Below, piece after piece: positions 1 to 64,000 of a DNA stretch of 64,000 nucleotides. The DNA comes from Pseudomonas sp. MYb118 (GTDB lineage Bacteria > Pseudomonadota > Gammaproteobacteria > Pseudomonadales > Pseudomonadaceae), in contig NZ_JBFRXN010000002.1 in assembly GCF_040947875.1 (NCBI RefSeq), forward strand, positions 3,224,001 through 3,288,000, in the 5' to 3' direction. A program made the position numbers and the translations under genes. Numbering within the stretch: position 1 is the first letter of the stretch; each line of letters opens with the position of its first letter. A model generated the notes under the pieces. The model saw nothing but the letters and a program-made list of their open reading frames with translations. It was not told where the DNA came from and did no database searches.

Positions 1-322
1 AGCGATAGGCCGAGCTGACGTAAGCGACGTACGGCAGGGCCTGAGGACGGTTTTCCAGTGCCGCGCTACGCACCACGTTGGCCGTGAAGGCGTACTTCTT
101 GGCGAGGGTCGGCAGGCTGCCTTCCAGGCGGGCAAGGGCGTCCCAGCTGCCGGAGACTTCGAGGACCAGCGCACTGCACTCGCCGTGACGGGTCAGGCGG
201 GAGGTAACCACGGCGCAGCGGTTTTCATGGCTGGCGCGGCACAGGACGTTAGTCAGCTCCATGGGGTTGGCGCCGAGGGCACTGATGACAAGGAATTGTT
301 CGCGAACTGTGGGGGTGGACAT
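1..322 (-). CDS. gcvR: Glycine cleavage system transcriptional repressor GcvR-like (ACT domains), partial
   Basis: The reading frame starts at 322 and runs off the left edge, so only about 107 N-terminal residues are seen. The start MSTPTVREQFLVISALG leads into an ACT fold, with the turn ANPMELTNVLCRASHENRC followed by a second beta-alpha-beta half. GcvR-type proteins carry two ACT domains, bind glycine and antagonise GcvA at the gcv promoter; this role is family knowledge. The gene is divergent from dapA, the same arrangement as in P. aeruginosa, where an ACT-domain gene sits beside dapA. It could be a related ACT regulator rather than a true GcvR. Confidence 0.75.
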   Translation of the reverse strand, partial: MSTPTVREQFLVISALGANPMELTNVLCRASHENRCAVVTSRLTRHGECSALVLEVSGSWDALARLEGSLPTLAKKYAFTANVVRSAALENRPQALPYVAYVSSAYR

Positions 323-590
323 GCAGCGTTCCTAAAACGATGAGCGGTCGATACTTGCAAGGGCTTTTTTGACCGGGAGCGAGCCTGTGAATGCGAATTC
401 GGAAATACCGGGCCCGAGGGTTGCAAGGTGCTCCGGTATGGCGGGAGCGGGGGCTGGCAACGCTGGATCGGGGCTCGTGATGCCGAAAATGGAGGCTGGA
501 ACCCGGCGTGGGAGCTGTTCAGTACCAATCAAAGTCTGAAGGGTAGCGAAAAGCGGCGCCAAGGGGAATGGCGGCAGCGCAGTACTTCGC

Positions 591-619
591 TTGTACAAGC
601 ATCTTGGCGCCAGTACCAT
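591..619 (+). promoter_or_regulatory. Candidate sigma-70 promoter for dapA
   Basis: TTGTAC at 591-596 and TACCAT at 614-619 are 17 bases apart, 33 bases upstream of the dapA ATG. Only four bases of each hexamer match consensus, so this is a candidate. The whole 323-651 stretch is the divergent gcvR/dapA intergenic region. I see no credible gene or strong hairpin in the rest of it. Confidence 0.35.
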
Positions 620-651
620 TACGGCTCTCTTTTTCCGGCAGGAGCGGTTGC

Positions 652-1530
652 ATGATTGCGGGCAGTATGGTGGCACTGGTCACACCAATGGATGCACAGG
701 GTCGTCTCGACTGGGACAGCCTGAGCAAACTGGTGGACTTTCACCTGCAAAACGGCACCCACGCCATCGTGGCGGTCGGCACCACAGGTGAATCGGCGAC
801 GCTGGACGTCAATGAACACATCGAAGTGATTCGTTACGTGGTCAAGCAGGTCGCTGGGCGCATTCCGGTCATTGCCGGCACCGGCGCCAACTCGACCCGC
901 GAAGCCATCGAACTGACCACCAACGCCAAGACCGCTGGCGCCGATGCCTGCCTGCTGGTGACGCCGTACTACAACAAGCCGACCCAGGAAGGCCTGTACC
1001 AGCACTTCAAGGCCATTGCCGAAGCCGTCGACATCCCGCAGATCCTCTATAACGTGCCTGGCCGTACCGCGTGCGACATGCAGGCCGAGACCGTGATCCG
1101 CCTGTCGACCGTGAAGAACATCATCGGTATCAAGGAAGCCACCGGCGACCTGGACCGTGCCAAAGCCATCCTCGACGGCGTGAGCAAGGACTTCATCGTG
1201 CTCTCCGGCGACGACGCCACGGCAGTCGAGCTGATCCTGCTGGGCGGCAAGGGCAACATTTCGGTGACCGCCAACGTGGCCCCGCGCGACATGGCCGACC
1301 TGTGCAACGCCGCGCTCAAGGGCGACGCTGTCACGGCTCGCGCGATCCATGAAAAGCTCATGCCGCTCAATAAAACCCTGTTTATCGAATCCAACCCTAT
1401 TCCCGTGAAATGGGCACTGCACGAGATGGGCCTGATGCCGGACGGTATCCGTCTGCCGCTCACCTGGCTCAGTGCCGCCTGTCACGAACCGCTGCGGCAG
1501 GCCATGCGCCAGTCCGGCGTCCTGGTTTAA
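652..1530 (+). CDS. dapA: 4-hydroxy-tetrahydrodipicolinate synthase
   Basis: Condenses pyruvate with aspartate semialdehyde in the first committed step of lysine and diaminopimelate synthesis; cytoplasmic TIM barrel. The protein has 292 residues, the usual length. GTTGES around residues 43-48, Tyr133, Arg138 and the Schiff-base Lys161 in IGIKEATGD are all present. The frame is open further upstream, but ATG 652 follows GGAG and matches the family N-terminus ([13 protein letters not shown]). bamC starts 17 bases downstream, so dapA-bamC are probably co-transcribed, as in other Pseudomonas. Confidence 0.97.
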
Positions 1531-1547
1531 TTGAGGAAGCATTACGC

Positions 1548-2663
1548 ATGAAGCGATTGGCCGGACTTTCCGCACTTGCCTTGATTATCTCCAGCACCAG
1601 TGGCTGTGGATGGGTCTGGGGCCCGGAAGGTTATTTCCGCGACCGCGGTAGCGATTACCTGGAAGCGCAACAGACTGCACCGATGCAATTGCCTTCGGAC
1701 GTCACCACCTCCAAGCCTCTGGATCCGCTGTTGCCGATTCCGCGTAACGTGGCGGACGACACTGCCAAGGGCGAGTACATCGTGCCACGTCCGCAGCCGC
1801 TGTCCGCCGCTGCCGACGCCAGTGCCTACTCGCTGCAGAAAACCGGCGATTCGCGCTGGATCGTGGCCCAGAACCCGCCGGCCGAAGCCTGGCCTGTGGC
1901 CGTGCAGTTCTTCCAGGACAACGGTTTCCGCCTGGATGAGCAACGCCCGCAGACCGGCGAATTCACCACCACCTGGCAGCGTTCCGATGAGCTTTCCGCC
2001 GCCGTGGCCAAGCGCTTGAGCGCAGCCGGCGTCGCCAGCGACGCCGAAACCCGCGTGCGCGTGCGCATCGAACCGGGCGTGCAGCGCAACACCAGTGAAA
2101 TCTACGTGGTCAGCGCCGAGCGTCCTGCCGGCAGCACCGCCGATGTGGAATTCACCAACCGTTCGGTCAACACCGGCCTGGACGCGGCATTGGTCGACGA
2201 CATGCTGGCGAGCATGAGCCGTATCTCCGAGAAGGGTGGTTCGGTGTCGATGCTGGCATCGCGTGATTTCGACGCGCCAAGCCGTGTCAGCCTGACCGAA
2301 GACGGCAGCGGCAACCCGGTCCTGAACGTCGGCAACGACCTGGATCGTGCCTGGTCGAGCGTGGGTCGTGCCCTGGAACAGGGCGAATGGCGTGTTGAAG
2401 ACATCAACCGCAGCCTGGGCCTGTACTACATCAACCTGTCCGAAAAGGCCGAGAAGAAAGACGACAAGCCTGGTTTCTTCAGCAGCCTGTTCGGCAGTGG
2501 TCCAAGCAAGGAAGAAATCGAAGCCCGTGCCGAGCGTTATCAGGTTCGCCTGAGCAAGGTCGGCGAAAACGTCGAAGTCACCGTCGAGAAAAACATCAAC
2601 ACCGTGGCGCCGGCTGACGTGGCGCGCAAAGTGTTGAGCGTGATTCAGGACAATCTGGGCTGA
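1548..2663 (+). CDS. bamC: Outer membrane assembly lipoprotein BamC
   Basis: Lipoprotein subunit of the BAM complex, which inserts beta-barrel proteins into the outer membrane. The protein has 371 residues. A lipoprotein signal peptide ends in TSGC with Cys20 as the lipidated residue, followed by the unstructured lasso segment ([14 protein letters not shown]) and two helix-grip domains. The frame extends upstream into dapA, but ATG 1548 follows GAGGAAGC and gives a proper signal sequence. It lies between dapA and the MBL hydrolase, a conserved placement. Confidence 0.93.
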
Positions 2664-2667
2664 TCAC

Positions 2668-3426
2668 ATGCGTTTTGCCGTTCTCGGCAGCGGTAGCCAA
2701 GGGAACGGCACGCTGATAGCCAGCGCTGATACGTACGTGCTGGTCGATTGTGGTTTCTCCTTGCGGGAAGCCGAAAAGCGCCTGTTGCGCCTGGGTGTGA
2801 ACCCGGCGCAATTGAGCGCGATACTCGTGACCCACGAACATGCCGACCACGTGCATGGCGTGGGTTTGCTGTCTCGGCGCTACAATCTGCCGGTCTACCT
2901 CAGTCGCGGGACCTTGCGCGGGATGCGCAAACCCATCGAACCGACGGGGTTCCTGGCCGGTGGCGAGCAACTGCAGATCGGCAACGTGAGCATTGGCGTC
3001 ATTGCCGTGGCCCACGATGCACAGGAACCGACGCAATACGTGTTCAGCGACGGTGAGCGGCGCTTCGGCCTGCTGACCGACCTGGGGTCGTACTGCAACA
3101 AGGTGCTGGACGGCTATCGCGACCTCGATGCGTTGATGATCGAGGCCAACCATTGCCGGGACATGCTGGCTCGCGGTCACTACCCGTACTTTCTCAAGCA
3201 GCGGGTAGGCGGCGAACTGGGACATTTGAACAACCACCAGGCGGCATTCCTGGTGTCCGAGTTGGGCTGGCAAGGCCTGCAACACCTGGTCCTGGCCCAT
3301 CTGAGCAGCAAGAACAACCTGCCGCAGCTGGCCCGGCAATGTTTTGTCGACACCCTCGGGTGCGACCCGGACTGGCTGCAACTGGCCGATCAAGATTCAG
3401 GGCTCGACTGGCGACACATCGCCTAG
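2668..3426 (+). CDS. MBL-fold metallo-hydrolase (YycJ/WalJ-like)
   Basis: A 252-residue metallo-beta-lactamase-fold enzyme. The metal motif HEHADH lies at residues 56-61, preceded by the strand AILVT; a later His in the AVAHDAQ segment and a C-terminal VLAHLS strand complete the fold. YycJ-like proteins are thought to be nucleases or phosphodiesterases, but the substrate here is unknown. It begins 4 bases after bamC and ends 28 bases before purC, so it is probably read in the same operon. The placement is conserved in Pseudomonas. Confidence 0.85.
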   Translation: MRFAVLGSGSQGNGTLIASADTYVLVDCGFSLREAEKRLLRLGVNPAQLSAILVTHEHADHVHGVGLLSRRYNLPVYLSRGTLRGMRKPIEPTGFLAGGEQLQIGNVSIGVIAVAHDAQEPTQYVFSDGERRFGLLTDLGSYCNKVLDGYRDLDALMIEANHCRDMLARGHYPYFLKQRVGGELGHLNNHQAAFLVSELGWQGLQHLVLAHLSSKNNLPQLARQCFVDTLGCDPDWLQLADQDSGLDWRHIA

Positions 3427-3454
3427 CCCATCTACTTAGCAAGCGGAGCCCATC

Positions 3455-4168
3455 ATGGAAAAACGTGAAGAACTCTACCGCGGCAAAGCCAAATCGGTTT
3501 ACAAGACCGACGACGCTGACCGTCTGATCCTGCTGTTTCGCAACGACACCTCGGCGTTCGACGGCAAGCGCATCGAACAGCTCGACCGCAAGGGCATGGT
3601 GAACAACAAGTTCAACGCCTTCATCATGCAGAAACTCGAAGCCGCCGGCGTGCCGACCCAGTTCGACAAGCTGCTGGGCGACAACGAGTGCCTGGTGAAG
3701 AAGCTGGACATGATCCCGGTCGAGTGCGTCGTGCGTAACTACGCTGCCGGCAGCCTGGTCAAGCGTCTGGGCGTCGAAGAGGGCATGAAGCTCAACCCTT
3801 ACACCTTCGAACTGTTCCTGAAGGACGACGCCAAGGGCGACCCGTTCATCAACGAATCCCACGTCGTGGCCTTCGGTTGGGGCACCGCCGATCAACTGGC
3901 GCGCATGAAAGAACTGTCGCTCAAGGTCAACGAGATCCTGAGCAAGCTGTTCGACGACGCCGGCCTGCTGCTGGTCGACTTCAAGCTTGAATTCGGCGTG
4001 TTCAGCGACGGCTCCATCGTCCTGGGCGACGAATTCAGCCCGGACGGCTGCCGCCTGTGGGACAAGGACACCAAGAAGAAGATGGACAAGGACCGCTTCC
4101 GCCAGGGCCTCGGTGACGTCATCGAAGCCTACGAAGAAGTGGCCAACCGTCTGGGTGTACCGCTTTAA
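3455..4168 (+). CDS. purC: Phosphoribosylaminoimidazole-succinocarboxamide synthase
   Basis: Joins CAIR and aspartate with ATP in de novo purine synthesis. It has 237 residues, the standard length of the short bacterial enzyme. The N-terminus [16 protein letters not shown] is the ATP-grasp-like signature, and [15 protein letters not shown] and LVDFKLEFG are family motifs. The ATG follows AGCGGAG. I saw no rho-independent terminator between purC and the tRNA promoter. Confidence 0.97.
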
Positions 4169-4213
4169 TCGACGCAAGCATCTGATAGCACGGAAAAAAT
4201 TTCGCTTGGGGGG

Positions 4214-4242
4214 TTCGCTTCCGACGAAAGTGTTGTTATGAT
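4214..4242 (+). promoter_or_regulatory. Promoter of tRNA-Ser
   Basis: TTCGCT (4214-4219) and TATGAT (4237-4242) are separated by 17 bases. The -10 is followed by a GC-rich discriminator (GCGCGCC), as in stringently controlled stable-RNA promoters, and lies 10 bases before the first tRNA base. Confidence 0.6.
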
Positions 4243-4252
4243 GCGCGCCGTT

Positions 4253-4342
4253 GGAGAGATGCCAGAGTGGCCGAATGGGACGGATTCGAAATCCGTTGTA
4301 CCTTCGCGGGTACCTAGGGTTCGAATCCCTATCTCTCCGCCA
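4253..4342 (+). tRNA. tRNA-Ser (CGA anticodon)
   Basis: A 90-nt cloverleaf with acceptor stem GGAGAGA/TCTCTCC, discriminator G and encoded CCA at 4340-4342. The anticodon stem ACGGA/TCCGT closes the loop TTCGAAA, giving CGA, which reads UCG. The long variable arm (GTACCTTCGCGGGTAC) is typical of class II serine tRNAs, and the T arm contains GGTTCGAATCC. Confidence 0.96.
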
Positions 4343-4350
4343 TTACATAG

Positions 4351-4387
4351 AAAAAGCCCCGTAGCTGAGAAGTTACGGGGCTTTTTT
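4351..4387 (+). terminator. Rho-independent terminator after tRNA-Ser
   Basis: The stem GCCCCGTA/TACGGGGC (8 bp) is followed by TTTTTT and preceded by AAAAA, so it may work in both directions. It could also end the leftward antitoxin transcript whose stop lies at 4404. Confidence 0.85.
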
Positions 4388-4403
4388 GTTGTTGGTGTCT
4401 TGG

Positions 4404-4736
4404 TTACTGGCACGCGTCTTCGGTACGGTGCGTTACTACTTTAGACATTCCAATGCCAAGCGCTTGAAGGACTTTCAGGAGGGTCGAAAGTTTCGGATCA
4501 CCGCCGGCGGCGAATGATCGGTAAAGATTGGCTCTTGCAAGTCCTGTGCTTTTCGAAACATGTCCCAGCCCGCCTCTTGCCTCAGCCAAGCGACGGACAG
4601 CAAGCAGGAAAGCATCTTCTCCTCCCGCTTCATCAATTTCCTCAAGGGTGACTGACAGGTATTCGATGGCAAACCCTTCGTCGTCTCGAAGCATTTCCAG
4701 AACGCTATCTTCATGAGAGTGAGCGCGAAGGGTCAT
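4404..4736 (-). CDS. HigA-like putative addiction-module antidote protein, no adjacent toxin
   Basis: The 110-residue protein resembles the COG3636 antidote family: an N-terminal acidic helix (YLSVTLEEIDEAGGEDAF) and a C-terminal Cro/CI-type HTH (GLARANLYRSFAAGGDPK, then LLKVLQALGI). ATG 4736 is chosen because AGGA lies 8 bases upstream; a TTG at 4766 would add 10 residues. In typical modules a RelE/ParE-like toxin precedes the antidote. Here the upstream gene on the same strand is a DUF3077 gene ending 34 bases away, so no toxin is visible. It may be an orphan antitoxin or a domesticated regulator. Confidence 0.75.
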   Translation of the reverse strand: MTLRAHSHEDSVLEMLRDDEGFAIEYLSVTLEEIDEAGGEDAFLLAVRRLAEARGGLGHVSKSTGLARANLYRSFAAGGDPKLSTLLKVLQALGIGMSKVVTHRTEDACQ

Positions 4737-4770
4737 TTTTTCATCCTGAATAGCCGCCACCTTCAAACGC

Positions 4771-5055
4771 TCAGCCGTCGGTCTTCATCGGTGGCCATCG
4801 GGTCAGCACCTTGTGCACATCATTGATGACGGCCTTGCCCATGGCCGTCAGGTAATGCGCAGCCCAGGTGTGGCGGTCGCTGTCCTTGATGTAGGCCGCG
4901 TCGATTGCCAGCAGTTTGGCCAGGAAGAGCAGGTCTGAGGCTTGGTACAACGCGTCACCCACCGGGACGCCGCGGTTCACTCGGAAGAGTGCTTCATTGT
5001 TGGTGTAGCAGAAGGGTGTGAGGCCGATGGTGGTCAGTTCGGATGGCTCGCTCAT
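4771..5055 (-). CDS. DUF3077 domain protein
   Basis: The 94-residue protein has the DUF3077 pattern: an N-terminal TPFCYTNNEALFRVNRGVP followed by helices DALYQASDLLFLAKLL and HTWAAHYLTAMGKAVIND. DUF3077 proteins are short, numerous in Pseudomonas genomes and functionally uncharacterised. A strong ribosome site (AGGAGGTG) lies 5 bases before ATG 5055. The start overlaps the stop of a 31-codon ORF as ATGA, implying translational coupling. The antitoxin-like gene follows after 34 bases. Confidence 0.8.
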   Translation of the reverse strand: MSEPSELTTIGLTPFCYTNNEALFRVNRGVPVGDALYQASDLLFLAKLLAIDAAYIKDSDRHTWAAHYLTAMGKAVINDVHKVLTRWPPMKTDG

Positions 5056-5147
5056 TGGGCACCTCCTTGGATTGGGCATCCGTTGAGGTTGAGCATTGAG
5101 GTGTGTTCGGGGAAAAAGCTGGCCTTGCCGCAATTTATAGTTTTCAT
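5052..5147 (-). CDS. 31-residue ORF translationally coupled to DUF3077
   Basis: This ORF is too short for ordinary gene calling. It starts at ATG 5147 after AAGGAGCGAGAC and encodes 31 residues beginning MKTINCGKASFF and ending GCPIQGGAQ. Its TGA (5054-5052) overlaps the DUF3077 ATG (5055-5053) by the ATGA arrangement, and the DUF3077 ribosome site lies inside its last codons. The good ribosome site and exact overlap support translation. Whether the peptide works itself or only gates DUF3077 is unknown. It contains two Cys and no membrane segment. Confidence 0.6.
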   Translation of the reverse strand: MKTINCGKASFFPEHTSMLNLNGCPIQGGAQ

Positions 5148-5375
5148 GTCTCGCTCCTTGACGTGAGGAACTGCCACATTCGTTCCAAGCGAAGGGGTGG
5201 CAGCTACGCGCAGGTTGGAAACCGGGAGTCAAGGAGTCCGGCACACCACTAGGGTGTCCCACACGCAGCCGCCATAACGCAGGTTCGTAGGCGTAAAAAG
5301 ACGCCGACGCTTGCGAAGGAGCGCTGTTGCGTGACTCTCGGGTTTCCAAGCCCAGTCGCTGTATTTGCAGCGACG
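5148..5375 (-). ncRNA. Structured 5' leader upstream of the 31-aa ORF/DUF3077 operon
   Basis: There is no convincing gene in 5148-5567. Read on the minus strand, 5349-5332 can pair with 5231-5215: 9 bp (GGTTTCCAA type) plus 6 bp (TGACTC/GAGTCA) close a roughly 100-nt domain. Inside are GGCGT-CTTTTT-ACGCC and ACACC-CTAGT-GGTGT hairpins. Just upstream is the 7-bp hairpin GTCGCTG-N6-CAGCGAC (5355-5374). CGTCTGGAG also occurs as a direct repeat at 5374 and near 5458. The arrangement suggests a folded leader RNA. Its conservation was not tested, and the remaining 5376-5567 shows nothing I can name. Confidence 0.4.
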
Positions 5376-5567
5376 TCTGGAGCGTATCCCTTCAAAGAAA
5401 AAGCCAACAAGGCGGCAAAGTGCCCAAAAACACAGTTTGCGTACCGCCTTACGCAACGTCTGGAGTTTGCCTACAAAATTGACTGGAGTCACCCGCTAGT
5501 CGGGGGGCTGTGAAGCGCGGCATAGTGGCGATACAGCACTAGAAGACTGAATTTGAGGAGGATTGGG

Positions 5568-5753
5568 ATGTCCGAACGCGCAAGTCGTAGTCACGAAGTC
5601 GAGGAGTTGCGTCAGGAAATCGCAGCGCTGGCAGCAGAGTTGCGTAGCCCGCCGCCAAGCCCCGTCCGAGCGGCCATGGTTCCATTCGCCCTCGGCGCGG
5701 CGTCAGCGCTAATCACCTTTATTGCCATCGGGTCGTTGGCGAAGCTGCTCTGA
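5568..5753 (+). CDS. Small coiled-coil/single-TM protein
   Basis: A 61-residue protein of unknown function. Residues 7-24 form a charged heptad-like helix (HEVEELRQEIAALAAEL), followed by a proline-rich linker and a C-terminal membrane segment (FALGAASALITFIAIGSLAKLL). ATG 5568 is chosen because GAGGAGGA lies just upstream; an earlier in-frame codon at 5553 precedes the ribosome site. It stands alone, 102 bases before the SRAP gene. Confidence 0.6.
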   Translation: MSERASRSHEVEELRQEIAALAAELRSPPPSPVRAAMVPFALGAASALITFIAIGSLAKLL

Positions 5754-5854
5754 TCGGCCGCCGAGCAAGCGCTGCAATCCAACGCAACAAATCCCACCCA
5801 TCCGCGTCCAAACTCCAGCAGGCCATGCAATAAGCCAGGCAGGAGAACCCTTCC

Positions 5855-6562
5855 ATGTGCGGACGCCTTACCCAGTATCACGGCATTCATGATTTTGTTG
5901 CCGCGCTGAGCATGCCCAACCCGTTGGTGAACAATGTCGGCGACCGGCCGCTCGATCACTACAACGCGGCACCAACTACGCAGCTGGCGCTTTTCCATCA
6001 GGAGAGCGGTTACCTGCACGCGGATAGGGTGCGCTGGGGGTGGCGGCCGCATTGGGCCAAGGATCGTGCTGCGCCAATCAATGCCCGGGTGGAGAAGGTG
6101 GCTCACGGTCCATTCTTTCGTGCGATATGGCCGCACCGCGCGATCATTGCGATCAACGGCTGGTTTGAATGGGTGGACGAGGGCGGCCCGAAGAAGCAGC
6201 CCTACCTGATTCGACGTAGAGACCGGGGGGCCATCCTTTGTGCTGCCATCGGCCAATATCCGAATGCCGAGCACGGACCCAGCGAGCACGACGGTTTTGT
6301 GATCATCACCGCCGACAGCGAAGGCGGGATGGTGGACGTTCATGATCGGCGGCCGGTGTCGCTGTCTGCGCAACTGGCCAGGGAATGGCTGGACTCCGCC
6401 ACGCCCAAGGAGCGGGCTGAGCAGATGGCATTGCTGCAGGGTGAGCCGACTGAGGCCTTTGAGTGGTACCAGGTGGATCGCGCTGTCGGGAATGTGCGCA
6501 ATCAGGGTTCGCATTTGATAAGGCCGGTGGAAGAAGGTCCCGTGAGCGGCCCCCTGTTTTAA
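5855..6562 (+). CDS. SRAP-family protein (YedK/HMCES-like)
   Basis: A 235-residue SOS-response-associated-peptidase-fold protein. YedK and HMCES form a thiazolidine crosslink to abasic sites in single-stranded DNA through Cys2 after Met removal. The protein begins MCGRLTQ and retains the conserved YNAAPTTQ segment, NARVE (about residues 75-79), the Glu of GWFEW and the late His of VDVHDRRP. All family active-site positions therefore appear present. It lies in the AT-richer accessory block; SRAP genes are often mobile or present in extra copies. The ATG follows AGGAG. Confidence 0.92.
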   Translation: MCGRLTQYHGIHDFVAALSMPNPLVNNVGDRPLDHYNAAPTTQLALFHQESGYLHADRVRWGWRPHWAKDRAAPINARVEKVAHGPFFRAIWPHRAIIAINGWFEWVDEGGPKKQPYLIRRRDRGAILCAAIGQYPNAEHGPSEHDGFVIITADSEGGMVDVHDRRPVSLSAQLAREWLDSATPKERAEQMALLQGEPTEAFEWYQVDRAVGNVRNQGSHLIRPVEEGPVSGPLF

Positions 6563-6798
6563 TTTTCTGTGAAGTCGTGCGAATCAGCAGTATTTCAGTG
6601 TAAGAAAAGGAAGCCTGTTCCCCTGCAATCCTTACACAATCAGGTAGCTGAAATGTCCGATGCCCCGATTCATTGGGCGCCACACAAATCACCGCGCTTT
6701 CAGCGAAATATCCCCTGACACTCAAACCCTCCACCACCCAACCACCTCATCTACTCTGGTTTCGCATCACAGGTCTCAACCATCGCAAGGAGCGAACC

Positions 6799-6990
6799 AT
6801 GTATTTTGAGATTTACCGGCAAACCCGTGGCATTCCCCAGACTGGCAGGGGCCAGTGGCGGTGGCGCTTGAGGGCGGCTAATCATGAGACGATTGCCAGT
6901 GGCGAGTCGTACGTGAACAAGGCTGATTGCGTGCATGCCATCAACCTGATCAAGGGGACGCACGATCAGACGCCGTTGAAGGAAATCTAG
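6799..6990 (+). CDS. DUF1508 (YegP-like) protein
   Basis: A 63-residue single DUF1508 repeat: MYFEIYR, then GQWRWRLRAANHETIASGESYVNKADC, the beta-beta-alpha unit of YegP proteins. Function is unknown. ATG 6799 follows AAGGAG; the longer upstream reading frame has no family similarity. The preceding 236-base gap holds only a weak inverted repeat (GTGTAAG near 6599 with CTTACAC near 6633). Confidence 0.85.
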   Translation: MYFEIYRQTRGIPQTGRGQWRWRLRAANHETIASGESYVNKADCVHAINLIKGTHDQTPLKEI

Positions 6991-7116
6991 GTGTCCATCG
7001 ACGAAGCTGTTCAGCTCGAGCAGCTTCATTTCCTGCGGTGAAACTGCTTCAGTCGCATAGACGCCGCTTGTGCCCGCTACCTAAACTGTCGGTAGACAGG
7101 AGTTCGGGGGCAGTGG

Positions 7117-8043
7117 ATGAATCGCAATGAATTACGCAAGGCCGACATCAACCTGATGGTGGTGTTCGAAACCTTGATGCTTGAACGCAACGTGACCCGC
7201 GTGGCGGAGAAGTTGTTTCTCGGGCAGCCGACCATCAGTTCGGCGCTCAACCGCTTGCGCGCGATGTTCAACGATCCGCTGTTCATCCGGGTCGGGCACC
7301 GCATGGAGCCTACGGCCAGGGCCGAGGAGTTGATTCAGTACCTGTCGCCGGCACTGGATTCCCTGTCGGTGGCCTTGAGTCTGACCCACGATTTCGACCC
7401 TGCCAGCAGCACCATGACCTTTCGCATCGGCCTGTCCGACGATGTCGAGTTCGGCCTGTTGCCGCCGCTGCTGCGCGCCCTGCGTCAGGAGGCGCCGAAG
7501 GTGGTGTTCGTGGTACAGCATGTCGATTACTGGCGGATTCCCGATTTGCTGGCGTCCGGTGACATCACGGTTGGCATCAGCCAGACCCGTGGCCTGCCGG
7601 CCAACGCCAAGCGCAAGCTGCTGCGGCATATCCAGCCCAGCATCCTGCGCGCCGATGCGTCCGACACGCCGTTGACCCTCGATGAATATTGTTCGCGCCC
7701 GCACGTGCTGGTTTCCCACACGGCCAACGTCAGTGGTTATGCCGATGAGTGGCTGGCAGAGATCGGGCGTACGCGCCAGGTGGTGCTGTCGGTGCCGCAA
7801 TACAGCTCATTGCCGGCCCTGCTGGCCGGCACCGACCTGATTGCCAGCCTGCCGGATTACACGGCCACGGCGATGGCGGCTTCCGGTCAGTTGTTCGTCG
7901 AACCCTTTCCGTTCAAGACGCCGACCCTGGATTTGTCCATGGTCTGGCTGAGCCATGTCGATACCGATCCGGCCGAGCGCTGGTTGCGTTCGCGGCTGGA
8001 GGCGTTCATGAGTGAGCGCTTCGAGCCACCGATCCCTCAGTGA
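7117..8043 (+). CDS. LysR-family transcriptional regulator
   Basis: A 308-residue LTTR. The N-terminal winged HTH covers about residues 9-68 (DINLMVVFETLMLERNVTRV, QPTISSALNRLR, LFIRVGHRMEPT), resembling the NahR/LeuO branch, which keeps MEPTARA after the wing. The substrate domain begins near residue 95 (MTFRIGLSDDVEFGL). It is followed after 57 bases by the CHMI-like gene on the same strand, so that is its closest candidate target. The inducer cannot be predicted. Confidence 0.9.
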   Translation: MNRNELRKADINLMVVFETLMLERNVTRVAEKLFLGQPTISSALNRLRAMFNDPLFIRVGHRMEPTARAEELIQYLSPALDSLSVALSLTHDFDPASSTMTFRIGLSDDVEFGLLPPLLRALRQEAPKVVFVVQHVDYWRIPDLLASGDITVGISQTRGLPANAKRKLLRHIQPSILRADASDTPLTLDEYCSRPHVLVSHTANVSGYADEWLAEIGRTRQVVLSVPQYSSLPALLAGTDLIASLPDYTATAMAASGQLFVEPFPFKTPTLDLSMVWLSHVDTDPAERWLRSRLEAFMSERFEPPIPQ

Positions 8044-8100
8044 GCAGGGCAACTCTGTGTTATATGTACGACCTTTCCCAATAAGATCAGGAACCACGTC

Positions 8101-8466
8101 ATGCCTCACCTGCACATGGAATACACCGCCAATCTTCCCGAGCTGAATGCCGATGTGGCGTTGCTGCGGTTCAACAATGCGCTGGTGGCTTCCGGTCAGT
8201 TCGCGGCCGAGTCCGATATCAAGAGCCGTGCGGTGAAGGTCGAGACGTTCAAGGTCGGCACCGCCTTGAACGAACGTGCGTTCGTGTACGTCAATCTGGC
8301 GCTGTTGAGTGGCCGCTCGCCACAGATCAAGAAGCAGTTGTCGGAAAGCCTGCTGGCCGTGGCCCAGGACCTGTGTCCGTGGCCGGCCGGTGTTGAAGTG
8401 CAGTTGGCGGTGGAGATCGTCGATATGGATCGCGAGTCCTACAGCAAGGTCCTGATCAACAACTGA
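8101..8466 (+). CDS. 5-carboxymethyl-2-hydroxymuconate delta-isomerase-like tautomerase
   Basis: A 121-residue protein of the CHMI/tautomerase superfamily. It begins MPHLHMEY, giving the catalytic Pro once Met is removed, and shows the family segments FKVGTALNERAFVYVNLALLSGRS and VEVQLAVEIVDMDRESYSKV. CHMI acts in homoprotocatechuate meta-cleavage, but no other gene of that pathway is in the window, so the real substrate may differ. It ends 3 bases before the stop of a convergent LysR gene. Confidence 0.88.
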   Translation: MPHLHMEYTANLPELNADVALLRFNNALVASGQFAAESDIKSRAVKVETFKVGTALNERAFVYVNLALLSGRSPQIKKQLSESLLAVAQDLCPWPAGVEVQLAVEIVDMDRESYSKVLINN

Positions 8467-8469
8467 GTT

Positions 8470-9405
8470 TCAGCGCAGGCCATGCTCGGCGCAGGCCTGC
8501 ACGATCTGTTCGCGAAACCACGTATTGCTAGCGTTCTGCTCGGCATGCGGGCTCCACTGCATGTCGAGGGTGAAACCCGGCAGACCTTCGGGTGCCTCGC
8601 AGTGAGTGAAAGCGGCTTCGCTGGCGAGCAAGCGCTGGATTCGGCGGGGCATGGCAAGGATGTAGTCGGTGCCGACAATCAACTTCAGTGCCGCGCCGTA
8701 GCTGTTGGCACGTGCGACGACGTGTCGTGTCTGCGCCTGTTGTGCCAGCCAGCCGTCCACCATGTTGGTGCTGGATATCCACGGGGTCGGAAACACGTGC
8801 CGGCGCTGGGCGAAGGTTTGCAGGCTCAAGCGCGGTTCCAGGGGCGCCGCGTCTTTGTCGAAGACGCAGACCAGTTCGTCCTCCAGCAGTGTCCGGAAGT
8901 TGAAGTCGGCAGGCTGGCGATGGAAGTTCGGACCGAAGCCAATCACCAGATCGAGACTGCCGTCGCGCAACGCATCGGCGGGGATATCGGTTTCGAGTTT
9001 TTGCACGTTGATCACCACGGGCAATGCCGCCGCGTCAAAACGCTTCAACAGGCATGGCAGGATCAGTTGCTCGAAGTATTCCGGTGCGCAAACGTTGAAG
9101 GTCACCACCCCGGAGGCGGGGTCGAAGGCCGGAGCGGTGGCATGGCACAGGTTGATGCTTTCCAGGATCTTCAGCACGTGGGTGTACATGCTGCTGGCTT
9201 TGCCGGTGGGTCGCATACCGGCGCGGGTATTGATGAATAACTCGTCGGCAAAACCGGTGCGCAGTTTTTTCAGGCAATAACTCACGGTGGACTGGCTGAC
9301 GCAGAGCGCCTCGGAGACATCGGTGACACTGTTGCGCTCGTACAGGGCGATAAACACCATGAGGTCCTGCATGTCGAGTTTTCGAAGCAAGTTACTGTTC
9401 AGCAT
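8470..9405 (-). CDS. LysR-family transcriptional regulator
   Basis: A 311-residue LTTR with an N-terminal HTH (LMVFIALYERNSVTDVSEAL, SQSTVSYCLKKLR, FINTRAGMRPT), in the same branch as the 7117 gene. The effector domain starts near residue 100 (VVTFNVCAPEYFEQL). It lies 120 bases downstream of an MFS gene on the same strand, with an inverted repeat (9422-9461) directly before its start, which suggests its own promoter or autoregulation. Targets are unknown. Confidence 0.9.
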   Translation of the reverse strand: MLNSNLLRKLDMQDLMVFIALYERNSVTDVSEALCVSQSTVSYCLKKLRTGFADELFINTRAGMRPTGKASSMYTHVLKILESINLCHATAPAFDPASGVVTFNVCAPEYFEQLILPCLLKRFDAAALPVVINVQKLETDIPADALRDGSLDLVIGFGPNFHRQPADFNFRTLLEDELVCVFDKDAAPLEPRLSLQTFAQRRHVFPTPWISSTNMVDGWLAQQAQTRHVVARANSYGAALKLIVGTDYILAMPRRIQRLLASEAAFTHCEAPEGLPGFTLDMQWSPHAEQNASNTWFREQIVQACAEHGLR

Positions 9406-9421
9406 CCATTCTTCTCGCTGT

Positions 9422-9461
9422 GATCCTTGCGCTGATTGCGCGCAAACTCGTGCGAAGGATC
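9422..9461 (-). promoter_or_regulatory. Inverted repeat upstream of LysR gene
   Basis: GATCCTT (9422-9428) and AAGGATC pair across a GC-rich interior, ending 17 bases before the LysR start. There is no T-run, so an operator or leader hairpin is more likely than a terminator. Rests only on the visible symmetry. Confidence 0.3.
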
Positions 9462-9525
9462 CTAGCGGAACGGTGGTGCCAAGAGAATGGCCTGTAGGTG
9501 GTTTCGCTGTCTTGCGTCGCCCAGG

Positions 9526-10710
9526 TCAGCGAATGTGGCGCGCGTAATGCCGTGGGTTGAAACGCAGGACCATCAGCAGCATCAACACCATGATGCCGGT
9601 GAGTGACCACCAGGCCCATTCGAAACTGCCCAACTGATCGCGGATCATGCCGGCGATCAGCGGTGACAGGCCGGCGATCAGGTAGCCTATGCCCTGGACG
9701 AAGGCGGTCAGCGCACCCGCCCGTTGTGGGTTGTCCAGGTGATCCAGCGAAACGATCAGGCTCATCGGGAACAGTCCGCCGATGCCCAGCCCCAGCAGGC
9801 ATGGCCACAACAGGCTCAGGTGCTGCGGGCTGAGGATCAGGCCGAGGAAACCGGCGATGATCAACACCAGCAAGGCAACCAGTACCCCGCGTCGATCACG
9901 GCTGCGATTGGCGATCATGGGCGTCAGCAGGCCGGACACCACCTCCATGGCCGTCAGGAAACCGAGCAGCAATCCGCTGTTCTGTTCACTCCAGCCTTTT
10001 TCCACGTAGTACGGTGCCAGCCAGGCCAGCACACAGGTGTAGGACGCGGTCCCCAGGCCAAAGAAGATCGCCAGCAACCAGGCGCGGGAATTGGCCAGGA
10101 ATGAGCTGTTTCGTTGAGCCTGAACGGGCAAGGTTGGCACCATCGAGCGCAGGCCCCACCAGCACAGCAACGCCGCCAGCGCCAATAGTGCCCAGATCGC
10201 CAGGCCCATGCGCCAGCTGTCGGTGTACGTCATCACCAGTGGGGCAAAGGATGCGGCAATCGCGGCGCCACCCATGATCGACGTGACGTACAGCCCCATG
10301 CACACGGCAACGTGTTCGCTGAACCGGGTTTTGATCAGCGCCGGCATCAACGCCTGGATCAGCGCAATGCCGACGCCCGCCAGCACCGCGCTGAGGATCA
10401 GTTCGAGCGCGGAGTCGAGGAACAGGCGTGATGCCGTCGCCAGGCCGATGATCAGCAGCGACACCACCACGGTGCGTTGTGCCCCCAGCCATTGGCTGAT
10501 GCGCAGGCCAAAGAACATCGCCAGTCCCATGGCCATCAACGGCAGCATGGTCAGCAGCGAGGCCAGGCTGAAGCTCAGGTCGATGTCGCCGCGCATGGCC
10601 TTGAGCAGCGGACCCACGGCGGCCATGGAGGGGCGCAGGTTCAGCGCGACGAGCATGAGGGTGAACATCAGCAGAAGGGCGGGGCGGGAGGTGGCGCGGG
10701 TGGTTTCCAT
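9526..10710 (-). CDS. MFS transporter, CynX/NimT-like
   Basis: A 394-residue, 12-TM major facilitator. MLVALNLRPSMAAVGPLLKAM is characteristic of the cyanate/nitroimidazole (CynX/NimT/YeaN) group. ATG 10710 is chosen because AAGGT lies upstream and the earlier frame adds a non-conserved Pro/Ala tail. Substrates of this group are poorly known; export of small toxic compounds is usual. It precedes the LysR gene at 8470-9405 on the same strand. Confidence 0.88.
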   Translation of the reverse strand: METTRATSRPALLLMFTLMLVALNLRPSMAAVGPLLKAMRGDIDLSFSLASLLTMLPLMAMGLAMFFGLRISQWLGAQRTVVVSLLIIGLATASRLFLDSALELILSAVLAGVGIALIQALMPALIKTRFSEHVAVCMGLYVTSIMGGAAIAASFAPLVMTYTDSWRMGLAIWALLALAALLCWWGLRSMVPTLPVQAQRNSSFLANSRAWLLAIFFGLGTASYTCVLAWLAPYYVEKGWSEQNSGLLLGFLTAMEVVSGLLTPMIANRSRDRRGVLVALLVLIIAGFLGLILSPQHLSLLWPCLLGLGIGGLFPMSLIVSLDHLDNPQRAGALTAFVQGIGYLIAGLSPLIAGMIRDQLGSFEWAWWSLTGIMVLMLLMVLRFNPRHYARHIR

Positions 10711-10808
10711 GGTCGGACCTTGATGGGCGAGGGGGCAATTACATGCGCCAGGGGCGGGGGCTCGCAAATCAGAAAGTCCGGGGTGGTATTTAGAAATTAA
10801 ATACTGCC

Positions 10809-10905
10809 CCCCTGTGGGAGCGGGCTTGCTCGCGAAGGCGGTGTGTCAGCAACCATTGAATTGACTGACACACCGTATTCGCGAGCAAGCCCGCTCCCAC
10901 AGGGG
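10809..10905. repeat. REPIN (REP doublet) 1
   Basis: Two 27-bp perfectly complementary arms of the form CCCTGTGGGAGCGGGCTTG face each other. They enclose a second inverted repeat (GGTGTGTCAG/CTGACACACC), so the whole unit folds into one long hairpin. It sits in the 496-bp gap between the MFS gene and the glutamine-synthetase-like gene; the rest of that gap shows only short GC hairpins. Confidence 0.9.
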
Positions 10906-11206
10906 AGGCACGGTGTATCCGGAATGTTTAGCCAACCCCAAACCAAAGTTCTTCAAATCCCGATTTAACGGCTTATCCCGCCATGTGACGCTGCTGACCA
11001 TCTGTTAACCGCGGTCTTCTCTATGGACGGTTGTCCGGTCGCACTCCCTTCCGAACTCGCCTTCTGGGCGTTGTGGCACTGTCGCCACGCGCGCCCGCCG
11101 GATTCTTTTCTTTCCCGTTGATGATTCCTACAGGTCCCGTGTGATGCACCGGGATCAAATCGGCAGCGCCTGCGCGTTTGCCTGACGCGCAAATAAGAGA
11201 ATTCCC

Positions 11207-12589
11207 ATGAGTTGTGCCACAACCGCTTTCGCCACCCCGCAAGAAGCCCTGACTTTTCTGCAACAGAACCCGGATATCGAGATGTTCGAGTTGTTCATCC
11301 TCGACAACAACGGCGTGCCCAGGGGCAAGCTGTTGCACCGTGATGAGCTGCTGGCGGTGTACGAAAGCGGGCGCCCCTTGCCCAGCACCATCCTCGGTCT
11401 GACCATCAATGGGGATGACGTTGAAAACTCCGGGCTGGTCTGGGATGTCGGTGACATCGACTGCCGTGCCTACCCGATCAGCGGCAGCCTGACGCGCATG
11501 CCGTGGCGCCTGATCCCGACCGCTGCCGTGCAGGTCAGCATGCACCCCAGGGAGGGCATGCCGGCGACCATTGCCGACCCTAGGCATTTGCTGGCGAAGG
11601 TGATCGAAGGATTACAGGCCGACGGTTATTACCCGGTGATGGCGGCGGAGCTGGAGTTCTACCTGCTGGACCAGCAGCGCGACAGCCACGGTCGGCCGCA
11701 ACCGGCGCGGGACGTCGACGGTGGCCGACCGCGGGGCACTCAGGTCTACGGGTTGCGTGAGCTGGAGCAGATCGAACCGTTCCTCGCCGACCTCTACAAC
11801 GCCTGCAAGCTGCAAGGCATTCCGGCGCGTACGGCCATTTCCGAATACGCGCCGGGGCAGGTCGAGATCACGCTGGAACATCGCAATGACGCATTGCAGG
11901 CGATGGACGAAGCCGTGCGCTACAAGCGCCTGGTCAAAGGTGTGGCCCACAAGCATGGGATGACCGCGTGCTTCATGGCCAAGCCGTTCGATGACCTGGC
12001 CGGCACCGGCATGCACATGCACGTCAGCCTGGCGGACCAGGAGGGCAATAACCTGTTTGCCAGTGAAGCTGCCGACGGAACGCCACTGCTGCGGCACGCG
12101 GTGGGTGGCATGTTGAGTTCCCTGCTCGACTCTCTGTTGTTGTTCTGTCCGAATGCCAACTCCTACCGCCGGTTCCAGACCAACAGTTACGCGCCGCTGG
12201 CGGCGACCTGGGGCGTCGATAACCGCACGGTGAGCTTGCGCGTTCCGGGTGGCCCGGCGTACTCGCGCCACATCGAACACCGCATCTGCGGCGCCGACGC
12301 CAACCCCTACCTGGCGGCCGCGGCGATCCTGGCCGGTATCCATCGTGGCATTCGCGAGCAACGGGACCCGGGCGCGCCGGTAGAAGGCAACGGTTACGCT
12401 CAGGCCACCAACCTGTTGCCCACCGATTGGCTGACCACCTTGCGCGCTCTTGAAGCGTCGAGCTGGGCGCGGGAAGCCTTCGGCAACGAATTCCTCGGGG
12501 TCTACCTGGCGGTCAAACGTGCCGAGTACCGGCAGTTCATGGGGGAAGTCGGAGAGCAGGATTGGCGCTGGTACCTGAATCAGGCCTGA
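11207..12589 (+). CDS. Glutamine-synthetase family protein (gamma-glutamylpolyamine synthetase type)
   Basis: A 460-residue GS-fold ligase: beta-grasp N-terminus, then the catalytic domain with AAELEFYLLD (metal Glu), APGQVEITLEH, GTGMHMHVSL and NSYRRFQTNSYAP. It lacks the long glutamine-synthetase-I adenylylation region, and NGDDVENSGLVWDVGDIDC is typical of PuuA/SpuI-like enzymes, which glutamylate putrescine or other polyamines. The polyamine is inferred. It is monocistronic here, with its own terminator at 12631, whereas Pseudomonas pau/spu genes are usually clustered with transport genes. Confidence 0.85.
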   Translation: MSCATTAFATPQEALTFLQQNPDIEMFELFILDNNGVPRGKLLHRDELLAVYESGRPLPSTILGLTINGDDVENSGLVWDVGDIDCRAYPISGSLTRMPWRLIPTAAVQVSMHPREGMPATIADPRHLLAKVIEGLQADGYYPVMAAELEFYLLDQQRDSHGRPQPARDVDGGRPRGTQVYGLRELEQIEPFLADLYNACKLQGIPARTAISEYAPGQVEITLEHRNDALQAMDEAVRYKRLVKGVAHKHGMTACFMAKPFDDLAGTGMHMHVSLADQEGNNLFASEAADGTPLLRHAVGGMLSSLLDSLLLFCPNANSYRRFQTNSYAPLAATWGVDNRTVSLRVPGGPAYSRHIEHRICGADANPYLAAAAILAGIHRGIREQRDPGAPVEGNGYAQATNLLPTDWLTTLRALEASSWAREAFGNEFLGVYLAVKRAEYRQFMGEVGEQDWRWYLNQA

Positions 12590-12630
12590 ACCATTCTCAA
12601 ATACAACGCCTGTTTTACGTTAATGCTACA

Positions 12631-12656
12631 AGCCAACTAATCGTTGGCTTCTTTTT
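12631..12656 (+). terminator. Rho-independent terminator after the glutamine-synthetase-like gene
   Basis: AGCCAAC-TAATC-GTTGGCT (7-bp perfect stem) is followed by TCTTTTT, 41 bases after the stop codon. Confidence 0.8.
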
Positions 12657-12717
12657 CACAAAAAATTGATGGTCGGCTGCCCAAAATTGATGCTGTTGCG
12701 ATAAATGAAATTTTCAC
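12653..12717 (+). promoter_or_regulatory. Two TTTTCAC motifs upstream of eptA (possible ColR half-sites)
   Basis: TTTTCAC occurs at 12653-12659 and 12711-12717 in the AT-rich eptA leader. It equals the 3' half of the ColR box described in P. putida, whose regulon includes phosphoethanolamine transferases. The 5' halves match poorly, and the first copy overlaps the upstream terminator T-run. This is therefore only a candidate. Confidence 0.25.
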
Positions 12718-12757
12718 ATTTATCGACAACGCCTCTTTCAAGGAATAGCCGATTATC

Positions 12758-14407
12758 ATGTTGAAGTTCAAAGCCGTGCGCCCGGAATGGGTGACACTGA
12801 TTGCCAGCGCCTTTTTATTAATAGGTTTTAATTCGGTGCTGTGGCAGCACCTGTTCGAAATCACGGCCTCCGATACCAGGGGCGTGCTCATGCGCGTGGC
12901 GTTTGGCTTGATGATTCTGGCGGCCTTCAACATTGTCCTGACTTTGCTGGCGTTCCGGCCGGTGATGAAACCGTTGCTAACGTTTCTTTTCATGGTCAGC
13001 GCCGGTGTTGCATATTTCATGAGTCAATATGGGGTATTGATTGATACCGGCATGTTGCGAAACTTCGCACAAACCAATGCGACGGAAGTACGCGATTTAC
13101 TCTCATTTAAAATGTTCGCCTATATTGCATTGCTGGGTATTTTGCCTTCCTGGGTATTGTGGAAGACTCCCATCAATTACCGTCGCTGGCATCGGGAGTT
13201 ATTGAGCAAGTTATTGGTCAGTGTTGCCTCCGTTGCGGTGATCGGTGGCGTTGCACTGGGTAACTATCAGGGACTTTCCTCGCTGTTTCGCAATCATCAC
13301 GAGTTGCGGTTGATGGTGGTGCCCAGCAACTACGTGGGCGCTTCGCTCAGTTACTTGCGCGAGCAGGTCGTTTCGGCGCAGCAGCCATTTGTCCGCATCG
13401 GCGAAGACGCCGAGAAAAACCCGGCATGGCAGGCTCATCGCCGCAAATCACTGACCGTGCTGGTCGTGGGTGAAAGCGCCCGCGCCGAGAACTTCGGCGT
13501 GCTGGGGTACAACCGGGATACCACGCCTCAACTGGACAAGCAGGCGGGCCTGATCGCCTTTACGGACGTGCGCTCCTGCGGCACGGAAACCGCTGTTTCG
13601 GTACCGTGCATGTTCTCCAACATGGGCCGCAAGAACTACGACGCTGGCAAGGCCAAGAACGAAGAAGGCCTGCTGGATGTGCTCAAGCGCGCCGGGCTTG
13701 AGGTGATCTGGCGCGACAACCAGTCAGGCTGCAAAGGCACTTGCGATCGGGTCACGCTCGAAGATGTCAGCAACCTGAAAGACCCTGCCCTGTGCGCCAA
13801 CAGCGAGTGCCGCGATGAAATTCTGTTGCAGGGTTTGCAGCACTTCATCGACACCCTGGATAAAGACACCGTACTGGTGTTGCACCAGATGGGCAGTCAT
13901 GGGCCTGAGTATTTCAAGCGCTATCCGAAAGAGTACGAACGATTTACGCCGGTTTGCGAGAGCAATGCCCTCAACAATTGCAGTCGCGAAAGCATCGTCA
14001 ATGGTTACGACAATACGCTGGTGTACACCGACCATGTGCTCTCGACGCTGATCGACGTATTGCGCAGTAATCAGGACAAAGTAGACACCGCAATGCTGTA
14101 CATGTCCGACCACGGCGAATCCCTGGGCGAATACAACCTGTTCCTCCATGGCACGCCTTATATGTTGGCACCCGATCAGCAGAAGCACGTCGCCATGCTC
14201 GCCTGGTTCTCCGACAGCTATCAGAAGTCGTTCTCGGTCGACACACATTGCCTGCAACTGAGCCGCGACAAACCGTTGAGCCAGGACAACCTGTTCCACT
14301 CGATGCTCGGTCTGCTGGAGGTCAACAGCAAGGTCTACAACCAGGATCTGGATATGTTCGCCGGTTGTCGCGGTGCCGTGATCGACGGCGTGTTGGCCAA
14401 AGAGTAA
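12758..14407 (+). CDS. eptA: Lipid A phosphoethanolamine transferase
   Basis: A 549-residue inner-membrane enzyme. Five membrane segments lie within residues 10-170, followed by a periplasmic sulfatase-fold domain. VVGESARAENFG (metal Glu239), CGTETAVSVPC with the likely nucleophile Thr278, and YMSDHGESLGE and FLHGTPY for zinc binding are all present. Adding phosphoethanolamine to lipid A lowers negative charge and polymyxin binding; this is family knowledge. Its upstream region is AT-rich. PmrAB or ColRS control is plausible but unproven. Confidence 0.93.
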   Translation: MLKFKAVRPEWVTLIASAFLLIGFNSVLWQHLFEITASDTRGVLMRVAFGLMILAAFNIVLTLLAFRPVMKPLLTFLFMVSAGVAYFMSQYGVLIDTGMLRNFAQTNATEVRDLLSFKMFAYIALLGILPSWVLWKTPINYRRWHRELLSKLLVSVASVAVIGGVALGNYQGLSSLFRNHHELRLMVVPSNYVGASLSYLREQVVSAQQPFVRIGEDAEKNPAWQAHRRKSLTVLVVGESARAENFGVLGYNRDTTPQLDKQAGLIAFTDVRSCGTETAVSVPCMFSNMGRKNYDAGKAKNEEGLLDVLKRAGLEVIWRDNQSGCKGTCDRVTLEDVSNLKDPALCANSECRDEILLQGLQHFIDTLDKDTVLVLHQMGSHGPEYFKRYPKEYERFTPVCESNALNNCSRESIVNGYDNTLVYTDHVLSTLIDVLRSNQDKVDTAMLYMSDHGESLGEYNLFLHGTPYMLAPDQQKHVAMLAWFSDSYQKSFSVDTHCLQLSRDKPLSQDNLFHSMLGLLEVNSKVYNQDLDMFAGCRGAVIDGVLAKE

Positions 14408-14476
14408 CGCTCACGACCTTTTTTTCACCTGGCGGACATTAACCTGCGGTCCGCCAGACTATTCCTACAAGAGCCC

Positions 14477-15142
14477 ATGCACATGCCCGCGCAGCCCCCA
14501 TCCGCCATCGAACTCGAGTTCGCCCGGCGTCACGACGAAGAACACGCCCGCGTCTGTTTGCAGCCGCGTCCCCGTGGCCTCGCCGGGCGCCTGGCGTTCT
14601 GGCGTGACGAGCAGTTGGTGCGCAATGCGCTCAAGGTGGCCGGCGAGCCGGGGCTTATTCTGGATGTTGCCTGTGGGGCAGGGCGTTTCTGGCCGGTGCT
14701 GGCCGAACACGCCAACCGGGTGATTCTGGCTTGCGATCCTTCTCGCCAGATGCTGGATCACGCGCCGACCCATCATCCGCAACAGCTGTTGAAACGGATC
14801 AAGACCTTCCAGAGTTCGGCGTTCAACATCGGTTTGTCGGCAAACGCGGTGGACTGCATTTTTTGCATGCAACTGTTTCAACACGTCACCCGGCCAGAGG
14901 ATCGCCTGGCCATGCTGGCTGAGTTCCACCGGGTCAGCCGCGATACGGTGATCGTCGCGGTGCAAGTCGATGCTCACTTGAAGCGCAACCCCCCGGCTGA
15001 CGCGGCAGCGGCGCTAAAGCCGGCCGACAGGGCGCAAGTCGAGCGCGAGTTCCGGCAGGCGGGTTTCAGCCTGCTCAGCCATCAGGACTACCTGCCGGGG
15101 GGCGTGCGTAAGCGCGTCTACGTTCTGAGTAAGACTCTGTAA
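14477..15142 (+). CDS. Class I SAM-dependent methyltransferase
   Basis: A 221-residue Rossmann methyltransferase. Motif I is LILDVACGAGRFWPVL (about residues 60-75), the acidic residue of motif II lies in VILACDPSRQML, and motif IV is VDCIFCMQLFQHV. Substrate unknown; the fold resembles UbiE/COQ5-like small-molecule methylases. It lies 69 bases after eptA and has its own terminator. ATG 14483 is an equally possible start. Confidence 0.8.
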   Translation: MHMPAQPPSAIELEFARRHDEEHARVCLQPRPRGLAGRLAFWRDEQLVRNALKVAGEPGLILDVACGAGRFWPVLAEHANRVILACDPSRQMLDHAPTHHPQQLLKRIKTFQSSAFNIGLSANAVDCIFCMQLFQHVTRPEDRLAMLAEFHRVSRDTVIVAVQVDAHLKRNPPADAAAALKPADRAQVEREFRQAGFSLLSHQDYLPGGVRKRVYVLSKTL

Positions 15143-15162
15143 CCTCCCTCTATCAGACAATT

Positions 15163-15185
15163 CTTGCCTTCGGGCAGGTTTTTTC
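15163..15185 (+). terminator. Rho-independent terminator after the methyltransferase gene
   Basis: CTTGCC-TTCG-GGCAGG, a 6-bp stem with a UUCG tetraloop and one G-U pair, is followed by TTTTTT. Confidence 0.75.
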
Positions 15186-15265
15186 GCTAAAGCTCTTGTT
15201 TAGTGAATGCGCGGAATTCGCCGGCGGCGATATATACTGCGCGCCATTCTTCAAGGGAGAGCCGT

Positions 15266-16399
15266 GTGGCCATCGATATTCACTGGATTCGCGACAACGA
15301 TAGCCTCGCCCGGTTTTGTGCCGAGTGGCAGCAGCTTCCCTACGTTGCCCTCGACACCGAATTCATGCGGGTCGACACCTTTTATCCGATCGCAGGCCTG
15401 CTGCAGGTCGGCGATGGCGTACGTGCCTACCTGATCGACCCGTTGACCATCGACAACTGGCAACCGTTGGCCGCGCTGCTGGAGAACCCGGCCGTGGTCA
15501 AGGTGCTCCATGCCTGCAGCGAAGACCTCGAAGTGCTGTTGCGCCTGACGGGCAGCCTGCCGGCGCCGCTGTTCGACACGCAGTTGGCCGCCGCCTATCT
15601 GAACCTCGGGTTCTCCATTGGCTACTCGCGGCTGGTGCAGGAGGTACTTGGCATCGAGTTGCCCAAGGGCGAGACCCGTTCCGACTGGCTGCAACGCCCC
15701 CTGTCAGAGACGCAGATCAGCTACGCCGCTGAAGACGCCCTGCACCTTGCAGAAGTCTTCGTACAGCTGCGTCCGAAGCTGTCTGACGACAAGTACGCCT
15801 GGGTGCTGGAAGACGGCGCCGAGCTGGTGGCCAACCTGCGCCGCGAAATCGACCCGTACGAGGTCTATCGCGATGCCAAACTGGCCTGGAAACTCTCCCG
15901 TGCCCAACTCGCCGTTTTGCGCGAGCTCTGTGCCTGGCGCGAACGCGAAGCCCGCGCCCGCGACCTGCCGCGCAATCGCATCATCCGTGAACATTCGCTG
16001 TGGCCGCTGGCGCGAACGCAACCGGACAGCCTTGCGGCGCTGGGTAAAATCGAAGACATGCACCCGCGCACCGTGCGCCAGGATGGCGAATTTCTGCTGG
16101 ACCTGATCAAGCGTTCGGGCAGTGTGCCGCCCGATCAGTGGCCGCCTGCCGTTGCCGAGCCTTTACCGGTGGAGGCCGCCGCGCTGCTCAAGCAGTTGAA
16201 AGCCATCGGCCAGGCTGAGGCCGAGCGCCTGGCCATCGTGCCAGAGCTGATGCTGCGCAAGAAAACCCTGGAAGCGCTGCTCAAGAGCGGCTTCCCCAAC
16301 GGTCCTTACCAATTGCCTGATTCGCTGCGTGGCTGGCGCCGCGAGTTGATGGGCCAGGCGCTGCTCGACAGCCTGGTCGCCGCCGGAGAACAGCCTTGA
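15266..16399 (+). CDS. rnd: Ribonuclease D
   Basis: A 3'-5' exoribonuclease for tRNA 3' maturation. From GTG 15266 (ribosome site AAGGGAGA) it has 377 residues, the usual Pseudomonas length; the frame extends further upstream without similarity. The DEDDy nuclease residues are visible: ALDTEF (Asp30, Glu32), the Asp of [10 protein letters not shown], and Tyr/Asp in [10 protein letters not shown]. An HRDC domain follows ([19 protein letters not shown]). It overlaps ycgL, as in other Pseudomonas. Confidence 0.95.
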
Positions 16400-16689
16400 A
16401 ACGTATTTGCTCCATCTACCGCAGTTCGAAGAAAAACGAGATGTACCTCTATGTGCTCAAGAGCGATGCGCTGGAGCGCGTGCCCGAGCCGCTGCTGGCT
16501 GCCTTCGGCAAGGCCATCCACGCGTTCGACCTGGTGCTGACCCCCGAGCGCAAGCTGTCACGCGAGGACATCACCGTGGTCCTGGAAAACCTCGAAAAGC
16601 AAGGCTATCACCTGCAGATGCCGCCGGCCGAGGAAGAGTACATCGAGCATTTGCCCGAAGAGTTGCTGCGACGCAACGACCCGGTGTAA
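16396..16689 (+). CDS. YcgL-domain protein
   Basis: A 97-residue YcgL/DUF709 protein ([20 protein letters not shown], then [19 protein letters not shown]). It starts with TTG at 16396, whose last bases overlap the rnd stop (TTGA), implying coupling; no better start exists. The function of YcgL is not established, but the rnd-ycgL pairing is conserved in gamma-proteobacteria and suggests a role near RNA metabolism. Confidence 0.9.
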
Positions 16690-16808
16690 CCGGCAGACAG
16701 GCTCTGTTCAGAGTCGGCGTGAAATACTGGAATGATTTTGGCGATGGCCATGTCGAGGGGCGAGATTGCCTCGGTGGCCGTCTGCACTGCTTTTGAAAGG
16801 TTTGAACC

Positions 16809-17741
16809 ATGCGCGTTCTGATTGCCGAACACGACCACGCTGTATATGCCCAATTGTTGCGCCAGGCCGCGCCTGATCTGGAAGTGCTGACCAGCGGCGA
16901 CTCCGCTGAACTGGCCCGTCAAGCCGCCGATTGCCCGATCTGGCTGGGGCAGCCGGACCTGCTGGCCACGCTGTTGCGCCAGGGCCACAAGCCGCAATGG
17001 TTGCAGTCGACCTGGGCCGGCATCACGCCGCTGTTGGCCGATGGCCTGTCGCGGCACTATCGCCTGACCCGTGCGGTGGGGATTTTCGGCCAGGTCATGG
17101 CTGAATACGTACTGACCTACATGCTCGGCCACGAACGTGAAGTGTTGCCGCGCCTGGTCAGCCAGGTGGAGCGCAAGTGGGACAGTCGCCAGGGGCAGAG
17201 CCTGGCGGGGCGTAAGGTGCTGATCGTTGGCACCGGCGACATTGGTCAGACCGTCGCCGAGTTCCTGCTGCCCTTTGGGGTTGAGCTGTATGGCGTTGCC
17301 AGCGAGGCGCGCGAGCAAGCTCCGTTTATCGAAGTGGGGGCGCTGGGCGATTTGCCACGTCTGGTCGGTGAAGTCGATTACGTGATCAACCTGCTGCCGA
17401 ATACGCCGACTACCCATGACCTGTACGACGCCGCCCTGTTCAAGCAATTCAAGTCGACGGGGCTTTTCATCAACGTCGGACGTGGTGTGGCGGTGGTCGA
17501 TGCGGACCTGGTGGCGGCGTTGAAGGAAGGGCACCTGGCGGGCGCGGTGATCGACGTCTGCCGTCAAGAGCCGCTGCCACAGCGTCACCCGTTCTGGACC
17601 GCCTGGGGCCTACTGCTGACCGGCCACAGCTCGGCGCCGACGTCACCGACGATGATGGTCAAGCTGTTCATCGAAAATCTGCGGGCATACCACGCGGGCG
17701 AGGCGTTGCGTGGGGAAGTGGATTTCAATCGCGGATACTGA
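16809..17741 (+). CDS. D-2-hydroxyacid dehydrogenase (GhrA-like)
   Basis: A 310-residue NAD(P)-dependent reductase of the hydroxypyruvate/glyoxylate group. The nucleotide-binding loop is VGTGDIGQTV (about residues 139-148). Catalytic Arg lies in FINVGRGVAVVD, Glu in DVCRQEPLP and His in LTGHSSAPTSP. The lack of the C-terminal half of the lid is normal for the GhrA type. It is 119 bases after ycgL, a neighbourhood shared with P. aeruginosa, and probably has its own promoter. Confidence 0.9.
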   Translation: MRVLIAEHDHAVYAQLLRQAAPDLEVLTSGDSAELARQAADCPIWLGQPDLLATLLRQGHKPQWLQSTWAGITPLLADGLSRHYRLTRAVGIFGQVMAEYVLTYMLGHEREVLPRLVSQVERKWDSRQGQSLAGRKVLIVGTGDIGQTVAEFLLPFGVELYGVASEAREQAPFIEVGALGDLPRLVGEVDYVINLLPNTPTTHDLYDAALFKQFKSTGLFINVGRGVAVVDADLVAALKEGHLAGAVIDVCRQEPLPQRHPFWTAWGLLLTGHSSAPTSPTMMVKLFIENLRAYHAGEALRGEVDFNRGY

Positions 17742-17750
17742 CGCCCCCGC

Positions 17751-17858
17751 CCCCTGTAGGAGCGAGCTTGCTCGCGATGGTCGTCAACGATAACGCTGGA
17801 TGTCTGACACCCAGCGGTGCTTCGGCCACCATCGCGAGCAAGCTCGCTCCTACAGGGG
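17751..17858. repeat. REPIN 2
   Basis: 31-bp perfectly complementary arms containing GGAGCGAGCTTGCTCGCGA (the CTTG, CCTACAG subtype) lie between two convergent genes. Confidence 0.9.
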
Positions 17859-17872
17859 AGGGCGGTGTTTGA

Positions 17873-18466
17873 TTAGAGGGTGAAATCACCCTCGGCCACC
17901 GTTTCGCTCAACGGCCGGCGCGGGCTCGGTACTTCACGGGCTTGCAGGTATTCGGCCAGGGTCGCCTTGTCGCCCAGTTTGCCCACCGCGACGGCGGCGT
18001 GCAGCGCATAGCCTTCGGGAATATTCAGCTCCTTGCGGGTCAGCTCCTGGTCGAACCCGGCCATGCCGTGGGTGTGCCAGCCGCTGATGCTGGCTTGCAG
18101 GGCCAGGTGACCCCAGGCGGAACCGGTGTCGAAGGTGTGCCACAGCGCCGGGGTTTCTTCGCTGGCGCCCGGTGCGACGAAGGTGGTCTTGGAGATCACG
18201 ATTACCAGGGCCGAGGCGTGTTGCGCCCAGGCGCGGTTGAATTCGTTCAACAGGCCCAGGTAACGCTCCCAGTTCGGCGTATCGCGACGCGCGTAGAGAA
18301 AACGCCATGGCTGCGAGTTGTAGGCCGATGGCGCCCAGCGTGCGGCTTCGAAGAAGCTCAGCAGGGTTTCTTCCGGGATGGCTTCGCCGGTGAAGGCGCG
18401 GGGCGACCAGCGGTCGGTGAATTGCGGGTGGATGGCATATTCGGCAACGCGTGGATTGGCGCTCAT
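17873..18466 (-). CDS. Nitroreductase-family FMN oxidoreductase
   Basis: A 197-residue nitroreductase fold. The FMN-binding start RWSPRAFTGEAIPEETLLSFFEAARWAPSAYNSQPWRF pattern is clear (Arg near residue 19, the AYNSQPW loop near 48-54), as is WGHLALQAS later. Substrate unknown. ATG 18466 follows AAGGAAT; the longer upstream frame is unsupported. It is divergent from ycgN across a 271-bp gap in which I see no further gene. Confidence 0.9.
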   Translation of the reverse strand: MSANPRVAEYAIHPQFTDRWSPRAFTGEAIPEETLLSFFEAARWAPSAYNSQPWRFLYARRDTPNWERYLGLLNEFNRAWAQHASALVIVISKTTFVAPGASEETPALWHTFDTGSAWGHLALQASISGWHTHGMAGFDQELTRKELNIPEGYALHAAVAVGKLGDKATLAEYLQAREVPSPRRPLSETVAEGDFTL

Positions 18467-18737
18467 GCAGAGATTCCTTGCGATCAGAGAGTCGAGGTAA
18501 ACCGGCGGGCACAGTTGGCTGGGCGATGGGGTTTTTCGTGAGCCTGGCATTTGCCCTGGGTGCAACGCGGTCGAGCGTTAATGGCACGCAGTGGCGGGCT
18601 CCTTGCGACTGGCAAAGCTACTGGTCGACGCATTAACTGACAAGTCCTGTCGTACCGGCAGTCGCCAATGCTTGGCCCGCAGGGCGCCGGGCACTAGACT
18701 GGCGGCCTTTTCACCACCTGATGTTGATGCTCGAGCC

Positions 18738-19187
18738 ATGGCCGCCAAAGTCGAACCGTTCTGGATACGCAAAACCCTCGATCAACTCGATCAGCAGGAA
18801 TGGGAATCGCTGTGCGACGGTTGCGGGCTGTGCTGCCTGCAAAAGCTCGAGGACGAAGAGGACAACAGCGTTTACTACACGCTTATCGCCTGCAAGTTGC
18901 TGGACCTGAAAACCTGCCAGTGCAGCGATTACCCCAACCGCCGTGAGTCTGTGCCGGACTGCATTCAACTCACGCCGGGCAAGGCCGATGAATTCAAGTG
19001 GTTGCCACCGACCTGCGGCTATCGCCTGGTCAGCGAAGGCAAGGATCTGCCGCTGTGGCATCACCTGGTGTGCGGCGATCGCGACGCCGTGCACCACGAA
19101 CGCATTTCCCAGTCGGGTCGCATGCTCGCCGAAGGCAGCGTGGCCGAAGAGGATTGGGAAGATCATCTGATTTTCCGCGCGGGTTAG
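18738..19187 (+). CDS. YcgN-family cysteine-cluster protein (UPF0260)
   Basis: A 149-residue protein, the exact family length, with [16 protein letters not shown] and [15 protein letters not shown]. The Cys pattern C-x2-C-x2-CC plus further Cys residues belongs to the YkgJ-type CxxCxxCC superfamily, presumed to bind metal or an iron-sulfur cluster. Biochemical role unknown. It is followed 18 bases later by the gluzincin-like gene, so the two probably share a transcript. Confidence 0.93.
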
Positions 19188-19205
19188 TTTCAACAAGGAG
19201 TGTGT

Positions 19206-20435
19206 ATGGCTGTGGGATTGCGCCTGGGCCTGGCCGTGGGGCTGCTGGCCCTGAGTTCGTCGGTGTGGGCGGCGAAGAAGGTCGACCTGGATTATCACGT
19301 ACGCCTGCTGCCGCAGAGCGATCAGGCGGAAGTGCGCCTGACCCTGGCCCAGGGTTCGGCGGTGCGCAGCCTGGATTTCGACCTGGGCGATGGCAGCCAC
19401 TACAGCGACTTCAAGGCCGACGGCCAATGGCAGCTCACCCCCGGCAAAGAGGCACGCGGTGTCTGGCGCCCGGCCGCCGATAAAGCCAGCCTGACTTACC
19501 GCGTGCGCATCAGCCACGGCCGCAAGAATGGCAGCTTCGATACGCGCATGACGCCCACCTGGGCGCTGATGCGCGGTGACGACCTGGTGCCTGCCGCCAA
19601 ACTGGACCAGCAGGACGGTACCGAGCTGGTGTCGCGCCTGGAGTTCCAGTTACCCAGCAACTGGAAAAGCGTCGAAACCGCCTGGCCGCGCATCGGCAAG
19701 AACAAGTTCCGCATCGACAACCCCTCACGCCTGTTTGACCGGCCCACGGGCTGGATGCTCGCCGGTCACCTGGGCAGCCGCCGTACGCGCCTGGGAGAAA
19801 CCGAAGTCACCGTCGCTTCGCCCCAGGGCCAGGGCATGCGGCGCATGGACGTGCTGACGCTGCTGACCTTCGTCTGGCCGCAGGTGCAGGCGGTGTTCCC
19901 GCGTCACCCGAGCAAACTGCTGATCGTCGGTGCCAACGACCCGATGTGGCGCGGCAGCCTGGCGGCCCGTGAGTCGATCTACCTCAATACGCGCCTGCCG
20001 CTGGTCAGCGAGAGCGGCAGCAGCGCGCTGGTGCGCGAGCTGGCCCAGGTGTTCGGACGGGTCAACGACACGCATCGCAGCGACTGGATCAGCGAAGGCC
20101 TGGCCGAGTATTACGCCATCGAACTGGTGCGACGCGCGGGCGGGATGAGTGACGAGCGTTACGAAACCCTGCATGCCCGGCTGGTCAAGGCCAGCCAGAA
20201 AGTCACCACGCTGCGCGACGCCCAGGCCAGCCCGGCCCAGGTGGCCAAGGCGGTGTTGCTGTTGCAGGAACTGGATCGCGAGATTCGTTTGAAGACCCGC
20301 AACAAACGTTCGCTGGATGACGTGATGCGGGGGGCGATGCGCCTGGAGAGTGTGGATACCCAGGTATTCGTGCAATTGGCTGAGAGCGTGATTGGCGAGT
20401 CGTCCAGGGTGCTCAATACCGAATTGCTTCAATAA
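19206..20435 (+). CDS. Secreted gluzincin-like protein lacking the metal-binding histidines
   Basis: A 409-residue protein with a Sec signal (LGLAVGLLALSSSVWAAKK, cleavage near residue 22), a beta-rich N-terminal half and a C-terminal helical part. SSALVRELAQVFG (residues 272-284) followed by WISEGLAEYYAIELVRR (294-310) looks like the HExxH...EGLAxY core of M61/M1 metallopeptidases. However, the first and third zinc-site positions are Arg277 and Gln281, with only Glu278 kept. It is therefore probably a non-catalytic homologue in the periplasm. ATG 19206 is chosen over GTG 19200 because AAGGAG ends at 19200. Confidence 0.7.
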   Translation: MAVGLRLGLAVGLLALSSSVWAAKKVDLDYHVRLLPQSDQAEVRLTLAQGSAVRSLDFDLGDGSHYSDFKADGQWQLTPGKEARGVWRPAADKASLTYRVRISHGRKNGSFDTRMTPTWALMRGDDLVPAAKLDQQDGTELVSRLEFQLPSNWKSVETAWPRIGKNKFRIDNPSRLFDRPTGWMLAGHLGSRRTRLGETEVTVASPQGQGMRRMDVLTLLTFVWPQVQAVFPRHPSKLLIVGANDPMWRGSLAARESIYLNTRLPLVSESGSSALVRELAQVFGRVNDTHRSDWISEGLAEYYAIELVRRAGGMSDERYETLHARLVKASQKVTTLRDAQASPAQVAKAVLLLQELDREIRLKTRNKRSLDDVMRGAMRLESVDTQVFVQLAESVIGESSRVLNTELLQ

Positions 20436-20448
20436 CCCGGCCCCCCGT

Positions 20449-20556
20449 CCCCTGTAGGAGCGAGCTTGCTCGCGATGGTGGCTCAGGCACCGCTGGCATT
20501 CAGACAGCCCGCGTCATCGTTGACGACCATCGCGAGCAAGCTCGCTCCTACAGGGA
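20449..20556. repeat. REPIN 3
   Basis: Complementary arms of the CTTG subtype (CCTGTAGGAGCGAGCTTG and its complement) lie between the convergent 19206 and 20573 genes. Confidence 0.9.
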
Positions 20557-20572
20557 CGTGGGAAGCGCTGGG

Positions 20573-20950
20573 TCAGACCCCAGCCTTCGGCGATTTCAAC
20601 GAATCATTGCCCGTCACGGTCGCCGTGCTGGTGGCCGCTTCGGCATTGGCTTTCAACCGGCCCAGTTCTTCCCCGGCGCGTTCGATTTTCGCGCGCACGT
20701 TATTCAAGTCCTGACGGCTTTTCTCCAGCAGGCTCTTGGCCGAACTGTGCCCGGTGATGCCGCGGGCCAGGGCCACGCCGCCGATGGCCACCTGGATCAG
20801 GCCAAAGATGCCGCCGCGCCGCAGGCCCTTGCCGACCATCACTGCGCCGCCGGCCAGCGAACCGAAACGCTCCCAGCCGTGGACGTTGTGCTCCGAAGGG
20901 CTCTGGAACGGGGTGGAGTCGATGCGCTCTACGCGTTTGAGTGGGCTCAT
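20573..20950 (-). CDS. DUF2892-like membrane protein with coiled-coil tail
   Basis: A 125-residue protein of unknown function. ERFGSLAGGAVMVGKGLRRG followed by GLIQVAIGGVALARGITGH resembles the paired hydrophobic segments of DUF2892 (YgaP transmembrane-like) proteins. After these a charged helix (LLEKSRQDLNNVRAKIERAGEEL) suggests a coiled coil. Isolated between a REPIN and a TrmH-like gene. Confidence 0.7.
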   Translation of the reverse strand: MSPLKRVERIDSTPFQSPSEHNVHGWERFGSLAGGAVMVGKGLRRGGIFGLIQVAIGGVALARGITGHSSAKSLLEKSRQDLNNVRAKIERAGEELGRLKANAEAATSTATVTGNDSLKSPKAGV

Positions 20951-21036
20951 GATCTGTCTCCTGGCGAAAATGGCTGCTGCAGATAATCAAGCTGACTGCC
21001 GCAGCAGGCCGCTTGTTCCATCGGATGTGCGGCGGT

Positions 21037-21507
21037 TCAGCGGAATTTCGGCCCCGAGCGGGTGTTCAGCCCCTTGGCCATGCGGTCGTAGAGTACGACG
21101 TTGACCGTGGCGGCGAGGTTCATGCAACCGGTGGTGGGGATGTAGACGACGTCTTCGCACCAGTCGCGGATCTCTTTATCCAGCGAACCGTCTTCCGGGC
21201 CGAAGATGTACAACGCGCGGTCCGGATGCGTGTACTCCGGCAGCGGGCGGGCGCCCTCGACCAGCTCAACCGCGACCGGGACGCAGCCCAGGGGAAGGAT
21301 CTTTTTCAGGTCGTCGATGCCGATCAGCGGAATGTCGTAGTGCACGCGCTTGGTGTCGGTGACGAAGTCGGCGGCGCGTTCATAACGCTTGCCGGTGTAG
21401 AACACGGACGCCACGCCATAGCAGCCGGCGGCGCGCATGACCGAGCCGACGTTTTCCGGTGATTTGGGGTTATACAAACCAATGCAGCTGTACCGTTTGT
21501 CTGCCAC
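21037..21507 (-). CDS. TrmH/SpoU-family RNA methyltransferase
   Basis: A 156-residue SPOUT methylase without the N-terminal RNA-binding extension. Motif 1 NPKSPENVGSVMRAAGCYG carries the conserved Asn and Arg, motif 2 is ALYIFGPEDGSLDKE, and motif 3 IPTTGCMNLAATVNVVLYD forms the knot. RNA target unknown; the closest known small SPOUT enzymes are TrmL-like. It stands alone. Confidence 0.88.
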   Translation of the reverse strand: MADKRYSCIGLYNPKSPENVGSVMRAAGCYGVASVFYTGKRYERAADFVTDTKRVHYDIPLIGIDDLKKILPLGCVPVAVELVEGARPLPEYTHPDRALYIFGPEDGSLDKEIRDWCEDVVYIPTTGCMNLAATVNVVLYDRMAKGLNTRSGPKFR

Positions 21508-21594
21508 GAGCGGGGTGCCTTCGGGAAAAAACGGCGATTATACGGGGATTGGGGGAGGGGTGCGGGTTGAGATTTGTGTTGAGTTTGCTGGCCT

Positions 21595-21669
21595 CATCGC
21601 GAGCAGGCTCGCTCCCACACTGGACTTGTGAACAACAAATACCCTGTGGGAGCGAGCCTGCTCGCGATG
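21595..21669. repeat. REPIN 4
   Basis: 25-bp complementary arms of the CCTG subtype (GGAGCGAGCCTGCTCGCGA) separated by 25 bases. They lie 4 bases beyond the YajD-like stop. Confidence 0.9.
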
Positions 21670-21673
21670 CTCT

Positions 21674-22045
21674 TCAGTCTTCCTTCTTCATCAACCCCGC
21701 CAACGCCGCAAACGGGTTGTGGGTGGCCTTGGCAATCTTCGGTGTGCTCAGCGAGCCTTCGCCGAAATACTGCTGGTCGGTGTAGCGCGAGTGCTCGTTG
21801 TCGTGGCAATACAGGCACAACAGCTCCCAGTTCGAGCCGTCCTGCGGGTTGTTGTCGTGGTTATGGTCGCGGTGATGCACGGTCAGCTCGCTCAGGCGCT
21901 TGCCGGAAAACTCACGGGCGCAGCGGCCGCACACGTGCGGGTACATTTTCAGGGCCTTGTCGCGGTAACCCATTTCCTTGTCGCGCTGGTTGTCGGCGAG
22001 GATGCGGTCCAGTTTCGACGTGTTGGTGGGGGTGGACGAACTCAT
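21674..22045 (-). CDS. HNH nuclease family protein (YajD-like)
   Basis: A 123-residue HNH-fold protein: CGRC zinc knuckle (about residues 39-42), the HNH core LTVHHRDHNHDNNPQDGSN, and the second knuckle CLYCH. The YajD group is widespread in gamma-proteobacteria with no proven substrate. It lies 48 bases after the spermidine-synthase-like gene on the same strand, so they may be co-transcribed. Confidence 0.9.
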   Translation of the reverse strand: MSSSTPTNTSKLDRILADNQRDKEMGYRDKALKMYPHVCGRCAREFSGKRLSELTVHHRDHNHDNNPQDGSNWELLCLYCHDNEHSRYTDQQYFGEGSLSTPKIAKATHNPFAALAGLMKKED

Positions 22046-22093
22046 GGGTTCACCTTTGTAAAAGACAAATGACGGTTATGTGTGCAGTTTAGC

Positions 22094-22780
22094 TCAGCCC
22101 TTGAGCTTCTCGGCAATCCAGATGGTGTGGCGGGTGCCCTTGTTGCCGTGGGCGTAGACTTGCACTTCCTCGGCCTTGAAGCCGGCTTTCTTCAGCTTGT
22201 CGGAAAACAGCCGGTCGGCGCTGGCCGACCACACCGCCAGCACGCCTTTGGGCCGCAAGGCCTTGGCGCAGGCATTCAGGCCCGCAGCGCTGTAGAGCCA
22301 GCTGTTGGCGCGCTGGGTCAGGCCTTCGGGGCCGTTGTCGACGTCGAGCATGATCGCGTCGAACCCCTGTGGCTCGGCTTGCAGGACCTTGGCCACGTCT
22401 TCCTGGCGGATCACCGTGCGCGGGTCCTCGATCGGCTTGCCGGCCTTTTCACCCAGCGGCCCGCGGTTCCACTCGACCACGCCGGGCACCAGCTCGGCCA
22501 CCACCACTTCAGCGCCCTTGCCCAGGTGCTTGAGCGCTGATGCCAGGGTGAACCCCATGCCCAGGCCGCCGATCAACACCCGCGAGTTCGGCCGGCCGGC
22601 GACTTTGCGGCAGGGGATTTCCGCCAGCGCGTCTTCGGAGCCGTGCATGCGGGTGTTCATCAACTGGCCGCCGTCGCCGCCCTGGATCTTGATGACAAAA
22701 TCCTCGCCGTATTCGAACAGGCACAGGGCACCGCCGTTGCCAGGAATGGGAGCGGTGTCGAGCAGGACGAAACGTTTCAT
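22094..22780 (-). CDS. Spermidine-synthase-fold SAM-binding protein
   Basis: A 228-residue Rossmann protein of the polyamine aminopropyltransferase/methyltransferase group. RVLIGGLGMGFTLASAL is the SAM/dcSAM loop, VVVAELVPGVVEWNR the acidic motif II, and DAIMLDVDNGPEGL replaces the usual catalytic DxxDP region. The polyamine-binding N-terminal domain of SpeE is shortened, so genuine spermidine synthesis is doubtful; a methyltransferase role is as likely. Divergent from the Pro-rich secreted protein gene across 93 bp. Confidence 0.8.
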   Translation of the reverse strand: MKRFVLLDTAPIPGNGGALCLFEYGEDFVIKIQGGDGGQLMNTRMHGSEDALAEIPCRKVAGRPNSRVLIGGLGMGFTLASALKHLGKGAEVVVAELVPGVVEWNRGPLGEKAGKPIEDPRTVIRQEDVAKVLQAEPQGFDAIMLDVDNGPEGLTQRANSWLYSAAGLNACAKALRPKGVLAVWSASADRLFSDKLKKAGFKAEEVQVYAHGNKGTRHTIWIAEKLKG

Positions 22781-22873
22781 GGGGTTCTCTTGAAAAGATT
22801 GGGCATCGGGGAAGGCAAACGGGCGCCGTTGGGAGTAGCCTGCAAGCAGACAACAAGGTCAACGGAGCCCTTG

Positions 22874-23167
22874 ATGAAGCGCACCATTCTAACGGTCATT
22901 GCCCTGGCCGCGCTCTCGATAACTGCAGTGTCGGCCCAGGAACTGCAAAGCCTTCCGACCAGCCCGACGCCGCTGCCCGGTTCGCCCGGCACGGCGACGC
23001 CGACACCGTACCCACAGATCACCCCCAACAGCATTCCCAAGGTCGGCCCCGGCAGTGGAGGGCCACCCTTGTTGCCGCCGATCGAGAAGCCTGTGCCGCC
23101 AACGAGGGATCAGCCGGTACCGGGTATCGAACCCAACGTTCCGAAGGTCAAGTCGCCGGGTGGTTAG
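22874..23167 (+). CDS. Small secreted proline-rich protein
   Basis: A 97-residue protein. Sec signal MKRTILTVIALAALSITAVSA, cleavage near residue 21, then a mature part of about 76 residues that is about one quarter proline with many Gly, Thr and Ser (PTPLPGSPGTATPTPYP). No folded domain is apparent. Function unknown. Its stop overlaps the stop of the convergent CNMP gene by 4 bases. ATG 22874 is the only start giving a signal peptide. Confidence 0.75.
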   Translation: MKRTILTVIALAALSITAVSAQELQSLPTSPTPLPGSPGTATPTPYPQITPNSIPKVGPGSGGPPLLPPIEKPVPPTRDQPVPGIEPNVPKVKSPGG

Positions 23168-23637
23168 ACCTGTTGCGCGAGCAATTGGCCATCGGCCATG
23201 CGCAGGCGCTTGGACAGGGACACGGCCAGGGCGCGGATGATCTTGGCGGCGATTTTGGGCGCGTCGTTGAGCATTTTTTCCAGCGAATCCTTGCCCAGGT
23301 TCAGCAATTGGCAGTGGCTGGCAGCCACGCAACTGGCCGAGCGGCGCTCGCCATCGAGCACGGCCATTTCACCGAAGGCCCGGCCACTGCGCAGGGTGGT
23401 CATGGTCACCCGTTGCCCGTCGCTGTTGGTTTTCTGCACCGCGACCTGGCCGGTGTGGATGATGCACATGAAACTGCCGGCATCGCCTTCGTGGAAAATC
23501 ACTTCGCCCTCGGCCACCGTGCTGATGCTGAAATAGCCGGAAGCCGCCGCGAAATCGGCCGGCAGCAGTTGCGCGAACAGGCCACAGTCCATCAGCCAGT
23601 CGCGGATTTCATTGTTCAACAGGGTCGGTTCTGACAT
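23164..23637 (-). CDS. Cyclic-nucleotide-binding domain protein (no DNA-binding domain)
   Basis: A 157-residue CAP-ED/cNMP beta-roll: EGEVIFHEGDAGSFMCIIHTGQV, then the phosphate-binding cassette SGRAFGEMAVLDGERRSASC with Gly-Glu and Arg, and a C-helix. It ends there, without the HTH of Crp-like factors, so it should be a stand-alone ligand sensor. Partner unknown. The ATG follows GTGAGCAC, a weak ribosome site. Confidence 0.88.
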   Translation of the reverse strand: MSEPTLLNNEIRDWLMDCGLFAQLLPADFAAASGYFSISTVAEGEVIFHEGDAGSFMCIIHTGQVAVQKTNSDGQRVTMTTLRSGRAFGEMAVLDGERRSASCVAASHCQLLNLGKDSLEKMLNDAPKIAAKIIRALAVSLSKRLRMADGQLLAQQV

Positions 23638-23682
23638 GTGCTCACGGTCTTTTTATTGTTGCTGATATCAATTTTTCACACC

Positions 23683-23792
23683 CCCCTGTAGGAGCGGACT
23701 TGTCCCGCGCGGCGTTCCGACGATGGCGGTGTGTCAGATAAATGTTTGTGTCTGACACACCGCCATCGCGGGCAAGCCCGCTCCTACAGGGG
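23683..23792. repeat. REPIN 5 (divergent arms)
   Basis: Arms CCCTGTAGGAGCGGACTTG and its partner CAAGCCCGCTCCTACAGGG differ at a few bases. An inner perfect GGCGGTGTGTCAG/CTGACACACCGCC repeat is present. It lies between the CNMP gene and ptrB. Confidence 0.85.
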
Positions 23793-23837
23793 ACGGGCAT
23801 TGCTCGCAGTTAAGACCTGCCCATCAGGCCAAGTTCC

Positions 23838-25877
23838 TCACTCAATCCCCAAAACCTCGAAAACAAACGCGTATTCGAGCGCTACGTCACGCAATCCCTG
23901 GTAGCGGCCGCTCATCCCGCCGTGGCCGGCGCCCAGTTCGGTTTTGAGCAGCAGCGGGTTGTCGTCGGTTTTACTGGCGCGCAATTTTGCCACCCACTTG
24001 GCCGCTTCCCAATACTGGACGCGGCTGTCGTTGTAGCCGGCGATCACCAGGGTTGCCGGATACGCCTGTGCGGTGACGTTTTCGTACGGTGCGTAGGCCT
24101 TGATCCGATCATAAACGTCCGGCTCTTCGGGATTGCCCCACTCGTCGTATTCCGTGACGGTCAGTGGCAGGTCCGGGTCGAGCATGGTGTTCAGTACGTC
24201 GACGAACGGCACTTCGGCAATCGCCACGCCGAACAACTCCGGGCGCATGTTGAGCACCGCGCCGATCAGCAGGCCGCCGGCACTGCCGCCACTGATCGCC
24301 AGCTGCGGCGATGTGGTGAAACCGTTGGCGATCAGGTGCTCGGCGCAGGCGATGAAGTCGCTGAAGGTGTTGTGCTTGTGTTCCTGCTTGCCGGCGCGGT
24401 ACCAGGCTTCACCCAGTTCGCCGCCGCCACGCACGTGGGCAATGGCGAACGCCACGCCGCGATCAAGCAGGCTCAGGCGCGCGTGGGAGAACCACGGGTC
24501 GAGGCTCTGGCCGTATGCGCCGTAGCCGTACAGGTAAAGCGGCGTCGGTTTGCCCAGGGCTTCGCGCTTGACCACCAGGCTGATCGGCACCTGGGTGCCG
24601 TCCGGCGCGGTCGCCCACAGACGCTGGCTGACGTAGGCATCGGCGTCGAACGGGCCGAGCACCGGGGTTTGTTTCAGGACGGTCTGGTCGCCATTGACCA
24701 GCTCCAGTTGGCGAATCTGCGCCGGGCGGTTCAGCGCCTCGTAGCGCAGACGGATGCGCTCGCTTTCAAATTCCAGGCTGTTCTGCACGTGCAGGCTGTA
24801 GGCCGCGTCCGGCAATTGCACGCGATAACTCGGCAAATCCTGTGGGTGCACTTCGATGATCGGCAGGCCGCCTTCGCGCAGGCTCAGGGTCATGGCCCCG
24901 GCATTGAGGCTCATGCCCTCGATCATGGTGCTGTCGCTGTGGGCAATCAGCTCGCGCCAACTGGCTTCGGTGGGCGCCACGCCGGTATCGACGGCGGTGT
25001 ACAGGGCGAAGTTGATGCCGTCGCGGTTGCTGCGGATGAACCAGGTCCATTGGCCGTCGAGCGCGCCGTGGTCGACGTCGTATTCATGATCCTCGACCCT
25101 GGGTGCGATGCAGGTAAAGGCCTGCTGCGGCTGCGAGGCGTCGAGCACCCAGATTTCGCTGGTGGTCTTGCTGCCCAGGGCCAGCAGCAGTTGCTGCTCG
25201 GAGCTGGAACGGTAGCAGTGCATGAAGAAGCGGCCGTCGGGCTCATGGAACACTTCTTCGGCCGCTGTGCCGTCCAGCCGGTAGCGGAACAGCTTGTGCG
25301 GGCGATGGGTGTCGTCCAGTTCGCCGAAAAACAGGGTCAGGCTGTCGTTGGCCCAGGTCATGCTGCCGTCGCAGTCCTGGAACTCCAGTTCGCTGACACG
25401 ACCGTCGGACAATTCCTTGACGAACAGGGTGTAGATCTCATCGCCCGTGGAGTCGATGCTGTAGGCCAGGCGCTGGTGGTCCGGGCTGATGCTGAAGGCG
25501 CCGAGGGAAAAGAACCCGCCGTTGGCCAGTTCGTTCGGGTCCAGCAGCAGTTGTTCGCGGCTTTCGTCCAGTTGCAGGCTGTCGTCGTCCGGGCGCGGGC
25601 AGCGATAGTGCCGGGCGTACTCGTCGCCGGCGGTGGTGCGCGTGTAATACAGGTACGGGCCCCAGGGGGACGGCAGCGACAGATCGGTTTCGAGGATCCG
25701 GCCCTTGATCTCTTCGAACAGCGTCTCGCGCAGCCCGGCCTGGTTGGCGGTTTGCGCTTCCTGATAGCTGTTTTCGGCTTTCAGGTAGTCGAGTACCGCG
25801 TCGGTGTCGCGTTCCTGCAGCCAGGCATACGGGTCAACGCCTGGGGCCTTGTGGGCAATGGGGGCGGATGGGGACAT
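23838..25877 (-). CDS. ptrB: Oligopeptidase B (protease II), S9A family
   Basis: A 679-residue prolyl-oligopeptidase-type serine peptidase that cleaves short peptides after Arg/Lys; cytoplasmic. N-terminal VDPYAWLQERDTDAVLDYL is typical, followed by a beta-propeller (about 70-400) and a C-terminal alpha/beta-hydrolase domain. The nucleophile elbow is ISGGSAGGLLIG, the His sits in ELGAGHGGMSGRY, and the Asp in YNDSRVQYWE. Length is normal. A long antisense reading frame covers it but shows no protein features. Confidence 0.95.
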   Translation of the reverse strand: MSPSAPIAHKAPGVDPYAWLQERDTDAVLDYLKAENSYQEAQTANQAGLRETLFEEIKGRILETDLSLPSPWGPYLYYTRTTAGDEYARHYRCPRPDDDSLQLDESREQLLLDPNELANGGFFSLGAFSISPDHQRLAYSIDSTGDEIYTLFVKELSDGRVSELEFQDCDGSMTWANDSLTLFFGELDDTHRPHKLFRYRLDGTAAEEVFHEPDGRFFMHCYRSSSEQQLLLALGSKTTSEIWVLDASQPQQAFTCIAPRVEDHEYDVDHGALDGQWTWFIRSNRDGINFALYTAVDTGVAPTEASWRELIAHSDSTMIEGMSLNAGAMTLSLREGGLPIIEVHPQDLPSYRVQLPDAAYSLHVQNSLEFESERIRLRYEALNRPAQIRQLELVNGDQTVLKQTPVLGPFDADAYVSQRLWATAPDGTQVPISLVVKREALGKPTPLYLYGYGAYGQSLDPWFSHARLSLLDRGVAFAIAHVRGGGELGEAWYRAGKQEHKHNTFSDFIACAEHLIANGFTTSPQLAISGGSAGGLLIGAVLNMRPELFGVAIAEVPFVDVLNTMLDPDLPLTVTEYDEWGNPEEPDVYDRIKAYAPYENVTAQAYPATLVIAGYNDSRVQYWEAAKWVAKLRASKTDDNPLLLKTELGAGHGGMSGRYQGLRDVALEYAFVFEVLGIE

Positions 25878-25906
25878 GTGTGGCTCTCGAAAATAAGGTT
25901 AATGCC

Positions 25907-26003
25907 CCCCTTGTAGGAGCGAGCTTGCTCGCGATGCGGTGTGTCAGCAGTAAAGATGCGGACCGGTGTACCGCTATCGCGAGCAAGCTCGCTCCTACAG
26001 GGG
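25907..26003. repeat. REPIN 6
   Basis: CTTG-subtype arms are complementary over about 25 bp, in the divergent ptrB/26081 intergenic region. This is unusual because most copies here lie at gene 3' ends. Confidence 0.88.
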
Positions 26004-26080
26004 CGTGCGGCCTGATGGTATTGGGACAAGCCTGGCGTGCGAAAAGTCGTTACTATAAGCGCCTATTTGCTTGCCTTGCC

Positions 26081-26578
26081 ATGGACACCATGACCGAGAA
26101 CGACTATCTGATCGCTTGGGGCCTTTACGCCTTCGCCGCCTTGGGCTGCCTGTTGGTGTGGATGCGCATCACCCGCTGGATGTGGCGCTGGTTGCGCGAG
26201 CCGCTGCGCGTGCTGGGCGCGGTGCTGCTGTTCAGCCCGACGATCATTGACCCGGTGAAGGAAAAAGTCGCCCCGGCCATCGCCATTACCGCCCTGGACC
26301 TCGCGTTCAAGGTCGGCAACAACGCCTGGCGGGCGATCTCCGACCTGTTCATGTACGGCATGATTGCCTTTGGTATCTATCTGGTGTTCGTGGCGATCCG
26401 TTTCCCTATCGAGCGCGCTTCCCGGGCTCGCAAGGAGCGGGCCGAGGCCGCCAAGGCCGCGGCGCGCGCCGACGAACCGGACGATGACCAACCCTTCGGC
26501 GGTGCCGGCGATGACCGTTATGGCCGCCCACCCGTGCCGAGCAACCCGCAGCGCATGCGGGTCGAGCCGCGTTTGTAA
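26081..26578 (+). CDS. Small integral membrane protein, unknown function
   Basis: A 165-residue protein with three hydrophobic segments ([49 protein letters not shown]), then a charged C-terminal tail rich in Arg, Asp and Pro. No recognised domain. Starts at 26081 and 26090 are both possible, and neither has a good ribosome site. The frame is open further upstream into the REPIN but without protein character. It is 29 bases before the class II amidotransferase gene. Confidence 0.75.
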
Positions 26579-26607
26579 ACTGCCAGCGCCTTACAGAGAG
26601 TCCGAGC

Positions 26608-27384
26608 ATGTGTGAGTTATTGGGCATGAGCGCCAATGTCCCGACCGACATCGTGTTCAGTTTTACCGGGCTGATGCAGCGCGGCGGGCGCACCGGCCCG
26701 CACCGTGATGGCTGGGGCATCGCGTTCTACGAAGGGCGTGGCCTGCGTCTGTTCCAGGACCCGGCGGCGAGCAGCGAGTCGGAAGTGGCCAACCTGGTGC
26801 AGCGTTATCCGATCAAGAGCGAAGTGGTGATCGGGCACATCCGCCAGGCCAACGTCGGCAAGGTCTGCCTGTCCAATACCCACCCGTTCGTGCGCGAACT
26901 GTGGGGGCGCAACTGGTGTTTTGCGCACAATGGCCAGTTGGCCGACTTTCAACCGATCACCAGCTTCTACCGCCCGGTCGGCGATACCGACAGCGAGGCG
27001 GCGTTCTGCGATTTGCTCAATCGAGTGCGCGCCGCCTTCCCGGAACCGGTGGAGATCGAAGCACTGCTGCCGGACCTGGTGGCCGCCTGTGCCGAATACC
27101 GCAGCAAGGGCGTGTTCAACTGCCTGCTCAGCGATGGCGACTGGCTGTTCTGCTACTGCTCGACCAAACTGGCGCAGATCACCCGTCGCGCACCGTTCGG
27201 CCCGGCGCGCCTGAAGGACGTCGATGTGATCGTCGACTTCCAGGCCGAGACCACGCCCAACGATGTGGTCACGGTGATTGCCACCGAACCCCTGACTGAA
27301 AACGAAACCTGGACCCGCTACGAGCCGGGCCAATGGAGCCTGTGGCGACGTGGTGAATGCGTCAGCCAGGGCAAGACCGAATAA
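26608..27384 (+). CDS. Class II glutamine amidotransferase (YafJ-like)
   Basis: A 258-residue Ntn-type amidotransferase. It starts [12 protein letters not shown], so Cys2 becomes the N-terminal nucleophile, and [22 protein letters not shown] and [10 protein letters not shown] complete the glutaminase site. There is no synthase domain. YafJ-like proteins are predicted gamma-glutamyl hydrolases of uncertain substrate. It follows the membrane protein gene and leads 11 bases into the DUF2937 gene: a probable three-gene operon. Confidence 0.93.
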
Positions 27385-27395
27385 AGGACGCTCTC

Positions 27396-27941
27396 ATGTT
27401 GCTCAGTTATCTACGGCTGGTGTTGTTCGCGGCGGGCCTGTTGATCGGTGTCCAGGTGCCGGGGTTCATCAATGACTACGCCAAGCGAATCGAGGCCCAC
27501 CTGATCGAGGCGCAGGCCAGCCTGAGCGGGTTCCAGAACACCGCCAATCAGTTTTTCAAGGGTGACATGCAGGCGCTGGTCGCCCATTACCGCGCCAGCG
27601 AAGACCCGATCTTTCGCAGCGACGCCGACAGCCTGAGCAACCTGCTGACCCGGCAAGTGGCCCTGGATAAACAGTTCCAGGCCATGCAGGGCCCTTGGTA
27701 CATCCGCTTCCTGCAAGTGGTGCTGGCCGCCGACCCGGACATTCGCAAGGAAACCTGGAACGGCTACAGCTACCAGATTCTGCTGACCCCGGAGGCGATG
27801 ATCTGGGGAATGAGCGGCGCCTTGCTGCTGTCGTTCGGCATCGAGTGCCTGTTCCGCCTGATCGACTGGGTCGTGCTGGGCGGCCGCCGCATGCGCCAGA
27901 GCCGGCCGATCGAAGACCGGGATGTGCGTGGGTTGCAGTGA
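27396..27941 (+). CDS. DUF2937 family membrane protein
   Basis: A 181-residue protein with an N-terminal membrane anchor (LLSYLRLVLFAAGLLIGVQVPGF pattern), a roughly 100-residue helical periplasmic part (FINDYAKRIEAHLIEAQASL, FRSDADSLSNLL) and a second membrane segment (MSGALLLSFGIECLFRLI). This is the DUF2937 architecture; function unknown. ATG 27396 follows AAAGGACG. Confidence 0.85.
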   Translation: MLLSYLRLVLFAAGLLIGVQVPGFINDYAKRIEAHLIEAQASLSGFQNTANQFFKGDMQALVAHYRASEDPIFRSDADSLSNLLTRQVALDKQFQAMQGPWYIRFLQVVLAADPDIRKETWNGYSYQILLTPEAMIWGMSGALLLSFGIECLFRLIDWVVLGGRRMRQSRPIEDRDVRGLQ

Positions 27942-27962
27942 TGCTCAGCAATTGAAGTAAAA

Positions 27963-28053
27963 CTGTGGGAGCGAGCCTGCTCGCGATAGCGGTATATCCG
28001 TAATCAAGATGGTAACGGATACTGCGCAATCGCGAGCAGGCTCGCTCCCACAG
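27963..28053. repeat. REPIN 7
   Basis: 25-bp perfectly complementary CCTG-subtype arms between the convergent DUF2937 and LysR genes. Confidence 0.9.
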
Positions 28054-28063
28054 GAGATTTAAC

Positions 28064-28978
28064 TCAGCGTGCCAGCACGATGTAGTTTTCCCCCACCCGA
28101 CTCGCGTAGTCCGCCAGCACCTGCTGACACAACGCCACAATTTCCTCGACCCATTCCACCCCGGTCCGCCACGACACCACGACCTGCAAATCCGGTGGGC
28201 GCTGGTCGATGGCCAGCAGGGTCAAGTCCCCGCGCGCCAGTTCTTCGGCCACCAGCACCGGTGGCAACGCCCCGATGCCGAAACCGTCACGCAACAAGCG
28301 GGTAATCGCCGACACCGAGTTCACGCAGTTCAGCTTCGGTGCGATCACGCCATTGGCCTGCATCAGCGCGAGCACTTCCTGATGCGGGTGAGAGTTTTTC
28401 GAGTAGGTGATGATGCGTTCGTTGCCCAGGTCGGCGACACCTGAGTATTCGCGGTTGTACAGGGAGTTGCTGGCGGCGATCCAGCCCATCGGGTGGCTGG
28501 CCAGTTCCAGGCTGCGCACGCTTTCCTGGCGTAACAGATCGGTTTGCAAAGCCACATCGAGAAAGCCTTTTTGCAGCTGATCGCAGAGATTCAGCGAGGT
28601 ATCGGCCACCAGTTCGATGTCCACCAGCGGATAGCGCTCGGTCATTTGCGCCACCAACGGGCTCAGCCAGGTGTGAATCACCGTGTCCATGACGCCGATG
28701 CGCACCCGGCCGACCTTGCTGGAGCGGGTCTCGATCGACTGCTTCAGCGCCTGCATGGTGTCCATCATCTGCTCGGCATGTTCGAGCACTTTCAAGCCTT
28801 CGGGCGTCAGGCTCACGCCCCGCGAATCACGCAGGAACAGCTTCACCCCCAGCTCGCTTTCGAGCACGGCGATGCGGCTGGAAATCGACGCCTGGGTGGT
28901 GAACAGCTTGTCTGCGGTCAGGCGAAAGCTCTTGAGTCGGGCGACCCAGACGAAGGTCTCGAGAAACTTGAGGTTCAT
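28064..28978 (-). CDS. LysR-family regulator of the 5-oxoproline operon (predicted)
   Basis: A 304-residue LTTR: HTH in residues 1-60 (LKFLETFVWVARLKSFRLTA, TTQASISSRIAVLE, LFLRDSRGVSLTPEG) and an effector domain from residue 90 (VGRVRIGVMDTVIHTWL). It is divergent from an MFS gene leading into pxpABC, and an 8-bp inverted repeat lies between them, so it probably regulates that operon. ATG 28978 matches the LTTR N-terminus; the longer frame does not. Confidence 0.9.
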   Translation of the reverse strand: MNLKFLETFVWVARLKSFRLTADKLFTTQASISSRIAVLESELGVKLFLRDSRGVSLTPEGLKVLEHAEQMMDTMQALKQSIETRSSKVGRVRIGVMDTVIHTWLSPLVAQMTERYPLVDIELVADTSLNLCDQLQKGFLDVALQTDLLRQESVRSLELASHPMGWIAASNSLYNREYSGVADLGNERIITYSKNSHPHQEVLALMQANGVIAPKLNCVNSVSAITRLLRDGFGIGALPPVLVAEELARGDLTLLAIDQRPPDLQVVVSWRTGVEWVEEIVALCQQVLADYASRVGENYIVLAR

Positions 28979-29032
28979 GGGGCTCGCTCGGGGGGATAAA
29001 TTTTTCTTATGTCTGGAGCGGGATTTTACTCG

Positions 29033-29059
29033 TTGGACGCAAAAGGTCTGCGCGTCCAA
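29033..29059. promoter_or_regulatory. Inverted repeat in the lysR/MFS-pxp divergent promoter region
   Basis: TTGGACGC and GCGTCCAA are perfect complements separated by 11 bases, about 55 bases from the LysR start and 80 from the MFS start. There is no T-run, so an operator is favoured. The binding protein is inferred to be the adjacent LysR. Confidence 0.5.
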
Positions 29060-29138
29060 CAATCGGCCCATCCGGTTCCCACGATAGGCGTCGTCGGGGC
29101 TCAGAACAATACCAATAAAATCAGCGCGGAGATTTGCC

Positions 29139-30425
29139 ATGAGTGCGCCCGACACCACCGCCATCCCGAAAACCACGGCTCGTCCGGGACCTTTCGACTG
29201 GTACCGCAACATCAATCAGCAGGAACGTCGCACCTTCTGGAGCTGCAAGATCGGCTACGGCCTGGACGGCATGGACACCCAGATGCTCAGCTTCGTGGTG
29301 CCAACCCTGATTGCGATGTGGGGCATCACCACCGGCCAGGCCGGGTTGATCCACACCAGCACCCTGATCGCCTCGGCCATTGGTGGCTGGGTGGCCGGGA
29401 TTCTGTCCGACCGCATCGGCCGCGTGCGCACCCTGCAACTGACGGTCCTGTGGTTCGCCTTTTTCACCTTTCTCTGCGGTTTCGCCCAGAGCTACGAACA
29501 ACTGCTGATCGCCCGTACCCTGATGGGCTTCGGCTTTGGCGGGGAGTGGACCGCCGGTGCGGTGCTGATCGGTGAAGTCATTCGCGCCAAGGACCGTGGC
29601 AAGGCCGTGGGCATGGTGCAATCCGGCTGGGCACTGGGGTGGGGGCTGACCGCGATCCTGTATGCCCTGCTGTTCTCGGTGTTGCCGCCGGAGGACGCCT
29701 GGCGCGCGCTGTTCATCCTTGGCATTGTCCCGGCGGTTTTCGTGATCTTCGTTCGCCGGCTGGTCAAGGACCCGGAAATCTACCGGGAGGCCAAGGCCAA
29801 GGAAGCCCCGAGCAATCCGTCGAAGTTTTACGAGATCTTCGCCCCCGGCATGCTCTTCACCACGATTCGTGCCTCGCTGCTGACCACCGGTGCGCTGGGC
29901 GGCTATTACGCGATCACGTCCTGGTTGCCGACCTTCCTGAAGAATGAACGGGGCCTGAGTGTCCTCAACACCAGCGGTTATCTGGCGATGGTGATCATTG
30001 GGTCCTACGTCGGTTATGTCATCAGTGCCTATTTGACCGACCTGCTCGGGCGCAAGAAGAACTTCATCCTGTTCGCGGTCGGCTCGTTCACCATCGTGCT
30101 GCTGTATACGCAATTGCCGGTCAGCAATGGCGTGATGCTGTGGCTGGGCTTTCCCCTGGGCTTTTTTGCCTCGGGGATCTTCAGTGGCATGGGCGCGTTT
30201 CTCACCGAGCTGTTTCCGACACGGATTCGTGGTTCAGGGCAGGGCTTTTGCTACAACATCGGCCGGGCGCTGGCGGCGTTGTTCCCCCTGTTGATCGGCT
30301 TGCTCAGCCAGAAGGTACCGCTGAGTGTCGGCATTGGCGCATTTGCGGCGGTGTCCTACGGGGTGGTGATCCTGGCTGCCCTGAGCCTGCCGGAAACCCG
30401 TGGCAAGCAACTCGACGCCCAGTAA
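29139..30425 (+). CDS. MFS metabolite:H+ symporter, probable 5-oxoproline uptake
   Basis: A 428-residue, 12-TM transporter of the acid/H+ symporter type: GYGLDGMDTQMLSFVVPTLI has the acidic TM1 motif, GILSDRIGRVRTLQ the loop 2-3 motif A, and TLMGFGFGGEWTAGAVLIGE TM4. It is followed after 73 bases by pxpA, so transport of 5-oxoproline or a related compound is inferred from context, not sequence. Divergent from a LysR gene. Confidence 0.9.
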   Translation: MSAPDTTAIPKTTARPGPFDWYRNINQQERRTFWSCKIGYGLDGMDTQMLSFVVPTLIAMWGITTGQAGLIHTSTLIASAIGGWVAGILSDRIGRVRTLQLTVLWFAFFTFLCGFAQSYEQLLIARTLMGFGFGGEWTAGAVLIGEVIRAKDRGKAVGMVQSGWALGWGLTAILYALLFSVLPPEDAWRALFILGIVPAVFVIFVRRLVKDPEIYREAKAKEAPSNPSKFYEIFAPGMLFTTIRASLLTTGALGGYYAITSWLPTFLKNERGLSVLNTSGYLAMVIIGSYVGYVISAYLTDLLGRKKNFILFAVGSFTIVLLYTQLPVSNGVMLWLGFPLGFFASGIFSGMGAFLTELFPTRIRGSGQGFCYNIGRALAALFPLLIGLLSQKVPLSVGIGAFAAVSYGVVILAALSLPETRGKQLDAQ

Positions 30426-30498
30426 CTGATAATCTGCGGGCTTGTCTGAGAGAAAAGCCTCGCAGCTGAAAAGAACAAAGCCTACAGGAGTGTTCACA

Positions 30499-31251
30499 GT
30501 GAACCGCCTGCTACTGAACTGCGATATCGGCGAGAGCTTCGGCAGCTGGACCATGGGTCTGGACGCCGAGGTCATGCCCTTCATCGACTGCGCCAACGTT
30601 GCCTGCGGGTTCCATGCCGGCGACCCGAGCATCATGCGCAAGACCGTCAACCTGGCGCTGAACCATGGCGTGCAGATCGGCGCGCACCCGGCCTATCAGG
30701 ACCTGGTGGGGTTCGGTCGTCGCTCCATGGCCTACACCGCCCAGGAACTGCAAGACATCCTGCACTACCAGATTGGCGCCCTCGATGGCCTGTGCCGGGC
30801 GCAGGGCGGGCGTGTCAGCTACGTCAAGCCACACGGGGCGATGTACAACGACATGATGGCCAACCCGGCGCAATTGCGTGCCGTGCTGCAAGCCGTGGCG
30901 GCTTACGATTCGACATTGCCGCTGATGCTGATGGCTACCCGCGACAACAGCGCGGCGCAGCAACTGGGGGACGAGTACGGCGTGACCCTGTGGTTCGAAG
31001 CCTTCGCTGACCGGGCCTACGACAGTGCCGGCCGGCTGGTTTCGCGACAACTGCCGGGCGCCGTGCACCATGATGCTGACACGATCATTGCCCAGGCTTT
31101 GAAGATTGCCCGCGGTGAACCGCTTACCGCCAGTGACGGCAGCGCCTTGCACTTGCAGGCCAACACCCTGTGCGTGCATGGCGACAACGCCAGCTCGGTG
31201 GCGGCGGTGCGCAGTATCCGTGAAGCCCTCGATGAGTTGCGCGCATCATGA
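30499..31251 (+). CDS. pxpA: 5-oxoprolinase subunit A (LamB/YcsF family)
   Basis: A 250-residue component of the ATP-dependent PxpABC 5-oxoprolinase, which opens pyroglutamate to glutamate. [11 protein letters not shown] and [15 protein letters not shown] (conserved His), GAHPAYQD and [10 protein letters not shown] are family motifs. GTG 30499 is chosen because AGGAG lies 8 bases upstream and the conserved [11 protein letters not shown] follows directly. ATGA overlap with pxpB shows coupling. Confidence 0.95.
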
Positions 31252-31952
31252 AACTGCGCATCGAAGTAGTGGCGCTGGATTGCCTGATGGTGCGGCTGTT
31301 CGATGAGATCGCCGAAAGCAACATGCCGTGGATGCTCGCCGCCAGCGAAAACCTGCGGGTGGCCTTTGCCGGGCAACTCATCGACCTGGTGCCGTCCTAC
31401 ACGACGCTGATGGTGCATTACGACCTGAATGCCTTGAGCCCAACCCAGGCACGGGCGTTGATCGCCGAGGCGCTGATCGACCTGTCGCCCAACACCCGCC
31501 GCAGTGGCCAGTGCCATGTGCTGCCGGTCTGGTATGACCTGAGCGTCGGCCCGGAGTTGGAGCTGTTGGCCAAACGCAGCACGTTGACGGTGGATGAAGT
31601 GATCCGCCGTCACAGCGAACGGGAATATCAGGTATTCGCCCTGGGTTTCGCACCGGGCTTTGCCTTCATGGGACTGGTGGAGGAAGCGCTCGCGGCACCG
31701 CGCCTGAGTACCCCGCGCAAGAAAGTGGCGGCGGGCAGCGTAGGCATCGCCGAGCGGCAAACCGCCGCTTATCCGGCCGTGTCTCCGGGCGGCTGGAACC
31801 TGATCGGGCGTACACCGGCGCGCTTGTTCGACCGTGATCGCGAGGGCTACAGCCTGATGCAACCGGGCGACACCGTGCGTTTCGCCCCGATCAGCCATGC
31901 CGAGTTCATTAACCTGGGCGGCGACGACACCCCCTTGGAGGCGCAGGCATGA
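31248..31952 (+). CDS. pxpB: 5-oxoprolinase subunit B (KipI-like)
   Basis: 234 residues, cyclophilin-like fold. [20 protein letters not shown] and [20 protein letters not shown] followed by [11 protein letters not shown] are the diagnostic KipI/PxpB segments. ATGA junctions with both pxpA and pxpC indicate tight co-translation. KipI in Bacillus inhibits KinA, but in this gene set the enzyme role is better supported. Confidence 0.95.
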
Positions 31953-32875
31953 GCCGTCTTTCGATTGAAGCGAGCACGCCGTTGTGCCTGTTGCAGGATG
32001 CCGGCCGATTTGGCGTACGACACCTGGGCGTAACCCAGGGCGGCGGGCTGGATTGGCGCTCGCAGGCGTGGGCCAACTGGTTGCTGGGTAACCGGCTGGA
32101 TGCGGCGGTGATCGAGATCACCCTGGGCGGATTTACCGTGCTGGCCGAAGAGGATTGCCTGCTGGCGCTGGCAGGCGCGGACCTGGGCGCGCAACTGGAT
32201 GGCCAGGCGCTGGCACCGTGGCGCAGTTTCAAGGTGCGCAAGGGCCAGCGTTTGCAATTTACCCAGCCGTTGCTGGGGGCTCGTGCCTATCTGGCGGCGC
32301 CGGGCGGCTTTGATGCACCGCAGGTGCTGGGCAGTTGTGCGACGGTGGTGCGCGAGGAACTGGGTGGGCTGGACGGCAGGGGGCAGGCGCTGGTCAAGGG
32401 CGCCTCATTGAGCTACTCCGTCGACGCGCCGCTGCTGGTGCGCGAGTTGCCAGCCGGGCAGGTGCCGGATTTGCAGCGCGATGCACCGCTGGACTTGATC
32501 CTCGGGGCACAGATCGGCGAGTTCAGTGGCCAGAGCCTGTTCGATGCGTTCAACAGCCCCTGGACCCTCGACAGCCGAGCCGATCGTATGGGCATACGCT
32601 TGCTGGGGCCGGCGTTGACCTACCAGGGCAAGCCGATGATCTCCGAAGGGATCCCGCTGGGCGCGGTGCAGGTGCCGCCGGACGGGCAGCCGATCGTGTT
32701 GCTCAATGACCGCCAGACCATCGGCGGTTATCCACGCCTGGGGGCGCTCACGCCATTGGCGCTGGCGCGGCTGGCGCAGTGCCTGCCGGGGGCGCAGGTG
32801 CGGTTGCGGCCGGTGGTGCAGGAGGTTGCGCATCGGGAGCAGGTTGAGTATTTGAGGCGTTTTTCCTACGGCTAA
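31949..32875 (+). CDS. pxpC: 5-oxoprolinase subunit C (KipA-like)
   Basis: 308 residues, the biotin-dependent carboxylase-like KipA fold. LQDAGRFGVRHLGVTQGG, YLAAPGGF and NDRQTIGGYPRLG are the family markers. Last gene of the MFS-pxpABC operon; a REPIN begins 3 bases after the stop. Confidence 0.95.
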   Translation: MSRLSIEASTPLCLLQDAGRFGVRHLGVTQGGGLDWRSQAWANWLLGNRLDAAVIEITLGGFTVLAEEDCLLALAGADLGAQLDGQALAPWRSFKVRKGQRLQFTQPLLGARAYLAAPGGFDAPQVLGSCATVVREELGGLDGRGQALVKGASLSYSVDAPLLVRELPAGQVPDLQRDAPLDLILGAQIGEFSGQSLFDAFNSPWTLDSRADRMGIRLLGPALTYQGKPMISEGIPLGAVQVPPDGQPIVLLNDRQTIGGYPRLGALTPLALARLAQCLPGAQVRLRPVVQEVAHREQVEYLRRFSYG

Positions 32876-32878
32876 AAG

Positions 32879-32946
32879 CATCGCGAGCAAGCTCGCTCCT
32901 ACAGAGGTTTTGCTGACCATCTGTAGGAGCGGGCTTGCCCGCGATG
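32879..32946. repeat. REPIN 8 (short spacer)
   Basis: 26-base arms of the CTTG subtype only 16 bases apart. The right arm has GGGCTTGCCCGCG, so the arms differ at a few positions. Lies between convergent pxpC and the VWA gene. Confidence 0.88.
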
Positions 32947-32969
32947 GCGTCACATCAGGCACCACAAAA

Positions 32970-34148
32970 CTACTTGGAAAGAAACCGCATCCCTTCCTCC
33001 AACCCCCGCAACGTCAGCGGGTACATCTGGTCCTCGATCAGGTCGCGCACGATGTTGGTCGATGAGGTGTAGCCCCAGGTGTCTTTCGGATACGGGTTGA
33101 TCCAGATGAGCTTCTTGTACTTCTCCATGAAGCGCTGCATCCACACGTAGCCGGCTTCCTCGTTCCAATGTTCGACGCTGCCGCCCGGCTGGGTGATTTC
33201 GTAGGGCGCCATGGCGGCGTCACCGATGAAGATCACTTTGTAGTCGGCGCCGTACTTGTGCAGCAGGTCCATGGTCGAGGTGCGCTCGGAGGTGCGGCGC
33301 ATGTTGTTTTTCCACACCGATTCATAAATGAAGTTGTGGAAGTAGAAGTACTCCAGGTGCTTGAACTCGGTCTTGCAGGCCGAGAACAGCTCTTCGCAGG
33401 TCTTCACATGGGCGTCCATCGACCCGCCGATGTCGAACAGCAACAACAGCTTGACCGTATTGCGCCGCTCCGGGCGCATCTGGATGTTCAGAAGGCCCGC
33501 ATCCTTGGCGGTGTGGTCGATGGTGCCGTCGATATCCAGCTCTTCGGCCGCACCCTGGCGGGCGAACTTGCGCAGGCGGCGCAGGGCGACCTTGATGTTG
33601 CGCGTACCCAGCTCCACCGAGTCGTCGAGGTTCTTGTACTCACGCTGGTCCCAGACCTTGACCGCCTTGCCCTGGCGCTTGCCGGCATCGCCGACGCGGA
33701 TGCCTTCTGGGTTGAACCCGCCGGAACCGAACGGGCTGGTGCCGCCGGTGCCGATCCATTTGTTGCCGCCGGCGTGGCGTTCCTTCTGTTCTTCCAGGCG
33801 TTTCTTGAATTCTTCGATGAGCTTGTCCAGGCCACCCAGGGACTGGATCGCCGCCCGTTCTTCATCGGTCAGCGAACGCTCGAATTCCTTGCGCAGCCAG
33901 TCTTCGGGAATCAGCGCCTCGAGGTGGTCGTCGAGCTTTTCCAGGCCGTTGAAGTAGGCGCCGAAGGCCCGGTCGAACTTGTCGAAGTGCCGTTCGTCCT
34001 TCACCAGGATGGCCCGGGCCAGGTAGTAGAACTCGTCCATGTCGGCGAAGGTCACGCGCTGTTTCAGCGCGTTGATCAGGTCCAGCAGCTCACGCACCGA
34101 GACCGGCACCTTGGCGGCACGCATTTCATTGAACAGGTTGAGCAACAT
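32970..34148 (-). CDS. VWA-domain protein (CoxE-like), partner of MoxR ATPase
   Basis: A 392-residue cytoplasmic protein. The N-terminal helical part (FNEMRAAKVPVSVRELLDL) is the CoxE-type opening. The C-terminal von Willebrand A domain carries a MIDAS-like LLLFDIGGSMDAHVK, where the canonical D-x-S-x-S is changed to D-I-G-G-S. It starts 25 bases after a MoxR AAA+ gene. Such MoxR-VWA pairs act as chaperones for assembly or metal insertion of target enzymes; the client here is not visible. Confidence 0.9.
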   Translation of the reverse strand: MLLNLFNEMRAAKVPVSVRELLDLINALKQRVTFADMDEFYYLARAILVKDERHFDKFDRAFGAYFNGLEKLDDHLEALIPEDWLRKEFERSLTDEERAAIQSLGGLDKLIEEFKKRLEEQKERHAGGNKWIGTGGTSPFGSGGFNPEGIRVGDAGKRQGKAVKVWDQREYKNLDDSVELGTRNIKVALRRLRKFARQGAAEELDIDGTIDHTAKDAGLLNIQMRPERRNTVKLLLLFDIGGSMDAHVKTCEELFSACKTEFKHLEYFYFHNFIYESVWKNNMRRTSERTSTMDLLHKYGADYKVIFIGDAAMAPYEITQPGGSVEHWNEEAGYVWMQRFMEKYKKLIWINPYPKDTWGYTSSTNIVRDLIEDQMYPLTLRGLEEGMRFLSK

Positions 34149-34173
34149 GGCGTCAGCCCCTTTTCACCAGTGC

Positions 34174-35019
34174 TTAGCGAGTGCCGCGGCGGCTCATGAA
34201 GGCCAGGCGCTCGAGCAGTTGCACGTCCTGTTCGTTTTTCACCAGGGCACCTGCCAGCGGCGGGATGGCCTTGGTCGGATCGCGTTCGCGCAGCACGGCT
34301 TCGCCGATGTTGTCGGCCATCAGCAGTTTGAGCCAGTCCACCAGTTCGGAGGTGGATGGCTTTTTCTTCAGGCCCGGGACCTTGCGCACGTCGAAGAACA
34401 CGTCCAGCGCTTCGCTGACCAGGTCTTTCTTGATGTCCGGGTAGTGCACGTCGACGATCTTCTGCAGCGTGGTGCGATCCGGGAAGGCGATGTAGTGGAA
34501 GAAGCAGCGGCGCAGGAAGGCGTCCGGCAGCTCTTTTTCGTTGTTGGAAGTAATGATGATGATCGGCCGCTGCTTGGCCTTGATGGTCTCGTCGATCTCG
34601 TAGACGTAGAACTCCATCTTGTCGAGCTCTTGCAGCAGGTCGTTGGGGAACTCGATGTCGGCTTTGTCGATTTCGTCGATCAGCAGGATCACCCGCTCCT
34701 CGGACTCGAACGCCTCCCACAGCTTGCCCTTTTTCAGGTAGTTGCGGACATCGTGGACCTTTTCGTTGCCCAGTTGCGAATCACGCAGGCGGCTGACCGC
34801 GTCGTACTCGTAGAGGCCCTGGTGCGCCTTGGTGGTCGACTTGATGTGCCAGGTGATCAGCCGCGCACCGAAGGATTCGGCCAGTTGCTCGGCCAGCATG
34901 GTCTTGCCGGTGCCGGGCTCGCCCTTGACCAGCAGCGGACGCTCCAGGGTGATGGCGGCGTTGACCGCCAGCTTCAGGTCATCGGTGGCGACGTAGGCCT
35001 GGGTGCCTTCGAACTTCAT
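34174..35019 (-). CDS. MoxR-family AAA+ ATPase
   Basis: 281 residues. Walker A is VKGEPGTGKTMLAE (about residues 33-46), Walker B is ERVILLIDEIDKAD, sensor 1 lies in PIIIITSNNEKELPDAF, and the arginine finger follows in LRRCFFHYIAFPDR. It is the first gene of a two-gene operon with the VWA protein. Typical role: ATP-driven remodelling together with the VWA partner. Target unknown. Confidence 0.93.
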   Translation of the reverse strand: MKFEGTQAYVATDDLKLAVNAAITLERPLLVKGEPGTGKTMLAEQLAESFGARLITWHIKSTTKAHQGLYEYDAVSRLRDSQLGNEKVHDVRNYLKKGKLWEAFESEERVILLIDEIDKADIEFPNDLLQELDKMEFYVYEIDETIKAKQRPIIIITSNNEKELPDAFLRRCFFHYIAFPDRTTLQKIVDVHYPDIKKDLVSEALDVFFDVRKVPGLKKKPSTSELVDWLKLLMADNIGEAVLRERDPTKAIPPLAGALVKNEQDVQLLERLAFMSRRGTR

Positions 35020-35186
35020 CTGCTAATCCTCGAACGGTAAAGCCGGCCTGACGGGGCAGGGCGGGGCGCAATAATCAAGTACCCGACTATAACGCGCAGG
35101 CCGGTCGACTGTGAACGCAGACGGCTTATTCAGTCTCTGAATGGAGCGTCACATCTTGACTCAGTCTCGGCGGCTTGCCAGTATTG

Positions 35187-35211
35187 AGCTATCGCCATTT
35201 TGGCGATAGCT
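35187..35211. promoter_or_regulatory. Perfect 11-bp palindrome before the DUF4160/DUF2442 pair
   Basis: AGCTATCGCCA and TGGCGATAGCT are perfect complements with a 3-base centre, ending 8 bases before the DUF4160 ATG. A TTGACT box lies at 35156-35161, with a weak CAGTAT at 35179 after 17 bases. The palindrome therefore sits just downstream of a candidate -10, where a bound repressor would block transcription; the mRNA hairpin could also mask the start. The HTH in the second gene makes autoregulation likely. Confidence 0.6.
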
Positions 35212-35219
35212 TGCGATTC

Positions 35220-35450
35220 ATGTCTACTAAATACCGATTTCGCGATACGTACCGCATTCAACTGCGTGAACGTGACCATCCGCCACCCCATGTCCATCTG
35301 GTCGGGGGCGGGCTGGATGTCGTGCTCAGCCTGGAAACCGTCGAAGTGACCATGGGCCGGGCACCGCCGTTGATCATCAAGGAAGCCCTGGATTGGGTCC
35401 GCGCCCATCAGGTGCAACTGCTGCAGGAGTGGAAACGATGTTACCCATGA
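35220..35450 (+). CDS. DUF4160 domain protein (possible toxin-antitoxin-like pair, first gene)
   Basis: A 76-residue protein: YRIQLRERDHPPPHVHLVGGG and a VVLSLETVEVTMGRAP strand region, then an amphipathic helix to the end. The DHxPPHxHV core is the DUF4160 signature. DUF4160 and DUF2442 genes are often adjacent and have been suggested to form toxin-antitoxin-like pairs; activity is unproven. No ribosome site precedes ATG 35220, where the palindrome sits. Its stop lies inside the next gene's start region. Confidence 0.8.
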   Translation: MSTKYRFRDTYRIQLRERDHPPPHVHLVGGGLDVVLSLETVEVTMGRAPPLIIKEALDWVRAHQVQLLQEWKRCYP

Positions 35451-35941
35451 AACGGCCACGGCTATCGGCGGTGCAGGCGCTGCCCGACAACCGCCTGGCG
35501 CTGACGTTTATCGACGGCCAGCAACTGACCCTCGACCTGAGCCGTGATCTGCGAGCCTATCCAGGGTTGCAGCCGTTGTTGGCGCCCGGGGCGTTCGAAG
35601 GGGCGGCCCTTGGTGATGATGGCTGGAGTGTGGAATGGCCCGAACAGGACATCCAGATCGGCGCAGACACGCTGTATCTAGATGCGCTGGCGCAGAATGC
35701 CACGGACGAAAACACCCGGATCTTCATCGACTGGCGTGCCCGCACCGGCCTGCCGCTCAATCAGGCGGCGCAGGCGCTGGGGGTCAGCACTCGCAGTATC
35801 ACCCGTTACAGCAGTGGTCGCGAGGCGGTACCCCGCTCTCTGGCGCTGGCCTGCCTCGGTTGGGATTTCTTGCAGCAGCAGGCCAACGCAGCGCAGGCGG
35901 CCGAGGAAATCGGGCGCTACAGCGTTTTCCCCAAGGCTTAA
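35438..35941 (+). CDS. DUF2442 protein with C-terminal HTH
   Basis: 167 residues. Residues 1-85 are a DUF2442 domain (LSAVQALPDNRLALTFIDGQ, then LDLSRDL and LYLDALAQN). Residues 95-140 form a helix-turn-helix (LPLNQAAQALGVSTRSITRY, then SSGREAVPRSLALACLGW). ATG 35438 has GGAG 8 bases upstream; ATG 35447 overlapping the DUF4160 stop as ATGA is the alternative. As the only DNA-binding protein of the pair, it probably binds the palindrome at 35187. Its stop overlaps that of the convergent DUF748 gene. Confidence 0.8.
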   Translation: MLPMKRPRLSAVQALPDNRLALTFIDGQQLTLDLSRDLRAYPGLQPLLAPGAFEGAALGDDGWSVEWPEQDIQIGADTLYLDALAQNATDENTRIFIDWRARTGLPLNQAAQALGVSTRSITRYSSGREAVPRSLALACLGWDFLQQQANAAQAAEEIGRYSVFPKA

Positions 35942-37014
35942 CCGGCTTGCGGTTTGGGTCGTTCATAGCGGGCGTTAAAAGCCTGGATGAAACCGTTGCG
36001 TAAAATCTGCAAAAACGCCTGGAACGCGCTGATGTCCTGGCGGTGCACGTTGCCGCTCAACTCCACCCGCGTGGCAAACTGATTCTTGCCCTGGTTTTTC
36101 AGTACGGTTTCGGAAGCTCCGACGATGGCTTCCCAGATCGAGCGGAACACGCCCTTGTCCTTGTTCTCCACGTCCTGTTGCCAGTTGAACACATCGACAT
36201 CCTTCAACAGGGGTTTGATGTACCCGCTCAATTGCGCCTTTTTCGCCTGTGCCTCGATCACCACGTCACCGTGGCCGGCGTTGAAGTCGAACTTGCCGTA
36301 GGCCGAGGCGAAATCGTTCACGCGCTTGAGTTCGATGTCCCTGGCCCGCAGGCGGAACTGGAAGTCTTCGAAATTGCTCAGCGGGTCGAAGGTTGCGCTG
36401 GTTTCCAGGGGCGCGTGTCCCAGCAGCAACGCTTTGCCATCGAAGCGCGCATCGCGCTTGCCCTCCTTGTCGACCACGTTGGTCAGGTTGTAGATGCTCG
36501 CGTTGACGTCGGTGGCGTTCATGTTGACGGGCGGCTTCGAGTTGAAGTTGCGAAAGCTGATCTTGCCGTCGTAAATGCGCACTTCGTCGAGGGTGATGGG
36601 TAACAGCTTGCCCAATTGAGCACGCCAGTCCGTGCCTTCACCGGTTTGCGAGTTCTGCTTGTTGGCGCCGCCGTCGACGAAATTCACCTGCGGGTTGAAG
36701 AACTGCACCTTGGCCACGACGGCGTGGTCGTACAGCAGCGAGTGCCAACTGACGGCCAGGTCGATCAACGGCGCCTCGACGAAGGGGACCGGGACCTTGC
36801 CATCGACCTTGATGATTTCCAGGCCGTTGATCTTGTAAGCACCGCGCCACCAGGCGAGATCCACGTCGGTGATCTGGCCGCGGTAATCGCCCATGTCGGC
36901 GAGTTTGCCATTCAGGTAATCGCGGACCATATAGGGCAGGGCGATGTGCAAAGCGACCAGACAGACAACGAGGCCAACGAGGATCCATAAGGGCCAGCTG
37001 TAACGACGTTTCAT
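35938..37014 (-). CDS. DUF748 (AsmA-like) membrane-anchored protein
   Basis: 358 residues. A single N-terminal membrane anchor (WPLWILVGLVVCLVALHIALP) is followed by a beta-rich periplasmic domain with DVDLAWWRGAYKINGLEI and VSWHSLLYDHAVVAKVQF. DUF748 proteins belong to the AsmA-like/repeating-beta-groove superfamily linked to the outer membrane and lipid transport. This one is much shorter than the large DUF748 proteins. Function not proven. Confidence 0.85.
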   Translation of the reverse strand: MKRRYSWPLWILVGLVVCLVALHIALPYMVRDYLNGKLADMGDYRGQITDVDLAWWRGAYKINGLEIIKVDGKVPVPFVEAPLIDLAVSWHSLLYDHAVVAKVQFFNPQVNFVDGGANKQNSQTGEGTDWRAQLGKLLPITLDEVRIYDGKISFRNFNSKPPVNMNATDVNASIYNLTNVVDKEGKRDARFDGKALLLGHAPLETSATFDPLSNFEDFQFRLRARDIELKRVNDFASAYGKFDFNAGHGDVVIEAQAKKAQLSGYIKPLLKDVDVFNWQQDVENKDKGVFRSIWEAIVGASETVLKNQGKNQFATRVELSGNVHRQDISAFQAFLQILRNGFIQAFNARYERPKPQAG

Positions 37015-37141
37015 GATGGCAAATCTCTGGCGATGTAATGCATTGACTGTAATGGCTAGCGGACGTTCGACCTGACTGGACGAGCACCGGCAACAGGCAT
37101 ACCGTGATGGGCTAAATCAATGCTGTATCAAGGACCCGGTC

Positions 37142-38116
37142 ATGAGTCGTATTTTTGCTGACAACGCCCATTCCATCGGTAATACCCCGCTGGTGCAGAT
37201 CAACCGCATCGCGCCACGTGGCGTGACCATCCTGGCCAAGATCGAGGGGCGCAACCCGGGTTATTCGGTCAAGTGCCGGATCGGCGCGAACATGATCTGG
37301 GACGCTGAGAGCAGCGGCAAACTCAAGCCAGGCATGACCATTGTCGAGCCCACTTCGGGCAATACCGGCATTGGCCTGGCGTTCGTCGCGGCCGCGCGCG
37401 GCTACAAGCTGATTCTGACCATGCCTTCGTCCATGAGCATCGAGCGCCGCAAGGTGCTCAAGGCGCTGGGCGCCGAGCTGGTGTTGACCGAGCCGGCCAA
37501 AGGCATGAAGGGCGCGATTGAGAAGGCCACCGAGATCGTCGCTGGCGACCCGTCCCGTCACTTCATGCCGGCGCAATTCGACAACCCGGCCAACCCGGCC
37601 ATCCATGAGAAAACCACAGGTCCGGAAATCTGGAACGACACCGACGGCGCGGTCGATGTGCTGGTGGCGGGCGTGGGCACCGGCGGAACCATCACCGGGG
37701 TTTCTCGGTATATCAAGAATACTCAGGGCAAACCAATTGTGTCGGTGGCGGTCGAGCCGGTGGTGTCGCCGGTGATCACCCAGGCGCTGGCAGGCGATGA
37801 AATCAAGCCAAGCCCGCACAAGATCCAGGGCATCGGTGCCGGTTTTGTGCCGAAGAACCTCGATCTGTCGATGGTCGACCGCGTCGAGCTGGTCAGCGAC
37901 GAAGAGTCCAAGGCCATGGCCCTGCGCCTGATGCAGGAAGAAGGGATTCTGTGCGGTATTTCCTGCGGTGCGGCGATGGCCGTGGCTGCGCGTCTGGCCG
38001 AAACCCCGGAGATGCAGGGCAAGACCATCGTGGTGATTTTCCCGGACTCCGGTGAGCGCTACCTGTCGAGCATGCTGTTCAGTGACCTGTTCACCGATCA
38101 GGAGAACCAGGCTTAA
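37142..38116 (+). CDS. cysK: Cysteine synthase A (O-acetylserine sulfhydrylase)
   Basis: A 324-residue PLP enzyme making cysteine from O-acetylserine and sulfide. PLP Lys44 lies in NPGYSVKCR, as in E. coli CysK; substrate loop TSGNTG, PLP-phosphate loop [10 protein letters not shown] and the C-terminal SSGERYLS-like [11 protein letters not shown] are clear. Monocistronic; the 126-bp upstream gap separates it from divergent DUF748. A 7-bp GC stem (GGGGCTG/CAGCCCC near 38142-38164) without T-run follows. Confidence 0.96.
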
Positions 38117-38181
38117 GCGCGCGTGTCACTCGTCTGACAGAGGGGCTGGCCGAGGTCAGCCCCCGTTCAGGAGGCTTATGT

Positions 38182-38198
38182 TAATAAAGGTTTTATTA
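38182..38198. promoter_or_regulatory. AT-rich palindrome upstream of lpxO
   Basis: TAATAAA-GGT-TTTATTA, 7-bp perfect arms, about 127 bases before lpxO. A second hairpin (CTCAACA-N5-TGTTGAG, 38206-38224) follows. Either could be an operator, or part of the cysK 3' end. No protein is known to bind this sequence. Confidence 0.3.
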
Positions 38199-38324
38199 CA
38201 CAATCCTCAACACTGAATGTTGAGTCGGGCGGGTTTTTCCCAAGGCCTGTAGTGCTTATCATGGCTGGCTGCCGCGCCGGGTACATGGCGTTGTGCAAAG
38301 TTGTTTATTTTCAAGGAGTTGTGG

Positions 38325-39263
38325 ATGACCTTTTCCTTTGCCGTGAAGGCTTCGCTGTTGCTGCTGTTTTTGGGCAGCACACTGTATGTGCATTTGCGCG
38401 GCAAGGCGCGTTTGCCGGTCTTGCGCCAATTCGTCAACCACTCGGCGCTGTTTGCGCCCTACAACGCCCTGATGTACCTGTTTTCCGCCGTGCCTTCCCG
38501 GCCTTATCTGGATCGCAGCAAATTCCCTGAACTGGATGTGCTCAAGGACAACTGGCAGGTCATCCGCGAGGAGGCGATGCACCTGTTCGACGAGGGCTAC
38601 ATCCGCGCCGCTGAGAAGAACAACGACGCCGGTTTCGGCTCGTTCTTCAAGAAAGGCTGGAAACGTTTTTACCTCAAGTGGTACGACAAACCCCTGCCAT
38701 CGGCCGAAACCCTGTGCCCGAAAACCGTGGCCCTGGTCAGCAGCATCCCCAACGTCAAGGGCGCCATGTTCGCGTTGCTGCCGGGCGGCAGCCACTTGAA
38801 CCCGCACCGCGACCCGTTCGCCGGCTCCCTGCGTTATCACCTCGGGCTGTCGACGCCCAACTCCGACGATTGCCGCATCTTCGTCGATGGCCAGGTGTAC
38901 GCCTGGCGCGATGGCGATGACGTGATGTTCGACGAGACCTACGTGCATTGGGTGAAGAACGAAACCGAGCAGACCCGGGTGATCCTGTTCTGCGACATCG
39001 AGCGCCCATTGAGCAATCGCCTGATGACCAGCATCAATCGCCGGGTCAGCGCATTCCTGGGGCGCGCCACCGCACCGCAGAACCTCGACGATGAGCGCGT
39101 CGGCGGGATCAACCAGGCCTACGCTTGGAGCAAGCGTTTCAGCGACAAGACCAGCTCGGTGGTCAAACAGTGGAAACGCCGCAACCCCAAGGCCTATCGC
39201 GTACTGCGGCCGGTGCTGGCGGTGGTGGTACTGACGCTGCTGGGGTACTGGCTGTTCGGGTGA
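38325..39263 (+). CDS. lpxO: Lipid A hydroxylase LpxO-like (aspartyl/asparaginyl beta-hydroxylase family)
   Basis: A 312-residue Fe(II)/2-oxoglutarate oxygenase with membrane segments at both ends (residues 1-18 and about 293-311). LNPHRDPFAGSLRYHLGLST carries the iron HxD and 2-oxoglutarate Arg, and DETYVHWVKN the distal His. FFKKGWKRFYLKWYDKPLPS is typical of LpxO, which 2-hydroxylates a lipid A acyl chain. ATG 38325 follows AAGGAG. Together with eptA it gives this window two lipid A modification genes. Confidence 0.9.
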   Translation: MTFSFAVKASLLLLFLGSTLYVHLRGKARLPVLRQFVNHSALFAPYNALMYLFSAVPSRPYLDRSKFPELDVLKDNWQVIREEAMHLFDEGYIRAAEKNNDAGFGSFFKKGWKRFYLKWYDKPLPSAETLCPKTVALVSSIPNVKGAMFALLPGGSHLNPHRDPFAGSLRYHLGLSTPNSDDCRIFVDGQVYAWRDGDDVMFDETYVHWVKNETEQTRVILFCDIERPLSNRLMTSINRRVSAFLGRATAPQNLDDERVGGINQAYAWSKRFSDKTSSVVKQWKRRNPKAYRVLRPVLAVVVLTLLGYWLFG

Positions 39264-39279
39264 TTGCATCCGCATTATG

Positions 39280-39310
39280 AAAAAACCGCTCACTGGGAGC
39301 GGTTTTTTTT
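39280..39310 (+). terminator. Bidirectional terminator after lpxO
   Basis: ACCGCTC-ACTG-GGAGCGGT stem with TTTTTTTT on the plus strand and AAAAAA before it. It probably also ends the convergent leftward GNAT/53-aa operon. Confidence 0.88.
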
Positions 39311-39318
39311 GCCCGTTT

Positions 39319-39480
39319 TCAGGGGCGGCCGGCGAGCAGGTTGGGTTCTTCGCCTTCGATGCCCGTGACGAGTAATTGAAGAAGGCGGCGTTGGCTCGCC
39401 GTCAGTTCTCCCGCCACTGCTTTGCTTTGCGCAACATGAGCGTTTTTCCTTGTGGAAGATTTTTTGATTGTTCTGCGCAT
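39319..39480 (-). CDS. 53-residue basic protein downstream of GNAT gene
   Basis: A 53-residue protein: basic N-terminus MRRTIKKSSTRKNAH, then a helix TASQRRLLQLLVTGIEG and an acidic end. ATG 39480 is chosen because GGAGGG lies 4 bases upstream; a TTG at 39519 overlapping the GNAT stop (TTGA) is the alternative, adding 13 residues. No family recognised. Size, charge and coupling to a GNAT gene would fit a toxin-antitoxin-like partner, but that is speculation. Confidence 0.5.
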   Translation of the reverse strand: MRRTIKKSSTRKNAHVAQSKAVAGELTASQRRLLQLLVTGIEGEEPNLLAGRP

Positions 39481-39515
39481 ATTCCCTCCACCGCTGGTCA
39501 TCAATTGAACAGTCT

Positions 39516-40055
39516 TCAAAATACAAGGTTCTCCAAAGTTTTGACAAGTCGGCCTTCGCGATCGAATTCAAAGCCAAGTTGCCGATAGATCGAAACTGCT
39601 CCCGCCCGTGGTTCCTGGATTTCGAGCAAACCGGCGCCTATGACCTGTGCATATTGCTCAACCACGATCATCGTGAGCGTTGCGATACGCCCCTTCAAGG
39701 GATGTGCGCTCCCCGGATTTCCTTCCAATCGCACGATACGGATTCGTTGCCGGCTGTTATTCGGGTTCGCGAAACACAGCCCACACAGCTCGGAGTTGAA
39801 CCAGATGGCAAGGTCCAGGGCCAGTGGCTCCCGTGCCTTCCACTCGATGACCTCATGCCATGAGAAATGCGGATCCTCCCACTGGTCAAAAGCAGTCAAC
39901 GCTTGCATATCAATCGGCTCAAAGCGCACATTCGACAAGTCCACAGCTGCGGAGTCAGTTTCGACGCGCAGAAGTTGTACAACGCTCGAAACAGCCTGTT
40001 TTCTCGCCTGTGATTTGTACAATTGATACCGAAGATAAGCCCGTTCCCTTGGCAT
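39516..40055 (-). CDS. GNAT-like acetyltransferase, unknown substrate
   Basis: A 179-residue protein. Its C-terminal part AGAVSIYRQLGFEFDREGRL is the last helix-strand of a GNAT fold, preceded by a probable beta4-alpha3 acetyl-CoA region near KGRIATLTMIVVEQYAQVIG. The N-terminal 50 residues (YLRYQLYKSQARKQAVSSVV) are not GNAT-like. Base composition is visibly more AT-rich than flanking genes, suggesting transfer. The small gene at 39319-39480 follows directly. Confidence 0.6.
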   Translation of the reverse strand: MPRERAYLRYQLYKSQARKQAVSSVVQLLRVETDSAAVDLSNVRFEPIDMQALTAFDQWEDPHFSWHEVIEWKAREPLALDLAIWFNSELCGLCFANPNNSRQRIRIVRLEGNPGSAHPLKGRIATLTMIVVEQYAQVIGAGLLEIQEPRAGAVSIYRQLGFEFDREGRLVKTLENLVF

Positions 40056-40211
40056 GTGATCCCGTGCATTCCCTGTCCTCGCTGGACGCTGCTGTGAATC
40101 CCAAGCCTAGGTAACTGTGTGCTTTACGTCTTTACTGGCCCTTTGTCCAAGTCATTGCAATTGTTGTCAGGCGCTGGATCGTCGGCTTGGTGCATGGCGC
40201 CAGGCCTTTTT

Positions 40212-41153
40212 TCATTTGCTCAGGGCATGCTCGGCCCGCACTGAATTCATGAACGCCTGCATGGCAGACGATTGAATGCGATGGCGCCGGGTGATCAAGC
40301 CATAAGGCGGCAGACGCGCCTCGAACTTGATCGGCAGCACCGCCAGCAGGTCGCGGCCGGGGTAGTCCTCGACCACCGAAACCGGGGTGACGCCGAGCAT
40401 GTCGGTCTGCTGGATGAGCGACAGCAAGGTCATGATCGAGGTGGTTTCGACGATGCTGCTGGGGATGTCGACCCGTGCGTTGTGGAACACCTGGTTGATG
40501 ATCGCGCGCATCGGGCTGGGTTGCTGTTGCAGCACCCAGGTCATGTTCTGCAGTTCGGCCCAGCTCAGGTGTTTCTCGTTCGCCAGCGGGTTTTGCGCAC
40601 TGGCGATCACGCACAGCGCCTCTTCGGCGAGGCTGTCGAACAGCAGTTCTTCGGCCCGGGCCCCGGCCGGAATGCGCCCCAGGACGATGTCGAGCTGGTC
40701 CTGCAAAAGTGCCTGGACCAACACGTCGCTGGTGTCGACCTGGATGCTCATCGACAGGCGTGGATGGCTGTGTTTCAGGGTGGCGATGGTGCGGGTCAAC
40801 AACCCCGAGGCCAGCGCTGGAATGGCGCCGACCGCAACGCGGCCGAGGTTGCCGGATTCCAGCGCGACCAGTTCTTCACGCATGCCGCTCAGTTCAGCGA
40901 AGACCATGCGCGCGTAATAGATCACGGTTTCCCCGAACGGGGTCGAGCGCATGCCACGGGGCAGGCGCTCGAAGAGTTCGACGCCGAGCAGGTCCTCGGC
41001 CTCGTGCAGCATCTTGGTGGCTGCCGGTTGGGTCATGCCGATGTGATCGGCGGCGCGGCGCAATGAACCGAATTCCTGCAACGCCAGCATCAGCCGCAAT
41101 TGGCGCAGGCGCAGTCGACTGTGTATCACATTGGCTTCAGGAATTCTTGTCAT
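40212..41153 (-). CDS. LysR-family regulator of the sugar-acid locus (predicted)
   Basis: A 313-residue LTTR of the GbpR-like branch: HTH LRLRQLRLMLALQEFGSLRR, MTQPAATKMLHEAEDLLG, LFERLPRGMRSTPFG, then an effector domain from about residue 95. It is the last gene of the leftward tct set, 64 bases after tctA. The T-N11-A palindromes at 44461, 44590 and 48183 have the form LTTRs bind, making it the likely activator. ATG 41153 matches LTTR N-termini; the longer frame does not. Confidence 0.9.
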   Translation of the reverse strand: MTRIPEANVIHSRLRLRQLRLMLALQEFGSLRRAADHIGMTQPAATKMLHEAEDLLGVELFERLPRGMRSTPFGETVIYYARMVFAELSGMREELVALESGNLGRVAVGAIPALASGLLTRTIATLKHSHPRLSMSIQVDTSDVLVQALLQDQLDIVLGRIPAGARAEELLFDSLAEEALCVIASAQNPLANEKHLSWAELQNMTWVLQQQPSPMRAIINQVFHNARVDIPSSIVETTSIMTLLSLIQQTDMLGVTPVSVVEDYPGRDLLAVLPIKFEARLPPYGLITRRHRIQSSAMQAFMNSVRAEHALSK

Positions 41154-41178
41154 GGGCGGCGCTCGCAGGAAAGACTGC

Positions 41179-41210
41179 GGCAAGCCTGACAATAAATGTC
41201 AGGCATTGCC
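41179..41210. promoter_or_regulatory. Hairpin between tctA and its lysR gene
   Basis: GCCTGACA-ATAAA-TGTCAGGC, 8 perfect bp, extended by GGCAA/TTGCC with one bulged A. There is no T-run on the minus strand, so it may be an mRNA stabiliser, weak terminator or operator separating transporter and regulator expression. Confidence 0.55.
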
Positions 41211-41217
41211 AGCGTCA

Positions 41218-42744
41218 CTACACCGATTTGGTCTTGGCGACAGGGGATTTACGCAGACCGAGCACGCTGGCCAGTGCCTTGGAAATCAGCGGCCAGAACA
41301 GCATCAGCAGGGCGGCGGTGGTCAGGCTGCCCACCAGCGGGTTGGACCAGAAGATACCAACGTGACCGTCGGAGAACAGCATCGACTGGCGGAACGCATC
41401 TTCGGCTTTGTCGCCCAGCACAGCGGCCAGAATCAAGGGTGCAATCGGGTAGCCCAGTTTTTTGAACAGGTACCCGAGCGCGCCAAAGCCCAGCATCAGC
41501 ACCACATCGAAGAACGAATTGTGCACCGTGTAGGCACCGATGGCGCAGACCATGATGATGATCGGGGCGATCACCGAAAACGGGATGCGCAGGATCGAGG
41601 CGAACAGCGGCACGGTGGCCAGCACCACGATGAGGCTCACCACGTTGCCCAGGTACATGCTCGCAATCAGGCCCCAGACGAAATCGTGCTGCTCGACGAA
41701 CAGCGTCGGGCCAGGGTGCAGGCCCCAGATCATCAAGCCGCCGAGCATCACCGCCGCCGTGGCCGAACCCGGAATGCCCAGGGTCAGCATCGGCAGAAGC
41801 GCGCTGGTGCCGGCGGCGTGGTCGGCGGTTTCCGGGGCGATCACGCCTTCGACTTCGCCTTTGCCGAAGTTTTCGCGATTCTTCGAGAAGCGCCGCGCCA
41901 TGCTATAGCTCATGAACGAAGCGGCGGTCGGGCCACCAGGGGTAATGCCCATCCAGCAACCCACCAGGGTGCTGCGCACAATCGTCCACCAGTAGCGTGG
42001 CAGTTTTGCCCAGGTGCGCAGGATGACCATCGGTGTAATCCGCGCACGTTCGCCACGGAACACCTGGCCTTCCTCGACGGTGCAGAGGATTTCGCCGATG
42101 CCGAACAGGCCGATCACCGCCACTTCGAAGCTGATGCCGGTCATCAGGATCGGTTGGTCGAAGGTCAGGCGCAGGTTGCCGGAGACGGTGTCCATGCCGA
42201 CCGCTGCCATGGCGAAACCGATCATCATCGCCACCACGGTTTTCAGTGGCGGGTTCTTGCTCATGCCGATGAAGGTACAGAACGCCAACAGGTACACAGC
42301 GAAGAACTCGGGCGAGCTGAACGTCATGGCGAACGCGGCGATCTTGGTCGACAGGAAGGTCAGCAACAGCACCCCGGCCAGCGCGCCGATCAGCGCCGAA
42401 CTGAAGGCGGCGGTCAAGGCTTCGGCGGCGCGACCTTCACGGGCCATCGGGTAGCCGTCGAACGTGGTCGCCACCGATGAAGGTTCACCGGGTATGTTGA
42501 ACAGGATCGAGGTGATCGAGCCGCCAAACAGCGCACCCCAATACATGCACGACAGCAGGATGATCGCCGACACCGGCGACATGGTGAACGTCAGCGGCAG
42601 CAGCAACGCCACGCCATTGGGGGCGCCGAGGCCGGGCAGTACGCCGACCAGAATGCCCAGCAATACGCCGACCACCATCAGGCCGATATGGCCCGGCGTG
42701 AGGATCAGGTTCATGCCTTGCAGCAGGGAATCGAACTCGCTCAT
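41218..42744 (-). CDS. tctA: Tripartite tricarboxylate transporter, large permease TctA
   Basis: 508 residues, about 12 TM segments. GVLPGLGAPNGVALLLPLTF and MGITPGGPTAASFMSYSMARR are the TctA repeat signatures (G-x-x-x-G-x3-P). It moves the carboxylate with a Na+ or H+ gradient after delivery by TctC. ATG 42744 overlaps tctB by ATGA; the longer frame is unsupported. The substrate is inferred to be an aldonic or aldaric acid from the neighbouring catabolic genes. Confidence 0.93.
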   Translation of the reverse strand: MSEFDSLLQGMNLILTPGHIGLMVVGVLLGILVGVLPGLGAPNGVALLLPLTFTMSPVSAIILLSCMYWGALFGGSITSILFNIPGEPSSVATTFDGYPMAREGRAAEALTAAFSSALIGALAGVLLLTFLSTKIAAFAMTFSSPEFFAVYLLAFCTFIGMSKNPPLKTVVAMMIGFAMAAVGMDTVSGNLRLTFDQPILMTGISFEVAVIGLFGIGEILCTVEEGQVFRGERARITPMVILRTWAKLPRYWWTIVRSTLVGCWMGITPGGPTAASFMSYSMARRFSKNRENFGKGEVEGVIAPETADHAAGTSALLPMLTLGIPGSATAAVMLGGLMIWGLHPGPTLFVEQHDFVWGLIASMYLGNVVSLIVVLATVPLFASILRIPFSVIAPIIIMVCAIGAYTVHNSFFDVVLMLGFGALGYLFKKLGYPIAPLILAAVLGDKAEDAFRQSMLFSDGHVGIFWSNPLVGSLTTAALLMLFWPLISKALASVLGLRKSPVAKTKSV

Positions 42745-43274
42745 TTGAAGTGTCTCCAGGCCATGGCAATCAAGTCGCCCAGGGGGCCTGCATCCAGCGG
42801 GACCTTGAACCACAACGCGAAAATCAGGTAACTGGCCAGCGCTGCGCCGAGGGATACGCTGGCGATCATCAGTTTGCCGTAGGGTTGGGCGCGGACCTTG
42901 TCACGGGCCATGAACCAGGCGATGAAACAGGCCGACGCCACATAGATGCCGGTGAAGGGCATGGCGGCGACGAACAGGGCAATCGGGATGAACACCGACA
43001 GCACCTGGCGGAACGCGTTGCGACTGACAAAGGCAATGTTCAGTGCCTGCCAGCGCACCAGGGTCAACACGCCGTTGGCTACGCTCGCCGCGCACAGCAT
43101 CAGGCCGATGTAGAAGGGGAAGTAACCCGGCTCGGGGCCGGCATCACCCCAGCCGATACCTTGTTCGACACTGCCAATCATCACCACCGCGCCAATCAGC
43201 GCGGTGAAGGCGGCCAGGCCGAGTTCGATCCAACGGGTGCCGACCAGTGCCGGTGAATCCGAAGAATGGGACAT
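42741..43274 (-). CDS. tctB: Tripartite tricarboxylate transporter, small permease TctB
   Basis: 177 residues with four hydrophobic segments and the DAGPEPGYFPFYIGLML motif typical of TctB. Sits between tctC (50 bases upstream) and tctA (ATGA overlap). Confidence 0.92.
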   Translation of the reverse strand: MSHSSDSPALVGTRWIELGLAAFTALIGAVVMIGSVEQGIGWGDAGPEPGYFPFYIGLMLCAASVANGVLTLVRWQALNIAFVSRNAFRQVLSVFIPIALFVAAMPFTGIYVASACFIAWFMARDKVRAQPYGKLMIASVSLGAALASYLIFALWFKVPLDAGPLGDLIAMAWRHFK

Positions 43275-43324
43275 GCAAACACCTCCAGAGGCGACGGCCG
43301 CGCAGGGGGGCGGCCGTCACAGAC

Positions 43325-44341
43325 TCAGTTTTTCAGCCAGCCGGCTTCCTTGAACACCGGAGTGACGCGGGCGGTGTCTTTTTCGATGTAGGCGGTCAGT
43401 GGCTCGCCTTCGAGGAAGGTCGGCACCAGCGCGTTCTGTTTCACGTAGGCCTTGAACTCAGGCGTCTCGGTGACTTTGCGCATCAGCTCGACATAGAACG
43501 CGCGCTGCTCGGCGGTGACGTCGCCCGGCATGAACACAGTGCGCGGGAAACGGTACTGATCGACGCCCAGGCCCTGCTCGTGGCAGGTCGGCACGTCGGC
43601 CCAGGATTTGTCGCCGGCGACCTTGTCGGTGTAAGCCATGCGTTCCTGGCTGAACACGCAGAGCGGTTCGACCTGGTCGCCACGCCACTGGCTGATGCTT
43701 TCGGCGGGGTTGTTGACGTTGGCGGCGATGTGTTTGCCGGCCAGTTGCGTCGCGGCTTCACTGCCGCTCTTGAACGGGATGTACACCAGCTTGCTGTTGT
43801 TGGTCTGGTTGAGCAGCAGAGTCAGCGTTTGGTCCACGTCCTTGGACTGGCTGCCGCCCATGCGCATCTTCGAAGGATCGGCCTTGGCCGCTTCGTAGAA
43901 ACCCTTGGCATCCTTCCACGGCGCGCCTTTGTAGCTCCACAGGATGAAGTCATCCTCGGCCACGGCGGCGACGGGCGTCAGTTCCTGCCATTGGTAACCG
44001 AGCTTGGACACCAGCGGCAGCAGGTAGATGTTGTTGGTGCCGATCACCAGCTTTTCCGCATCGCCCTTGTTCATTTTCATGTCGAGGAACGCTTCGGCGC
44101 CGTTGCCGCCGCCCTTGTTGAGGACGATGGTGTTGACGTCGAGCAGCTTGTGCGTGGTGATGATCGACTGAATCAGACGGCCGAGTTGATCGGTGCCGCC
44201 ACCGGGGCCGCCGGCAACCACGATCTCGACGTTCTTGTCCGGTTGCCAGGCGGCACTGGCCAGGGCGGGCAGGGCGCCGGCCGCTATCAGCGTGCAACCA
44301 AGGAACAGACGGGAGGTGCGACGGACGAATGCATTTCGCAT
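43325..44341 (-). CDS. tctC: Tripartite tricarboxylate transporter substrate-binding protein TctC
   Basis: A 338-residue periplasmic BUG-type receptor. Signal peptide ends near ASAAW (about residue 32). VEIVVAGGPGGGTDQLGRLI is the first ligand loop and GGGNGAEAFLDMKMN the second. BUG receptors bind carboxylates through main-chain amides, so specificity cannot be read here. First gene of tctCBA; an operator-like palindrome lies 120 bases upstream. Confidence 0.93.
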   Translation of the reverse strand: MRNAFVRRTSRLFLGCTLIAAGALPALASAAWQPDKNVEIVVAGGPGGGTDQLGRLIQSIITTHKLLDVNTIVLNKGGGNGAEAFLDMKMNKGDAEKLVIGTNNIYLLPLVSKLGYQWQELTPVAAVAEDDFILWSYKGAPWKDAKGFYEAAKADPSKMRMGGSQSKDVDQTLTLLLNQTNNSKLVYIPFKSGSEAATQLAGKHIAANVNNPAESISQWRGDQVEPLCVFSQERMAYTDKVAGDKSWADVPTCHEQGLGVDQYRFPRTVFMPGDVTAEQRAFYVELMRKVTETPEFKAYVKQNALVPTFLEGEPLTAYIEKDTARVTPVFKEAGWLKN

Positions 44342-44460
44342 TGGAAGGGCCTCGTTTTTGTAGTTGTTATGAGTGACTTGTCGGTGCTCGAAAGCTGCAA
44401 GCCTGGCCCGAGTGTGGGAAGGCGCCGCGCTCGCGTCTAGTCAAAACAATACATATACCG

Positions 44461-44475
44461 ATAGCCTGAGGTTAT
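44461..44475. promoter_or_regulatory. LysR-type palindrome, copy 1 (tctC side)
   Basis: ATAGCCTGAGGTTAT, a 15-base imperfect palindrome with T-N11-A form, 120 bases before tctC. It matches copy 2 in the pattern ATANCCNNNGGNTAT. The 44342-44720 intergenic stretch otherwise contains no gene. Confidence 0.55.
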
Positions 44476-44589
44476 AGCTTGCTTGGAAATGAATTGTGAC
44501 AGTTATCGAATGTCCCGTTCCAGAGCGTTTTCGGGGTATTTTGGTGGGGGAGCAACGGCGTTGAAAGGTCGCTGAAAGCGGGGTCTGCC

Positions 44590-44604
44590 ATAACCCGAGG
44601 CTAT
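44590..44604. promoter_or_regulatory. LysR-type palindrome, copy 2 (MFS side)
   Basis: ATAACCCGAGGCTAT follows the same ATANCCNNNGGNTAT pattern, 117 bases before the MFS start. Copies 1 and 2 lie 129 bases apart and nearly equidistant from the two divergent genes. Confidence 0.55.
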
Positions 44605-44720
44605 CGCCTTATTTCCAGGTTTGATTAGACGGTTATCGCTGAGCCTTCGATAGTGCTCACCAAGCCGTCCTGGAACGGCACGTTGCCCCCACAAAAAAAT
44701 AATAAATCGAGGTACGCACC

Positions 44721-46061
44721 ATGGCTCGTCCCAGTGCTTCCCTGCATCTGCCAGAAGCCGATGCCCACGCTGCCGCCGCGACTACGCCGCTGGCGGGCAC
44801 AACCAAGGCCAGTAACGTACGCTGGAAGATCTTTGCGATCATTTTCGCGCTCACCATGGTCAATTTGATCGACCGGGTGTCGCTGTCGATTGCGATGCCG
44901 ACCATCGCCCAGGAATTCTCCCTGTCGCCGAGTATGCAGGGGCTGATCCTCAGCAGCTTTTTCTGGGCCTATGCGTTATTGCAGATCCCTGGCGGCTGGA
45001 TGATTGATCGTTTCGGGCCGCACCGGGTGATCAGTTGGTCCACCGGGCTGTGGGGTACGTTCCAGGTTCTCGCGGCGTTTGCCACGGGCGGGTTGTCCTT
45101 GCTGTTTGCCCGGGTTGCGCTCGGCGCTGCCGAGGCGCCGTTGTTTCCTTCAGGCGGCAAATTGATTTCCCTGTGGCTGGCGCCCAGCGAGCGCAGTCGC
45201 GGCGCGGTGCTCATGGACAGCGGCAGCCCGTTGGGTGTGGCGCTGGGCGGTCTGATCATCGCTTACTTGATTGCCACCCTGGACTCCTGGCGCCTGGCTT
45301 TCCTGATCGCCGGTATCGCCACCCTGGTGCTGGGTTGGGTAGCGTGGCGCTTTCTGCGTGACAATCCGGCGACTCACCCGCAGGTCAATGCGCAGGAGCT
45401 GGAGAAAATCAGCGCCGGGCGCGCCACACCTGCTGCCGAAGCGGCACAGATGTCGGTCAAGGGGCTGGGCATTGCGACACGTTCATTGAGTGGTCTGCTG
45501 GTCGGTCGCGCCAGTTGGGCAATGGTGTATTTCGGCCTGCTGACCTGGGGCCCGAGCTACCTGGCGCAGGCACGGGGTTTTGACATCAAGGGCATTGGTG
45601 CGGCGACCTTCGTGATTTTCATCTGCGGCGCGCTGGGCTCGTTGACCGGTGGCTTCCTCTGCGACGGGTTGATCCGCAAGGGTGTCAGCCGGGGCGTGGC
45701 GGTCAAGAGCCTGCTGGCGTTTTCCGGTGTGGTGGCGCTCGGTGCGTTCCTGTTGCTGCCGACCCTGAGTGATCCTTTTGCGGCTGTGGCGCTGTTGGCC
45801 ATGACCGCGTTTTTCCTGATGTGGGGCAGCCTGTACTGGAGCTTCCCGGCGTTGCTCGCCGCTCCAGCACGGGTCGGCCTGGTGGGCGGGGTGATGAACA
45901 TGGCCGGCAGCGTCGGCGGCATCACGGTGCCGATCCTTGTGGGGGTGATTTTGCAAATGACCGGCGGGTTTGCCCCGGTGCTGGGATTCTTCGCGGTATG
46001 TTCGGCAGTCTTCGTACTGGCGACGCTGTTCATCAGTCTCGACGAGGTGCGCCATGGTTAA
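44721..46061 (+). CDS. MFS transporter, anion:cation symporter family
   Basis: 446 residues, 12 TM. TMVNLIDRVSLSIAMPTI with the TM1 motif and GGWMIDRFGPHRVI in loop 2-3 are typical of the ACS group (GudP/GarP/ExuT, phthalate Pht1), which imports sugar acids or aromatic acids. Ribosome site GAGGT. It overlaps the amidohydrolase gene by 8 bases, so uptake and catabolism are co-expressed. Confidence 0.92.
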   Translation: MARPSASLHLPEADAHAAAATTPLAGTTKASNVRWKIFAIIFALTMVNLIDRVSLSIAMPTIAQEFSLSPSMQGLILSSFFWAYALLQIPGGWMIDRFGPHRVISWSTGLWGTFQVLAAFATGGLSLLFARVALGAAEAPLFPSGGKLISLWLAPSERSRGAVLMDSGSPLGVALGGLIIAYLIATLDSWRLAFLIAGIATLVLGWVAWRFLRDNPATHPQVNAQELEKISAGRATPAAEAAQMSVKGLGIATRSLSGLLVGRASWAMVYFGLLTWGPSYLAQARGFDIKGIGAATFVIFICGALGSLTGGFLCDGLIRKGVSRGVAVKSLLAFSGVVALGAFLLLPTLSDPFAAVALLAMTAFFLMWGSLYWSFPALLAAPARVGLVGGVMNMAGSVGGITVPILVGVILQMTGGFAPVLGFFAVCSAVFVLATLFISLDEVRHG

Positions 46062-47010
46062 GTTGTACGACGGCCTGATCATCGACGCCCATCACCACTT
46101 CTGGGATCCGACGGTCAATCCTCATCCCTGGCTCGCGCCCGAGGCCAACATTCCGTTTCGCTACGGCGACTACAACGCGATCAAGCGCCGCTATTTTCCG
46201 GACGATTACTTCGCCGATGCAGGTGCGCACAAGGTCGTGCAAACGGTGTACATCGAGACCGAGTGGGACCCGCAGGACCCGATTGGCGAGACCCGTTTCA
46301 TCGAGCAACTGGCCGCGCGCTACGGCGTGCCGAACGCGGTGGTGGCGCAAGCGTGGCTCGATCACCCGGACGCCATCGCCGTGCTCACCGAGCAGGCTTC
46401 GTTCAAGTGCGTGCGCAGTGTGCGCCACAAGCCGGGCGGGCCGACGTCGCCCGCCGAGGTCGGACACATGCGCAGCCTGATGAGCGACGAGCGCTGGCGC
46501 CGAAGTTACGCGGCCCTGCAAGGGCTGGGATTGCATTTCGATCTGCAGACGCCCTGGTGGAACCTGCATGAAGCCGAGCGCCTGGCGCGGGACTTTCCCG
46601 GCACCACGCTGATTCTCAACCACACCGGCCTGCCCAGTGATCGCAGCGCCGAAGGCCTGGCCGGCTGGCGGCGCGCGATGGCGCGGCTGGCGGAGTGGCC
46701 GAATGTCCAGGTGAAGATTTCCGGCCTTGGGCTCAAGGACCGGGCGTGGCGCGCCAAGGACAACGCCTGGATCGTGCGCGAAGTGATCGCCATGTTCGGC
46801 ACCCATCGCGTGATGTTCGCCAGCAACTTCCCGGTGGACAGCCTGTGTGGCTCGTTCGACGACATTTACAGCGGTTTCAAATCCATCGTTGCTGACCTGC
46901 CGTGGGCGGATCAGGAGCGATTGTTCTACAGCAATGCGCAACGGGTGTACCGCTGCGAGCCGTGCGCCAGCGAGCGCACGCGACCTGAATCCCTGAGGAG
47001 TGAAGCATGA
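46054..47010 (+). CDS. COG3618 amidohydrolase, probable sugar lactonase
   Basis: A 318-residue TIM-barrel amidohydrolase. IIDAHHHFWDPTVNPHPW opens the barrel with the His cluster, VVAQAWLDHPDA and TLILNHTGLPSD follow, and the end FASNFPVDSLCGSFDDIYS carries the late Asp. COG3618 contains L-fucono-, L-rhamnono- and galactaro-lactonases and PDC hydrolase (LigI). With a sugar-acid dehydratase nearby, lactonase is the best guess. Overlaps the MFS gene by 8 bases and pdxA2 by ATGA. Confidence 0.88.
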   Translation: MVKLYDGLIIDAHHHFWDPTVNPHPWLAPEANIPFRYGDYNAIKRRYFPDDYFADAGAHKVVQTVYIETEWDPQDPIGETRFIEQLAARYGVPNAVVAQAWLDHPDAIAVLTEQASFKCVRSVRHKPGGPTSPAEVGHMRSLMSDERWRRSYAALQGLGLHFDLQTPWWNLHEAERLARDFPGTTLILNHTGLPSDRSAEGLAGWRRAMARLAEWPNVQVKISGLGLKDRAWRAKDNAWIVREVIAMFGTHRVMFASNFPVDSLCGSFDDIYSGFKSIVADLPWADQERLFYSNAQRVYRCEPCASERTRPESLRSEA

Positions 47011-48011
47011 CAAAAGTAACCATCGCCATGGTCCTGGGTGACCCTGCCGGCATCGGCCCGGAACTGATCGCACGCCTGCTGGGCGAGGCCGAGGTACGCC
47101 GCCAGGCCAACGTGATCCTGATCGCCGACGAGGCGGAAATGCGCCGTGGCATGCGCCTGGCCGGCGCGGAATTTCCCTACCGTCGCGTGGAGTCGCTGGA
47201 GCAGCTGTCGTTCACAGACGACACGCCGCTGTTCTATGACTTCCGAGGCGATACGGTCGGTGAATTCCCACGCAGCGAAGCCAGTGTCATCGGCGGTCGC
47301 TACAGCCTCGACACCCTGGAAAAGGCCCTGCGCCTGACCGAGGCCGGCACCACCGATGCGGTACTGTTCGGGCCGCTGAACAAGACCTCGTTGCACATGG
47401 CCGGGATGGCGCACAACGACGAACTGCACTGGTTCGCCGAACTGCTGGATTTCCACGGGCCGTTCTGCGAGTTCAACGTGCTCGACAACCTCTGGACTTC
47501 GCGGGTGACCTCGCACGTGGCCCTGGCTGAAGTGCCGGGCATGCTGAGCCAGGAACGGGTGGTGGAAGCGATCCAGCTGATCGACACCGCGCTCAAACGC
47601 AGCGGCCTGGAAAAACCGCGCATCGGTGTCTGCGGCCTCAACCCGCACAACGGCGACAACGGCTCGTTCGGCCGTGAGGAACTGGACATCATCGGCCCGG
47701 CCGTGCGCACCGCGCAGGCCTCGGGCATTGCCGCCGAAGGGCCGTATCCGGGCGACACGATCTTCCTCAAGGTCCAGGGCGACGCCAGTGCCTTCGACGC
47801 GGTGGTAACCATGTACCACGACCAGGGGCAGATCGCGATCAAGCTGATGGGCTTCTCCCGTGGCGTGACCGTGCAGGGCGGCCTGCCGATCCCGATCACC
47901 ACCCCGGCCCACGGCACCGCGTTCGACATCGCCGGGCAGGGCAAGGCCAACCCCGGAGCGATTCGCCAGGCTTTCCAGATTGCTTGTCGGATGGGTAGTA
48001 ACCGCCGCTGA
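47007..48011 (+). CDS. pdxA2: PdxA-family dehydrogenase (PdxA2 type)
   Basis: 334 residues. GDPAGIGPELIARLL, FGPLNKTSLHMAGM, VCGLNPHNGDNG and VTMYHDQGQIAIK are PdxA hallmarks including metal His residues. PdxA2 enzymes oxidatively decarboxylate 4-phospho-D-threonate or erythronate after a DUF1537 kinase; TphB, another PdxA relative, acts on an unphosphorylated diol acid. No DUF1537 gene is in this locus, so an unphosphorylated substrate is possible. It is not the biosynthetic PdxA, which normally lies with ksgA. Confidence 0.85.
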   Translation: MTKVTIAMVLGDPAGIGPELIARLLGEAEVRRQANVILIADEAEMRRGMRLAGAEFPYRRVESLEQLSFTDDTPLFYDFRGDTVGEFPRSEASVIGGRYSLDTLEKALRLTEAGTTDAVLFGPLNKTSLHMAGMAHNDELHWFAELLDFHGPFCEFNVLDNLWTSRVTSHVALAEVPGMLSQERVVEAIQLIDTALKRSGLEKPRIGVCGLNPHNGDNGSFGREELDIIGPAVRTAQASGIAAEGPYPGDTIFLKVQGDASAFDAVVTMYHDQGQIAIKLMGFSRGVTVQGGLPIPITTPAHGTAFDIAGQGKANPGAIRQAFQIACRMGSNRR

Positions 48012-48040
48012 TCGCGGTCCTTCATCTCCAGTGACATCCC

Positions 48041-48131
48041 CTGTGGGAGCGAGCCTGCTCGCGATGACGGCAGTCCAGACACCTGTGTGGTGACTGGCAG
48101 TGCGCTATCGCGAGCAGGCTCGCTCCCACAG
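48041..48131. repeat. REPIN 9, terminator-like
   Basis: 25-bp perfect CCTG-subtype arms followed directly by GTTTTTAT. The unit may end the MFS-amidohydrolase-pdxA2 transcript and separate it from the dehydratase operon. Confidence 0.88.
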
Positions 48132-48182
48132 TTTTTATCCTGCCACCTGATAACCCGATCCACGCAATAAACGCTCGAACCT

Positions 48183-48197
48183 ATTTCCCCAGGTTAT
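48183..48197. promoter_or_regulatory. LysR-type palindrome, copy 3 (dehydratase promoter)
   Basis: ATTTCCCCAGGTTAT fits ATANCCNNNGGNTAT with one mismatch, 141 bases before the dehydratase start. A half-site ATAACCCGA, shared with copy 2, lies at 48150. The rest of 48012-48338 holds the REPIN and no gene. Confidence 0.4.
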
Positions 48198-48338
48198 CGA
48201 CGGATGCGCATAAGTGATTATCCGCGCTCCCCGGCCGCTGGCTAAAGTCGCTCCATCGAATGCCTGGAAGCCGTCACAACAGCGGTTTCGTGCACGCGAC
48301 TCAACAATTACAAGAAGCGCCAGCAAGGAATTGAATTC

Positions 48339-49514
48339 ATGAAAATCAAAGCGATCCGTACCCGCGTATTCGAGTGGAAAGGCAAAGTCGTTCCACCTCA
48401 GGCGCACTTCTGCACCAACGCCAGCGACATCCTGTTCGAACGTGGCGATGCCATGGGCTCGTTCCGTTTCCATGGCTGGCTGGTGGTGGAAGTCGAAACG
48501 GATACCGGTCTTGTCGGCATCGGCAACTGCGCCCTGGCGCCACGTGTGGCCAAGGAAATCATCGACACTTACCTGGCCCCGATCGCCATTGGCGAAGACC
48601 CGTTCGACAACGAATACATCTGGCAGAAAATGTATCGCCAGAGCCACGCCTGGGGCCGCAAAGGCATCGGCATGGCCGCGATCTCGGCGATCGACATCGC
48701 GATCTGGGACATCATGGGCAAGGCGGTCAACAAGCCGGTGTTCAAGCTGCTGGGCGGGCGTACCAAGGAAAAGATCTGGACCTACGCCTCCAAGCTCTAC
48801 GCCAACGACAATCTCGACCTGTTCCTCGAAGAAGCCCAGGGCTATCTGAGCCAGGGCTTCACCGCGCTGAAAATGCGCTTCGGCTATGGCCCGAAAGACG
48901 GCCCGGCGGGCATGCGCCGCAACATCGAGCAAGTGCGCGCACTGCGTGAACTGGCCGGTCCCGACGTGGACATCATGCTCGAATGCTACATGGGCTGGAC
49001 CCTCGAATACGCCCGCCGCATGCTGCCGAAACTGGCCGAGTTCGAACCGCGCTGGCTGGAAGAGCCGGTGATCGCCGATGACATCGAGGGTTACATCGAG
49101 CTGAAGAAGATGGGCATCATGCCGATCTCCGGCGGCGAGCACGAATTCACTTCCTACGGCTTTAAGGACCTGTTGGAACGCCGCGCCGTCGACGTGATCC
49201 AGTACGACACCAACCGCGTCGGCGGCATCACCGCCGCGCGCAAGATCAACGCCATGGCCGAAGCCTGGTCGGTGCCGGTGATCCCGCACGCCGGGCAGAT
49301 GCACAACTACCACCTGACCATGTCCACCACTGCCTCGCCGATGGCCGAGTTCTTCCCGGTGTTCGACGTCGAGGTCGGCAACGAACTCTTCTACTACGTG
49401 TTCAAGGGCGAGCCGCAGCCGGTCAATGGCTACATCCAGCTCGACGACAACAAGCCGGGCCTGGGCCTGGAAATCTCCGATGAGTACCTGAGCGAGTTCA
49501 ACATCATCGAGTGA
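48339..49514 (+). CDS. Enolase-superfamily sugar-acid dehydratase (rhamnonate/lyxonate dehydratase-like)
   Basis: A 391-residue mandelate-racemase/RhamD-group enzyme. The capping domain contains [19 protein letters not shown]. The barrel shows [14 protein letters not shown], metal ligands Glu215 (MLECYMGW), Glu241/242 (WLEEP) and Glu267 (SGGEHEFT), and catalytic His317 ([11 protein letters not shown]). RhamD has Asp where Glu215 is. Substrate is probably a C5 or C6 aldonate giving the 2-keto-3-deoxy acid. First gene of dehydratase-FAH-ALDH. Confidence 0.88.
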
Positions 49515-49566
49515 CCTTCGCGCGCCGCTTTCGGGCGGCGCAATCCCTGACCCAGTGGAGAACAAC

Positions 49567-50562
49567 ATGCGCCTGATTCAATTCGAAAACACCCAAGGGG
49601 AGCGCCAGGTCGGCGTGGTCGAGGGCTCCCGGGTGCTGGTGTTGAACGACACCCGCAGCACCCGTGAACTGGCCCTCGCGGCCATCCGTGGTCAACGCAG
49701 CCTGCAAGACGAAGTGGCCAAGCGCGGCACCCAGCCCGGCCCCGACTACGCGCAGCTGTTGCAACACGGCCAGGTCCTGCCGCCGCTGGATCACGAAGAC
49801 CCGGCCCACTGCCTGATCAGCGGCACCGGCCTGACCCACCTGGGCAGCGCCTCGGCGCGGGACAAGATGCACCAGCAGAACGGCGCGGTGGAAGCCGGCA
49901 TGACCGACACCATGCGCATGTTCAAGTGGGGCCTGGAGGGCGGCAAGCCTGCGGACGGGCAGGTCGGTGCGCAACCGGAATGGTTCTACAAGGGCGACGG
50001 CAGCATCGTCGTGCGCCCTGGCGCGGACTTCCCGGTGCCGCCGTTTGCCGAGGATGCCGGTGAAGAGCCGGAGCTGACCGGGCTCTATGTGATCGGCGAT
50101 GATGGCCTGCCGTATCGCGTCGGTTTCGCCCTGGGCAACGAGTTCTCCGACCACGTCATGGAACGGCGCAACTACCTGTACCTGGCGCACTCGAAACTGC
50201 GCAGTTGCTCCTACGGCCCCGAGCTGCGCGTCGGCGAACTGCCCCGGCACCTGGCGGGCACCAGCCGTATCGTGCGTAACGGCCAGACCCTGTGGGAAAA
50301 GGAGTTTCTCAGCGGCGAGGACAACATGTGCCACAGCCTCGCCAACCTCGAATTCCATCACTTCAAGTACGCGCAGTTCCTGCGCCCGGGCGATGTGCAC
50401 GTGCATTACTTCGGCACCGCCACACTGTCGTTTGCAGATGGGGTGAAGACCCAGCCGGGCGATCGTTTCCAGATCAGCCTCGACGAGTTCGGCGCACCGC
50501 TGGTCAACGGTATCGGTGAGTCTGCCCAGCCCCTGCCGATCGGCCAGGTGCGTACGCTTTAA
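49567..50562 (+). CDS. araD1: FAH-family AraD1 protein (2-keto-3-deoxypentonate dehydratase-like)
   Basis: A 331-residue fumarylacetoacetate-hydrolase-fold protein. SGTGLTHLGSASARDKMHQQ, FALGNEFSDHVMERRNYLYL (metal Glu/Asp) and FLRPGDVHVHYFGTATLS match the AraD1/XylX type. XylX dehydrates 2-keto-3-deoxy-D-xylonate to 2-oxoglutarate semialdehyde; that step fits between its two neighbours. ATG 49567 follows GTGGAG; the upstream GTG is part of that site. Confidence 0.88.
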   Translation: MRLIQFENTQGERQVGVVEGSRVLVLNDTRSTRELALAAIRGQRSLQDEVAKRGTQPGPDYAQLLQHGQVLPPLDHEDPAHCLISGTGLTHLGSASARDKMHQQNGAVEAGMTDTMRMFKWGLEGGKPADGQVGAQPEWFYKGDGSIVVRPGADFPVPPFAEDAGEEPELTGLYVIGDDGLPYRVGFALGNEFSDHVMERRNYLYLAHSKLRSCSYGPELRVGELPRHLAGTSRIVRNGQTLWEKEFLSGEDNMCHSLANLEFHHFKYAQFLRPGDVHVHYFGTATLSFADGVKTQPGDRFQISLDEFGAPLVNGIGESAQPLPIGQVRTL

Positions 50563-50585
50563 GTCGGTCGCTCAAGGAAACCTCC

Positions 50586-52166
50586 ATGACCTCGATACTC
50601 GGACACAACTACATCGGTGGCCGGCGCAGTGCCAACGGCACCGTGCAACTGCAAAGCCTCGACGCCAGCAGCGGTGAGCCGCTGCCGGCGCGATTCTTCC
50701 AGGCCAGTGAAGCCGAAGTGGACGCCGCCGCCAAGGCTGCGGCCGCCGCTTATCCGATCTACCGCAACCTGAGCGCGGAACAACGGGCGACGTTCCTCGA
50801 CGCCATCGCCGATGAAATCGACGCGCTGGGCGATGAATTCGTCGCCACCGTATGCCGCGAAACCGCGCTGCCGGCGGGGCGTATCCAGGGTGAGCGCGGA
50901 CGCACCAGCGGCCAGCTGCGCCTGTTCGCCAGGGTGCTGCGTCGCGGTGACTTTTACGGCGCACGGATCGACCGCGCGCTGCCGGATCGCCAGCCGCTGC
51001 CGCGCCCGGACCTGCGCCAGTACCGCATCGCCCTGGGGCCGGTGGCGGTGTTTGGCGCGAGCAACTTTCCGCTGGCCTTTTCCACGGCCGGTGGTGATAC
51101 CGCCTCGGCCCTGGCCGCCGGTTGCCCGGTGGTGTTCAAGGCCCACAGCGGGCACATGGCGACGGCCGAGTGGGTCGCCGACGCGATCATCCGTGCCGCC
51201 GAACGCACGCGCATGCCGGCCGGCGTGTTCAACATGATCTATGGCGCCGGCGTCGGCGAGTGGCTGGTCAAGCACCCGGCCATCCAGGCCGTGGGCTTTA
51301 CCGGTTCGCTCAAGGGCGGCAATGCCCTGGGCCACATGGCCGCGACCCGGGCGCAACCGATCCCGGTGTTCGCCGAGATGTCGAGTATCAACCCGGTTTT
51401 CCTGCTGCCCGAGGCGCTGAAGGTGCGCGGCGAGCAGATCGCCGCACAATTGGCCGGTTCAGTGACCCTGGGCTGCGGGCAGTTCTGCACCAATCCAGGC
51501 CTGGTCATCGGCCTGCGCTCGCCGCAGTTCAGCGACTTCCTCAAGGCCTTCTGCGCGCAGATGAACGAGCAGCCGGCACAGACCATGCTCAATGCCGGCG
51601 CGCTGGCCAGCTACAGTCGTGGCCTTGGCGAGCTGCACGAGCATCCGGGCCTGACGCACCTGGCGGGTAAACCGCAGCAGGGCAATCAGGCGCAACCGCA
51701 GGTGTTCAAGGCCGATGTCAGCCTGCTGCTCAAGGGCGATGAACTGCTGCAGGAAGAGGTGTTCGGGCCGACCACCATCGTCATCGAAGTCGAGGACCAG
51801 ACCCAGCTCGCCGCAGCGCTGCACGGCTTACGCGGGCAACTGACGGCGACGCTGATTGGCGAACCTGCGGAGTTGCTCGAGCACCGCTGGCTGGCCGAGG
51901 TGTTACAGGAGAAGGTCGGGCGGATCCTGTTCAACGGTTATCCGACCGGGGTCGAGGTGTGTGACGCAATGGTGCATGGCGGGCCGTACCCGGCAACCTC
52001 CGATGCCCGCGGGACGTCGGTGGGGACACTGGCGATCGAGCGTTTCCTGCGGCCGGTGTGCTTCCAGAATTACCCGGATGCGATGCTGCCCGAGGCGTTG
52101 CAGGACAGTAATCCGCTGGGGATTCGGCGGTTGGTGGATGGGGAGGTCAGTAGTCAGGCTTTGTAG
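50586..52166 (+). CDS. 2-oxoglutarate-semialdehyde (2,5-dioxovalerate) dehydrogenase
   Basis: A 526-residue NADP-type aldehyde dehydrogenase of the AraE/XylA-ALDH group, slightly longer than common ALDHs. FGASNFPLAFSTAGGDTASA is the cofactor segment, GFTGSLKGGNAL the turn, FAEMSSINPVF carries the general-base Glu and GCGQFCTNPGLV the catalytic Cys. It makes 2-oxoglutarate and so links the locus to the TCA cycle. 23 bases after araD1. Confidence 0.92.
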   Translation: MTSILGHNYIGGRRSANGTVQLQSLDASSGEPLPARFFQASEAEVDAAAKAAAAAYPIYRNLSAEQRATFLDAIADEIDALGDEFVATVCRETALPAGRIQGERGRTSGQLRLFARVLRRGDFYGARIDRALPDRQPLPRPDLRQYRIALGPVAVFGASNFPLAFSTAGGDTASALAAGCPVVFKAHSGHMATAEWVADAIIRAAERTRMPAGVFNMIYGAGVGEWLVKHPAIQAVGFTGSLKGGNALGHMAATRAQPIPVFAEMSSINPVFLLPEALKVRGEQIAAQLAGSVTLGCGQFCTNPGLVIGLRSPQFSDFLKAFCAQMNEQPAQTMLNAGALASYSRGLGELHEHPGLTHLAGKPQQGNQAQPQVFKADVSLLLKGDELLQEEVFGPTTIVIEVEDQTQLAAALHGLRGQLTATLIGEPAELLEHRWLAEVLQEKVGRILFNGYPTGVEVCDAMVHGGPYPATSDARGTSVGTLAIERFLRPVCFQNYPDAMLPEALQDSNPLGIRRLVDGEVSSQAL

Positions 52167-52181
52167 AGTCTGAGCGGGCGT

Positions 52182-52258
52182 CATCGCGAGCAGGCTCGCT
52201 CCCACAGGGGATTTGTGTCGTTCAAAAATCCCTTGTGGGAGCGAGCCTGCTCGCGATG
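52182..52258. repeat. REPIN 10
   Basis: 31-base CCTG-subtype arms, nearly perfect (one A/T difference near the loop), between the convergent ALDH and DMT genes. Confidence 0.9.
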
Positions 52259-52277
52259 CTCTTAACAGCCAACTCGA

Positions 52278-53159
52278 TTATTTGGCCGGCTTCAACACCA
52301 ACCACAACGCCGCCGCAATCAACACCCCGCCATACACATGCGCCATCGACAGCGGCTCATCGAGAAACATCGCTCCCCACAACACCCCGAACGGCGGGAT
52401 CGCGAAGGTCACGGTCGAGGACTTCACCGGGCCGATCGAGCTGAGCAAACGGAAGTAGATGATGTAGGCGAACGCCGTGCACACCAGGCCCAACCCCAGC
52501 AATGACAGCCAGACATTCCAGCCGCCCCAGCTTGCCGGTGGCTGGCTGAGTGCGCTGTAGCCGAACAGTGGCAGCAGGAACAACGTCGCCCCGAGCATGC
52601 TGCCCAGGGCCGACAGGCGACTGTCCAGCCCACCGGCCTGATCGAGCCAGCGCCGCGCGAGGAAACCGGCGAAGCCGTAGCAGGTGGTGGCCAGCAGGCA
52701 GGCGAGGGCGCCCATCAGCAGCGGCATATCAAACGCCACCGGGCCGGCGCGGGTCAGTACGCCCACCCCGAACAGGCCGAGGAACACGCCACCCAGTTTG
52801 GCCGCCGTCAGCCGTTCATGGAAAAACAGACCGCCGATCAACACCCCCATCAGCGGCGTGGTGGCGTTGAAGATCGCCGAGTAACCGGCCGGCAACACCT
52901 GGGCTGCGACCGAGTAGAGCGTCGCCGGAATGCCGGAGTTGATCACCCCGAGCAGCATCACGGTTTTCAGCTTGCCCTTGAAATCCCAGCGCACGCGCAG
53001 CAGGCCGAGAATCACCAGCAAGCCGACCGCGGCAATCGACACGCGGAAAAACGCCGTGGGAATGGTGCCGATCACCGGGGCGATGATGCGCATGAACAGG
53101 AAGCTCGCACCCCAGATGGCCGCCAGCGACAGCAGACGTACAAGATCGACAGGGCTCAC
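52278..53159 (-). CDS. EamA/DMT-family transporter
   Basis: 293 residues, ten TM segments in two EamA repeats (LAAIWGASFLFMRIIAPVIG at the N-terminus; FAYIIYFRLLSSIGPVKSST in the second repeat). Exporter of amino acids or other metabolites; substrate unknown. Starts with GTG 53159 behind AAGGAG. Confidence 0.9.
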   Translation of the reverse strand: MSPVDLVRLLSLAAIWGASFLFMRIIAPVIGTIPTAFFRVSIAAVGLLVILGLLRVRWDFKGKLKTVMLLGVINSGIPATLYSVAAQVLPAGYSAIFNATTPLMGVLIGGLFFHERLTAAKLGGVFLGLFGVGVLTRAGPVAFDMPLLMGALACLLATTCYGFAGFLARRWLDQAGGLDSRLSALGSMLGATLFLLPLFGYSALSQPPASWGGWNVWLSLLGLGLVCTAFAYIIYFRLLSSIGPVKSSTVTFAIPPFGVLWGAMFLDEPLSMAHVYGGVLIAAALWLVLKPAK

Positions 53160-53231
53160 GGTGCACTCCTTCCATTGACGGGGGCGAGAGTGTTGCCGAG
53201 AGCCCTGTGGATGGCAACCGAAAAACCGGCA

Positions 53232-54857
53232 TCAAATTACAAAGCGTGTCACCAGGCCGTTGAGGTCGATGGCCAGCCGCGACAGTTCCTGGCTGGCGGC
53301 CGAAGTCTGGGTGGCACCGGCGGCGGTCTGGGTCGACAGGTCGCGGATGGTCACCAGGTTCTGGTCGACTTCGCGGGCCACCAGCGCCTGTTGTTCGGCG
53401 GCGCTGGCGATGACCAGGTTGCGCTCGTTGATCTGCGAAATCGACGCGGTGATTTTTTCCAGGGCGTTGCCGGCGCTGTTGGCCCGACGCAGGGTCTGGT
53501 TGGCCTGTTCGGCGCTGCTTTGCAACGCGGTGACCGTGGAGCCGGTGCCCTGCTGGATGTTGCTAATCATCAGCTCGATTTCTTCGGTGGAATTCTGCGT
53601 GCGTTGCGCCAGCGAGCGCACCTCGTCGGCGACCACGGCAAACCCGCGTCCGGCTTCACCGGCCCGGGCGGCTTCGATGGCGGCATTGAGTGCCAGCAGA
53701 TTGGTCTGCCCGGCAATGCCGCGGATCACCTCCAGCACCTTGCTGATGTCCTGCGCCTGCGCTGCCAGCCCCTCGGCCTGCGCCGAAGCGTCGAGGACTT
53801 CGCTGACCAGGCCCTGGATTGCGCTGATGGTCTCGCTGACCTGCACATGCCCGTGCTTGCTGTCCTCGTTCGACGCCTGCGAGGCTTCGGCACTGGACAC
53901 GGCATTGGCGGCCACTTCGTCCACGGCGCTGCTCATCTCGGTGACGGCGGTGGCAGCCATTTCGATCTGGTCGTTCTGCTGTTGCAGGCCACGGGTGCTT
54001 TCCTCCATCACCGAGCTCATTTCCTCGGCCGCGGATGCCAGTTGCCGTGCCGAATCGCTGATGCCGCGGATGGTCGAGCGCAGGTTGCCCTGCATGTCGG
54101 CCAGGGCTGAAAGCAGCAAGGCGGCTTCGTCCTTGCCAGCGCTGACGATCTGCCCGCTGAGGTCGCCGTCGGCAATCCGGCGCGCGGCGCTCAGGGCCTG
54201 ATTGATCGGCGTGGTGATGCTGCGGGTCAAGGCCCAGGCCAGCAGCAAGGTGGCGAGCAGGGCCACGATGATGATTACGCCGACGATCCACAGCGCCCGT
54301 TCGTACATGGCCGCTGCGGCCTTGGCGGCTTCATCGGCGCCTTGCTGGTTGAAGCTGATCAACGCCTCCAGCGCTTGATCGACCTTGCCACCCTGAGGCG
54401 CCAGTTCATCGTTGAGGCGGGTGAAGGCCCGCTCATTCTGGCCGGCGGCAATGTGAGCGATGATCTGATCGAGGATCGACAGATATTTACCGACCTCGCT
54501 TGTCAGGGTGGCGAGCATGGCTCGTTCCTGATCGGTGGACAGCGTGGCCTGGTAGTCCTCCAGGCGCTTGAGCAGTTCCTGACGCTGGCCGTTGAGAATG
54601 CCCTTGCTGGTGTCGCGCACCGATTTTTCGTTGACGGTGATCACGCGCAACGACTCCAGGCGGATCCGCGCCATGTTGGCGGCGCTGTCGTGCATGCTTT
54701 CGATGTTGGGCATCCACACTTGCTCGATGACCGCCGCGCTCTCGCGCAGGCTCGCCATCTGACGCAGGTTGAGCAGTCCGACCAAGACAAGAAGGGTCGC
54801 CAGTACGGCGAAACTCAGACTCGCGCGCACACCGATGCGCAGGTTCCTTATAGGCAT
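53232..54857 (-). CDS. Methyl-accepting chemotaxis protein
   Basis: 541 residues. TM1 at about 10-30, a periplasmic four-helix sensor (31-188), TM2 ([21 protein letters not shown]), a HAMP domain ([20 protein letters not shown]) and a cytoplasmic signalling hairpin with the conserved tip [20 protein letters not shown]. No C-terminal CheR-binding pentapeptide. The sensor is helical and short, so small ligands such as carboxylates are plausible; not determined. Its cytoplasmic length resembles the 40-heptad class. Confidence 0.95.
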
Positions 54858-54935
54858 GAAATTGCTCCTTGGATGTAGGGATAGGGGGGAGTCCTCGTTG
54901 GCCGAAGATCTTGTTTTGGAGGGGTGAAGGCGGCG

Positions 54936-54964
54936 TATATATCAAAGTGCCATCATTTTGGTAA
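54936..54964 (-). promoter_or_regulatory. Candidate promoter for the MCP gene
   Basis: On the minus strand TTACCA (54964-54959) and TATATA (54941-54936) are 17 bases apart. No flagellar sigma-28 or sigma-54 motif was seen. The 54965-55269 part of the gap has a CGTTT-N7-AAACG/TTGACTAAACGGTCGA quasi-palindrome (55122-55143) and no gene. Confidence 0.35.
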
Positions 54965-55269
54965 GACCACTCCGCGCCCCCTGCGCGGGTGGAAAGCAGC
55001 GCGGCGCGAAAGCAGAAAAACATCGCTCGAGCGGATCGCTGGTGCAGATTGGATCCGAAAGCCGCGAGATCCGAGGGCTGCAGGTGAAACGGTTCATCAG
55101 ATCGTTATGGGCTTTTTTATTCGTTTGTTGACTAAACGGTCGACTTAAAAAAACCGAAAAAACATCTGTAACCGGATGAATCATCCACACAACGGCGGAA
55201 ATTGCGCTTCTCCTGCAACGCGTTCACTGGCTAAGCTCAGGTCTTCCGAATTCCCGCAGAGGTCTCACC

Positions 55270-56988
55270 ATGCCGCAGCAATGGCCCGCCGCCGATATCG
55301 CCCGAATGGTCCTCGATGGCTTTGATGATTATCGCGAGCATTTTCGCCAGATCACCGACGGCGCCCGGGCGCGTTTCGAGCAGGCGCAGTGGCAGGCGAC
55401 CCAGGAGGCCTCGGCGGCACGGATCAACCTCTACGAAGAAAAAGTCGGCGAGACGGTCCGGCGGTTGCGCACGGCGTTCGACAGCGACACCCTGGACGTC
55501 AGTTGCTGGCCGCTGGTCAAGAGCGCCTACATCAGCCTGATCGACCTGCGCTTCGACGATGAGTTGTCCGAGACCTGGTACAACTCGATCTTCTGCGGGC
55601 TGTTCAGCCATGACCTGATCAGCGACGGCTGCATGTTCATCCACACCACCCGGCCGAGCCTGCGCCGGGCTCGCGCGGCGCAAACCCGCACCTACAGGCC
55701 CGAAGGCCACCTGTCAGAGATGCTTGCGAGCATTTTTGCCGACTACCGTTTCAGCGAGGATTACGCCGACCTGCCCGGCGACCTGTGCCGCCTCGAAGCG
55801 CAACTGCGCGAGAACCTGCCGGACTGGGTGTGCAAGGACCCGGACCTGAGTGTCGAGCTGTTTTCCTCGGTGCTGTACCGCAACAAGGGCGCGTACCTGG
55901 TGGGGCGCATCTTCACCGCCGATGAACAATGGCCGCTGGCGATCCCGCTGCTGCACCTGGAGGGGCGTGGCATCCAGATCGACGCGCTGATCACCGACGA
56001 AGCCGACGTGTCGATCATCTTCTCCTTCACCCGTTCGTATTTCATGGTGGATGTGCCGGTGCCCGCGGAGTTCATCGGCTTTTTGAAGCGCATCCTGCCG
56101 GGCAAGCACATCGCCGAGCTGTACACCTCGATCGGCTTCTACAAGCATGGTAAGTCGGAGTTCTACCGGGCGCTGATCAATCACCTGGCCAACACCGACG
56201 ACCGCTTCATCATGGCTCCCGGCGTGCGCGGCATGGTGATGAGCGTGTTCACCCTGCCGGGTTTCAACACCGTGTTCAAAATCATCAAGGACCGTTTTTC
56301 GCCGTCGAAGAACGTCGACCGCGCCACGGTGATCGAGAAATACCGGCTGGTGAAAAGTGTCGACCGCGTCGGGCGCATGGCCGACACCCAGGAGTTCGCC
56401 GACTTCCGTTTCCCCTTGGACAAGTTCGAACCGGCGTGCCTGGAAGAGCTGCTGGACGTGGCGCCGTCGACGGTGTCGGTGGAAGGTGACACGGTGCTGA
56501 TCCGCCACTGCTGGACCGAGCGGCGCATGACCCCGCTCAACCTGTACCTGGACAACGCCAACGAAGCGCAGGTGCGCGAGGCGCTGGAAGACTACGGCCT
56601 GGCCATCAAGCAACTGGCGGCGGCCAACATCTTTCCCGGTGACATGCTGCTGAAGAACTTCGGCGTTACCCGCCACGGCCGCGTGGTGTTTTATGACTAC
56701 GACGAAATCTGCTTTCTGACCGAGGCCAACTTCCGCCACATCCCGGCGCCACGTACGCCCGAGGACGAGATGGCTTCGGAGCCGTGGTATTCGATCGGGC
56801 CGCTGGATGTGTTCCCCGAGGAATTCCCGCCGTTCCTGTTCGCCGATTCGGCGCAGCGCAAGTTGTTCGACCAGTTGCATGGCGAGTTGTACAACGCCGA
56901 TTACTGGAAGGGCTTGCAGGAGGCGATTCGGGCGGGGAAGGTGATCGATGTGTTTCCGTATCGGCGCAGGGGGCTTGATGGTGAGTAG
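55270..56988 (+). CDS. aceK: Isocitrate dehydrogenase kinase/phosphatase
   Basis: A 572-residue bifunctional enzyme that phosphorylates and dephosphorylates isocitrate dehydrogenase to split flux between the TCA cycle and the glyoxylate shunt. [14 protein letters not shown] is the AceK kinase-like ATP loop, and [28 protein letters not shown] holds the catalytic Asp and metal residues. Monocistronic, away from aceA/aceB, as usual in Pseudomonas. Confidence 0.96.
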
Positions 56989-57001
56989 CCAGGGCTGACG
57001 C

Positions 57002-57090
57002 CATCGCGAGCAGGCTCGCTCCCACAGAGGATCGGCAGTGACCACAAAATTTGGGTACACCACCGCTCACTGTGGGAGCGAGCCTGTCGA
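57002..57090. repeat. REPIN 11 with a decayed right arm
   Basis: The left arm is an intact CCTG-subtype unit. The right arm reads TGTGGGAGCGAGCCTGTCGA and then diverges, losing the TGCTCGCGATG end. This is the only half-broken copy among those seen. Confidence 0.85.
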
Positions 57091-57109
57091 AACGTCGCAC
57101 CGTCGCGAT

Positions 57110-57126
57110 CGACCGCGCAGCGGTCG
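57110..57126. other. GC-rich hairpin before hrpA
   Basis: CGACCGC-GCA-GCGGTCG, 7 perfect bp, 55 bases before the hrpA start and just after the broken REPIN arm. No T-run. Role unknown. Confidence 0.4.
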
Positions 57127-57181
57127 CAAAATCTGCGACAATCGCTCCCTTGCGCCACTAGACGACTGAATTGCGTAGCTG

Positions 57182-60100
57182 ATGACCAACGAATCGCCCT
57201 CCATCGACAAACTGCTGAAAAACCTCGATCACGCCATGCTCGCCGACCGTCACCGGCTGCGGCGGCAGTTGCTTGAGCTGCGCAAGAAGCCCGACGAGGC
57301 CAAGCTGGCCCAGTGGGTGACGCGCCTGCAGGCGTCCTGCGATCAGGTGCTGGCGCGCAAGGCCAGCCTGCCGGTGATTCGTTACGACGACAGCCTGCCG
57401 ATTGCGGCCAAGCGCGACGAGATCAAGAAGGCCCTGGAAAAACACCAGGTGCTGATCATCGCCGGCGAAACCGGTTCGGGTAAAACCACCCAGTTGCCGA
57501 AGATCTGCCTGGAGATCGGCCGCGGCCAGCATGGCCTGATCGGCCACACCCAGCCACGTCGAATCGCCGCGCGCAGTGTCGCCAGTCGGGTCGCCGAGGA
57601 ACTGGGCACGCCGTTGGGCGCGCTGGTCGGTTATCAGGTGCGTTTCGAGGACCAGAGCGACGCCAACACGCTGATCAAGCTGATGACCGACGGCATCCTG
57701 CTGGCGGAAACCCAAAACGATCGCTACCTGGAACGCTACGACACGATCATCGTCGACGAAGCCCACGAGCGCAGCCTCAACATCGACTTCCTGCTGGGCT
57801 ATCTCAAGACTCTGCTGCCGCGTCGTCCGGACCTGAAAGTCATCATCACCTCGGCGACCATCGACCTGGAGCGCTTTTCCAAACACTTCGACGATGCGCC
57901 AATCGTCGAAGTCTCCGGCCGCACGTTCCCGGTGGAAACCTGGTATCGCCCGCTGACCCTGGAACAGGACGAAGAAGGCAACCGGGTCGAGGACGACCTG
58001 ACCGTGGACCAGGCGATCCTCGCCACCCTCGACGAAATCGCCGCCTATGAGCGCAGCGAGCGCCGCGGCCCGGGCGACGTGCTGGTGTTCCTGCCCGGCG
58101 AACGGGAGATCCGCGACGCCGCCGACATGCTGCGCAAGGCCCAGCTCAAGCACACCGAAATCCTGCCGTTGTACGCACGGCTGTCGCCGGCCGAGCAGCA
58201 GCGGATTTTCCAGTCGCACCCAGGGCGTCGCGTGGTGCTGGCGACCAACGTCGCGGAAACTTCGCTGACGGTGCCGGGCATTCGCTACGTGATCGACAGC
58301 GGCACCGCGCGCATCAGCCGCTACAGCTACCGCGCCAAGGTCCAGCGCCTGCCCATCGAGGCGATTTCCCAAGCCAGCGCCAACCAGCGTAAAGGTCGTT
58401 GCGGACGGGTCGAGCCGGGTATCTGCGTGCGCCTGTACAGCGAAGAGGATTTCCTGGGGCGCCCGGAATTCACCGACCCGGAGATCCTGCGCACCAACCT
58501 GGCGGCGGTGATCCTGCAGATGCTGCATCTGCGCCTCGGCGAAATCACCGCGTTCCCGTTCATCGAGCCGCCGGATGGCAAGGCCATCAGCGACGGTTTC
58601 AACCTGCTGCAAGAGCTGTCTGCGGTGGACCGCAACAGCCAGCTGACGCCGCTCGGCCGCCAATTGGCGCGCCTGCCGGTGGACCCGCGCATGGGCCGCA
58701 TGCTGCTGGAAGCGGCGAAGCTGGGCAGTTTGCAGGAAGTGTTGATCGTTGCCAGCGCCATGTCGATCCAGGACCCGCGCGAGCGTCCGCCCGAGCGCCA
58801 GCAAGCGGCGGACCAGGCCCACGCGCAATGGAAGGATGCCGACTCGGACTTCGCCGCGCTGGTCAATCTGTGGCGAGGTTTCGAAGAGCAGCGCCAGGCG
58901 TTGACGGCCAACCCGTTGCGCAACTGGTGCCGCAAGAATTTCCTCAACTACCTGCGTCTGCGCGAGTGGCGCGACTCCCATCGGCAGTTGAGCCTGATCT
59001 GCCGTGACCTGCAGTTGAGCCTCAACAAGGAGCCGGCGGACTACCCGAAACTGCACAAGGCGGTGCTGGTGGGCCTGCTCAGCCAGATCGGCCAGAAAAC
59101 CGAAGAGGGCGATTACCTCGGTGCCCGTCAGCGGCGCTTCTGGATTCACCCGTCGTCGGGCATCGGCAAGAAGCGCCCGCAGTGGCTGATGACCGCCGAG
59201 CTGGTGGAGACCACCAAGCTCTACGCGCGCATGGTGGCCAAGATCGACGCCGACTGGATCGAGCCGCTGGCCGGGCACCTGATCAAGAAAAACCACTTCG
59301 AACCGCATTGGGAGAAGAAGCGCGGCCAGGTGGTGGCCTACGAGCAGATCACCCTGTTCGGGCTGATCGTGGTCGGTCGCCGGCCGGTGCATTTCGGCCC
59401 CGTGGACCCAGTGGTCTCGCGCGAACTGTTCATCCGCGAAGGCCTGGTGCGGGGCGAGATCCAGTCGAAGGCCAAGTGCCTCTCGGCCAATGCACGTCTG
59501 CTCGAACAACTCGACGAGCTGGAAGCCAAGGCGCGTCGGCGCGACATCCTCGCCGATGAGGAAACCCTCTACGCCTTCTACGAGGCGCGGCTGCCGGCGG
59601 AGATTCACCAGACGGCGACGTTCGACAGCTGGTACCGGGTCAACAGCCAGAAGAACCCGCAGTTGTTGATCATGCGCGAAGAAGACGTGCTGGCCCGCGA
59701 AGCCAGTGAAGTCACCGCCATGCAGTACCCGGACACCCTGCACATTGGCGACCTGGAACTGGCGCTCAGTTACCACTTCGAACCCAATCACCCGCGTGAC
59801 GGCGTGACCCTGCGCGTGCCGGCGCCGCTGTTGCCGATGTTGCCACCGGAGCGCCTGGAGTGGCTGGTGCCGGGGGTGATCGAGGCCAAGTGCATTGCGT
59901 TGGTGCGTAATCTGCCCAAGGCCCTGCGCAAGAACTTCGTGCCGGTGCCGGACTTCGTCAAGGCGGCGTTGCAGCGTATGACCTTTGCCGAGGGTTCGTT
60001 GCCCCAGGCCTTGGGGCGTGAACTGTTGCGCATGACTGGGGCGCGGGTCAGCGATGAAGCCTGGGCGGAAGCGGCGCAGCAGGTCGAAAGCCATCTGCGC

Positions 60101-61093
60101 ATGAACCTGGAAATCGTTGACGGCCAGGGCAAGTTCCTCGGTGAAGGGCGTGACCTGGCGGAACTGACGGCACGGTTTGCCGAGGCGAGTCAGGCCGCAC
60201 TGGCAGTGCCGCAAACTGCGAAGAGCCAGCAGCCGGTGGAAGCGAAAGGCTTCGCGGCGGTAGCGGAAAAAACCCAGCAGAAGATTGCCGGGCTGTCGAT
60301 GACGGTCTATCCGGCGTTGGTGGAAGAGGGCGGCACGGTCAAGGAAGGGCGGTTCTCGACGCCGGCCGAAGCCGAGTTCCAGCACCGCCGCGCCTTGCAG
60401 CGCCTGCTCATGCAGCAACTGGCCGAATCGGCGAAGTTCCTGCGCGGCAAGTTGCCGGGGCTGACCGAGCTGGGCCTGCTGTACCGCGACATGGGGCGCG
60501 TCGATGCACTGGTCGAAGACATCCTGCTGGCCAGCCTCGACAGTTGCATCCTCGACGGTGAAGACCCGTTGCCTCGCGACGGTGCCGGGCTGGCGGCGCT
60601 GGCCGAACGCAAGCGTGGCGCCTGGACCGAGCATGCCGAGCGCGTGGCCAGGCTGACCCTGGACATTCTCAAGCTCTGGCACGGGCTGCAAAAGCGCTTC
60701 AAGGGCAAGATCGACCTGGCCCAGGCGGTGGCCCTGAACGACATCAAGCAGCAGCTCAGCCAACTGGTGTACCCGGGGTTCGTGCGCGAAACGCCGATGC
60801 AGTGGCTCAAGGAGTTGCCGCGTTACCTCAAGGCCATCGAGCAGCGTTTCGAGAAGCTCGGCGCCCAGGTGCAGAAGGATCGGGTCTGGAGTGGCGAGTT
60901 GTCGGCCCTGTGGACTCAATACCAGACCCGCGCCGCCAAACACGCCCAGGAAGGCAAGCGCGACCCGCAGCTGGAGCTGTACCGCTGGTGGCTGGAGGAA
61001 TACCGGGTGTCGCTGTTCGCCCAACAGCTGGGGACCAAGGTGCCGATTTCCGATAAGCGCCTGGCCAAGCAGTGGACCCAGGTCGAAGCCTGA
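57182..61093 (+). CDS. hrpA: ATP-dependent RNA helicase HrpA
   Basis: A 1303-residue DEAH-box helicase. Walker A GETGSGKT at residues 95-102, DEAH at 192-195, SAT at 224-226, motif VI QRKGRCGR in the second RecA domain, then HA2, OB-fold and the long DUF3418 C-terminal region typical of HrpA. HrpA is implicated in mRNA processing and rescue of stalled ribosomes. Start ATG 57182 lacks a strong ribosome site. A long antisense frame overlaps it and is treated as a shadow. Confidence 0.96.
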   Translation: MTNESPSIDKLLKNLDHAMLADRHRLRRQLLELRKKPDEAKLAQWVTRLQASCDQVLARKASLPVIRYDDSLPIAAKRDEIKKALEKHQVLIIAGETGSGKTTQLPKICLEIGRGQHGLIGHTQPRRIAARSVASRVAEELGTPLGALVGYQVRFEDQSDANTLIKLMTDGILLAETQNDRYLERYDTIIVDEAHERSLNIDFLLGYLKTLLPRRPDLKVIITSATIDLERFSKHFDDAPIVEVSGRTFPVETWYRPLTLEQDEEGNRVEDDLTVDQAILATLDEIAAYERSERRGPGDVLVFLPGEREIRDAADMLRKAQLKHTEILPLYARLSPAEQQRIFQSHPGRRVVLATNVAETSLTVPGIRYVIDSGTARISRYSYRAKVQRLPIEAISQASANQRKGRCGRVEPGICVRLYSEEDFLGRPEFTDPEILRTNLAAVILQMLHLRLGEITAFPFIEPPDGKAISDGFNLLQELSAVDRNSQLTPLGRQLARLPVDPRMGRMLLEAAKLGSLQEVLIVASAMSIQDPRERPPERQQAADQAHAQWKDADSDFAALVNLWRGFEEQRQALTANPLRNWCRKNFLNYLRLREWRDSHRQLSLICRDLQLSLNKEPADYPKLHKAVLVGLLSQIGQKTEEGDYLGARQRRFWIHPSSGIGKKRPQWLMTAELVETTKLYARMVAKIDADWIEPLAGHLIKKNHFEPHWEKKRGQVVAYEQITLFGLIVVGRRPVHFGPVDPVVSRELFIREGLVRGEIQSKAKCLSANARLLEQLDELEAKARRRDILADEETLYAFYEARLPAEIHQTATFDSWYRVNSQKNPQLLIMREEDVLAREASEVTAMQYPDTLHIGDLELALSYHFEPNHPRDGVTLRVPAPLLPMLPPERLEWLVPGVIEAKCIALVRNLPKALRKNFVPVPDFVKAALQRMTFAEGSLPQALGRELLRMTGARVSDEAWAEAAQQVESHLRMNLEIVDGQGKFLGEGRDLAELTARFAEASQAALAVPQTAKSQQPVEAKGFAAVAEKTQQKIAGLSMTVYPALVEEGGTVKEGRFSTPAEAEFQHRRALQRLLMQQLAESAKFLRGKLPGLTELGLLYRDMGRVDALVEDILLASLDSCILDGEDPLPRDGAGLAALAERKRGAWTEHAERVARLTLDILKLWHGLQKRFKGKIDLAQAVALNDIKQQLSQLVYPGFVRETPMQWLKELPRYLKAIEQRFEKLGAQVQKDRVWSGELSALWTQYQTRAAKHAQEGKRDPQLELYRWWLEEYRVSLFAQQLGTKVPISDKRLAKQWTQVEA

Positions 61094-61111
61094 CCTCTGG
61101 TTGCATGAACC

Positions 61112-61215
61112 CCTGTGGGAGCGAGCCTGCTCGCGATGGACGTCAACGATGACTCGGGAAGCCTGACACCCCGCGGTGTTCTGGCGTTCATCGCGAGCAG
61201 GCTCGCTCCCACAGG
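61112..61215. repeat. REPIN 12
   Basis: 27-bp perfect CCTG-subtype arms in the hrpA-fabH-like gap. Confidence 0.9.
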
Positions 61216-61253
61216 TGCTGTGCTCGTTACCACAGGGAACGGGCCAAAATTCT

Positions 61254-61285
61254 GCATTTATGGCAAACTTCGCGACCATAAATGC
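61254..61285. promoter_or_regulatory. 10-bp inverted repeat upstream of the FabH-like gene
   Basis: GCATTTATGG and CCATAAATGC are perfect complements with a 12-base spacer, 146 bases before the start. Lack of a T-run and the AT-rich half-sites suggest a protein operator. No known regulator was identified. The rest of 61216-61431 shows no gene. Confidence 0.5.
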
Positions 61286-61431
61286 CGGTTTCGCGGTCCA
61301 GAGCCTCTGCCTGGGCTGGATGTCGGAATAAAGCGATGCCAGGTTTGCGTCCCCGGGATGGGAATAGACCCTTTGTGTATTGGTACGTCGGTGCCAATGC
61401 TTTCTGCCTGAATCAATTTCGAGAAACGACC

Positions 61432-62553
61432 ATGCATAACGTCGTCATCAGCGGCACCGGCCTCTATACCCCGGCCAACAGCATCTCCAACGAAGAACTG
61501 GTGCAGTCTTTCAATACCTACGTCGCGCAGTTCAACGCCGACAACGCCGACGCCATCGCCCGTGGCGAAGTCCAGGCCCTGACCGAATCCAGCGCCGCGT
61601 TCATCGAGAAGGCATCCGGCATCAAGAGCCGCTTCGTCATGGACAAGGAAGGCATCCTCGACCCGCAGCGCATGACGCCGCGCCTGCCGGAGCGCTCCAA
61701 CGACGAGTGGTCGGTGCTCTGCCAGATGGCCATTGGTGCCGCCGAACAGGCCTTGCAGCGCGCCGGCAAGACCGCCGCCGACATCGACGGTGTGATCGTC
61801 GCCTGCTCCAACCTGCAACGCGCCTACCCGGCCATCGCCATCGAAGTCCAGGAAGCGTTGGGCATCGACGGTTTTGGTTATGACATGAACGTGGCGTGCT
61901 CCTCCGCCACTTTCGGCATCCAGGCCGCCGCCAACAGCATCCAGCTGGGCCAGGCCCGGGCGATCCTGATGGTCAACCCGGAAGTCTGCACCGGTCACCT
62001 GAACTTCCGCGACCGCGACAGCCACTTCATCTTCGGCGACGCCGCCACCGCGGTGATCATCGAGCGTGCCGACCAGGCCACGTCCAAGCACCAGTTCGAC
62101 ATCGTCAGCACCAAACTGCTGACCAAGTTCTCCAACAACATCCGCAACAACTTCGGTTTCCTCAACCGCGCAGCGGAAGAGGGCATCGGCACCCGCGACA
62201 AACTGTTCGTCCAGGAAGGTCGCAAGGTGTTCAAGGAAGTCTGCCCGATGGTCGCCGAGCTGATCGGCCAGCACCTGACCGAGAACCAGCTCAACGTCGC
62301 CGACGTCAAGCGCTTCTGGCTGCACCAGGCCAACCTCAGCATGAACCACCTGATCGTCAAAAAGCTGCTGGGCCGCGACGCGACCGAGCAGGAAGCCCCG
62401 GTGATCCTCGACACCTACGCCAACACCAGTTCGGCAGGTTCGGTGATCTCGTTCCACAAGAACCAGGACGACCTGGCCCCCGGCTCGCTGGCGGTGCTCA
62501 GTTCGTTCGGTGCCGGTTATTCGATTGGCAGTGTGATTCTGCGCAAGCTGTAA
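61432..62553 (+). CDS. Beta-ketoacyl-ACP synthase III-like (long FabH, PA3286 type)
   Basis: A 373-residue thiolase-fold synthase. Cys156 (NVACSSATFG), His298 (FWLHQANLSM) and Asn331 (TYANTSSAGS) form the FabH catalytic triad. The protein is about 50 residues longer than E. coli FabH, with an insertion near residues 30-60 (FNADNADAIARGEVQAL). The same long form in P. aeruginosa, PA3286, is reported to feed beta-oxidation octanoyl-CoA into fatty acid synthesis. ATG 61432 starts the conserved HNVVISGTGLY. Confidence 0.9.
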   Translation: MHNVVISGTGLYTPANSISNEELVQSFNTYVAQFNADNADAIARGEVQALTESSAAFIEKASGIKSRFVMDKEGILDPQRMTPRLPERSNDEWSVLCQMAIGAAEQALQRAGKTAADIDGVIVACSNLQRAYPAIAIEVQEALGIDGFGYDMNVACSSATFGIQAAANSIQLGQARAILMVNPEVCTGHLNFRDRDSHFIFGDAATAVIIERADQATSKHQFDIVSTKLLTKFSNNIRNNFGFLNRAAEEGIGTRDKLFVQEGRKVFKEVCPMVAELIGQHLTENQLNVADVKRFWLHQANLSMNHLIVKKLLGRDATEQEAPVILDTYANTSSAGSVISFHKNQDDLAPGSLAVLSSFGAGYSIGSVILRKL

Positions 62554-62570
62554 CTACGAAGCTGACATAC

Positions 62571-62662
62571 CCCCATCGCGAGCAGGCTCGCTCCCACAGG
62601 TGATCGCATTCCCACTGGAAACATGCGATCAACCTGTGGGAGCGAGCCTGCTCGCGATGGGG
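62571..62662. repeat. REPIN 13, extended stem
   Basis: CCTG-subtype arms extend inward with TGATCGCAT/ATGCGATCA, giving a stem of about 39 bp with a single bulged base and a roughly 13-base loop. Confidence 0.9.
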
Positions 62663-62701
62663 GCCAACGATGACGTGTGGCAAGGGTTGTACCCCAAACG
62701 C

Positions 62702-62761
62702 AAAAAACCTGGTGTTGCTGTATCGGACGGATGATGGGGACCGATACAGCAACACCAGGTT
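62702..62761 (-). terminator. Rho-independent terminator of the porin gene
   Basis: A perfect 21-bp stem (62706-62726 with 62741-62761) with a 14-base loop. Read on the minus strand it is followed by TTTTTT, 45 bases after the porin stop. It is unrelated to the REPIN sequence. Confidence 0.85.
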
Positions 62762-62805
62762 ATAAGATGCGCCTCAGGCTTCCTTGCCCGAGTCGTGTAG
62801 CAGGA

Positions 62806-64000
62806 TCAGAACTTCGCTTCAGCATCCAGTTGCAGGGTGTTGATTTTCGAGTCCCGCAGTGTGGCGTTGGTGTAGTCGGAGTCGGCCATCAAGTACGTCG
62901 CGCCGAGCGAGAAGTTCTTGTCCAGGTCGTAGCTCACTTTCAGCTTGCTGCCGCGCGAACCGGTGAAACCGTTGGCGAAGTCGGAGTCGGTGAAGGCGCC
63001 GACCACGGCGTTACGCTGTACGTCGCGATAGTTGTAGTCGATGCCGAAGCCGTAGACCTTGGTCTTCGCACCCACCAGCCAACCCATGTCCTGGTCGTTG
63101 CTGGCGTCATCGTTGTTAACCACTTGACCGTACAGCGACAGTGGCATTGGCAGGCCGCCGATGTCCAGCTGACCGAAACCTTCGTACAGTTTGAACTGCT
63201 CGCCGGCGCTGTTGCCGTTGATGGCCAGGCGGCAGCTGTTGGCGGTACAGGTCTTGTCGATGTCGTTGTCGTTGTCGTACGCGTAGATACTGCCGCCCAA
63301 CGTCATTTTCAGGTTGTCAGTGATCGCGAAACGAGCACCCAGCTGGCCGGCGTACAGACGCAGGTCGTGACGGAACTGCTTGCCTTCGCCGTCGACGTTG
63401 TCCTTGAGGGTGTAGTGACCGGCGCTGCCGAACAGTTCGGTGCTGCCGCCCAGTGGGTATTTGTAGGAAGCCGACAGACCTTCAGGGCTGATGTCGCTAT
63501 CCCAGATGATGTCGCCCATGCTCACCCATTGTTGTGGCATCTTGCCGCCAACGAGGTGCAGGTTCTTGATGGCGTCCGGGTGGTAGTCGACGTAACCCTG
63601 GTCCAGCCAGATGTCTTTCTTGGTGAAGTTGTTGTCCAGGCTCTGGTTGGTCGAGCGTGGATCGTTGTCGCTGCCGGTGGCGATACGGATACCGGTGTCG
63701 ACTTGCGGGTTGATCTCGGTGTAGGCACCCAGGCGCACACGGATACGCTGACGGTCCTGGTCGCCGGTGTTGGAAACGCCGTCGTTCTTCACGGTTTCCT
63801 GACGGAAACGTACGTCACCCTTGAACTGGGTCTTGGCAGCCCACGCCAGTTTCTGGTCGAAGGAGCTCAGCTCGTTGGTTTTCTTCGCGGTCGCGGCGAT
63901 CTGCTCGTTGGTCTCTTGCTGAGCCTGGCGAGCGATTTGCTGCTCTTTCTGATCCCGGGCCAGTTCGGCTTGCAGTTCGGTGTACTGCGCATTGGTAATC
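62806..64000 (-). CDS. Porin_5-type putative porin, C-terminal part
   Basis: The frame is open to the right edge, so about 398 residues of the C-terminal part are seen. The distal part is a helical, probably coiled-coil segment (ELQAELARDQKEQQIARQAQ), then a 16-18-strand beta-barrel region (KGDVRFRQETV, RIRVRLGAYTEINPQVDTGI, WLDQGYVDYHPD, GQLGARFAITDNLKMTLGGS) ending with TLQLDAEAKF, a terminal Phe as in outer-membrane barrels. The in-frame GTG at 63792 lies inside the protein and is not the start. Substrate unknown. Strong terminator behind it. Confidence 0.88.
   Translation of the reverse strand, partial: ITNAQYTELQAELARDQKEQQIARQAQQETNEQIAATAKKTNELSSFDQKLAWAAKTQFKGDVRFRQETVKNDGVSNTGDQDRQRIRVRLGAYTEINPQVDTGIRIATGSDNDPRSTNQSLDNNFTKKDIWLDQGYVDYHPDAIKNLHLVGGKMPQQWVSMGDIIWDSDISPEGLSASYKYPLGGSTELFGSAGHYTLKDNVDGEGKQFRHDLRLYAGQLGARFAITDNLKMTLGGSIYAYDNDNDIDKTCTANSCRLAINGNSAGEQFKLYEGFGQLDIGGLPMPLSLYGQVVNNDDASNDQDMGWLVGAKTKVYGFGIDYNYRDVQRNAVVGAFTDSDFANGFTGSRGSKLKVSYDLDKNFSLGATYLMADSDYTNATLRDSKINTLQLDAEAKF

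Follow-up and report, generated by a model that had tools for sequence, protein, structure and literature searches.

A putative LysR-controlled gene set for 2-carboxy-L-pentonates and their lactones in Pseudomonas sp. MYb118

The window, the whole stretch of 64,000 nucleotides of Pseudomonas sp. MYb118 DNA that was analysed, carries ten genes and three LysR-type boxes at the locus described here (Table 1). A sequence-only reading had placed LysR-TctCBA on one strand and MFS-lactonase-PdxA and dehydratase-AraD1-ALDH on the other, and this order was confirmed for all ten genes. Open reading frames combined with Pfam and NCBIfam profiles give the order of transcription on the minus strand as TctC, TctB, TctA, LysR. 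Overlaps of 4-11 bases join the MFS and lactonase genes, the lactonase and PdxA genes, and the TctB and TctA genes, the last with the probable TctA start; the probable starts of LysR, TctA and AraD1 are our choice. No kinase was detected among the ten genes with the Pfam and NCBIfam profiles.

Table 1. Genes and LysR-type boxes of the locus, in positions of the window
Feature	Position	Strand	Profile match or place
LysR-type regulator	40212..41192 (probable start 41153)	-	Pfam LysR_substrate + HTH_1
TctA, large membrane subunit, tripartite tricarboxylate transporter	41218..42813 (probable start 42744)	-	Pfam TctA 496 bits
TctB, small membrane subunit	42741..43274	-	Pfam TctB 57.8 bits
TctC, periplasmic binding protein	43325..44341	-	Pfam TctC 51.4 bits
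LysR-type box ATAGCCTGAGGTTAT	44461..44475	.	upstream of tctC
LysR-type box ATAACCCGAGGCTAT	44590..44604	.	upstream of MFS gene
MFS permease	44721..46061	+	Pfam MFS_1
COG3618-type amidohydrolase lactonase (LacB)	46051..47010	+	Pfam Amidohydro_2
PdxA-family enzyme	47007..48011	+	Pfam PdxA
LysR-type box ATTTCCCCAGGTTAT	48183..48197	.	upstream of dehydratase operon
Sugar-acid dehydratase, mandelate racemase subgroup	48339..49514	+	Pfam MR_MLE_N + MR_MLE_C
AraD1/GguC	49555..50562 (probable start 49567)	+	NCBIfam NF040903
Aldehyde dehydrogenase (ALDH)	50586..52166	+	Pfam Aldedh

The same LysR-type box lies in front of all three operons, upstream of tctC, of the MFS gene and of the dehydratase gene. 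Its pattern occurs at six sites in the window against 0.45 expected, a count that is partly circular because the pattern was built from two of the window's own sites. Of 49 Pseudomonas relatives, 45 have the box ahead of the dehydratase unit, and at the same score it is absent from that place in 30 of the 31 stretches from other taxa. A relative of the LysR protein with at least 45% identity was found in 65 of the 79 loci compared, and the box is regarded as a putative regulatory site to which this protein would bind.

Presence or absence of the genes in the relatives was called with chosen identity thresholds (among them 50% for PdxA and 48% for both lactonase and MFS permease). Of the 48 Pseudomonas stretches, 22 carry the full ten-gene set, which argues that the arrangement is not due to chance; the 31 stretches of other taxa contain portions of it but never the whole. 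PdxA is present in 72 of the 79 loci, the lactonase in 51, always with PdxA, and the MFS permease in 43, always with the lactonase, so that the nesting of MFS within lactonase within PdxA has no exception. On the tree, about 11 of 13 independent pairs show MFS and lactonase changing in step (none opposite; median p 0.00098), and about 5.6 of 14 show this for lactonase and PdxA (none opposite; median p 0.031), while no significant coupling links TctC/Bug to PdxA or to the lactonase. Two unrelated neighbouring operons were considered and rejected because the box is common to the operons and the gene content is nested. As to whether the genes scatter in relatives, a refuting condition set by the sequence-only reading, the result is mixed: the lactonase, PdxA and the dehydratase stay linked, but of 48 Pseudomonas stretches 9 lack AraD1 and 16 lack ALDH.

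The dehydratase matches PDB entries 3stp, 3ssz and 3sqs across its full length, and its K178-x-R180, D290 and H317 are kept in 80 of 80 loci; the LyxD signature consists of KxR at strand 2, a catalytic Asp at strand 6 and a catalytic His at strand 7. Judged by sequence, the protein is a candidate L-lyxonate dehydratase. AraD1 scores 556 bits against NCBIfam NF040903 (GguC/AraD1; cut-off 340), has no Pfam match at E 0.001 and shows a weak sequence match to 2q18 (E 0.01). Its structural model is weak (mean pLDDT 63), with fold matches to 2q1d (E 7.6e-9) and 9kkt (E 4.1e-6) at a TM of about 0.5; the best matches of this model are 2-keto-3-deoxyaldonate dehydratases, and AraD1 is a candidate 2-keto-3-deoxy-L-pentonate dehydratase. 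Across the 79 loci AraD1 (41 loci) and a gene of the DHDPS family (18 loci) are mutually exclusive, and 2-keto-3-deoxypentonate dehydratases occur in both superfamilies according to one paper (PMC6336799). Neither gene is present in 20 of the 79 stretches, and none of the ALDHs in 35. The ALDH of the window matches 3v4c with 447 bits, its nearest solved relatives being 3v4c and 1eyy, and Cys301 and Glu264 were placed by motif; against the GudD-type equivalog NF042993 it scores 100.8 bits, under the cut-off of 770. From its place in the locus it is a candidate 2-oxoglutarate semialdehyde dehydrogenase.

A lower route from L-lyxonate to 2-oxoglutarate is very probable, and the succession of aldonate, 2-keto-3-deoxyaldonate, 2-oxoglutarate semialdehyde and 2-oxoglutarate that had been proposed for the locus is supported by the LyxD residues and the matches of the AraD1 model. 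The same residues and fold matches support its proposed likeness to the L-lyxonate pathway of P. aeruginosa PAO1, reportedly described by Ghasempur et al. in 2014, with which the window shares the dehydratase step and the steps of a 2-keto-3-deoxyaldonate dehydratase and a semialdehyde dehydrogenase. P. aeruginosa also has a PdxA with 79% identity to that of the window and the same two residues at the positions discussed below. A reduced LysR-MFS2-dehydratase locus with no PdxA orthologue and no such lactonase was found in two relatives (L042 and L044); it comes closer to a plain lyxonate locus than the window does. PA2214 is given as a putative L-lyxonate transporter in a table of PMC10413270.

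The PdxA-family enzyme falls into a single orthologue group with its counterparts in loci that carry a beta-propeller gene and in a Cupriavidus necator strain (66% identity). T288 and I297 occur in 60 of 60 rows of this group (58 different ones and one further genome, the window's own PdxA having been entered twice), whereas all 14 paralogues have Asn and Arg there, presumably as phosphate ligands. Among the 120 relatives listed, one of these positions is Thr instead of Asn in 119, and the other is Arg in none. The enzyme resembles the ascorbate-pathway decarboxylase of bacteria and lies between a lactonase and the dehydratase; 2-carboxy-L-pentonolactones therefore become the candidate substrate in place of a plain sugar lactone. 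It is quite likely an NAD-dependent 2-carboxy-L-lyxonate decarboxylase feeding the lower route. The lactone-to-aldonate scheme put forward earlier, with a substrate that was 'not obvious', keeps its lower route but had left PdxA without a role.

The bacterial L-ascorbate pathway employs cytochrome b561 and a gluconolactonase to oxidise ascorbate and open its ring, and a WD40-like enzyme for the benzilic acid rearrangement. The pathway of Ralstonia eutropha H16, which Stack et al. are said to have described in 2020, resembles the present locus in its amidohydrolase lactonase, its PdxA-family decarboxylase and its L-lyxonate route to 2-oxoglutarate. It differs in that the window has TctCBA, a different MFS permease, a single LysR-type box shared by three operons and a lactonase of a separate clade, with no close beta-propeller orthologue in the genome. 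The window lactonase (its clade is here called LacB) falls outside the clade linked to the beta-propeller gene (LacA), with an SH-aLRT of 100 for the split in a quick tree with flagged long branches, and scores 85.9 bits against the NCBIfam fuconolactonase model, under the cut-off of 400. The lower half is known and the front end would be a variant, lacking a close orthologue of the beta-propeller enzyme and using a different lactonase. Five genomes (L041, L043, L045, L051 and L052) encode both lactonase types, yet each has one PdxA of the orthologue group; one PdxA could serve both lactonases because both lactone epimers give the same dicarboxylate.

On the transport side, the tripartite tricarboxylate transporter is complete by Pfam, and the solved chains nearest TctC are TctC/Bug-type proteins, with no named sugar-acid binder among them; TctC is proposed to bind the open 2-carboxy-L-pentonate dicarboxylate. 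The MFS permease, whose best NCBIfam model is the D-galactonate transporter (236 bits, under the cut-off of 395), is proposed as the lactone importer.

In the mechanism proposed, 2,3-diketogulonate derived from ascorbate rearranges without enzymes to 2-carboxy-L-pentonate and its lactones. The MFS permease would import the 2-carboxy-L-pentonolactones and TctCBA the open dicarboxylate, LacB would open the lactone ring, and PdxA, by orthology with the ascorbate pathway and with NAD as a recycled cofactor, would remove one of the two geminal carboxylates to give L-lyxonate. The dehydratase would then yield 2-keto-3-deoxy-L-lyxonate, AraD1 2-oxoglutarate semialdehyde and ALDH 2-oxoglutarate. We lean towards regarding the locus as a single LysR-controlled regulon for 2-carboxy-L-pentonate and its lactones, with predicted substrates and transport roles, and we favour by a little less its use for direct scavenging without the ascorbate steps. 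2-Carboxy-L-xylonolactone is not known to be made by the enzymatic ascorbate pathway, but it does form chemically. More tentative is the suggestion that the locus is dedicated to ascorbate debris of the plant apoplast, with LacB opening the 2-carboxy-L-xylonolactone epimer, the MFS permease carrying the lactones and TctCBA the dicarboxylate; plant-associated Pseudomonas would then be living on decayed vitamin C. Three papers describe 2-carboxy-L-pentonates and their non-enzymic formation under apoplast-like conditions, and give '2-carboxy-L-lyxonate' and '2-carboxy-L-xylonate' as synonyms (PMC11066805, PMC5398285, PMC6225978). Literature on 2-carboxy-pentonates, in a search mostly outside subscription journals and in the portions available, concerned plants, food or chemistry, with one paper citing the bacterial ascorbate paper.

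The label PdxA2 given to the enzyme earlier implies a dehydrogenase acting on a phosphorylated four-carbon acid from a DUF1537 kinase, and PdxA2 is recognised by such a kinase in the same operon. The D-threonate and erythronate pathways share with the window a PdxA-family enzyme and an acid-sugar context, and the named relatives among the 120 listed (others are 'hypothetical') bear vitamin B6 or erythronate-phosphate names, mostly 4-hydroxythreonine-4-phosphate dehydrogenase and in a few cases D-erythronate 4-phosphate dehydrogenase. The genome also has one DUF1537-type gene (G000:C1:944812-945495), but it lies on another contig, and no DUF1537 kinase was found in the operon of PdxA. With the presumed phosphate ligands replaced in all orthologue rows, and a score of 210.5 bits against a cut-off of 583 for the D-threonate 4-phosphate dehydrogenase model, the label was dropped and a PdxA2 with its kinase was rejected; we consider this reading highly improbable.

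A full L-ascorbate pathway, its first steps encoded elsewhere or proceeding without enzymes inside or outside the cell, would account for a PdxA and a lower pathway common to the beta-propeller loci, which probably represent the known L-ascorbate pathway; the beta-propeller protein of one of them (L043) would, from its context and fold, be the rearrangement enzyme. The genome has five SGL and four cytochrome b561 family matches outside the locus and none within it, which leaves room for a front end built on an unrelated rearrangement enzyme. Against this, the window lactonase belongs to the other clade, and the genome has no close beta-propeller orthologue (none at 1e-30; the best match to the L043 protein is 28% over 131 residues, E 2e-7), nor do 43 of the 49 named Pseudomonas relatives. 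In a draw of 298 genomes of the genus a close orthologue is missing from 40 of 43 that bear the dehydratase; its presence in the other three suggests that full ascorbate use probably exists in Pseudomonas. Matches at 36-40% (L101-L103; G023, G186) were counted as other proteins, and blastp found no pathway genes near two of these five (L119, L120). The full pathway is an unlikely reading of the window. Somewhat less probable still is the one nearest to the earlier scheme, in which the MFS permease and lactonase handle L-lyxonolactone or another plain aldonolactone, which passes directly to the dehydratase, and TctCBA and PdxA are devoted to a different acid. MFS and lactonase are indeed gained and lost together, and three genomes (L017, L026 and L049) keep TctCBA and PdxA without MFS permease or, at E 1e-40, any such lactonase, a combination that is also expected if TctCBA carries the open acid. 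A plain aldonolactone would need no PdxA, but a lactonase without PdxA occurs in 0 of 51 loci.

2-Carboxy-L-pentonates arise from ascorbate in plant cell walls, and a conserved bacterial gene set for them, if the preferred reading as a 2-carboxy-L-pentonate regulon is true, would provide an ecological fate for these compounds and a natural source for L-lyxonate. It would also correct the annotation of PdxA relatives that now carry vitamin B6 or erythronate-phosphate names.

Parts of the set occur in other settings. On a Methylobacterium nodulans plasmid the MFS permease (60%) and LacB (66%) have as neighbours a reductase and a PdxA of lower identity (44%), and the stretch contains no dehydratase, which suggests that LacB relatives may serve another substrate. 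Chelatococcus and Ponticoccus plasmid stretches hold TctCBA, LacB and PdxA together without the window-type dehydratase. The lactonase of another locus (L074) is a long-branch row with 56% identity, located apart from the dehydratase. Among ten Pseudomonas loci compared, the dehydratase is 90-100% identical; recent lateral spread was judged an unlikely cause, since its four-fold sites have diverged (61-83% identity, against 46-83% for the other genes).

The ten genes that the sequence-only reading had assigned to the locus were all recovered at their places in the window, in a genome of 6.58 Mb. A scan for relatives of the dehydratase, in which the locus of P. laurylsulfatiphila (L005) ranked first among the named genomes, retained the best 80 of 572 confirmed relatives, and the locus counts therefore concern close relatives. 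The complete ten-gene set is clustered in 22 of the 48 Pseudomonas stretches, as compared to none of 31 from other taxa.

Features of the locus and its surroundings in the window
Feature	Position	Strand
tctC, tctB, tctA, LysR gene (transcription order)		-
LysR-type box, tctC-MFS intergenic region	44461-44475
LysR-type box, tctC-MFS intergenic region	44590-44604
MFS permease	44721-46061	+
COG3618-type amidohydrolase (lactonase)	46051-47010	+
PdxA-family gene		+
Inverted repeat between PdxA and dehydratase	48042-48132
LysR-type box upstream of dehydratase	48183-48197
Mandelate-racemase-subgroup dehydratase	48339-49514	+
AraD1/GguC		+
Aldehyde dehydrogenase		+
Chemoreceptor gene (MCP with 4HB sensor)	53232-54857

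Gene content was counted in 79 of the 84 dehydratase neighbourhoods (handles with L), leaving aside L001-L004 (stretches of 4.2 kb) and L038 (upstream part cut off). The permease is found in 43 loci, every one of which has the lactonase; the lactonase in 51, every one with PdxA; PdxA in 72; and the dehydratase in all 79 by choice of query. In an independent-pair comparison of gene gain and loss on the dehydratase DNA tree, about 11 of 13 pairs show a joint change of permease and lactonase (median p 0.00098) and about 5.6 of 14 a joint change of lactonase and PdxA (median p 0.031), with no opposite change in either case; coupling of TctC/Bug with PdxA or the lactonase was not significant on this tree. 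The nested content and the tree pairs thus indicate an order of gain and loss running permease, lactonase, PdxA, dehydratase. PdxA is absent from the stretch in seven loci, namely L040, L042, L044, L046, L062, L076 and L084; the genomes of L040 and L046 carry an orthologue elsewhere, and those of L042, L044, L062 and L084 only paralogues of 30-36% identity. L042 and L044 are reduced to LysR, the dehydratase and a different MFS gene preceding it (MFS2), with neither a PdxA orthologue nor a window-type lactonase found. L017, L026 and L049 retain TctCBA and PdxA in the stretch, and their genomes gave no window-type lactonase at E 1e-40.

The residues K178, R180, D290 and H317 of the dehydratase, which we take to be marks of L-lyxonate dehydratase, were examined on a set of 47 of the 82 rows and then across 80 loci, and are kept in 80 of 80. 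Among the 79 loci, AraD1 occurs in 41 and a DHDPS-family gene in 18, never both, the choice largely tracking lineage; neither is present in the stretch in 20 loci, and both of the ALDH kinds sought are absent from 35. An excerpt of PMC6336799 places 2-keto-3-deoxypentonate dehydratases in both superfamilies. The aldehyde dehydrogenase, closest to the solved structures 3v4c and 1eyy, fell under the cut-off of all 25 NCBIfam models among the matches listed, and its role would follow from gene position. The window dehydratase is 90-100% identical to those of ten Pseudomonas loci compared, with minima of 68-86% for the other genes; divergence at its four-fold sites (61-83% identical) is more suggestive of strong purifying selection than of a recent transfer.

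A vitamin B6 role is improbable for the window PdxA, since the genome has a second PdxA of 31% identity to it. Its Thr288 and Ile297 align with Asn292 and Arg301 of E. coli PdxA, presumably phosphate ligands. All 60 of 60 aligned rows of orthologues, among which the window protein counts twice, have the Thr/Ile pair, as does a P. aeruginosa relative of 79% identity, and the Asn/Arg pair is found in 14 of 14 aligned paralogues and in the solved D-threonate 4-phosphate dehydrogenase 6e85. In the best 120 database relatives the first position is Thr in 119 and Ser in one, and the second Ile in 117 and Val in two, with one gap.

In the pathway of Stack et al. 2020, L-ascorbate is reportedly oxidized and its ring opened to give 2,3-diketogulonate, which a WD40-like enzyme is reported to convert by a benzilic acid rearrangement into 2-carboxy-L-lyxonolactone. 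The lactone is then reportedly hydrolysed, a PdxA-family enzyme that uses NAD catalytically carries out the decarboxylation, and L-lyxonate is converted to 2-oxoglutarate. Eight of the 79 loci carry, within the same stretch, a beta-propeller gene, the candidate rearrangement enzyme, and a lactonase of the clade linked to it (LacA). In the genome of Paraburkholderia tuberum (L064) the beta-propeller gene lies beside PdxA, dehydratase, LacA and ALDH, and in Cupriavidus necator UYPR2.512 it shares a group with LacA and with genes for a permease and a LysR protein. The protein matches 1l0q best, also designed propellers and, weakly, YncE. These arrangements fit the reported pathway. Excerpts of two papers describe unusual chemistry in microbial ascorbate use (PMC11066805) and an ascorbate pathway requiring a COG4948 enzyme (PMC10444878).

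A quick tree of the lactonases, with long branches flagged, separates LacA from a second clade, LacB, which includes the window lactonase and those of Caballeronia MFS-PdxA-lactonase loci. L041, L043, L045, L051 and L052 each have both lactonases and a single PdxA of the window type, so that LacA and LacB probably feed one common decarboxylase. The window lactonase has Asn259 in place of the Asp in the SDWPV motif of the solved relative 4dlf, and this Asn is invariant in 16 of 16 aligned lactonases of both clades.

The front end of the ascorbate pathway is missing from the locus. The beta-propeller protein of L043 finds at best 28% identity over 131 residues in the window's genome. At E 1e-30 it has relatives in 7 of the 49 named Pseudomonas genomes, with identities of 78-100% in six and 37% in L050, and in 10 of 31 non-Pseudomonas genomes. 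Among 298 genomes drawn from the genus, the dehydratase is present in 43, including the window's own, and the beta-propeller protein in 5, of which 3 bear the dehydratase. SGL and cytochrome b561 family members lie elsewhere in the genome and are absent from the locus. The genomes of L050 and L052 hold a 36-37% beta-propeller relative in different neighbourhoods (L119, L120), where blastp found no gene of the proposed pathway.

According to an excerpt of PMC11066805, diketogulonate under apoplast-mimicking conditions rearranges with no enzyme into two lactones (2-carboxy-L-lyxonolactone and 2-carboxy-L-xylonolactone) and a single open dicarboxylate, and slow loss of a carboxylate from these products yields L-lyxonate and L-xylonate; excerpts elsewhere describe the rearrangement products as relatively stable (PMC5398285) and the dicarboxylate's two names as synonyms (PMC6225978). 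Uptake, a lactonase, a decarboxylase and the lyxonate route would be enough for the use of such pre-formed products, and these are what the locus contains; with lactones and an open dicarboxylate as substrates two uptake systems would make sense. The aldonate-type MFS permease would import the lactones, a role supported by its strict coupling to the lactonase gene; the carboxylate-type TctCBA may import the dicarboxylate, as judged from L017, L026, L049 and chemistry, without statistical support. Plain lyxonate loci, L042 and L044 being examples, would use spontaneously formed L-lyxonate. Matches occurred in 230 plasmid records, and six stretches were examined from the 30 listed. Those of Methylobacterium, Chelatococcus and Ponticoccus have LacB relatives with PdxA and either MFS or TctCBA and lack the dehydratase in the stretch, which counts against the model: either the dehydratase lies elsewhere or their lactonases make another product. 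Context diverges further in Microvirga, Variovorax and Mesorhizobium. The four PdxA proteins encoded in one plasmid stretch together with a relative of LacB carry Thr, paired with Ile or Leu, at the two ligand positions. The chemistry of the pathway's second half is already known; the variant consists of a separate lactonase clade with permease, a carboxylate transporter, a shared putative regulatory box and the missing front end. Its description was not found in the literature searched, outside which most subscription papers lie, and may be in print.

The shared box, which suggests a single regulon, is a palindrome of the LysR-type AT-N11-AT form, consensus ATARCCNNNGGYTAT, to which the LysR protein would bind. 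The window has 6 matches with at most 2 mismatches against 0.45 expected, a count that is partly circular because the pattern was derived from two of these sites; recurrence in relatives tests it better. Of the 49 named Pseudomonas loci, 32 have a box with a score of 10/12 or higher no more than 350 bases ahead of the dehydratase, and in the 13 where MFS2 precedes the dehydratase it is about 1.5 kb upstream, before MFS2; L011, L028, L040 and L050 have none near the dehydratase at this score. Hits across the 49 loci total 233, versus 46 in the same sequences reversed. Of the 31 non-Pseudomonas loci, L080 alone has a box of this score near the dehydratase; in some Caballeronia loci a match of score 9 is located about 137 bases upstream.

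The chemoreceptor gene near the locus recurs in 8 of 84 loci, among them L042 and L044, where lactonase and PdxA are absent; a link to the locus substrate is possible. The inverted repeat between PdxA and the dehydratase, TGTGGGAGCGAGCCTGCTCGCGAT with its complement, presumably belongs to the REP type, which is widespread in Pseudomonas.
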